Shown here: positions 1 through 36,739 of the stretch, piece by piece | Position numbering within the stretch: the stretch's first letter is position 1 | Layout: each line of letters starts with the position of its first letter | Origin: Deltaproteobacteria bacterium | Lineage (GTDB): Bacteria > Desulfobacterota > Dissulfuribacteria > Dissulfuribacterales > UBA5754 | Reading direction: 5' to 3' | Length of the DNA stretch: 36,739 bases | Assembly: GCA_036574075.1 (NCBI GenBank) | Contig: JAINCN010000033.1 | Location: forward strand, 1 to 36,739 | Made by a program: the position numbers and the translations under genes | Notes under the pieces: generated by a model | Seen by the model: only the letters and a program-made list of their open reading frames with translations | Told to the model about the DNA's origin: nothing | Databases searched by the model: none

Positions 1-100
1 CTCTTAATGTAGGGAGAATAAATCGCCATGTAGTCGTCTATCCCGAAAAATACGTTCTCTGTTTCCATGGAGAATGCATATCACAGCCTCCATGATTGTG

Positions 101-126
101 CAAGATTTATCTGTCGGAGTAGAATT
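101..126 (+). repeat. Solo end of a TIR element (TTCTACTCCGACA family)
   Basis: On the minus strand this reads TTCTACTCCGACAGATAAAT. The same 20-mer recurs at 36617-36636 on the plus strand, and its first 13 bases match, with one or two differences, both ends of the complete element at 13871-13992. It therefore looks like the right-hand end of another member whose left end lies before the window or has been lost. Bases 1-100 hold nothing I can identify. Confidence 0.5.
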
Positions 127-129
127 AAT

Positions 130-232
130 TTCCGTCTGCAAATCTGCCCCACGGACAGGAGGCTATTTGCCCTGTCTGCCGACAGGCAGGCGCACGGATC
201 AAATACTCCGGACGTCAGCTCACGGATTCAGG
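130..232. repeat. Degenerate copy A of the large palindromic element family
   Basis: The right arm (200-232) ends with the family signature, caaatactccggacgtcagc followed by tcacggattcagg, which also ends the copies near 13.5, 16.1 and 18.9 kb. The middle keeps the family's GGCTATTTGCC block. The left outer arm is missing and a small hairpin (CCTGTC TGCC GACAGG) sits in the centre, so this copy cannot form the full stem. It abuts the solo element end at 126. Confidence 0.6.
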
Positions 233-311
233 TGCGAGTCCATATTTGAAATTATAGAGGTTGAATCTGTGGAAAAGGCCGTTTTGGGAATTTTTGCGAG
301 CCCATCGAAGT

Positions 312-364
312 TGTCAGTTTTTTGTTTTGCTGAAAACTGATAGCTGGTAGCTGACAACTGAAAG
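312..364 (+). repeat. CAGTT-rich hairpin repeat, copy 1
   Basis: Arms GTTGTCAGTTTT and AAAACTGAT/GCTGACAAC fold back on each other around a TTTTGTTTTGCTG core. The same core and arms recur at 6343-6404, and the CAACTGAAAACTG words recur at 1880-1921. This copy ends exactly at the start codon of the next gene and takes the place of a normal leader. Confidence 0.6.
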
Positions 365-994
365 ATGTCATGGTCCTTCAGCAGCTGGTGCAGGGGTTGG
401 ACCCGGCCGTTTCTCCTTCCGGTCGCAAGGTTTTTCGGGCGCCTCGGCCTCAGTCCCAATGGGGTGAGCATGCTTGGGCTCATCTCCTATGGGGGTATCG
501 GCTGCGCCATCGGGCTTGGCCATCCCCTGCTCGCCGGGGTTCTCCTTGCGGTCCTCGGACCTCTCGATGCTGTGGACGGGCTTCTCGCCCGGGAACAGGG
601 GCGGGTCACACGGTTCGGGGCCTTTCTCGACTCGTGTCTTGACCGCTATGCTGAGTACTTCCTCTTTCTTGGGCTCGCTGTCTTTTTCCATCAGCGTGGA
701 GATGGGTTCGCCGGAGAGCTTCTCGTCCTCTTTGCCTTTTCGGGTTCCCTCTTAGTGAGTTACACACGGGCACGGGCCGAGGCCCTCGGCTTTTCCTGCA
801 CGGTCGGCATGCTCACCCGCTTCGAGCGCCTCTTCATCCTGGCTGTTGGGCTCCTTTTCGGCTGGATCCTCCCAGCCCTTGCCGTCATAGCGGTCCTGGC
901 CCATGTGACGGCCTTCCAGCGGATGTTCCATGTGTATAGGAAGTCCCGCCATGAGGCCGGAGAGGCGAGGAGGCCTGATACCCATGGCAGTTGA
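365..994 (+). CDS. CDP-alcohol phosphatidyltransferase family membrane protein
   Basis: This 209-residue integral membrane enzyme carries the full CDP-alcohol phosphotransferase signature D(x)2DG(x)2AR(x)8G(x)3D(x)3D, seen as DAVDGLLAR, then G and two further Asp residues (about residues 68-93). The family transfers a phosphatidyl or phospho-alcohol group from a CDP-alcohol to an acceptor alcohol in phospholipid synthesis; the acceptor cannot be read from the sequence. Several hydrophobic stretches on both sides of the motif fit the usual six-helix fold. The start ATG is preceded only by GAAAG from the CAGTT repeat, so the ribosome site is weak. The stop overlaps the start of rsmI by 11 bases, suggesting cotranscription and translational coupling. 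Confidence 0.88.
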   Translation: MSWSFSSWCRGWTRPFLLPVARFFGRLGLSPNGVSMLGLISYGGIGCAIGLGHPLLAGVLLAVLGPLDAVDGLLAREQGRVTRFGAFLDSCLDRYAEYFLFLGLAVFFHQRGDGFAGELLVLFAFSGSLLVSYTRARAEALGFSCTVGMLTRFERLFILAVGLLFGWILPALAVIAVLAHVTAFQRMFHVYRKSRHEAGEARRPDTHGS

Positions 995-1856
995 AGAAAG
1001 GGGGATTCTTTACGTGGTGGGGACCCCAATCGGGAACCTGGACGATATGACGGGCAGGGCCGTGCGGATACTGGCCGCTGTCTCCCTCGTGGCCTGCGAG
1101 GACACCCGGAGGACGCGGAAACTCCTTTCCTACTACGGGATACGGACCCGGGTGACGAGTTGTCACGAACACAAGGAAGGGGCCTGCGCCCATGAGGTGA
1201 TCCATGTCCTCGCCTCAGGGGCGCATGCGGCCTTTGTCTCTGATGCCGGTACCCCCGGGCTCTCCGACCCGGGACGGATCCTGGTGGACAGGGTGAGGGA
1301 GGCGGGCTTTCCAGTGGTGCCCATTCCTGGGGTGTCGGCGGTGACCGCGGCCCTGAGCGTTTCAGGCCTTTCCGGCGACGCCTTCCATTTTGCGGGGTTC
1401 CTCCCGGCAAGGAGGGAGGCGAGACAAAGGGCGCTTGAAGGCCTGGCGGGCCTTCCCGTTCCCCTCGTGTTTTTCGAGGCCCCGCACCGCATCAAGGCAT
1501 TTCTTGCAGATCTTCTCCATGTCTTCGGCGACAGGGAGATGCTTCTGTGCCGGGAGCTCACCAAGGTCCATGAGACGATCCTTCGGGGCAGGGTCTCAGA
1601 GGTGGCGGCCAGGCTCGAGGGCATGGAACCAAAGGGCGAGATCACTTTGGTGGTGGAAGGGGCCAGCGAGAGAAAAGATGAGCCCCGTTCCCATGACCTC
1701 GATGCCGCTGGCCGTGTCATGGAGGCCATGACCACCGGCCGCACCCTGTCGAGAAAGGATGCCGCCTCGCTTCTCTCCGGACTGACCGGTATTCCCAGAA
1801 AGACCCTCTACGGCCTTTCATGCAGCCGTGGATCGAAACGATCGACTTACAGCTGA
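984..1856 (+). CDS. rsmI: 16S rRNA (cytidine-1402 2'-O)-methyltransferase RsmI
   Basis: RsmI methylates the ribose of C1402 in the decoding centre of 16S rRNA, using SAM. The 290-residue length is normal. The family's N-terminal motif GTPIGNLDDMTGRA, the ACEDTRRTRKLL segment and the loop SDAGTPGLSDPG are all present. I chose the ATG at 984, since the protein then begins MAVEERGILYVVGTPIGN as in homologues, and GGAGAGGCGAGGAGG lies just upstream; an upstream start at 930 would add 18 residues without family support. It overlaps the preceding gene. The last 15 residues (GLSCSRGSKRSTYS) look atypical and run up to a CAGTT repeat, so the extreme C-terminus may have been altered. Confidence 0.93.
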   Translation: MAVEERGILYVVGTPIGNLDDMTGRAVRILAAVSLVACEDTRRTRKLLSYYGIRTRVTSCHEHKEGACAHEVIHVLASGAHAAFVSDAGTPGLSDPGRILVDRVREAGFPVVPIPGVSAVTAALSVSGLSGDAFHFAGFLPARREARQRALEGLAGLPVPLVFFEAPHRIKAFLADLLHVFGDREMLLCRELTKVHETILRGRVSEVAARLEGMEPKGEITLVVEGASERKDEPRSHDLDAAGRVMEAMTTGRTLSRKDAASLLSGLTGIPRKTLYGLSCSRGSKRSTYS

Positions 1857-1879
1857 TTTTTGACCTTTTCGCCCTGTCC

Positions 1880-1921
1880 TGATAACAACTGATAACTGAA
1901 AACTGACAACTGAAAACTATT
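1880..1921 (+). repeat. CAGTT-rich repeat, copy 2
   Basis: A run of imperfect units (AACTGATAACTGA, AAACTGACAACTGA) fills the gap between rsmI and kdsB and ends four bases before the kdsB start codon. It shares its words with the repeats at 312-364 and 6318-6404. No Shine-Dalgarno sequence is visible between it and kdsB. Confidence 0.55.
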
Positions 1922-1925
1922 TTTT

Positions 1926-2711
1926 ATGCCCAAGCCTCGCATCGTTTGCATAATCCCGGCCCGGTACGGCTCCACTCGCCTTCCTGGAAAACCTCTCATT
2001 GAGATCCATGGCCGTCCCATGATACTTCACATCCTGCATCGGGCCGCACGCATTCCCGAAGTGGAGCGGATCGTGGTCGCAACTGACGACGAGAGGATCC
2101 GTTCGTGCGTGGCCAGGGCCGGTGGCGAGGCCTTCCTCACAGACCCTTCCCATCCGTCCGGTACGGACCGCATAGCAGAGGTCGCCCGAAGGCTCGGTCT
2201 CCATGATGAAGACGTGGTCGTGAATGTACAGGGCGACCAGCCCCTCCTCGATCCAGGCCCTGTGAATGCCATTGTGGCGAGGCTCCTTGCCGACATTGAT
2301 ACCCCCATGACCACCCCTGCCTGCCCGCTTTCGCCCGCTGAGGCCAAAAATCCGAACCGGGTCAAGGTGGTCGTGGACCGGTCCTGGCGCGCCCTCTATT
2401 TCTCCAGGGCGAGGATCCCCTTTGACCGGGACGGCATCTGGGAGGACGTGCGTGCAGATGGGGCCCTGCCTTCTGACCTACGGGCTGTGTATCTGCGCCA
2501 TATCGGGCTCTATGCCTACCGCCAGGGTTTCCTCCAGGCCTTTGTGGGTCTCCCCCCGGGTCTGCTCGAAGAAGTAGAAAGGCTCGAACAGCTTCGGGCC
2601 CTCGAAAACGGTTTCCCCATCGGGGTCGTTCCGGTCTCCTCAGCCCCCCCGGAAGTGGACACCCCTGAAGACCTGGACGTGGTCAGGGGCCTGTGTGGCA
2701 GGGAAGCATGA
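1926..2711 (+). CDS. kdsB: 3-deoxy-manno-octulosonate cytidylyltransferase (CMP-KDO synthetase)
   Basis: KdsB activates KDO with CTP to give CMP-KDO for lipopolysaccharide inner core assembly in the cytoplasm, which indicates an organism with an LPS outer membrane. The 261-residue protein starts with the nucleotide-binding motif IIPARYGSTRLPGKPL, followed by VVATDDERI, the PSGTDRIAEVA segment and VVNVQGDQPL, all standard for the family. The start has no evident ribosome-binding site because a CAGTT repeat and a T tract precede it. The 3' end overlaps the convergent murI gene by 29 bases. Confidence 0.95.
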   Translation: MPKPRIVCIIPARYGSTRLPGKPLIEIHGRPMILHILHRAARIPEVERIVVATDDERIRSCVARAGGEAFLTDPSHPSGTDRIAEVARRLGLHDEDVVVNVQGDQPLLDPGPVNAIVARLLADIDTPMTTPACPLSPAEAKNPNRVKVVVDRSWRALYFSRARIPFDRDGIWEDVRADGALPSDLRAVYLRHIGLYAYRQGFLQAFVGLPPGLLEEVERLEQLRALENGFPIGVVPVSSAPPEVDTPEDLDVVRGLCGREA

Positions 2712-3492
2712 CCCGTTCGATGTCTACCTTCCGGCCGAGGAAACTCTCCACTATCCGCTGTGTGGATGGCGTGAGGTCCGACAGGAAGAACCGGCTTTCT
2801 GCGCCCCCTGTTTCGCCGGCATCCCCAATACCATTCGAGGCGATGTGATCCCGTACAGCGCGTGCGACCTCGGCGGACGGGTCGACGATTTGCACCCGCC
2901 TTCCGACCTTTTCCTGGATGATCCGTTTGAGAAGGGGATAATGGGTGCAGCCGAGGACGAGGGTGTCCATCCCTTTGCCCTTGAGGGGCCGGAGATATCG
3001 AGAGACGATCATGCGGGTCTCGCGGGCGGAGATCCACCCCTCCTCCACGAGGGGCACAAGGAGGGGGCAGGCCTGGCTGAGGACCCTGGCTCCCGGAGCA
3101 AGTCGCCCGATCTCGGTCTCGTAGATGCCGCTTGTTATAGTCGCCCGGGTCCCGATGAGGCCTATCACGCCCTTTTTCGTCATGGCGACCGCCTCGTTTA
3201 TGGAAGGGGTGATGACCTCAAAGACTGGGACGGAGAAGTCCGATCTCAGGACATGGGTGGCCGCGCTCGCTGCGCTGTGACAGGCGACGACCACTATATC
3301 GGCCCCTTGGTCCAGGAGGAAACGGGTGTCCTCGCGGGCGTAGCGGATGAGGGTCTCCCGGCTCTTGGACCCATACGGGGTCCGGGCCGTGTCTCCGAAA
3401 TAGACAATGGGATGGTGCGGAAGGAGCCTTTCGATCTCACGCACCACAGTGAGCCCCCCGACTCCCGAATCAAAGACTCCGATCTTCGTCAT
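2683..3492 (-). CDS. murI: Glutamate racemase
   Basis: MurI interconverts L- and D-glutamate, providing D-Glu for peptidoglycan. From the ATG at 3492 the protein has 269 residues, starting MTKIGVFDSGVGGLTV. The two catalytic cysteines are in VACHSA (C71) and LGCTHYP (C182), and the substrate loop FGDTARTPYGSKS is intact. A TTG at 3507 in the same frame would add five residues; I prefer the ATG because homologues begin there. The last 29 bases are antisense to the end of kdsB, so the two genes converge with no room for a terminator between them. Confidence 0.94.
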   Translation of the reverse strand: MTKIGVFDSGVGGLTVVREIERLLPHHPIVYFGDTARTPYGSKSRETLIRYAREDTRFLLDQGADIVVVACHSAASAATHVLRSDFSVPVFEVITPSINEAVAMTKKGVIGLIGTRATITSGIYETEIGRLAPGARVLSQACPLLVPLVEEGWISARETRMIVSRYLRPLKGKGMDTLVLGCTHYPLLKRIIQEKVGRRVQIVDPSAEVARAVRDHIASNGIGDAGETGGAESRFFLSDLTPSTQRIVESFLGRKVDIERVMLPCHTGP

Positions 3493-3521
3493 CCTTTTAC
3501 CCACCAAAGGTCAACCGAGGC

Positions 3522-3669
3522 CTGATCCCGCTGAAAAAACCCGATTCTCGCGGCGTTGCTTCAATTTTCCAGCCCATGCGGCTGACGCTGTAGGGGCGAA
3601 TCGTGATTCGCCCGCCTCATTCCTGGAAAATTTCGCGCCTTGCATCTCGGGCTTTTTGAGCGGGATCAG
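3522..3669. repeat. 148-bp palindromic element with nested hairpin
   Basis: The ends are inverted repeats: CTGATCCCGCTGAAAAAA at the left and, read on the other strand from 3669, CTGATCCCGCTCAAAAAG. Further in, AATTTTCC pairs with GGAAAATT. The middle carries its own hairpin GGGCGAATC-GT-GATTCGCCC (3594-3613), related to the palindrome at 29639-29666. The left 44 bases (3522-3565) recur exactly, inverted, at 13265-13308. The element fills most of the murI-rng gap. Confidence 0.7.
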
Positions 3670-3780
3670 ATTTTTAGTTTTGCAGCGCGATCAGGCCTGC
3701 CCAGGTGGTTGCGCGGTCTTCGCTTGAGTTCAAAAGGCTATAAGATAAACTGTGGCGCGAACGGCGCAAGGAGTCTGCAC

Positions 3781-3801
3781 ATGGAACGAACGTATGGCTA
3801 A
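3781..3801 (+). promoter_or_regulatory. Possible six-codon leader ORF overlapping the rng start
   Basis: AAGGAG at 3768-3773 is ideally placed (7 bases) for the ATG at 3781, which opens a six-codon frame M-E-R-T-Y-G ending in TAA at 3799-3801. The rng ATG at 3794 lies inside this mini-frame, so ribosomes ending on it could re-initiate on rng. Alternatively the GTG at 3752 is the true rng start and the leader is accidental. Confidence 0.35.
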
Positions 3802-5299
3802 AACCGGGAAAAAGAAGGAACCGACACTGGAACACAAGATCATCGTGAACATGGATGATCCGGAGGAGGTCCGGGTCTGTCTCCTCGAGGGCGGCCGCCT
3901 CCAGGCCTATCAGGTGGAGAGCAAGACCTGGCTCAAAACCCGGGGGAACATCTACAAGGGGCGGATAACGAACATCGAACCCGGTCTCCAGGCCGTATTC
4001 GTGGATATCGGGCGCGCCAGGAACGCCTACCTCCCCCTGGAGGACATCCATCCCGAATATTACGGAAACCCGGAGAACGGAAGAAAGGCCCCGGAACTCC
4101 TGCAGAAGGGCCAGGAGGTCCTCGTCCAGATCGTGAAGGAAGAGTCGGCCATGAAGGGCCCGGCGGTCACGACATACCTCTCCATTGCCGGCCGGTTCCT
4201 CGTCATCATGCCAGGGACGGATCAGGTCGGGGTATCTCGCAAGATCGAGGAAGAGGCGGAGAGGAAACGCCTTAAGGAACTCCTTGCCGAACTCCCCCGG
4301 CCTGAAGGCGTTGGCCTCATCGTCCGGACGGTCTCCGAGGGGATGACGAAAAAGGACGTGAAGCAGGACCTCTCCTATCTCCTCCGGCTCTGGCAGGACC
4401 TCAAGAAAAAGGCGCAGAAGGCCTCCACACCATCTCTCCTCTATACAGAACGGGATCTGGTCGCCCGTTTTCTGCGGGATTACCTCACGTCCGACGTGAC
4501 CGAAATCGCCATAGACGACCAGGATGCCTGCGAGGATGTGAAGGCCTTTTTGAAGATCATCTCCCCTAGGCATGAGGTGACCGTCCGGTGTTACGACGGA
4601 TTGATGCCCATCTTTTCCTACTACGGGGTCGAGGTCCAGATCGAGGAGATCTTCCGGCCTCGGGTGGAGCTCCCATCCGGAGGGTCCATTGTCATAGAGC
4701 CTACTGAGGCCCTCGTGGCCATTGATGTCAACTCGGGGAAGCTCATCCACGAGAAGGAGTTCGAGGAGACTGCCTATAACACGAATCTCGAGGCAGCTGA
4801 AGAGATTGCTCGCCAGCTCCGCCTTCGTGATCTGGCCGGTATCATCGTGGTGGATTTCATCGACATGCGGCACAGGGCCAACCGTGAAGGCCTGGAAAGG
4901 CGCATGAAAGAGCTTTTGAAACGGGACAAGGCCCGCACCGAGGTCTCGCGTGTGGGTCCATTCGGGCTTCTTGAGATCGTTCGACAGAAGATAGGCGCCC
5001 CGGTCCAGATGGTCCAGCACAGGACGTGTCCATGTTGCGCAGGAAAGGGGATCGTGCGCACAGTGGAAAGTCTTGCCGTCACCTGCCTGAGGGCACTCAG
5101 GGAGTGGCTCGCCAAAGAGCATGGGGAGTTGAGGAAGGTGATCCTCGAGGTCCAGCCTGCAGTGGCCTTTCACATCCTGAACGCAAAGAGGGCCGAGATC
5201 GCAAGGATCGAAGGCCTGCGGGAGGTGAAGATCCATGTCGAGGGGAACCCGGGACTCGGCATAGAAGAGTTCAGGATTACCAGCGCGAGCGAGACCTGA
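3794..5299 (+). CDS. rng: Ribonuclease G/E family endoribonuclease
   Basis: RNase G/E cuts single-stranded A/U-rich RNA in rRNA maturation and mRNA decay. The 501-residue protein has an S1 domain with the typical insert (GNIYKGRI...LQAVFVDIG...AYLP, about residues 42-76), the catalytic aspartates in IDVNSG (D311) and VDFIDM (D354), and the zinc-link CPCCAGKG (412-419). The length fits RNase G; the long C-terminal scaffold of RNase E is absent. I chose the ATG at 3794, since homologues begin a short distance before the IIVNMDDPEEVRV segment; a GTG at 3752 in frame would add 14 residues. The TGA stop shares bases with the ATG of the next gene, so the two form an operon. Confidence 0.92.
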   Translation: MAKTGKKKEPTLEHKIIVNMDDPEEVRVCLLEGGRLQAYQVESKTWLKTRGNIYKGRITNIEPGLQAVFVDIGRARNAYLPLEDIHPEYYGNPENGRKAPELLQKGQEVLVQIVKEESAMKGPAVTTYLSIAGRFLVIMPGTDQVGVSRKIEEEAERKRLKELLAELPRPEGVGLIVRTVSEGMTKKDVKQDLSYLLRLWQDLKKKAQKASTPSLLYTERDLVARFLRDYLTSDVTEIAIDDQDACEDVKAFLKIISPRHEVTVRCYDGLMPIFSYYGVEVQIEEIFRPRVELPSGGSIVIEPTEALVAIDVNSGKLIHEKEFEETAYNTNLEAAEEIARQLRLRDLAGIIVVDFIDMRHRANREGLERRMKELLKRDKARTEVSRVGPFGLLEIVRQKIGAPVQMVQHRTCPCCAGKGIVRTVESLAVTCLRALREWLAKEHGELRKVILEVQPAVAFHILNAKRAEIARIEGLREVKIHVEGNPGLGIEEFRITSASET

Positions 5300-6252
5300 T
5301 GGGCGCGAAGACACCGATTCCCCCTTCATTCCGGCCCGCCTATCTCTCTCTCCTTGAGGACGGCGTTCTGGATGCAAGGGCCTCGGACGCAGTAAGGCAC
5401 CTGGAATCCTGTGATCTTTGCGCGCGGTACTGCCGGGTGAACCGTATCGAGCAGCCGGAGAGGGCCTTTTGCAAGACAGGAAGACGGGCTGTAGTGGAGA
5501 GCTACGGCCCCCATTTCGGGGAAGAGGACCCCCTTCGCGGATGGAACGGCTCCGGGACCATCTTTTTCTCCCGATGCAACCTTCGGTGCGTCTTTTGTCA
5601 GAACTGGCCTGTGAGCCAGGGGGGCGAGGGAAGAGAGGTTGATGCGGAGGAGCTTGCATCCGTCATGCTCGCGATCCAGGGGATGGGATGCCACAACGTG
5701 AACCTGGTCTCTCCGAGCCATGTAGTGGCGCAGATCATCGAGGCGGTTGCCATCGCAGCGAGAAACGGCCTTAGGCTTCCCCTTGTTTACAACACAGGTG
5801 GATACGACAGCCCAGAGGCCCTTGCCCTTTTGGACGGAATCGTCGACATCTACATGCCTGATATGAAGTACGGAGACGCAGAGATCGCCCGTAGGCTTTC
5901 AAAGGTCCTGGACTATCCCCGTATCAATCGAATGGCAGTGAAAGAGATGCACCGGCAGGTAGGAGATCTGGTCCTCGATGAGAACGGGATCGCGCTTCGG
6001 GGTCTTCTCGTGCGCCATCTCGTCCTTCCGGGAAGATTGGCTGGATCGGAGGAGGTCCTTGGATTCATTGCCAGCGAGATCTCGCTGGAGACGTATCTGA
6101 ACATCATGGATCAGTACCATCCCGATTATATCGCAGACAAATATCCTCCTCTCGACAGAAGGATCACTGAGGACGAATTTCGCTCTGTCCTCGACATGGC
6201 CGAGAGGTTCGGCCTCCGGAGGTTGGACAGGCGGCACACGAGGTTCTTTTAG
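5299..6252 (+). CDS. Radical SAM protein, PflX-like (pyruvate formate-lyase activase homologue, COG1313 type)
   Basis: The 317-residue protein contains the radical SAM cluster motif CNLRCVFC (C93, C97, C100), which binds the [4Fe-4S] cluster that cleaves SAM. The downstream segments VNLVSPSHVV and YNTGGYDS are characteristic of the PflX group. Four more cysteines lie before it (C38, C41, C45, C58) and may bind a second metal centre. The biological substrate of this group is not established; homology to glycyl-radical activases is a family statement, not proof of that activity. The ATG overlaps the rng stop (TGATG) and has no strong ribosome site of its own, so translation is probably coupled. 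Confidence 0.88.
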   Translation: MGAKTPIPPSFRPAYLSLLEDGVLDARASDAVRHLESCDLCARYCRVNRIEQPERAFCKTGRRAVVESYGPHFGEEDPLRGWNGSGTIFFSRCNLRCVFCQNWPVSQGGEGREVDAEELASVMLAIQGMGCHNVNLVSPSHVVAQIIEAVAIAARNGLRLPLVYNTGGYDSPEALALLDGIVDIYMPDMKYGDAEIARRLSKVLDYPRINRMAVKEMHRQVGDLVLDENGIALRGLLVRHLVLPGRLAGSEEVLGFIASEISLETYLNIMDQYHPDYIADKYPPLDRRITEDEFRSVLDMAERFGLRRLDRRHTRFF

Positions 6253-6272
6253 TGGATTCAGTCAGAACGAGA

Positions 6273-6313
6273 TGCCGGTGCCGCATCCCGGGCAGGATAT
6301 GGCGGCACCGGCA
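6273..6313. terminator. Strong hairpin between convergent genes
   Basis: TGCCGGTGCCGC and GCGGCACCGGCA form a perfect 12-bp stem with a 17-base loop. It stands between the stop of the radical SAM gene (plus) and the 3' end of glnA (minus). There is no long T tract on the plus side, so it may act as a transcript-end stabiliser rather than as a classical terminator. Confidence 0.55.
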
Positions 6314-6317
6314 GTTT

Positions 6318-6404
6318 CTACAGCTTTCAGTTATCAGTCTTCAGTTGTCAGTTTTTGGGGTTTTGGTTTGTTTTGCTGGCAACTGATGGCTGACAGCCGA
6401 TAAC
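6318..6404 (+). repeat. CAGTT-rich hairpin repeat, copy 3
   Basis: The part from 6343 repeats the copy at 312-364 (GTTGTCAGTTTTT, then GTTTTGCTG, then AACTGATGGCTGACA), with an extra 13-base GGTTTT-rich insert. It ends two bases before the last codon of glnA, so it lies immediately at the 3' end of that gene. Confidence 0.6.
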
Positions 6405-6405
6405 T

Positions 6406-7821
6406 TTAAATGTCGTAATACAGGAAGAACTCGTGGGGATGGGGCCGCATCCGGACCTGATCCGCCTCATGTTTGGTCTTGTATTCGATCCATGTCTCGA
6501 TGACGTCCGGGGTGAAGACGTCTCCCTTGAGGAGGTATTCGTGGTCGGCCTTTAGGGCTGCGAGGGCCTCCTCAAGTGAGCCAGGTGCAGTCGGGATCAG
6601 GGCCAGTTCCTCAGGCGGGAGATCGTAGATGTTCTTGTCCATGGGCTCGCCCGGATCGATCTTGTTCTGTATGCCGTCCAGGACCGCCATCAGGATGGCT
6701 GCGAAGGCGAGGTAGCCGTTGCAGGAAGGATCCGGGGTCCGGTATTCGAGACGTTTCGCCTTGGGAGATGCTGAGTACATGGGGATACGGATGGACGCGC
6801 TCCGATTGCGGCTCGAGTATGCGAGATTCACTGGGGCCTCGTAGCCAGGGACGAGCCTCTTGTAGGAGTTGGTGGTGGGGTTGCAGATGGCGCAGAGGGA
6901 CTTGCCGTGCCTGAGTATTCCACCGATGGCGTAGAGGGCGTTGTCGGAGAGCCCTGCGTATTTGTCGCCTGCAAAGGTGGGCTTTCCGTCCTTCCAGATG
7001 CTGATGTGGGTGTGCATACCGGAGCCGTTGTCTCCGAAGAGGGGTTTAGGCATGAAGGTCACCGTGCTTCCGTGGCGATAGGCCACGTTTTTGAGAACGT
7101 ACTTGAACCACATGAGCTGGTCACCCATCTGAACAAGGGGCCTGAAGCGCATATCGATCTCGGCCTGGCCTGCGGTCGCCACCTCGTGGTGCTGGCACTC
7201 TACGTGGATCCCGAGCTTCTTCAGGGTGAGGACCATCTCGGTCCGCATGTCCTGGTACTTGTCGGTTGGCGGAGCGGGATAGTAGCCTTCCTTGTGGCGG
7301 ATCTTGTAGCCCTGGTTGGGGCACTCTTCACGATCCGAGTTCCAGATGGCCTCGATGGAGTCCACCTGGTAGAAGCTCCCGTTGGTCTTAGAGCTGTAGC
7401 GTACGTCATCGAAGATAAAGAATTCGGCCTCAGGGCCGAAATAGGCCGTGTCCCCGATACCGGTGCTCTTGAGGTATGCCTCAGCCTTCTTGGCGATGTA
7501 GCGGGGATCCCTGGAGTAGGGCTCCTTGGTGATGGGGTCAACGATGTCTCCGATGAGTACGAGGGTGGGCTCTTCGAAGAACGGGTCGATCTGGGCGGTG
7601 GTGGGATCCGGGATCACGAGCATGTCGCTTGCGTGTATGGGCTGCCAGCCGCGGATGCTCGAGCCGTCGAGTCCGAAGCCGTCCTCGAAGCTGGACTCCT
7701 CGAGTTCCTCGATAGGGACGGAAAAGTGCTGCCAGATGCCGGGGAGATCGATAAAGCGGAGATCCACCATCTTGACGCCCCGTTCCTGCGCCATTTTGAG
7801 AACTTCCTTCTTGGTTGCCAT
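6406..7821 (-). CDS. glnA: Glutamine synthetase, type I (adenylylation-controlled)
   Basis: GlnA joins ammonium to glutamate with ATP, the main entry of nitrogen at low ammonium. The 471-residue length and motifs [20 protein letters not shown] and NRSASIRIP are those of GSI-beta. The adenylylation tyrosine is present in [10 protein letters not shown] (Y399), so covalent inactivation by GlnE is expected. The ATG at 7821 is supported by AGGAGG ten bases upstream; a longer frame from 7896 has no such site. It lies 47 bases after glnD in the same direction, so it is probably cotranscribed with glnB and glnD, an order that couples sensor, modifier and enzyme. Confidence 0.97.
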
Positions 7822-7868
7822 GGCTTTTGATTCCTCCTGGGTTTTATGTTGCCGTCCGGTCTGGACGG

Positions 7869-10836
<2,968 letters not shown>

Positions 10837-10888
10837 TCACCTCCAGTTCAGGCGTCCGGGCTTGCGGCCGTTACCTGGAGCCTGAAAG
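10837..10888 (-). promoter_or_regulatory. glnB leader with alternating or pseudoknot-forming arms
   Basis: In transcript order the leader contains TTCAGG, CTCCAG, a 22-base spacer, CCTGAA, then CTGGAG. TTCAGG pairs with CCTGAA and CTCCAG pairs with CTGGAG, which contains the Shine-Dalgarno sequence of glnB. This a-b-a'-b' order gives either a pseudoknot or two competing hairpins, one hiding the ribosome site. The predicted sigma-54 start falls at about 10888, so the whole structure would lie at the 5' end of the RNA. Confidence 0.35.
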
Positions 10889-10898
10889 ATATTTTAAA

Positions 10899-10914
10899 TG
10901 CAAAATATGTTCTA
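10899..10914 (-). promoter_or_regulatory. Candidate sigma-54 promoter of glnB
   Basis: On the minus strand the sequence is TAGAACATATTTTGCA, against the consensus TGGCACG-N4-TTGCW. The -12 half TTGCA is perfect and the 10-base spacing is exact, but the -24 GG is AG. Alone it would be a weak call. It gains support because two upstream sites stand at the same distances as those in front of the near-perfect amtB promoter. Confidence 0.55.
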
Positions 10915-10982
10915 TTTTATTAACAAGTTGATTTTAATATAAAAATAATAACAACAAAATGGAATAGACATTGTTATTTTGT

Positions 10983-11024
10983 TACGATTTTGTTTTTTTA
11001 GGGCCGTATTATTACAAAAATGTA
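10983..11024. promoter_or_regulatory. Paired upstream activator sites for glnB
   Basis: TACAAAAATGTA (11013-11024, one mismatch to TACAAAATTGTA) and a poorer copy TACGATTTTGTT (10983-10994) are centred 30 bp apart, about 100 and 130 bp upstream of the predicted glnB start. The same geometry occurs before the amtB operon. Such positions are typical of enhancer sites for NtrC-type sigma-54 activators, but the motif is not the classical NtrC site. Confidence 0.5.
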
Positions 11025-11059
11025 TCACCAAAGCTAATACCAAAACATGGGCGTTTTGT

Positions 11060-11155
11060 CTTCATGCCGGCGTAGACCTTGATCCGTATATCTTTGAGCA
11101 GTGGATGCCGACCCGCGTATTGATGCCTTCCGTGGCAGGACATGCCGGCATGAAG
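11060..11155. other. Inverted repeat in the amtB-glnB gap
   Basis: CTTCATGCCGG (11060-11070) and CCGGCATGAAG (11145-11155) are perfect inverted repeats 74 bases apart; the right copy lies within a self-complementary CATGCCGGCATG. The segment 11025-11239 is otherwise AT-rich and holds no convincing gene. It could end the amtB transcript or be a relic of an insertion. Confidence 0.3.
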
Positions 11156-11239
11156 AAACGTTTATAAGCATATATATTCCAATTATGGACTCGGCATTAC
11201 TTATGAAGGTTTGAGTAAAAGGCCTTTCGATGAATCGGA

Positions 11240-12541
11240 TTAAATGACATAGGCCTCCTCTCCGTGTTCGGTCTCGTCGATTCCGGTGACCTCCTCGTCT
11301 GCTTCCACGCGTAGGCCCACGAACGCCTTGATGAGCATGAAGATGATGAAGGTGGCGACTGCGCAATAAATGGCGGTGACGGCTGCAGCGACGATCTGTG
11401 TCCAGAGCTGTCCTGGGTTGCCGTAAAGGAGTCCCTTGCCTGCCTCGTTTATGGCCGGATCTGCGAAGACCCCGGTGAGGATGGCGCCGAGGGTCCCAGC
11501 CACCCCGTGGATCCCGAATGCGTCGAGGGTGTCGTCATAGCCGAGTTTCGGCTTGAGCCAGGCGACGGAGAAGAAGGGCACGACGCCGGCGAGGATCCCC
11601 AGGATGAGTGCCCCGGTGATGTTCACGAATCCTGCAGCCGGGGTGATGGCGACGAGTCCGGCCACCGCCCCTGACGCAAGGCCGAGAACAGTGGGTTTCT
11701 TCGAGAAGATCCACTCGGTGATCATCCAGCTCACGGCGGCTATAGCCGCGGCCGTGTTGGTGTTGATGAAGGCCGCTCCCGCAAGTCCGTTCGCCGCAAG
11801 GGCGCTTCCCGCGTTGAAACCGAACCACCCGAACCATAGAAGCCCTGCTCCGAGGATCACGAGGGTGAGGTTATGAGGTTTGAGCGTCATGTCGCGCCGC
11901 TTCCCGAGGACCACGGCCCCGACCAGGGCGGCGATTCCCGCATTGATGTGGACGACGGTGCCGCCTGCGAAGTCAAGGGCGCCCTGTTGTGCCAGGAACC
12001 CACCTCCCCACACCCAGTGGGCCACCGGGGCGTAGACAACAGTGAGCCAGAGGACCAAAAAGAGTATCCAGGCGGAGAATTTCATCCGCTCGATGTAGGC
12101 CCCGCTTGCAAGTGCCACGGTGATGGCCGCGAACGTGAGCTGGAAGACGATGAAGACGAACTCAGGGATCTTCCCGGAGAGGGCGTCCACTCCGATCCCA
12201 GCGAGGAATAACTTGTCGAGACCTCCGATGAAGCCCGAGACGTCAGGGCCGAAGGATAGGCTGTAGCCATATGCCACCCAGAGGACGCTCACAATCGCGA
12301 ACGCAACGAAGGACATGGCCATGGTGTTCAAGGCGTCCTTGCGCTTGGAGAGCCCGCCGTAGAAGAGGGCGAGACCAGGGAGGGTCATGAGCATGACGAA
12401 CGCTGACGAGACGAGCATCCAGGCCGTGTCGCCCGTGTCGAGGGTGGGAGGCGGGGCCGCCTCCTCGGCAAAGGCCATGGCCGGCGCAAGGAACATGGCC
12501 GGCGAGAGGATCGAGAGGAAGGTGCGGATCGGGTTTTTCAT
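11240..12541 (-). CDS. amtB: Ammonium transporter AmtB
   Basis: AmtB is a trimeric inner-membrane ammonium channel closed by the PII protein when nitrogen is plentiful. The 433-residue protein begins with a cleavable-looking leader ([12 protein letters not shown]...AMAFAEE), followed by eleven hydrophobic segments and family motifs [35 protein letters not shown] and [13 protein letters not shown], which include the two pore histidines (VHI and GIHG). The ATG at 12541 is preceded by AGGAGG at good spacing; an upstream frame from 12565 lacks this. It is the second gene after a strong sigma-54 promoter; the first is a broken porin gene ending 25 bases upstream. Confidence 0.96.
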
Positions 12542-12566
12542 GGTAGATGCCTCCTTTTTCCCCAAA

Positions 12567-12846
12567 TCAGAAGCTCAGGGAGGCGGAGATGCCTCCGTAG
12601 AAGAAGGTGTCGTCGTCTCCGTCCACGCTCCGCCACTGCATTTCGTCAGAGGCGTCGTCAGAGAGGGGGAAGGTGATGTAGGCCTGGGGGGTGATCGAGA
12701 TGTACTGGGCAACGGGAATGGAGAGGGATGCGGAGATCGTCGCCCTCCTCCTCGGCGAGTACGGGTTGAACAGACGTCGCGATGGCGGCGAGGGATGCGG
12801 CAGTGATCCCCTTGAGTGTGTTTCCGAGATGCAGTCTCCTTTTCAT
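12567..12846 (-). pseudogene. Collapsed outer-membrane porin-like gene at the head of the amtB operon
   Basis: The frame opens well: GGGAGGAG precedes an ATG at 12846 that encodes a clear signal peptide (MKRRLHLGNTLKGITAASLA...PVLAEEE). After about 37 codons the continuing frame is junk, but another frame from about 12734 to the TGA at 12567 reads as a beta-barrel C-terminus: SIPVAQYISITPQAYITF, then [14 protein letters not shown] with a terminal Phe. The middle is missing and the two ends are out of frame. This fits an internal deletion plus frameshift in an exported barrel protein. TorF/Gcw_chp-type porins are often found beside ammonium transporters, which makes that family plausible but unproven. 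Confidence 0.7.
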
Positions 12847-12897
12847 GACTCCTCCCTAATGGGTGTTTTTGTGAGCACAAAGCCCGGAGTTTGTAAA

Positions 12898-12913
12898 AGC
12901 AAGGGATGTGCCG
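12898..12913 (-). promoter_or_regulatory. Sigma-54 promoter of the amtB operon
   Basis: The minus-strand sequence CGGCACATCCCTTGCT matches the consensus TGGCACG-N4-TTGCW with GG and GC exactly ten bases apart and both half-sites intact. Transcription would start near 12887, leaving a 40-base leader before the porin pseudogene and then amtB. Confidence 0.85.
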
Positions 12914-12980
12914 TAATGCAAAAGAATAGAAATTTATAATAAAAACAATAAAATAATATTGTAGCTTCTGTTCATTTTTA

Positions 12981-13023
12981 TACAAAATTGTAATTTCCTA
13001 AAAAAATAAATTACAAAATTGTA
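12981..13023. promoter_or_regulatory. Two perfect TACAAAATTGTA palindromes upstream of the amtB promoter
   Basis: The 12-bp palindrome occurs at 12981-12992 and again at 13012-13023, 31 bp centre to centre (three helical turns), at about -100 and -131 from the predicted start. The second extends to ATTACAAAATTGTAAAT. The placement fits enhancer sites of a sigma-54 activator. The 12914-13080 stretch is otherwise very AT-rich and holds no gene. Confidence 0.7.
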
Positions 13024-13264
13024 AATTATCTCCATTTCATCCCTATCTGAAGGATGCCTTCGATTCCCGGAAGATGTGACCTCTCACTCAAAGCGTCTTA
13101 GGTGCCCTTATGAACGTTTTCGTAAGGGGGTGGCTTAGCCCTTTACTGATGACATGCTTCGGAAACTGGCCGAAATCCGCGGCGTCCTGGTGGAGGGTCC
13201 GGCCCATCAGGATGGTTACGATGATCCTTCCCCGGCTTGTGGTCGATGAGATGAGAGGAGGGAT

Positions 13265-13308
13265 ATTGAAGCAACGCCGCGAGAATCGGGTTTTTTCAGC
13301 GGGATCAG
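13265..13308 (-). repeat. Half copy of the 148-bp palindromic element
   Basis: These 44 bases are the exact reverse complement of 3522-3565, the left end of the element at 3522-3669. The other half is absent. It touches the end of a transposase scrap, so the copy was probably cut by a later insertion. Bases 13024-13264 upstream of it hold nothing else I can identify. Confidence 0.7.
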
Positions 13309-13463
13309 AGCTGATCGTCAAACAGGCCCAGTAGCATGACCCCTTTGTTGATAAGGGCATGGATTTGCGGCCTGGTGATGGCTGCAATGTAGTGAAAATC
13401 GTGTTCGCTCAGAAGATCGATCTGCCACTGTTTGATCATGCCCCGATCGCCCACTAAGGTAAT
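13305..13463 (-). pseudogene. Fragment of an IS1634-family-like DDE transposase
   Basis: The frame encodes about 50 residues: VGDRGMIKQWQIDLL, then HDFHYIAAITRPQIHALI and LLGLFDDQL. The VGDRGM block, a YI-ALR-P-IRAL segment and an LFDE-type end are typical of the catalytic core region of IS1634-type (IS4-like DDE) transposases, which are normally more than 500 residues long. Only this central scrap remains, bounded on one side by palindromic copy B and on the other by the half element at 13265-13308. Family assignment is by recalled motif only. Confidence 0.6.
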
Positions 13464-13464
13464 C

Positions 13465-13606
13465 CCTGAATCCGTGGGTCTACGGCCGGGGTATTTGTTC
13501 CGTGCGGCAAATAGCCTCCTGTCCATGGGGGCGGATTTGCCATTCGAGCCCTGTCCATGGGCGCCTCCATCCACAAATACCCCGGCCGTAGGCCCACGGA
13601 TTCAGG
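13465..13606. repeat. Palindromic element, copy B
   Basis: Outer arms CCTGAATCCGTGGG and CCCACGGATTCAGG, then inner arms tctacggccggggtatttg and caaataccccggccgtaggc, make a stem of about 35 bp with one mismatch. Between the arms lie further hairpins built on GGCAAAT...ATTTGCC and GTCCATGGGCGCC. The right flank continues TTCTTGACGGCCCT, similar to the outer end of copy D. The copy truncates the adjacent transposase fragment. Confidence 0.75.
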
Positions 13607-13756
13607 TTCTTGACGGCCCTATTTTAATTGTGATATACGTCCTTTGTGTTATTAGGAGTTGTGAGAGAGGAGTTAGAGGAGATTTTGGGCCCAAATTCAG
13701 CGTTCACTGGTCACCCTGCCCCAAATCCTTGAAAAGCGATTTCCTATTACCTTAAT

Positions 13757-13828
13757 AGGAAGGGCCACAAAAGGCCAAAAATCCATCAAAGGAGGGTTTG
13801 ATTTATGAGACGGTCTTATTACAAATAG
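13757..13828 (+). promoter_or_regulatory. Duplicated porin leader with a seven-codon frame
   Basis: The block AGGAAGGGCCACAAAAGG, CCAAAAATC, ATCAAAGGAGGGTTTG and TTTATGA occurs twice: here, and from 13841 up to the porin start, where it is split by the 122-bp element. In this first copy the strong ribosome site leads to ATG at 13805 and the frame M-R-R-S-Y-Y-K, stop at 13828, resembling the porin's M-K-R-S start. It may be the stump of a duplicated gene or a leader peptide. The 13607-13756 stretch before it holds a small hairpin (CCTATT/AATAGG, 13743-13759) and no gene. Confidence 0.45.
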
Positions 13829-13870
13829 AAGGGTCACAAAAGGAAGGGCCACAAAAGGCCAAAAATCTAT

Positions 13871-13992
13871 TTCTACTCAGACACATTGATATCCCAAGCA
13901 GTTCGATCGACGAGGAATCTTGCAGATAAGCCTCTGAACGGGAAGATTTTTCACTCTCTTCGGTCCTAAAAACGTAAATTGTCGGAGTAGAA
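13871..13992. mobile_element. 122-bp MITE-like element inserted in the porin leader
   Basis: The ends are inverted repeats, TTCTACTCAGACAC at the left and TTCTACTCCGACAA read from the right. Both flanks carry CTAT, and the parallel leader copy at 13776-13790 shows the unoccupied site (AAAAATCCATCAAAGG), so the target duplication of 4 bp is directly supported. There is no coding frame. The autonomous partner is not in the window. Related single ends lie at 115-126 and 36617. Confidence 0.75.
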
Positions 13993-14014
13993 CTATCAAA
14001 GGAGGGTTTGTTTT

Positions 14015-15388
14015 ATGAAGAGGAGCGCCTTTATTTTCTTGTCTACCCTAGCATTGGGTGCCATGCCATTGGTAACTGCCCATGCTGGGCCAGTTATGGA
14101 GTTTGGGGATGAAAGCTATCTCCAGATGGATGTAAAGCTTCAGGGCATAGCCGACTATGCTGATTTCGGCTCAGGTCTCACGGGTGATGACGACAAATGG
14201 GACCTAAACCTCAGGAGGACCCGTATCTCTCTTACCGGGTTTTTAAATGAAACCTGGGGCGCAAAGTTTCAGACCTGCGGCGGGACCAGTGTAGACCGCC
14301 AGATGGGCGGCACAGGTTTTTCCTTAGCCAACAGCAATGACAAGAACAACACCAGGATGAGGGTGATTGACGCATATCTCATGGGACTCTTCAATGACTG
14401 GCTGAACATCAAAGTGGGGTTGACAAAGATCCCCCTCACACGTGCCAATCTCGACGAATGTTTTGCCCCACTTACAACAGAGAGGTCGCGGTTCGTCTAT
14501 ACTCCATTTGGCCTTGATGCCTCAAAAAGCAGTAGGGATATGGGTATAGTTGCCTCTGGAAACTTCTTTGAAGACCACATCAAGTACTGGGCTGCTATCA
14601 TGGAGGGAAGGGATGGAGCGGCAAAATTCCCCAATCCCTTTATCGACAAGACCTTTTACACCAGCCCTGAGCCTGATAGCAACCTGGAGTATGTCCTGAG
14701 ACTCCACTATTCCTTCCTTGATCCTGAAAACGGCCCCACATCCATGGGATACGACGGTACCTATCTCGGGAAAAAGGGGAGGATCTTTACCATTGGGGCT
14801 GCAGGTGCATATGAGGCAGACGTGGCCTACGAAAACACAGCACCAGCAGGCGCACCGGGCACGCCACAATTTTTCGAGGCAAAGGTGCTCGATGACGACA
14901 AGGTGGACTACTGGGCCTTTACAGCAGATGCCTTTCTCGAGATTCCGGTTACCGGAAACGGCGACTGGCTTACACTCACCGGCCTCTACCTCAAAGTGGA
15001 TCTTGATGACGCCTATAAGACTGCCAGGGCTGTGGCGGACCTCAACACCATCGTGGGTGGCCTTGTTGGTCAGAGAGAGGGTTGGTTAGTAAAGGGCGGC
15101 TATATACTCCCCTTCAGGGTAAAGGATAATGGCATGATTCAACCCTTTGCCCGATATGAGCATTGGGACTATGCCCACCTTTACGGGGTTGACGACCAGA
15201 CCGTTGATGAGTGGGGTGTTGGTTTCAATTACTACCCGCTGGGCAATCTCAATCTCCGCTTCGCCCTTGAATACCAGCATGCGGACTATGATAAGCCTAC
15301 AAAATTTGGCGACTACATGAGCCAGAAAAACAATATATTTTACGATGATGCCGACATCTTGACGCTTGAATTTATGATTTCAATATAA
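14015..15388 (+). CDS. Outer-membrane porin, OprO/OprP-like, resembling selenite/tellurite-associated ExtI
   Basis: A 457-residue exported beta-barrel with a signal peptide (MKRSAFIFLSTLALGAMPLVTAHA). Features of the phosphate-selective-porin superfamily include DLNLRRTRISLTGFLNETWGAKFQ near the N-terminus, IKVGLTKIPLTRANLDECFAPL and alternating aromatic strands to the end. The wording around these motifs resembles porins annotated ExtI in Geobacter-type anaerobes, where they are linked to selenite and tellurite reduction; that assignment is from memory. AAGGAGGG lies eight bases ahead of the ATG. Codon use is visibly AT-richer than in flanking genes and the gene is surrounded by mobile debris, so transfer is likely. 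A small exported protein gene follows. Confidence 0.82.
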   Translation: MKRSAFIFLSTLALGAMPLVTAHAGPVMEFGDESYLQMDVKLQGIADYADFGSGLTGDDDKWDLNLRRTRISLTGFLNETWGAKFQTCGGTSVDRQMGGTGFSLANSNDKNNTRMRVIDAYLMGLFNDWLNIKVGLTKIPLTRANLDECFAPLTTERSRFVYTPFGLDASKSSRDMGIVASGNFFEDHIKYWAAIMEGRDGAAKFPNPFIDKTFYTSPEPDSNLEYVLRLHYSFLDPENGPTSMGYDGTYLGKKGRIFTIGAAGAYEADVAYENTAPAGAPGTPQFFEAKVLDDDKVDYWAFTADAFLEIPVTGNGDWLTLTGLYLKVDLDDAYKTARAVADLNTIVGGLVGQREGWLVKGGYILPFRVKDNGMIQPFARYEHWDYAHLYGVDDQTVDEWGVGFNYYPLGNLNLRFALEYQHADYDKPTKFGDYMSQKNNIFYDDADILTLEFMISI

Positions 15389-15394
15389 AATCTA

Positions 15395-15427
15395 AGGTAG
15401 GCCCTCTAAAAGAAAGAGGGCCTACCT
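15395..15427 (+). terminator. Strong hairpin after the porin gene
   Basis: AGGTAGGCCCTCT and AGAGGGCCTACCT form a perfect 13-bp stem with a seven-base A-rich loop, starting seven bases after the porin stop. There is no T tract directly after, so it could attenuate read-through into the next gene or protect the porin mRNA end. Confidence 0.65.
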
Positions 15428-15473
15428 ACTTGTAGAGTTTGCAGTATAAACTGGTTTTTTTGATGGAACTAAA

Positions 15474-15806
15474 ATGAATAAAATCCTTGCGTTTACCCTT
15501 GTTTTTATCTTCCTTTTGAGCGGAATCGCCTTTTCAGAAGAGGTGGTGATAAAGCTCAAGTCCGGGGATTCCATCTCTATCACATATACCGGTGCCATAG
15601 AAGATATTTCATACCATGGTGATAAGGATGGTATAGCTGGAATAGTTAATAAGTCATCTCCAAAGGCCATTCATGAAGCTGGACCGTCACAGGATAATAA
15701 TGCCCTTAACGCAAAAAAGACCTCTGAGGAAAAGGACACTGCAACGGAGAAAAAGAAAGGGTGGGGGCTTCGCTTAAAATGGGCAGAGCCCAAGGATGAG
15801 TATTAA
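15474..15806 (+). CDS. Small exported protein of unknown function
   Basis: The 110-residue product starts with a typical signal peptide (MNKILAFTLVFIFLLSGIAFS, cleavage likely before EEVV). A short segment VVIKLKSGDSISITYTGAIEDISY resembles the small beta-structured repeats seen in many periplasmic proteins, and the rest is charged and low-complexity (KKTSEEKDTATEKKKG). I do not recognise a family. It follows the porin by 85 bases in the same direction, with similar AT-rich codon use, so the two probably moved together and may act together in the envelope. Confidence 0.65.
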   Translation: MNKILAFTLVFIFLLSGIAFSEEVVIKLKSGDSISITYTGAIEDISYHGDKDGIAGIVNKSSPKAIHEAGPSQDNNALNAKKTSEEKDTATEKKKGWGLRLKWAEPKDEY

Positions 15807-16006
15807 TTATTCCGTAAAGGAGAAGGGTCTTTCTCAACTTCACGACGATCTTCCTGGACGGGACTGAGTGTGGTATTCCTCTTATGAGGCCGGTGTAGGA
15901 TCGAGCGGCGTGGTCCTTTCGTTTTTCCATTTCCTGACGGTCTGTCTCGTGATGTTGTATTTCCTTGCGAGTTCCCTGGGGAGTGTAGACTCGCGGAACT
16001 CCATCG
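15807..16006 (-). pseudogene. N-terminal remnant of an IS481-like transposase
   Basis: From about 16004 the minus strand encodes EFRESTLPRELARKYNITRQ followed by TVRKWKN, the helix-turn-helix that opens IS481-type transposases. The frame stops at 15882, but a second frame resumes with HRPHKRNTTLSPVQEDRREV as in the next part of such proteins, so a frameshift lies near 15885-15905. Everything after is missing. The fragment begins exactly at the left arm of palindromic copy C. Confidence 0.55.
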
Positions 16007-16166
16007 GTTGATCAACCCTGAATCCGTGAGCCGACGTCCGGGGTATTTGTGGAGTGAGGCGCCCATGGACGGGGGCTATTTGCCGCACGGAACAAATACC
16101 CCGGACGTCAGCTTATTGCGAAAAATTGCCAAGTTAAGTTCATATCTCACGGATTCAGGGATCAAC
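16007..16166. repeat. Palindromic element, copy C (internally deleted)
   Basis: Outer arms (left GTTGATCAACCCTGAATCCG, right CGGATTCAGGGATCAAC) enclose inner arms gccgacgtccggggtatttg and caaataccccggacgtcagc. The right side has a 33-base insert (16115-16147) between the arms. Compared with copy D, the centre lacks the stretch between two CCATGGACGGG direct repeats, as expected from slippage. Confidence 0.75.
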
Positions 16167-16410
16167 GTCAAAGGGGAATCGGTCGCCACCCAGAAGCTGC
16201 CGCAGCCCAACGCGCTGTGCAGCAGACTACTTGCGGTTGCAGACATCCGGCTCCCCCACGTCCTACCCCTGCGCAAGACCCAGGTAACCACCAGGCAAAA
16301 GCTGACAACAAGACGCAAAAAGCTCAAAAAATCAACAGATTAAACGACAGATGAATAGACCTTTTTGGCGGAACATCCGATATAATGGAACACGCCATTG
16401 GGCCACCCAT

Positions 16411-16702
16411 TCAATCCTTTCCTTGGTTAAATACCCACGCAGCAGCCCTGCCGCGCCCCTTGAGACTAGCGGCATTTTCCCGGGCCAGTTCAGCCATAAG
16501 CCGCTTGACTTGTGCCCGATCGAAGTGGGTGATGCCGCGAATTTCCGCATTGGTGAGTCCGGGCTCATTTCTTTGCGCGCGCTGACGGAGGATGCTGAGC
16601 ACCCGAGTCTTGGCGGCTTCTCAGTCGATGCGGCGGTATTGCCGCAGGGCAGCAAGCAAGACAAGCCGGTGGTACAGCTCAGCAGCCTGCCTGTTTTTTT
16701 CG
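16411..16702 (-). pseudogene. Remnant of an unknown gene with a winged-helix-like end
   Basis: The minus strand encodes NRQAAELYHRLVLLAALRQY, then RRID, a TGA (16621-16623), and in the same frame EAAKTRVLSILRQRAQRNEP, LTNAEIRGITHFDRAQVKRL and KGRGRAAAWVF, ending at 16411. Upstream, after a shift in an A7 tract near 16702, the frame VELLLHTALHSIKGRSLMPE appears to continue the same protein and overlaps the dus end. The last part looks like a winged helix such as those at the end of AlbA_2 proteins, but I cannot name the family. One stop and one frameshift mark it as broken. Bases 16167-16410 hold nothing I can assign. Confidence 0.4.
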
Positions 16703-16709
16703 CATGACC

Positions 16710-17750
16710 CTATCGGCGAGTATTTCCGGCATTAGCGATCTCCCCTTGATACTGTGCAGAGCAGTGTGCAAAAGCAATTCCACAAACTTGAAAGCCGCAT
16801 GATATGGATTCAAGGAATCCTTCCAGTAATTCCCGAATCTCCGGATACGATCTCGCGCCTGTGATATGGTTTCGAAAGGCCGCACTTCCCGGGAGCCCCC
16901 GGCTCAACCAGGCCAGGTGCTTCCTGACCTTCCAGAGGTCGACTGCCTCGGGATCGCCTGCGCAGGCATCCTCCAAATAGCCTCCCATGATATCCATTTG
17001 CTCGGCCCAGGACAGGGCCTTGAGCCCGGCCAGTTCCCGAAAGATCCAGGGCCGGCCGAGGGCCCCACGGCCGATCATGACCCCGGCTGCACCCGAGTCC
17101 TCGATGGCCTTTGCCGCATCTTGCGGGGAGGCGATGTCCCCGTTTGCGATCACTGGTATGGCGACCGCCTCGCACACCCTCCGGATGGCCTTCCAGTCCG
17201 CCTTTCCTGAAAACATCTGCCTGCGGGTCCTCCCGTGCACCGTTACAAGGGCCGCACCCGCATCCTCGGCGATTCGTGCGATCTCTGGGGCGTTCATTTC
17301 GCCTTCGTCCCAGCCGAGACGGATCTTGACAGTCACCGGGACCGAAACCGCACGGACGATCTCTGAGACGATCCTTTCCGCCCGGGCCGGGTCCCGCATG
17401 AGGGCAGCGCCCGCCCCTCCCTTCACCACCTTGGGCTGGGGACAGCCCATGTTGATGTCGATTGCAGCCGCCCCTTGCTCTGCCGCCATCTCCGCGGCCC
17501 TTGCCATGACCAAGGGATTGCTCCCGAAGATCTGGACCACGAGGGGAAACTCGGCCTCAGCGGTCGAGATCATGCGCCGGGTCTTGAGATTCGCCCGGAC
17601 AAGGGCCTCGGCCGACACCATCTCGGTTGCCACACACCCTGCGCCCATACGCCGGGCAAGCCTTCGAAAGGGGGCGTCAGTGATCCCGGCCATGGGGGCC
17701 AAAAAGAGGGGCGGATCGATGAGGAGGGGACCAATAGAGACGGGCAGCAT
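16710..17750 (-). CDS. dus: tRNA-dihydrouridine synthase, DusB-like
   Basis: Dus enzymes reduce uridine in tRNA D-loops using FMN and NADPH. Motifs present are APMAGITDAPFRRLARRMGA, the substrate/FMN segment DINMGCPQPKVVKGGAGAAL with the catalytic Cys, VTVHGRTRRQMFSGKADW and PVIANGDI, GVMIGRGALGRPWIF. The ATG at 17750 gives 346 residues, somewhat long for DusB. The last 30 residues (from SCGFQVCGIAF) do not resemble the family and are read out of frame from the neighbouring pseudogene remnant, so the original stop was probably lost by recombination near 16800. The gene is divergent from holB with only 36 bases between them. Confidence 0.92.
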   Translation of the reverse strand: MLPVSIGPLLIDPPLFLAPMAGITDAPFRRLARRMGAGCVATEMVSAEALVRANLKTRRMISTAEAEFPLVVQIFGSNPLVMARAAEMAAEQGAAAIDINMGCPQPKVVKGGAGAALMRDPARAERIVSEIVRAVSVPVTVKIRLGWDEGEMNAPEIARIAEDAGAALVTVHGRTRRQMFSGKADWKAIRRVCEAVAIPVIANGDIASPQDAAKAIEDSGAAGVMIGRGALGRPWIFRELAGLKALSWAEQMDIMGGYLEDACAGDPEAVDLWKVRKHLAWLSRGLPGSAAFRNHITGARSYPEIRELLEGFLESISCGFQVCGIAFAHCSAQYQGEIANAGNTRR

Positions 17751-17786
17751 GATGTTTTTTATATACCAGGCGGATAAACTTTTCCC

Positions 17787-18743
17787 ATGCACACACCTCC
17801 CGCTCCAACAGATATTCCCCTCAAAATCTTCGGCCGCGCCCTGACGCGGGGCCGCCTTGCCCATGCCTACGCCCTTTGCGGGCCTGACGCCCAGGTCAGG
17901 GAGGAGGCGGCTTTCGCCATGGCACGCATCCTCCTTTGCGAGACCCCAAATCTTGCGGCCCGGCCCCCTGCGTCCTGCGGAAAATGCCGAGGCTGTACAC
18001 GTGCTGCGCACCGGACCCATCCGGATCTCCTCTTCATCGAGCCGGACGGGGCCATGATTCGGGTGCCCCAGGTAAGAGAGCTTCGCAGGTCCCTCGTGTA
18101 CAGCCCCCTCGAGGCCACCCGCCGGGTCATAGTGATACGGGAGGCCCACCTCATGAACCCGGAAGCAGCCAACACCCTTCTCAAGACACTCGAAGAACCT
18201 GGCGAGGGAAACGTCTTTCTCCTTACAGCCCCTTCCACAGACTCCCTCCTTTCCACCATAGCCTCCCGGTGCCAGACGATCCGCTGTCCGGCCCCAAGTG
18301 AGGAGGTGATGGAAGAGGGCCAGGAAGAGGTCCGGGTCCTGGTCCTTGAACTCATCAAATCCCCGCGCCCCCGGGCAATCGCCATGGCCCTGGCCGCAGC
18401 CAGCCGCTTTGCAAGGACCCCAGAGGCCGCAGGGACCGCAATCCGTGCCCTTAAAGGCCTCGTGCGAGACCTCCTTCTCTCCGCCTGGGAAAACAGGCCC
18501 GTTTCCCAACTGCCGCACCCGGACCGAAACAGGACTGAGGTATCCGATCCTTCGCCCGGCACCGGCGCAGAATCGCTCCGCGCCTGGCTCGGCCGGATAC
18601 GCATGGACGACCTTGCTGCCTATGGGGCCTGGCTCGATGAGGCGGAGCGCGCATTGGAGAGAAACATCAACCGGGAGATCCTCCTCGGCGCGGCCCTTCT
18701 TCTCTGGATCACAGCAAGGCCTCCTGCAGCCCTCCATGCATGA
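17787..18743 (+). CDS. holB: DNA polymerase III delta' subunit
   Basis: The delta' subunit is part of the clamp loader that opens the beta clamp at primers. The 318-residue protein starts HTPPAPTDIPLKIFGRALTR and has LAHAYALCGP (degenerate P-loop, as usual for delta', which does not hydrolyse ATP), the zinc cysteines CGKCRGCTRAAH, RVPQVRELRRSL, the AHLMNPEAANTLLKTLEEPG motif and the SRCQTIRC sensor region. The C-terminal collar domain is less conserved. It precedes ricT and metG, a neighbourhood common in Desulfobacterota and Firmicutes. Its stop lies 17 bases before the flanking repeat of element D. Confidence 0.88.
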   Translation: MHTPPAPTDIPLKIFGRALTRGRLAHAYALCGPDAQVREEAAFAMARILLCETPNLAARPPASCGKCRGCTRAAHRTHPDLLFIEPDGAMIRVPQVRELRRSLVYSPLEATRRVIVIREAHLMNPEAANTLLKTLEEPGEGNVFLLTAPSTDSLLSTIASRCQTIRCPAPSEEVMEEGQEEVRVLVLELIKSPRPRAIAMALAAASRFARTPEAAGTAIRALKGLVRDLLLSAWENRPVSQLPHPDRNRTEVSDPSPGTGAESLRAWLGRIRMDDLAAYGAWLDEAERALERNINREILLGAALLLWITARPPAALHA

Positions 18744-18769
18744 CAGAATCCGCCAATCTCATTTGTCCT

Positions 18770-18952
18770 AGGGCTCCGTCAAAGTCAGATAGGGTTCTGT
18801 GGGCCGATGTCTGGGGTATTTGTTCCGTGCGGCAAATAGCCCCCGTCCATGGGGGCAGATTTGCCGACGGCGCCCGTCCATGGGCGCCTCACTCCACAAA
18901 TACCCCAGACATCGGCCCACGGATTCAGGCTTTTGACTTTGACGGATCCCTG
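18770..18952. mobile_element. Palindromic element, copy D, with terminal repeats and target duplication
   Basis: The outermost ends are AGGGCTCCGTCAAAGTC and, from the right, AGGGATCCGTCAAAGTC (16 of 17 identical). ATTTGTCCT occurs directly on both sides (18761-18769 and 18953-18961), as expected of a target duplication. Inside are the family's arms gccgatgtctggggtatttg / caaataccccagacatcggc and two nested hairpins, GGCAAAT...ATTTGCC and GGCGCCC-GTCCAT-GGGCGCC. This best-preserved copy separates holB from ricT and opens a spurious frame into ricT. Confidence 0.75.
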
Positions 18953-18997
18953 ATTTGTCCTTTGAGCATCCGCACTAATTTGGTACAGTTCCCTTCC

Positions 18998-19993
18998 ATG
19001 GAATCCACAGGCGCACAATCAGCAGCCCTTCCCAACAGGGATGAACCCCCCCCACGGGAACGGATCCTCCTCATCGCTGTGCAGGTGCGGCCCGGAAGGA
19101 CCCCAGTCCACCTTTCCTGCGGACATCACCGGGTCAACAAGGGGGATTATGTCGTCTTCATGACGGAACAGGGCAAGACGGTGGGCGAGGTCATCTCCCA
19201 CCCCGTACCCGTGGATCTGCCGAGCGGGCACGTCCCACCCCAAATCGAAGGGCCTGCGACCATAGAGGAAAGGGAACACCACTTCTCGAACCTCCGATGG
19301 GAGCATGAGGCCAGGCAGGTCTGCCAGCGCCTCATCCAGACCCTTGGCCTCCCCATGAAGCTCATCGAAGTAGAGACCCTTTTTGATCGGGAGAAAACCA
19401 CCTTTTTCTACGTCTCCGAGGGACGGGTGGATTTTCGGGAACTCGTCCGTGAACTCGTAAAGGCCCTGCGGGTTCGAGTCGAGATGCGCCAGGTGAGCAG
19501 CAGACACGCGACCAAATATCTCGGGGGGATCGGGACCTGTGGTCTCCCGCTCTGCTGCGCGACCTTTCTCCATGCCTTTGAGCCCGTCTCCATCAAGATG
19601 GCCAAGGCACAGAACCTATCCCTCAACCCCGCCAAGATCTCTGGGGTCTGCGGGCGTCTCCTCTGTTGCCTTGCCTACGAATATGACAACTATCTCCATC
19701 CGGAACCGGTTCCGGAACCTCCGCCTCCGGTTGCTCCTCCCCTTCAGGAGATCCACCCTGCTACTGTGGCCGGAGAGGACGAGGCAGAGGAACAGGAGAC
19801 GACCCCTTCGTGGGATGAGGAAGAGACGGACGCTACTGACACTGCCCAGCGCAAAAGTCCCAGTAGGAGACGGAAAAGATCTGGACAGGAGCAGGCAAAA
19901 AGCGCCATGGATGCCTCCGGGAAAAACAAAAGGGGTCGTAAGGGCCGAAAAGGCGGCCCCAGCCCGCCTGCCCAGCCACCCTCTGCGAGCTGA
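18998..19993 (+). CDS. ricT: PSP1-domain protein RicT (YaaT)
   Basis: RicT belongs to the iron-sulfur RicAFT complex, studied in Bacillus as a partner of RNase Y; in Desulfobacterota its role is not established. The 331-residue product has the PSP1 core (VQVRPGRTPVHLSCG through VEMRQVSSRHATKYLGGIG) and the cysteine motifs GTCGLPLCC and GVCGRLLCC that hold the cluster. A proline/glutamate-rich then lysine/arginine-rich tail of about 80 residues follows. I start at the ATG at 18998; the frame extends back to 18740, but that part reads through palindromic element D. No clear ribosome site is visible, so a somewhat later start is possible. Six bases separate it from metG. Confidence 0.87.
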   Translation: MESTGAQSAALPNRDEPPPRERILLIAVQVRPGRTPVHLSCGHHRVNKGDYVVFMTEQGKTVGEVISHPVPVDLPSGHVPPQIEGPATIEEREHHFSNLRWEHEARQVCQRLIQTLGLPMKLIEVETLFDREKTTFFYVSEGRVDFRELVRELVKALRVRVEMRQVSSRHATKYLGGIGTCGLPLCCATFLHAFEPVSIKMAKAQNLSLNPAKISGVCGRLLCCLAYEYDNYLHPEPVPEPPPPVAPPLQEIHPATVAGEDEAEEQETTPSWDEEETDATDTAQRKSPSRRRKRSGQEQAKSAMDASGKNKRGRKGRKGGPSPPAQPPSAS

Positions 19994-19999
19994 ACCGAC

Positions 20000-21943
20000 A
20001 TGACGCAGAATTGCTTCTACATCACTACGCCCATCTACTACGTCAACGCCCGCCCCCACCTGGGACACGCCTATTCCACGGTGATGGCCGACATCGAGCG
20101 GCGTTTTCACCGAATGCTGGGCAAGGAGACCTTTTTTCTCACCGGGACGGACGAACACGGGGACAAGATCGTCCAGGCAGCCCGGGATCACGGCATCGAA
20201 CCAAAGGAATACGCAGACCGTATCAGCGCCGAGTTCCGCGCGGCCTGGCCCCTACTCGGTGTGGAACCGGACCGCTTCATCCGCACTACTGATCCTGACC
20301 ATGTGGAGACGGTCCGCCGGGTCCTTTCCCAGGTCCGGGACCGGGGGGACATCGAATTCCGGGAATACGAGGGGCTCTATTGCTTCGGGTGCGAGAGGTT
20401 CTATCTCGAAAGGGAGCTCGTGGATGGGCGGTGTCCGGACCACGGCACAATTCCATCCCTCATCCGGGAAAAGAACTATTTCTTTCTCATGAGCCGCTAC
20501 CAGGACTGGCTCGTGGAGCATATCCTGAACAACCCCGGGTTCATCACGCCTGAACGATACCGCAACGAGGTCCTTTCGTTTCTCCGCGAACCCCTCGAAG
20601 ACCTCTGCATCTCCAGGCCCACGACGCGCCTTTCCTGGGGGATCCCCCTCCCGTTCGACGAAAACTTCGTGACCTACGTCTGGTTCGACGCCCTCATCAA
20701 CTATCTCACAGGCATAGGCTACCCGAATGGCGAAAGATTTGAACGCCTCTGGTCCGTTGCCGAACACATCATAGCCAAGGACATACTCAAGCCCCACGGT
20801 ATTTACTGGCCCACAATGCTCCGCTCGCTCGGACTCGCCCCGCCCAGGAGGATCCACGTCCACGGCTACTGGAGGATGGGCGAGCAGAAGATGTCCAAGA
20901 GTCTCGGAAACGTGGTCGGCCCTGGGGAACTGGTCTCTGCCTTCGGGGTGGATGCCACCCGTTATTGCCTCGCCCGTGAGATGGTCTTTGGGCTCGACGC
21001 CGGATTCAGCGAGGAATCTTTCCGGACGCGGATAAACGCGGAGCTCGCAAACGACCTGGGGAACCTGGTGAGCCGCACCCTCGCCATGGTCGTCAAGTAC
21101 CGGGGCGGAGCCGTCCCCGCCCCAGCAGGTCCGGAAGGGGTGGAGGCCGTGCTCCCCAAGGCCGTCTCGTCCCTCATCCCTGCCTGGAAGCGGGATATGG
21201 AGGCATTCGCAGTCCACCGCGCCCTCCAGGGGATCTCTGAGGTGGTGAATATGGCAAACAAGGTCATAGACAGCTCGGCCCCCTGGGTGCTCGCCAGGGA
21301 TCCCGCCAAGGCCGAGACCCTGGACCGGGTCCTCTATGCGCTTCTCGAGACCTTGAGGATCCTCTCGATCCTTGTCCATCCGGTCATGCCTGGGTCATCT
21401 GCGCGGATCCGCCAGGCCCTCGGCCTCCGGGATCAGGAGGAGCCACGCCTTTCGGACGCCCGATGGGGTCTGCTCTCCCCGACAGGACGCATCTCCCCCA
21501 TGCCTGGTCTCTTTCCCCGCATCGAGGTCCACACCGGGGAAGGGGGAGAAGCCAAACAGAAGAGGAAAAAGGTAAACACCATGGAAGAAAGACATCAGAC
21601 ACCGGAAGGCACCCAGGCCGAAAACCTCATCCCCATCGAGACCTTCGCCCAGCTGGATCTCCGTGTCGCCGAGATCCTCGCTGCAGAAAGGATCCCCAAT
21701 GCAGACCGGCTCCTCAAGCTCACGGTCAGATGTCCGGAGGAGAGGACCATTGTCGCCGGGATCGCAGAATTCTTCGCCCCAGAGGAACTCATAGGAAGGC
21801 AGGTGATAGTTGTCGCCAACCTCAAGCCAGTGACCTTGAAAGGGGTCACGTCCCAGGGGATGCTCCTTGCCGCCAAGGATGCAAACGGACTTCACCTCAG
21901 CGCCCTTTCCTCCCCTGCCGTTCCTGGCACACGGATAAAATAG
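20000..21943 (+). CDS. metG: Methionyl-tRNA synthetase with C-terminal tRNA-binding domain
   Basis: MetG charges tRNA-Met. The 647-residue protein has the HIGH-type motif HLGH (H20-H23) after YITTPIYYVNARP, zinc-type cysteines in YCFGCERFY and GRCPDHG, the anticodon-side SWGIPLPFDENFVTYVWFDA segment and the KMSKS loop (297-301). After a charged linker an EMAP/Trbp111-like domain (about 543-647, FAQLDLRVAEILAAERIPNA) adds general tRNA binding and dimerisation. It follows ricT by six bases and precedes selB by 17, so the three are probably one transcript. Confidence 0.96.
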   Translation: MTQNCFYITTPIYYVNARPHLGHAYSTVMADIERRFHRMLGKETFFLTGTDEHGDKIVQAARDHGIEPKEYADRISAEFRAAWPLLGVEPDRFIRTTDPDHVETVRRVLSQVRDRGDIEFREYEGLYCFGCERFYLERELVDGRCPDHGTIPSLIREKNYFFLMSRYQDWLVEHILNNPGFITPERYRNEVLSFLREPLEDLCISRPTTRLSWGIPLPFDENFVTYVWFDALINYLTGIGYPNGERFERLWSVAEHIIAKDILKPHGIYWPTMLRSLGLAPPRRIHVHGYWRMGEQKMSKSLGNVVGPGELVSAFGVDATRYCLAREMVFGLDAGFSEESFRTRINAELANDLGNLVSRTLAMVVKYRGGAVPAPAGPEGVEAVLPKAVSSLIPAWKRDMEAFAVHRALQGISEVVNMANKVIDSSAPWVLARDPAKAETLDRVLYALLETLRILSILVHPVMPGSSARIRQALGLRDQEEPRLSDARWGLLSPTGRISPMPGLFPRIEVHTGEGGEAKQKRKKVNTMEERHQTPEGTQAENLIPIETFAQLDLRVAEILAAERIPNADRLLKLTVRCPEERTIVAGIAEFFAPEELIGRQVIVVANLKPVTLKGVTSQGMLLAAKDANGLHLSALSSPAVPGTRIK

Positions 21944-21960
21944 ACCCCTGGAAACTCACC

Positions 21961-23874
21961 GTGGGCAAGACCGTCATACTCGGGACCGCCGGGCATATCG
22001 ATCACGGAAAGACCACCCTCGTCAAGGCCTTGACAGGGATCAACACCGACCGGCTCAAGGAGGAGCAGGAGAGAGGGATCACCATCGAGCTCGGATTCGC
22101 CCATCTGGATCTCCCGTCAGGCATTCGGGTAGGCGTGGTGGACGTCCCCGGACACGAGAGATTCGTCAAAAACATGGTGGCAGGAGCAACTGGCATGGAC
22201 CTCGTCGCCCTCGTCATCGCCGCGGACGAGGGGGTGATGCCCCAGACCAGGGAACACATGGAGATATGCCAGCTCCTCGGGGTGAAAAAGGGGCTCGTTG
22301 TCCTCACCAAGACGGACCTCGTGGACCAGGAGTGGATCGAACTCGTCACCGAGGACGTGAAGGAATTCGTCGCAGGGACCTTTCTCGAGGATGCCCCGAT
22401 CCTTGCTGTCTCCTCCACGACCGGCAGCGGGCTCGATCGCCTTGTTTCGGCCATGGACGCCATTGCGCAGGGGATCCCGGAGCGAAGGACCGGAGGGCCT
22501 TACCGCCTCCCAGTGGACCGGGTCTTTACAGTAAAGGGCTTTGGGACCGTGGTCACTGGGACAACCGTCTCAGGCGAGATCCGCCTCGGGGATGAGATCA
22601 CGGTTTATCCCAAGGGGCTCTCGGCGCGCATCCGGGGGATCCAGACCCATGGGGTAGCGGCGGACGAGGCCAGGCCCGGGGTCCGAACCGCCCTGAACCT
22701 TCAGGGGATCGACCGGGAGGAGATCCAGCGCGGGGATGTGGTCGCCACACCCGATTCCCTCCGCCCGAGTCAACTCCTTGACCTCAGGTTCCTCTATCTC
22801 AAGAGCGCCGCGCGTCCCCTCAGGCACAGGAGCCCTGTCCGTTTTCACACCGGGACCGCCGAGGTCATGGGGAGGATCCTGCTCTTTTCTGACGAGGTGG
22901 ACCCAGGAGACGAGACCTACGCCCAGATCATGCTCGACGCCCCGGTGGCCGTCCTTCCCGGGGACCATTACGTGATCCGGAGCTATTCCCCGATCCATAC
23001 CATTGGGGGCGGCCGTATCCTCAATCCCCTTCCCAGGAAACGGAAACGGACCCGGCCCAAGCTCTGGGAGGAGATGAAGGTCCTGGACACAGGCCTGCCT
23101 GGAGAACTCATCGTATATCACCTCAAAAACGCCGGGGTCCGGGGGCTTGCGCCCACGGAGATCTCCATTCGGACAGGCCTCTTTGGCAAGACCCTCGAGC
23201 GCAATCTGAATGAGCTTCTATCCGCACGTGCGATCGTCCGGTTCGAAGGCGATGGCCGGAGATATCTTGCCCGGTCCACCTATGACGCCCTCCTCGAGGC
23301 AGGCCGTTCCCTGCTCGCCGCATACCACCGCGAAAACCCACTTGTGCCCGGCATCCCCAAGGAGGAACTCAAGACCCGCATCTTTCAGCGAAACCCCGAT
23401 CCCCGCCTCTTCCAGAAGGTCCTCACAGACCTCGTCGAATCGGGTATCGCCGTCATGGACCGGGACCTGGTCCGCCTCTCCACCCACGAGGTGGCCCTGG
23501 GCGAGGAAGACGAGGCAGTCAAGGGCGCGATCGAGACTACCTACCGAAAACGCGGACTCGAACCTCCATCGCGTGACGAGGCGATCGCCCAGGTCAAGGG
23601 CAGTCCCCAGACCGCCGGACGGATCCTGGATCTCCTTGTGCGTAACGGGGTCCTCGTCAAGGTCAAGGACGATCTCCTCTTCCACCGGGAGGCCATAGAT
23701 AGGCTCCAGGCCCGGCTCGTCAGGTTTCTGAAGGAGAAGGGCGAGCTCGGGATCACAGATTTCCGCGATCTTACTGGAGGCGTCTCCCGCAAGTACATGA
23801 TCCCCCTGCTCGAATATTTCGATGCCGTGAAGGTGACCCTGAGGGTAGGAGACAAACGGAGACTCCGGGGATAG
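21961..23874 (+). CDS. selB: Selenocysteine-specific elongation factor SelB
   Basis: SelB delivers Sec-tRNA(Sec) to in-frame UGA codons next to a SECIS hairpin. The 637-residue protein begins at GTG 21961 ([20 protein letters not shown]), with G1 GHIDHGKT, the [19 protein letters not shown] switch region typical of SelB, DVPGHERF and TKTDL. Domains II and III follow, and the C-terminal part (about 400-637) contains the winged helices that read SECIS, ending with [20 protein letters not shown], a strong SelB signature. The longer frame starting in metG is spurious. Its presence means the organism should make selenoproteins; none, and no selA, selD or tRNA-Sec, is visible in the window. Confidence 0.95.
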
Positions 23875-23883
23875 GTAGGACCG

Positions 23884-25467
23884 ATGGGCTACTCCTTCCG
23901 CATGCGCCTCGAAAAGGCCTTGAAAAACCGGATCAACGGGATCTCAGGCCCAGCAGCACCGACTGCTGACTTTGTCTTCACCTTTGAGCTCGTGCCCGCC
24001 AGGGCCTCCAAGGGAAAGGCCCTGGACGAGATCCTCTCCTTCGTACAGGAGGCGGCTCAGGCCCGCCGGATCGCGGCCTTCTCCATAACGGACAACGCCG
24101 GAGGAAACCCCTCCCTTTCCCCCAAGGCCCTCGGACGGGAGATCAAGGCCCTCGGCGTGGATCCGATCATCCACTTCTCCTGCAAGGACAAGAACCGAAA
24201 CACCATCGAAAGCGAGCTCCTCGAGCTGGCCCGCCTCGGACTCGACGACCTCCTCGTCCTCACCGGGGACTACCCCCGGTACGGCATCCACGGAAACGCC
24301 AAACCCGTCTTCGACCTTGATTCCGTCCTGGTCCTCGACATGATCTCGGACATGAACCATGGCCTCGTCCTGGATCCGCGCGTGCCAGGCGGAGGGGTAA
24401 GGCTGGCGCCTACTGCCTTTCATGCAGGCGGTGTGGTCTCGCCCTTCAAAAGGACCGAGGCGGAGCAGGTCCTCCAGTACCGAAAACTCCTTCGCAAGAT
24501 CAGGGCAGGGGCCTCCTATGTCGTCACCCAGATGGGTTACGACGTACGCAAATTCGACGAACTCCTGAGGTTTCTCCGCAGCGCCGAGGTCCGGTTGCCG
24601 GTCCTGGCCACGGTCTTCGTCCCGAGCCTCGCCCTTGCCCGCGCCATCCACAAAGGGGCCGTGCCAGGCTGTATCCTCCCAGCCCGTCTTCTCGAAGGCA
24701 TGGAGCGGGAGGCATCGGCCCCGGACGGTGGCCACCGGGCCCGTCTCGAGAGGGCCTCCCGCCTCGCGGCCGTTCTTTGGGGTCTCGGATACGAAGGGGT
24801 CCATCTGAGCGGACCGCGCCTTTCGTACAGAGACGTCCAGCAGATCCTTGACCGGTTCGAGGAGATCAGGCCTGACTGGCAGGGATATGTGGAGGAATTC
24901 CTCTTTCCCGAGGAGTGGAACTTCCATTATTTCCAGAGAGATCCCGAAACCGGACTCAACACAGACGAGCCCAGTCCACTAGCGGCCGCTCAGACCCTCG
25001 GTCTTTTGGACACCCTTCACCTGCGAGCAAGCCTCCTCGTCCACGATGCCGCCTTTTCACCAGGACGCGGCCTCCATCCAGTCCTTACCCGTTGGGCCCG
25101 CCGTATCCGCGGGACACGCTGGGAACGGATTCTTACACACGTGGAATATACGGCGAAAAGGGCGCTCTATGGGTGCGAACACTGCGGAGACTGCGCCCTT
25201 TCGGAAACCGCCTTCCTATGCCCCCAGTCCCAGTGCGCCAAGTACCTCCTAAACGGCCCCTGCGGCGGGAGCAGGGACGGCTGGTGCGAGGTCTGGCCAG
25301 GGGAAAGACGCTGCCTCTACGTCCGGGCCTACGAGCGGCTTGCCAGCATAGGCGAGACCCTTCTGGACCCTCACGGATTCGTCCCACCGAGGGACTGGGC
25401 CCTCTACCGGACCTCGTCCTGGATCAACTACCTCCTCGGTCTCGATTACCACAAATATAAAAAGTGA
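23884..25467 (+). CDS. metF: Methylenetetrahydrofolate reductase fused to a MetV-type cysteine-rich domain
   Basis: Residues of about 25-330 form a MetF barrel (FVFTFELVPARASKGKALDE, FSITDNAGG, VDPIIHFSCKDKNRN, LLVLTGDYP, YVVTQMGYD), which reduces methylene-THF to methyl-THF. From about 415 to the end the protein matches the MTHFR C-terminal/MetV domain, with cysteines C431, C434, C437, C446, C451, C460 and C468 that could hold a zinc or iron-sulfur site. In acetogens MetV is a separate subunit that works with MetF in the methyl branch of the Wood-Ljungdahl pathway; here both are on one 527-residue chain. The gene follows selB by nine bases. The electron donor cannot be told from sequence. 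Confidence 0.88.
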   Translation: MGYSFRMRLEKALKNRINGISGPAAPTADFVFTFELVPARASKGKALDEILSFVQEAAQARRIAAFSITDNAGGNPSLSPKALGREIKALGVDPIIHFSCKDKNRNTIESELLELARLGLDDLLVLTGDYPRYGIHGNAKPVFDLDSVLVLDMISDMNHGLVLDPRVPGGGVRLAPTAFHAGGVVSPFKRTEAEQVLQYRKLLRKIRAGASYVVTQMGYDVRKFDELLRFLRSAEVRLPVLATVFVPSLALARAIHKGAVPGCILPARLLEGMEREASAPDGGHRARLERASRLAAVLWGLGYEGVHLSGPRLSYRDVQQILDRFEEIRPDWQGYVEEFLFPEEWNFHYFQRDPETGLNTDEPSPLAAAQTLGLLDTLHLRASLLVHDAAFSPGRGLHPVLTRWARRIRGTRWERILTHVEYTAKRALYGCEHCGDCALSETAFLCPQSQCAKYLLNGPCGGSRDGWCEVWPGERRCLYVRAYERLASIGETLLDPHGFVPPRDWALYRTSSWINYLLGLDYHKYKK

Positions 25468-25474
25468 CACATCG

Positions 25475-25491
25475 CCCTTCAAAATGAAGGG
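25475..25491. terminator. Small hairpin between convergent metF and oppF
   Basis: CCCTTC-AAAAT-GAAGGG forms a six-base-pair stem just after the metF stop, in a 57-base gap to the end of the opposing gene. It could serve as an end signal for either transcript, but no T tract follows. Confidence 0.4.
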
Positions 25492-25524
25492 ACCAGAAGG
25501 CCTTTGAGCTGCCTTACGGGCCTA

Positions 25525-26532
25525 CTAGGACGGGAAATGGCAGACGATGATGTGATCCGGCCCGATCATGACCGTCTTGGGTATCTCCATTAGGCACACA
25601 TCCCCCTTTTTATCGCATCTCGGGGCGAACGGGCACCCGATCCCGCGATTTGGCTCGTGTTCCTCTTCGGCCGCAGACTCATATCCCCGGACCTGGATCT
25701 CTGGCCTGTCGCGCACGGAGGGATCTGGCACAGGGACGGCGTTGAAAAGGAAGCGCGTGTAGGGATGATGGACCTCCGCCGAGAACGTGGAGGTGCAGGG
25801 GTCCAGGGCAGGGAAGACCTCGACGATCCGCCCCTGATACATGACCGCGACCCGGTGACTCATGAACCGGACCAGGGGAAGGTCGTGCGAGATGAAGAGA
25901 TAGGAGAGCCGGTGGCGCTCGTGAAGGTCCAGGAAGAGGTTCACGATCTGGGCCTGGATAGAGACATCCAGGGCGGAGGTGGGTTCGTCTGCCACTACAA
26001 GGGCCGGACAGGTGGCAAGTGCCCGTGCAAGCCCGATCCTCTGGCGCTGCCCCCCGCTGAACTCGTGGGGATAGCGATCCAGGGCCTTTGCGTCGATTCC
26101 TACCTCGGCGAAGAGCCCTTTCACCCGTTCCCGCTCCTCAGCCGGGGAGCAGAGCCCATGGATCCGCAAAGGCTCACGAACGGTCTGGAACACGGTCTTT
26201 TTTGGATTGAGAGAGGAAAATGGGTCTTGGAAGACCATCTGGACCTCCCGGCGAAATGCAAAGGCATCCTTTCCCTTGATCCTCCCGAGCTCCCGGCCCT
26301 GGTAAGAGACAGTGCCCCGGGTCGGAGGCTCCAGGCCTAGGGCGAGGCGGGCGATCGTGGACTTTCCGCACCCGCTCTCTCCCACGAGCCCGAGGATCTC
26401 CCCGGAACGGATCCGGATATCCACGCCGTCCACTGCCCGAACAATCCTGTGCCGAAGGTCGAAAAAACCCCGTCTTGCCCGGTACTCTTTGGAAACGTCG
26501 CGAAACTCCAGAAGCGGGGCGTCCATACTCAT
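25525..26532 (-). CDS. Oligopeptide/dipeptide ABC transporter ATP-binding protein, OppF/DppF type
   Basis: This 335-residue ATPase would power an inner-membrane peptide or nickel-type importer. It has Walker A GESGCGKST (51-59), Q-loop VFQDPFSSLNP, signature FSGGQRQRIGLARAL, Walker B VVADEPTSALD and the H-loop SHDL, plus the OppF/DppF C-terminal extension ending with CPFAPRCDKKGDVC. The ATG overlaps the gpmI stop (ATGA), so it is translated with gpmI. The permeases, binding protein and the OppD partner that such transporters need are not adjacent, which is unusual; the partner genes must lie elsewhere or the gene is an orphan. The substrate is unknown. Confidence 0.9.
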   Translation of the reverse strand: MSMDAPLLEFRDVSKEYRARRGFFDLRHRIVRAVDGVDIRIRSGEILGLVGESGCGKSTIARLALGLEPPTRGTVSYQGRELGRIKGKDAFAFRREVQMVFQDPFSSLNPKKTVFQTVREPLRIHGLCSPAEERERVKGLFAEVGIDAKALDRYPHEFSGGQRQRIGLARALATCPALVVADEPTSALDVSIQAQIVNLFLDLHERHRLSYLFISHDLPLVRFMSHRVAVMYQGRIVEVFPALDPCTSTFSAEVHHPYTRFLFNAVPVPDPSVRDRPEIQVRGYESAAEEEHEPNRGIGCPFAPRCDKKGDVCLMEIPKTVMIGPDHIIVCHFPS

Positions 26533-28079
26533 TCGAAAAGGGGCCTGCCCGTCATCTCCGCGGGTATGGGAAGGCCCATAACCTCGAGCAGCGTCGGGGC
26601 CACGTCCGCCAGGATACCGCGTCTGAGCGTCGCGGTCTTCCTGAGGTCGTCCACAAAGTAGAGCGGGACCGGGTTTGTTGTGTGGGCGGTGGCAGGCCCC
26701 CCGTCAGGTGCGATCATGACCTCGGCGTTTCCATGGTCAGCGGTGACAAGGGCCGCCCCGCCCCTTTTTCTCCAGGCCTCCACAACCCGCCCTACGCAGG
26801 TATCCACGGCCTCGCAGGCCGCTATGGCAGCCTTCAGGACACCTGTATGGCCGACCATGTCCCCATTGGCGAAATTGACCACAATAAGGGCGTCCTGTGC
26901 CGTCTCTATCCTTTTGACAAGGGCGTCAGCCACCTGAAACGCGCTCATCTCGGGCTTGAGGTCATAGGTCGGGACATCTCGAGGCGAAGGGACGAGGAGC
27001 CTGTCTTCCCCTGGAAAGGGGGTTTCCTCTCCGCCGTTGAAAAAATAGGTCACGTGTGCGTACTTTTCCGTCTCTGCGATGCGGAACTGGCCGAGTCCTG
27101 CAAGACTCACGACCTCGCCGAGGATCTTTTCGAGGCGCTGGGGCGGAAAGGCGACAGGGAGATCGAACGTCTCGTCGTATTGGGTCATGGTGACAAAGGT
27201 CGCAAGACCAGGCCTTTTGCCGGTTTCGAACCTGCTAAACGCCGGTTCCGTAAAGGCCCGGGTGAGTTGCCGCGCCCTGTCCGCCCGGAAGTTGAAAAAG
27301 ATCACTGCGTCTCCGTCATGAATGCGAGGAAGCACGTCCCCGCTTTCGCCAACCATTACGACGGGTTTTACGAATTCGTCCGTCTCACCCCGTTCGTAGG
27401 CGTTTTCTACGGCGCGTATCGGGTCCTGTTCCCGGATCCCCTCCCCACGGACAAGGGCCTCATAGGCGATTTGCACCCGATCCCATCGCTTGTCCCGGTC
27501 CATGGCATAATACCGCCCGAGGATGCTGGCGATCTTCCCGCATTTCAGGCGGTTCATCTCATCCTGCACCTGGGCCAGGTACCGGACCCCGCTCGTGGGA
27601 AGGGTGTCCCGGCCGTCGAGGAAGGCATGCAGATAGACATTTTCAACGCCAAGATCCCGGGCCAGACGGAGAAGGGCGAAGAGATGGCCGAGCTGGCTGT
27701 GCACACCGCCGTCTGAGACGAGGCCGAGGAGATGGAGCGAACGCCCGCTTCCCAAGACCGATTCCATGGCCTTTCGAAGCACGGAATTTTCCTGAAACGT
27801 CCCATCCCGGATGGCCTTATCGATCCTCGTGAGCTCCTGATAGACTATCCGCCCTGCACCCAGGTTCAGATGGCCCACCTCCGAGTTTCCCATCTGGCCC
27901 TCGGGCAGCCCCACCGATTCACCTGACGCCTTGAGCAGAGTGAAGGGGTAGTCCTTCTGAATACGATCGAGGAAAGGGGTGCGGGCGAGGCGGATGGCGC
28001 TTCCTTCCGTCTCTTCACGCCAGCCCCAGCCATCCATGATGACGAGCATCGCAGGCCTTACCTGTGACGAATTTTTCAT
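26529..28079 (-). CDS. gpmI: 2,3-bisphosphoglycerate-independent phosphoglycerate mutase
   Basis: GpmI interconverts 3- and 2-phosphoglycerate in glycolysis and gluconeogenesis using two Mn ions. The 516-residue length is standard. Metal and catalytic motifs are intact: VIMDGWGW (D16), MGNSEVGHLNLGAGR with the phosphoserine S66, HAFLDGRDT, GRYYAMDRDKRWDR, NFRADRARQLTRAF, NFANGDMVGHTG and TADHGNAE. GAGGTGAC stands directly upstream of the ATG at 28079. It overlaps a small upstream frame by four bases and the downstream transporter ATPase gene by four. Confidence 0.96.
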   Translation of the reverse strand: MKNSSQVRPAMLVIMDGWGWREETEGSAIRLARTPFLDRIQKDYPFTLLKASGESVGLPEGQMGNSEVGHLNLGAGRIVYQELTRIDKAIRDGTFQENSVLRKAMESVLGSGRSLHLLGLVSDGGVHSQLGHLFALLRLARDLGVENVYLHAFLDGRDTLPTSGVRYLAQVQDEMNRLKCGKIASILGRYYAMDRDKRWDRVQIAYEALVRGEGIREQDPIRAVENAYERGETDEFVKPVVMVGESGDVLPRIHDGDAVIFFNFRADRARQLTRAFTEPAFSRFETGKRPGLATFVTMTQYDETFDLPVAFPPQRLEKILGEVVSLAGLGQFRIAETEKYAHVTYFFNGGEETPFPGEDRLLVPSPRDVPTYDLKPEMSAFQVADALVKRIETAQDALIVVNFANGDMVGHTGVLKAAIAACEAVDTCVGRVVEAWRKRGGAALVTADHGNAEVMIAPDGGPATAHTTNPVPLYFVDDLRKTATLRRGILADVAPTLLEVMGLPIPAEMTGRPLFE

Positions 28080-28363
28080 GTCACCTCACATCCTGCATGC
28101 AGGAGAGCAGATTTCTCTGTAACTGGGGAGCCTATCAACAAAATCATTGGCCCAGAAATGATATGGATATCTTCGCTTAATCTGCCCAAATTGTCCATGA
28201 TCGTGACGATGTGACATCGTTCGGCACCACGCAGGCATCTACCTGTCATCTGCGTATAGCGAACCGGTCTGAAAATCATAAGGGCCCACCTCGATAACGT
28301 TTTCGAGGGCAGGAAATCATTCTTGGTCCCGGAGATTATGGCCCCGGCGTATCTTTCAGCCAT
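28076..28363 (-). CDS. Possible small protein of unknown function upstream of gpmI
   Basis: A 95-residue frame (MAERYAGAIISGTKNDFLPS...) ends with a TGA that overlaps the ATG of gpmI, the arrangement of a coupled gene. I recognise no family, signal peptide or membrane segment apart from a short hydrophobic run IISGPMILLIG near residue 70. Base composition is lower in GC than gpmI. It lies at the edge of the defence island, so it may be a gene truncated at its 5' end, or chance. The start at 28363 has only AAGGG directly before it. Confidence 0.35.
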   Translation of the reverse strand: MAERYAGAIISGTKNDFLPSKTLSRWALMIFRPVRYTQMTGRCLRGAERCHIVTIMDNLGRLSEDIHIISGPMILLIGSPVTEKSALLHAGCEVT

Positions 28364-28404
28364 CCCTTATGAATCATGGGAAGGCCGGCTTTATCTGCAT
28401 ACGG

Positions 28405-28449
28405 ACCTTCTGGCCGAGCGGACCGTCCGCTGCAACCGGTTGTTGGACG
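28405..28449 (-). repeat. NNRLQRTV-type dispersed repeat at the island edge
   Basis: On the minus strand this segment reads SNNRLQRTVRSARR in one frame, a phrase that I recall at the ends of many unrelated hypothetical proteins and that reflects a non-coding dispersed DNA repeat. It follows the hsdR stop and may mark the border of the island. No second copy is visible in the window. Confidence 0.3.
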
Positions 28450-28454
28450 CCCTC

Positions 28455-30170
28455 TCACGCCACCGCCCATTCGGCCGACAGGACTTCGGCTTGCACCAGC
28501 ACCGTCTGGGTCGCCTTCTCCTGCTTGTCCGGCGGGTAGCCGTGCTTGCGCAGGACGCGCTTGACGAGCACGCGCAGTTGCGCCCGCACATTCTCGCGCA
28601 GCGTCCAATCAATCGTCACGTTGTTGCGGACCGTCTCCACCAGCTTGCGCGCGATCGCGCGGAGCGTCTCGTCGCCGAGCACCTTGACTGCGCTGTCGTT
28701 GGTCTGAAGCGCGTCGTAGAACGCCAGCTCGTCCTCAGTGAGCCCAAGCGCTTCTCCCCGGGCATCCGCCTCCCGCATGTCCTTCGCGAGCTGGACCAGT
28801 TCTTCGATCACCTGCGCCGCCTCGATCGCGCGGTTCTGGTAGCGCCGGATGGTCTCCTCCAGGAGGTCCACGACACCCTTCGGGGCCACGGCGCGCGAGA
28901 TGATCTGCCTCACGGCGTGGTCGAGATCCTCCTCGGGGCGGGCCTCCCCCGGCGCGCGCTTGGCGAGTGCGGCCTGGACCGCCTGAAAGAAGGCCACGTC
29001 ATCACGGATCCGCAGGGCCTTCTCGTGCGGCACTGCCAGGGCGAAGGCCTGCGACAGCTCGCGCACCGCACGGACGAAGCGGTCCTTGCCGTCCTTCTGC
29101 TTGAGGATGTGCTCCTGAGCTTCGGGCAGCAGAGCGAGCCTTTTTGCCGGCGTGCCGGTCGTCCAGCGCGACCGATCGAAGCCGTGGAAAAGGTCGCAGC
29201 AGACCTCGTACTTCTCCCGCATGACCGCGACCGCCTCGTCCTGGTCAAGCGCCGTGCGCCCAGTACCTCCGCTCTCGGTGTAGGTCGCGAGCGCGGCCTT
29301 GAGCTCGTGGGCGAGGCCCAGGTAATCCACCACCAGGCCGCCAGGCTTGTCCTTGAACACGCGGTTGACGCGCGCGATCGCCTGCATCAGCCCATGCCCG
29401 CGCATCGGCTTGTCCAGGTACATCGTGTGCAGGCTCGGCGCGTCGAAGCCGGTGAGCCACATGTCGCGCACGATAACGATGCGAAAGGGGTCATTGGGGT
29501 CGCGGAAGCGGTTGGCGAGCGCCTCCCGCCGCGCCTTATTGCGGATGTGCGCCTGCCAGTCCGGGGGGTCCGACGCCGAGCCGGTCATTACCACCTTGAT
29601 CGCGCCCCGCTCGTCTGCCTCGCCGTGCCAGTCGGGACGTAGGGGCGGATGGCCATCCGCCCCTACACAAATGATGTTGTACAGCTCCACGCAGATGCGC
29701 CGGCTCATGCAGACAACCATCGCCTTTCCGTCCATCACTTCGAGGCGCTTGTCGAAGTGCTCGATGATGTCCTCGGCAACGAGCCGCAGGCGCTTCTCCG
29801 CCCCGACGATGGCCTCGAGCTGCGCCCACTTGGTCTTGAGTCTCTCCTTGCGCTCGACCTCCTCGCCCTCGGTCACCTCCTCGAACTCGCGGTCGATCTT
29901 CGGCCGCTCGGCCTCGTCGAGCGCGAGTCTGGCGAGCCGGCTTTCGTAGTAGATCGGAACGGTCGCGCCGTCCTCGACCGCGCGCTGGATGTCGTAAACA
30001 CTGATGTAGTCACCGAAGACCGCGCGTGTGTTGGCATCGGCCTTCTCGATCGGCGTGCCGGTGAAACCGATGAACGAGGCGTTCGGCAGGGCATCGCGCA
30101 TGTGCCGCGCGAAGCCGTCAATGAAGTCGTACTGACTGCGGTGCGCCTCGTCGGCGATCACGAAGGCTAT
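28455..30170 (-). pseudogene. hsdR: 5'-truncated type I restriction subunit HsdR
   Basis: HsdR is the motor and nuclease subunit of type I restriction systems. The remaining 571 residues start at motif II ([20 protein letters not shown]) and run through [31 protein letters not shown] and the late helicase motifs [20 protein letters not shown] and [19 protein letters not shown], to a natural-looking C-terminus ([19 protein letters not shown]). The N-terminal nuclease domain and Walker A are absent, so the product cannot cut or translocate. The frame begins at the end of the res gene; the two were joined near 30170-30181. A 28-bp palindrome interrupts it in frame. No hsdM or hsdS is present. 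Confidence 0.88.
29639..29666. repeat. 28-bp perfect palindrome inserted in frame in hsdR
   Basis: GTAGGGGCGGATGG is followed by its exact reverse complement. It encodes VGADGHPP within a segment where HsdR proteins normally run directly from ELYN to LRPDWH. It is a relative of the GGGCGAATC/GATTCGCCC hairpin at 3594-3613, a type of repeat common in many bacterial genomes. Confidence 0.8.
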
Positions 30171-33002
30171 GTGGTTGCCGAAGCAACAAGGAGAATGTCG
30201 CGAATCTCTCCAGGGCTCCTTGCGGCAGCCGAACGCCACTGGCCGAACCCGCCGTGCGCGTTCACGGCCTGCGTCCATTCGTCGAGATAGCGGCGCTTCA
30301 CTTTGTCCTGTTCCGTATCCTGGCCCTTGGTTTCCAGAACCAGATAAGCACCGTTCTTCAGCCGCACCAGAAAATCGGGCCGGTACTTCCGCACAACGCC
30401 GCCATACACATAGAGCACTTCAAAGCCGAGATGATCGTTCTTGACCCAGGCGGCCACCGCGTCGCTATTGTCAAGCACGAACGCATCTGATGCCTCCCAG
30501 GTGCTGTCGTAAACGCAGACGTTGATGTGCGACTTGCGGGTTGGCGCGCAAGGCTTGCCCGTGTACCAGGTGCGCATGTCGTCCGTGGAGCGGATGGGAT
30601 GATCACGATCGAAGACGGGGACGAGGCACTCGGTGTTCTCCTGCCGCACCGCCTCCCAGACGTGCTGGACGACCCGCGACATGTTGAGCGTGATGATCAG
30701 CCGCCGCCGCAGCTCGTCCTGGTAGAACAGCGGCGGCGAAATGGCGATGCGGTCGGAGCGGATGAACTGCTCGACGATCTGCACCAACTGCGCCAGCAAG
30801 ACCTCCCGACTGCCCTGCCAGGTGTGCTTCATCTGGTCGAACACATCCCGCGCTGTCTCGAAAAATAATGCGCTGGGTGCGAAACTCCCGCGCCAGTCGC
30901 TCTAGCTCGATGCGATTGATCTTGGTCACGTCGGGCTTACCATCAATAACAGGCGCCAATTCAGCCACCGAGGGCGTCTGGGCGGCATTCAGTTCCAGCC
31001 CATCCACTCGTGCCCAATCCAGTACCAGCGTCGGTCGAAAAACGTGTTCGATCCGTATCACGTTGGGCCAGCGAATTTCAAATTCCGCTTTGGCTGGATC
31101 AGGTTCGACTGCGGTCTTGGGCGTTGGGGGCGGCGGCGGGCCGCCTTCGGTGCCTTCGTGTGGCAGGAAGGTGAAGGGTACGCCGAAAATGTTGACGTAT
31201 TCGGGCTCGAACAGCCCCGTTTCCGGATTCACCTCGTACGACGTGCGCCGCAGACCGCGCCCTACCACCTGCTCGCACAGGAGCTGTGAGGTAAACGCGC
31301 GCAGTCCCATGATGTGGGTGACGGTCTTGGCGTCCCATCCCTCAGAGAGCATGCCGACGGAGATGACATTCTGGATCTTTTCGCCAGGCTGACCCACCTT
31401 ACCGACCGTGTCCACCTTCTGGCGAAGCTGCTCCGCCTGGTCGGACTTAGTCAGCTTCCGCTCCGCCGGCCCATTCTCTTCTTGTTCCTCGCCATCCCCA
31501 TTCGCGGCCGGCGGCTCAACAGGCCCGGCGGGCTCTTCCTGCGACTCCGCTTCGGCCAAGACCCTGGAGTCGATATGTAGGATGCGCTCCGGGTCGCACA
31601 GCTCCTCGATGTGAATGCTCTTTGAATCAAAGGCGTGCTTGACTCGCGCCGCGGTCTCGGTGCGGTTGCAGACGGTGATCATCACCGGCGGGGTGGGGAG
31701 CCGAGCCTCGCGCCATGCCTTCCACGCCTCGCGCCAGTCATAACCCAGCAGATAGTAGGCGTTGAGCACCAGGTCGGGAAGCGGCTCCTCGGGGTTGGCG
31801 CGGCGGTTGAGGTCGTCCTTGACCTCGGGGTCGTTATAAATGTGGTAGAGACGCGACTTGTACGTCTTGGCATCAGGTACCGCGTCGTCGCGCACCACCA
31901 CACGCGGGGTCTTCACCAAGCCCGACTCGATGGCGTCGTTCAGGCCGAAGTCGCTGACGATCCAGCCGAAAAGGGCCTCCTCGCCGCTCCTCTTGCCCGA
32001 GGGCGCAAAAGGCGTGGCTGAAAAGTCGTAGCATTTCAGAATGCCGCGCGAACGGTGCAGCCTGTCCAGTCCTCCGATCCACACCGTGGCCTCTTCGGCG
32101 CTGTCCTTGAGATCACGCTGGCGCAGGTACTTGCCTTCCGCTTCCAAGTTCACCCGCCAGGCATGGTGTGCCTCGTCGTTGATGACCAGGATATTGCGGG
32201 CATTGGCCATCTCGCCCAGCACCTCGCGGGTGTAGGCCTCGTCGCTCTTCACGCCGCGCTTGTCCACGCTGCGGCGTTTTTTGATCTGCTCTTCGCTCTC
32301 CCAGGCCAGCGCGTGCCAGTTGCGCACCAGCACCTTGCCCTGGCGTAGCTTGTCGAGCAGGGCGGATGGTACGATGTCGAAGGCCTCGTAGTAGTTGCCC
32401 TCCGCTGCAGGCTCCAGCACCGCCAGCCGCTTCTTCACCGTCAGCCCCGGCGCGATCACCAGCACATTCTTGCAGAAGCGGGCGTCCTGTGGATTGGTCA
32501 CCTTGTTCAGGATCTGCCAGACGATCACCATCGCCATCACGATGGTCTTGCCCGAGCCGGTGGCCATCTTGCAGCACTGCCGGACAAACTTGCCGCCGTC
32601 GCTCGGGATATCGATCCCCACCCGCTCGGCAGGTGACGCTTCCGTGAGCCAGATGAGGGTTTCGACGGCTTCCAACTGGCAGAAGAAAAAGCGCCGCTCC
32701 TCGAAGCCCTCGGGGTCGCGCCAGTGCTCCAGAAGGCGCTTCGTGATAGTGGTCACGCCGGGGTAGCCCGCCTCGCGCCACGCCTTGACCCGCGGCCGGA
32801 TTTGGTTGACGAGCGGAATCTCGATGAAAATACCCGGATCGTCGAAGGCCTTCGAACCCGGCGTGGCCACCACGTAGCCCGCCGGGCGGCGTCCCTCCAC
32901 CAGGTCAAAGGTGCGCGTCTCCCGCTCGTAGCGCCAGTGGCGCGCGGGCTCCTCGTAAGGTGAATTGATAATCAGGCGGTCGATCGTGGTGCGGGGCATC
33001 AT
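30167..33002 (-). pseudogene. Restriction enzyme subunit with helicase core, frameshifted (type III Res/BPTD_3080-like)
   Basis: From ATG 33002 the protein has Walker A ATGSGKT (147-153), DEAH box LVINDEAHHAW (276-279), FSATPFAPSGK and VVGRGLRRTSYEV, the SF2 helicase set of large restriction subunits that pair with an N6-adenine methylase. The first frame loses homology after FRTQRIIF; the reading continues in another frame as ETARDVFDQMKHTWQGSREV down to a C-terminal nuclease-like stretch ([29 protein letters not shown]-ExK type), stopping at 30167. Deleting one base of the A5 tract at 30861-30865 restores one frame. It is either broken or a sequencing error. The ATG overlaps the hepT stop. 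Confidence 0.85.
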
Positions 33003-33340
33003 CGTTGCTCCGGGATGATTCGTTCAAGTTCGGCGATGAGCGGGGGCAATCCTTCGATGATCGTCTGCCACAAGATGTCCAGATTGATGTCGAAATAGGC
33101 ATGAACCAGTCGGTGGCGCATGCCAATGATCTTCTGCCAGGGGATATTGGGAGACTCGGCCTTTGCCTCCGCGCTCAATTGATACGCCGCCTCACCTATG
33201 ATCTCGACAGCCTTGACCAAGGCCCACACAAGTTGGCGATCGTGCTCAAGGTCTTCCCGACGACGGTTGCGCGTGAAGCCCTGCGCCTCCTTTGCCGCGT
33301 CCAATATATGACGCAAACGGACCAGGTCATTCGGCTGCAT
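32999..33340 (-). CDS. hepT: HepT-like ribonuclease toxin (DUF86)
   Basis: HepT is the HEPN-fold RNase toxin of the type VII HepT/MntA system. The 113-residue protein has the catalytic RX4HXY motif as RHRLVHAY (R75, H80, Y82) and the flanking helices typical of DUF86 ([36 protein letters not shown]). In characterised systems the motif tyrosine is AMPylated by MntA, which silences the toxin; Y82 is therefore the predicted target. It overlaps mntA by 14 bases upstream and the restriction gene by four downstream, so it is expressed inside the restriction-modification operon. Confidence 0.92.
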
Positions 33341-33632
33341 ATTGCACCTCGGCTTCGGACATGACCTGCTGACGGAAGTAGCGGCTCAAATCCTCGGGCG
33401 TTCGCAAATCGACTTTCCGTCCGCCAAAAAATTCAGATAGCTCCTGTTCCATACCGGCCACATCGAACAAGGTGGGGATACGGGCGGGATCGAATTCCAC
33501 CAGCACGTCAACGTCGCTATCCGGACGGAAATCGTCCCGTAGGGCGGAACCAAAAATGGCCAATCGCCGGATACCGTGCTCCCGACAATAGGCCGCAAGA
33601 CGTTCGCGCAAAATGATTAGATTTTTATTCAT
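33327..33632 (-). CDS. mntA: MntA-like nucleotidyltransferase antitoxin
   Basis: MntA is a minimal nucleotidyltransferase that transfers AMP to HepT. From ATG 33632 the 101-residue protein contains the GSX10DXD motif exactly: G28-S29 followed by D40-V-D42 ([20 protein letters not shown]). A longer upstream frame from 33800 lies within the methylase gene and is not used. The ATG overlaps the methylase stop (ATGA), implying coupled translation of methylase, antitoxin, toxin and restriction gene in that order, so the antitoxin is made before the toxin. Confidence 0.92.
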
Positions 33633-34866
33633 CTGTCGATCTCCATCACCTTCAAGCTCTCGATCCCTCGGTCGTCCACGATCTTCACCGCGATGCGCTT
33701 GTGCTCCCCCGGCTCGAACGGCAGCGACACCGTACCGCGATACGCTTCTATCAACTCCTCGTCGATCTCCGCTTTCAGGTTCTTCGCAACCTTCGCCCAC
33801 CCGTCATTGTCTGCAGCCATGGGGAAGAAGACCTGGCGCGGGTAGAGGCTGCGGCCGTCGTAGTCGGGGTCCAGCATCCAGAGCGCGATCTTGTCGGTGC
33901 CGCCTGACTCGACCTCGCCGGTCTTCGTATTGTAGTAGTCGAAGCCGTGCACCTCGACCACGAACTTGCCGTTCTCCTTGCGCACCTCCACGTCCGGCTG
34001 GCCGATCAGCCAGAACGATTCATTGCTGGCGCGCTTCTTCTTCAAGTCCTCGGTGAGCAAGTCGGCGTTCATCTGGACCTTGAGCAGCGTCACCCCCGGC
34101 CAGTTGGTCTCGTCGATGTCCTTGGCCGCCTCCGGGTCGAACTGAAAGGCGGCGAAGACGATGAGCTTGGGTTTGGGCACCAGCGTCTGTGCCTCTTCGA
34201 TGGCCTGGGCCACCTGGCGCTGCTCCAGCGGCCCGTGCTCCGGGCCGAAGGAAACGACCACGCGCATCGGACTGTATGCCGGGGCCGTCTCGCGGACGGA
34301 ATCGGCTCCTTCGTCGCTGGGCCGGGTCTCCCCATCCGCATGCAGCCAACGGCAGCCGGGGAGCGGCTCCAGCCGCGCGAACCGGATGTACTGCCCGGCC
34401 TTGCCGCGGATGCCGGTGCGCAGGAGTTCATCGCGCCATTCGGCTTGGCGCAGCGTCTCGCCGGAGCGGGCGATGGAGCCGTCGGCCGGTTCAGGCTTTT
34501 GCTCCAGAATATCGTCCACCGACTTGACCGCCGGGGCGGGCACCGCCTCCACCGTGAACGGCCAGTGACACGCACCTTCTTGCGGTCCACGAACGGCTGG
34601 TCGTAGAGCGTCTCCTGTGGCGCGTGGCGGGCGATGGCCGCGTCCATCGCTTTTTGCATGTCTCGGCGAGCGGCGTGAAATCGGTCAAAGGGGTGGCGCG
34701 CCTCCTTCGGCCAATCGGTCGGAAACTCGAAAGGCACTTCCCATTCCACCAGCTCGTTGGCCTTAACCACCTGGCCGCTGGGCATCGTAAAGGTTTTAGT
34801 ATCGGGGGCACTAAAGTCCACCACGTGCCCGGCACGGCCGCCCTGCGTGACACGGAAGCGCGGAAA

Positions 34867-34904
34867 CTCACCTGTCCCCTTGGGAGAGGGGCCGGGGGTG
34901 AGGG
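34867..34904 (-). repeat. GC-rich repeat encoding [12 protein letters not shown] inside the methylase gene
   Basis: The minus strand reads [14 protein letters not shown] within an otherwise family-like segment (ELNAVLK before, PRFRVTQGG after). The phrase LTPGPSP-GEG is one I recall as the translation of a dispersed GC-rich DNA repeat in many genomes. The frame is kept across it, so it is an in-frame insertion. Confidence 0.55.
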
Positions 34905-35196
34905 TCTTGAGCACGGCGTTCAGCTCGGCCAGCGCCTGCTCGATGGCCGGATGCTTGCGGGCGTAAATGCCGTCAATCTCCGGGTTGTTGGCGATGGATT
35001 TAAGCGTGACGTGCGGCACGGTTTTGTACTTGAAGCCGCTGCCCACGCCCTCTTCCGGATGCGCCAGTTCGTAGTAATCGAAGACGGCGGTCATCAGCCG
35101 CTGGCGGGCCAGGGTGATGGCCACGCGCGAGGTATCGCAGGTGATCCAGCGCCGGCCCCACTGCTCGGCGACGTAGGCCGTGGTGCCCGAACCACA

Positions 35197-36123
35197 GTTG
35201 TGGACAGCACAGACTTCTGTCAGGAACGAATGCACCCCTTCAACTTCCAGGTCATACACTTCTTCCTCACTTTCCTGACACAGCAGGTTGGTAATTTCTA
35301 CCGGGCATTGTTCTGCGCCAAAGTAAACGACATCGCCCACTTGTAACGAGTCGGCACGCCGCCATTGCCGGTCATGATCGTCGGAGGGCTGTGCTCGTTG
35401 TAGAATGTCTGCAATCTTCCCCACGACTCCTTCCATTTGGTCGCTTATTTCTTGATTGGAGAAGCGGAGAACCGTCAGGCCAAGGGAGTTAAGATAAGCA
35501 TCGCGGTCGCGATCGTACGCTTGGCTCTCGGGCGTAAAGTGGCTATCTCCATCCACTTCAACGACGAGGCCAGCTTCCCAGGAGTAAAAGTCCGCAATGT
35601 AAGGACCGATGGGATGTTGTCTGCGGAATTTGACACCCAATTGTTCTCCGCGCAGAGCATGCCAGAGCTGCCGCTCAGCGGGAGTCGTCTCTTTGCGCAG
35701 CTCACGGGCGCGCTGGAAGTGCTCTTGCGGAACATGGCGCCAACTTCGTTCGGCACCGTATGATCGCGTTCGCTTTTGGCAGAGGATATGATGGTCAGCC
35801 GTAACCCACAGGGTTTCCCTAGAAGCGCGCTGCTGGATGCCGACCATGGTACCCTGGTAGGGTCGGCAAATGGTGCGCAGGACTCGGTGAGGTTTGCCGT
35901 CGTGGCCGAGAACAAAATCGCCAGGCCGGACATTTTCGATGGGGGTGAGGACCCCACCCCAACCCTCCCCGTCAACGGGGAGGGAGACCCCACCCCAGCC
36001 CTCCCCGTCAACGGGGAGGGAGCTATGCTTGCTATCTGCATCAGCGGGGAGGGAGAAAGTCCCCCCGTTGACGGGGGGATTTAGGGGGGCCCAAACCCAC
36101 ACCTGCGTCCCCTTCCGCACACA
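35197..36123 (-). other. Intein (309 residues) with a DUF559/Vsr-like nuclease domain
   Basis: The intein interrupts the methylase between DPT and CGSGTT. It begins with Cys1 (CVRKGTQVW, block A), has block [12 protein letters not shown] with the T108-x-x-H111 motif, block [14 protein letters not shown] and block G ending VHN (H308-N309), followed by Cys+1 of the extein. All residues needed for protein splicing are present. Between the two splicing halves, residues about 136-245 (35389-35718) match DUF559, a PD-(D/E)XK, Vsr-related family: [45 protein letters not shown] and [27 protein letters not shown] and HNH motifs are absent. Residues 12-58 are repeat-derived (next entry). Splicing competence is inferred, not shown. 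Confidence 0.85.
35949..36090. repeat. Palindromic repeat array within the intein-coding region
   Basis: Two tandem 36-bp units (35949-35984, 35985-36020) each end with the palindrome CCCTCCCCGTC/AACGGGGAGGG and encode [12 protein letters not shown] on the minus strand. A third hairpin, CCCCCCGTT/GACGGGGGG (36061-36078), and a half unit (36042-36055) follow. Together they insert about 47 residues between intein blocks A and B without breaking the frame. Confidence 0.8.
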
Positions 36124-36616
36124 CGTGGGATCAAAAACCAGATCGCCCGGGTCGGTGGTCATCAGGAGGCAGCGCTCGATGACTTTTGTGCGTGTTTCCA
36201 CTACGTATTTCTGGTCAGGGTTAAAACCCGCGGTGTCGTCCCAAACCTCAGATAGAACCTTCAGCGGATAGTCGTTGATATAGTACTTCCAGCGAAGCTT
36301 GTTACCATCTCTGACCATTCGACCCGTTTTTTACAACGCTTCCATGCCTTCGGGGTAGGTGAGGCTCCAGTGTCTGTTCTTGTTTGGCCTGAAGGTCTCT
36401 CCATCGAATTCAAGCGGCGTATCTTCTTTCGGTGGGCCTGAGCTCTCCAGGCTAACGAGCCGGAACACTCTCGCACCGGTGGGCAAGAGCGAAGTGTCTA
36501 ACATCTCCGCCCGTGTGATTTTTCGCACCAGTCCATCTGTCAGCTCAACGTTGCGATAGAAGGCATCGGGTAATTTCTCTAAGTACAACTGGCGATATTT
36601 CAATTGCGTCTTATTT

Positions 36617-36739
36617 CTACTCCGACAGATAAATGAATGTGCTCACATCAACATTTTCATCAAATATAACGCGATCCGATGCCGGACATCGGGCAGAGAG
36701 GGCATGTGTTTCAGTTCTCGTTGTCTGCTCCGCCATCGC
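36617..36739. mobile_element. End of a TIR element abutting the broken methylase
   Basis: TTCTACTCCGACAGATAAAT starts at 36617, the same 20-mer found inverted at 107-126 and related to both ends of the complete element at 13871-13992. The methylase frame can be read up to this point on the minus strand, so the element probably inserted in the methylase gene. Its other end is not seen before the window stops, and bases 36637-36739 contain no recognisable gene. Confidence 0.5.

Follow-up and report, generated by a model that had tools for sequence, protein, structure and literature searches.

The upstream regions of amtB and glnB in the window, that is, the whole stretch of 36,739 nucleotides analysed here (contig C33 of the 1.99-Mb draft genome G000), each carry two copies of a short motif ahead of a -24/-12 promoter. 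This raises the question of whether the twin sites are enhancers and which regulator would bind them. Sigma-54 promoters require an enhancer-binding activator, and the NtrC enhancer pairs, such as that of glnAp2 in enteric bacteria, consist of GCAC-N-GTGC sites about three turns apart at roughly -100/-130. The genes concerned are arranged as follows.

6406-7896, minus strand: glnA, glutamine synthetase, the last gene of the glnB-glnD-glnA operon
7869-10505, minus strand: glnD, PII uridylyltransferase, overlapping glnB and glnA
10495-10833, minus strand: glnB, PII signal protein (profile match to PF00543)
11240-12541, minus strand: amtB, ammonium transporter (profile match to PF00909)

As glnB, glnD and glnA overlap, they are read as a single operon, and amtB lies likewise on the minus strand. 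Upstream of these two units, the following elements were located.

10900-10914, minus strand: sigma-54 promoter of glnB-glnD-glnA, TAGAACATATTTTGC, with the -24 GG weakened to AG
10921-10933, minus strand: IHF-like site AATCAACTTGTTA between the glnB enhancer and promoter, an exact match to WATCAANNNNTTR
10983-10994, no strand assigned: proximal, weak glnB enhancer site, AACAAAATCGTA in the minus-strand reading, centre 88 bp from the GC; AACAAAATTGTA in the sister species G001
11013-11024, no strand assigned: distal glnB enhancer site, TACATTTTTGTA in the minus-strand reading, centre 118 bp from the GC; TACATTTTCGTA in the sister species
12899-12913, minus strand: sigma-54 (-24/-12) promoter of the amtB transcript, CGGCACATCCCTTGC, called by sequence score
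12981-12992, no strand assigned: proximal amtB enhancer site, TACAAAATTGTA, centre 87 bp from the GC
13012-13023, no strand assigned: distal amtB enhancer site, TACAAAATTGTA, centre 118 bp from the GC of the -12 element

Direct reading and a scan reproduced the geometry given in the initial annotation, with sites 87 and 118 bp from the amtB box and 88 and 118 bp from the glnB box, and with 31 and 30 bp between the sites of each pair. The amtB sites had also been described as perfect palindromes, which they are not, since TACAAAATTGTA differs from its reverse complement TACAATTTTGTA; the site is an inverted repeat with 5-bp arms and a 2-bp AA centre. Both distances of each pair fall within the range of about 80-150 bp upstream that is usual for activator sites. 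Across the order the consensus reads TACA-W4-TGTA, or in shorter form TAC-N6-GTA, and this is matched by both amtB sites and the distal glnB site, the proximal glnB site being AAC-N6-GTA in the minus-strand reading. The glnB copies had been called one-mismatch and weak; the pair itself was recovered, but against the TACA-N4-TGTA core of the order the distal site shows no mismatch and the proximal site two.

The -24/-12 box of amtB fits GG-N10-GC and scores 15.8 of 16.7, a value equalled in 0 of 200 shuffles, whereas the glnB box, rightly described as the weaker one, has AG for GG. Alignment of the glnB region with that of the sister species is good between the distal site and the promoter and fails farther upstream, and the canonical box TGGAACGTGTTTTGC of the sister species occupies the position of TAGAACATATTTTGC. 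This canonical box supports the weak glnB promoter and suggests that it is slightly worn in the window genome. The IHF-like site, which matches the IHF consensus, has one mismatch in the sister species, and at most one mismatch is found in 9 of the 13 spacers of relatives, compared with 3.1 expected from shuffles. Each pair is followed, some 30 bp downstream, by a third weak copy with three mismatches (10953-10964 and 12952-12963); since the glnB one is lost in the sister species, these copies are probably not functional.

Both upstream regions are 21% GC, as would suit pairs that were chance products of AT-rich gaps. The motif is not randomly spread over such gaps: TACAANNTTGTA occurs twice in G000, both times before amtB, and TACAN4TGTA-N17..21-TACAN4TGTA occurs once. 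At 30 bp spacing with up to two mismatches, the glnB pair is the sole locus of the genome. When AT-rich stretches were dinucleotide-shuffled 20,000 times, the amtB pair was equalled by 0 shuffles and the glnB pair by 11. Across 46 genomes of the order, a scan returned 14 exact TACAN4TGTA pairs with 17-21 bp between the sites, found in 10 of the genomes and all spaced 30-31 bp, though 29-33 bp was permitted; the reversed pattern gave 0 pairs in the same genomes. With the shuffles, the rarity in the genome and the reversed-pattern control all against it, and with conservation in the sister species and throughout the order contradicting it, a tandem or chance origin in AT-rich sequence was rejected as scarcely credible. 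That the paired sites would serve as enhancers of sigma-54 promoters is, on sequence grounds, close to certain.

Conservation in the order follows the same geometry. Pairs of the AT type that were read out in relatives immediately precede torF-amtB, amtB-amtB-glnB-glnD-glnA or glnB-amtB operons. When looser pairs are included, the spacing is 30-32 bp and the proximal centre lies 77-110 bp from the sigma-54 box, in agreement with the proposal of two sigma-54 promoters with paired enhancers. Box scoring gave a good downstream sigma-54 box for nearly all of the relatives' pairs, and no convincing one at L353. The glnB pair is kept in the sister species, pairs precede nifA in two relatives (G013 and G003), and in G015 a GSIII-like glutamine synthetase gene is preceded by one unpaired site and a sigma-54 box. 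These sites, spacings, promoters, patterns of conservation and gene contents are read from the DNA itself.

Among contigs found in the AmtB comparison, from which the variant was drawn, amtB promoters of Nitrospirota carry identical sites at a spacing of 18 bp, together with sigma-54-like boxes; the pair is exact in L197, L198 and L203 and has a degenerate partner in L199, L202 and L205. These TACA-N4-TGTA pairs precede torF/amtB and keep the half-site, with a pair spacing of 18 bp compared with 30-32 bp in the order; in L198, one 18-bp pair precedes an ABC-transporter operon.

As to the binder, the paired sites resemble NtrC pairs in their arrangement at sigma-54 promoters of amtB/glnB/glnA-type genes and differ in site sequence. 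Neither promoter contains GCAC-N3..8-GTGC, so the site is indeed unlike the NtrC box, as had been proposed. Further, the highest score of any enhancer-binding protein (EBP) of G000 against the NtrC model is 473 bits, below the cut-off of 558.6, and the kinase encoded next to the best-scoring NtrX/NtrC-like EBP is NtrY-like, reaching 119.6 against the NtrB model, where the cut-off is 240. With these profile models, recognised NtrBC was not found in G000, and the NtrC system was rejected.

AnfA and VnfA activate alternative nitrogenases; both are paralogues of NifA and combine a GAF, an AAA+ and a Fis HTH domain. The AnfA consensus TAC-N6-GTA was found by mutation and gel shift, and full anfH expression needs two sites (PMC7294313). 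Like the sites described here, AnfA sites are TAC-N6-GTA sequences placed in twos upstream of a sigma-54 promoter, and the protein that binds them belongs to the NifA family and has the GAF-AAA+-HTH architecture (PMC7294313), as the binder here probably does. The target of AnfA is the iron-only nitrogenase operon, in contrast with amtB and glnB-glnD-glnA here, in a genome where no convincing nifH was found. The VnfA1 motif of Azotobacter vinelandii, GT(T/A)C-N6-GTAC, is mostly present twice per promoter with similar spacing (PMC9542535). Its half-site geometry is that seen here and TAC-N6-GTA falls inside it, whereas its outer G/C is fixed in place of Y/R and its targets are vanadium nitrogenase genes. 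By analogy, the amtB and glnB pairs would thus work like an AnfA/VnfA enhancer pair. As TAC-N6-GTA is the AnfA consensus, an activator of the NifA/AnfA type is indicated.

G000 encodes ten full sigma-54 activators, and the only NifA-family member among the genome's proteins, denoted class A (G000:C34:37423-39060), has a GAF domain, an AAA+ domain with GAFTGA and a Fis-type HTH. Its score of 551.6 bits against TIGR01817 (NifA; cut-off 528.85) places it in the NifA model family. By the features tested it is not AnfA. AnfA serves the anfHDGK operon, and no nitrogenase operon was found in G000, in which a NifH-family profile search gave short weak matches only, the best of them scoring 34 bits and covering 78 of 271 positions. 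Residues 1-70 of the class A protein contain a single cysteine, Cys41, and the N-terminal cysteine motif that precedes the GAF domain in AnfA was not found. Considering the site and the domain architecture, by which it is likened to AnfA, class A is the most likely binder, with a probability that we put at roughly 0.6.

Class A genes of relatives have a site with at most one mismatch at their own promoter in 17 of 27 cases, compared with 5.6 expected, and this site lies in a conserved place at the promoter or start in families f5, f8 and f9. In f8 and f9 it overlaps a sigma-70-like -35 element, as would suit autorepression of the class A gene, which these sequences suggest. The class A nifA-like genes from L104 to L121 are preceded by a conserved sigma-70-like promoter, TTGCAAAATTGTA...TAAAGTT, and its -35 element coincides in part with an enhancer site that has one mismatch. 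No site is present at the class A promoter of the window's own genus. Neighbours of the amtB operon include NifA-family genes in G011, G012/G002 and G008, and in the SKW74 MAG such a gene is divergent from torF-amtB-glnB with two one-mismatch sites between.

A tree separates class A from class B NifA-family proteins. The genomes G006, G007, G011, G014 and G015 are without class A, and each of these five has a NifA-family protein of one class B clade, B1; G034 has a pair yet neither class A nor B1. Presence or absence did not correlate significantly with pairs for class A (p = 0.15), A+B1 (p = 0.16) or NtrX (p = 0.65; Fisher). The recognition helices vary among class A, the class A of family f2 and B1, and the site is identical. 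The nifH-linked NifA (class B2) is unlikely as the general binder, considering that no nifH-linked class B protein was found in G000 and that nifA itself has a pair in G013 and G003; because of these two pairs, the binder would stand above NifA. The NifA element TGT-N10-ACA was likewise rejected as the shared element, its two matches in the amtB region being off the register of the pair or downstream of the promoter.

The torF-amtB locus of family f2 also encodes a NifA-like protein that combines GAF and Fis-HTH and lacks AAA+ (L087:2578-3456 and L080:8445-9272), and the L087 copy has its own enhancer pair and sigma-54 box. By its domain content this protein is predicted to be unable to activate sigma-54 itself, and it may act as a competitor for the sites or as a modulator of class A.

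In the main rival reading, which we consider unlikely, the place of class A as sigma-54 activator is taken by the two-component regulator NtrY-NtrX (L045:5752-7149, G000:C25:91754-93148). Both amtB sites contain CAA-AA-TTG, which fits the NtrX motifs CAAN2-5TTG and CAAN3-5TTG (PMC9223101), but CAA..TTG is not kept in the order consensus TACA-W4-TGTA. The NtrX protein has GAFTGA, its partner kinase carries an NtrY_N domain, and orthologues are present in 41 of the 46 genomes; however, NtrX is absent from G015 and from the 99%-complete G029, both of which have pairs. Moreover, ntrX genes are not enriched in sites (at most one mismatch in 2 of 30, compared with 6.1 expected), and among the loci read ntrX never stands beside amtB.

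Another sigma-54 response regulator, e.g. the AtoC-like L046:5106-6515, is an improbable candidate. Its recognition helix NRTTLIEKMKK is constant in all five genomes in which EBPs were compared (G000, G015, G022, G014 and G006), yet a search for exact GAFTGA in the protein gave no match, no genomic tie to nitrogen genes was seen, and known motifs give no pointer to it. A transcription factor other than a sigma-54 activator, be it a repressor or an architectural protein, would agree with the overlap of the class A promoter sites with a -35 element, as a repressor site would lie there, but it is very improbable considering the fixed pairing and the fixed distance to sigma-54 boxes in the scanned loci and the need of such promoters for an enhancer-binding activator.

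The two pairs are read as the upstream activating sequences of the amtB and glnB-glnD-glnA promoters. With class A as the binder, one activator dimer would occupy each site, and the distance of about three helical turns would allow cooperative binding. The activator would then loop to RNA polymerase-sigma54 some 90-120 bp downstream, probably helped by IHF at glnB, and open the promoter through ATP hydrolysis. Class A would then be an AnfA-like one-component protein that no longer serves a nitrogenase and that, when ammonium is scarce, would raise AmtB, PII, GlnD and glutamine synthetase. We infer the binder, the direction of regulation and the looping, as well as a feedback in which PII, uridylylated or not by GlnD, would act on class A via its GAF domain. 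Such a loop is plausible by analogy, because the regulated operon itself encodes PII and its uridylyltransferase and because deuridylylated PII inhibits AnfA via the GAF domain in R. palustris (PMC12093980).

A further likeness is DVU1949 of Desulfovibrio vulgaris, which is described as a predicted one-component sigma-54 activator of nitrogen metabolism and transport operons (PMC4641369). Its regulon is a prediction, and it is by this description that DVU1949 is likened to class A; the literature text covered gives no binding motif for GnfM or DVU1949. At about even odds, an AnfA-type one-component activator replaces NtrBC throughout the order, with the 18-bp spacing in Nitrospirota, sits above nifA in diazotrophs and persists in non-diazotrophs. 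If so, the TAC-N6-GTA of alternative nitrogenases would belong to an older code for general nitrogen control, and the likeness suggests a link between the site of alternative-nitrogenase activators and general nitrogen assimilation. For lineages that lack a recognised NtrBC, such as Dissulfuribacterales-type sulfur bacteria and Nitrospirota, it would offer a testable DNA code of nitrogen control. It also suggests that "NifA" activators in genomes lacking nitrogenase, usually annotated as nitrogen-fixation regulators, run ammonium uptake and PII signalling.

The amtB unit of the window contains one more feature, between the promoter and amtB.

12567-12846, minus strand: remnant of a torF-like porin gene, with the signal-peptide end and the last ~56 residues, frame-shifted, the middle being lost

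Relatives have an intact torF, matching PF09694, at the position of this remnant, and its C-terminal piece aligns end to end with the torF of G007 (6e-18) and others. AmtB of the window is 73-75% identical to that of G007/G015 (family f7), about 75% to several from Nitrospirota and 50-58% to most of the order. No amtB was found in G001, where the gene preceding glnB resembles glmU, and GlnB as a query against plasmids gave distant matches only. As far as the torF and AmtB comparisons indicate, torF and amtB were likely transferred as one unit that brought its enhancer along. Just upstream of the amtB region, at 14015-15388, the window also encodes a porin that scores 301.9 bits (cut-off 150) against NF040900, the model for ExtI of selenite/tellurite reduction operons.
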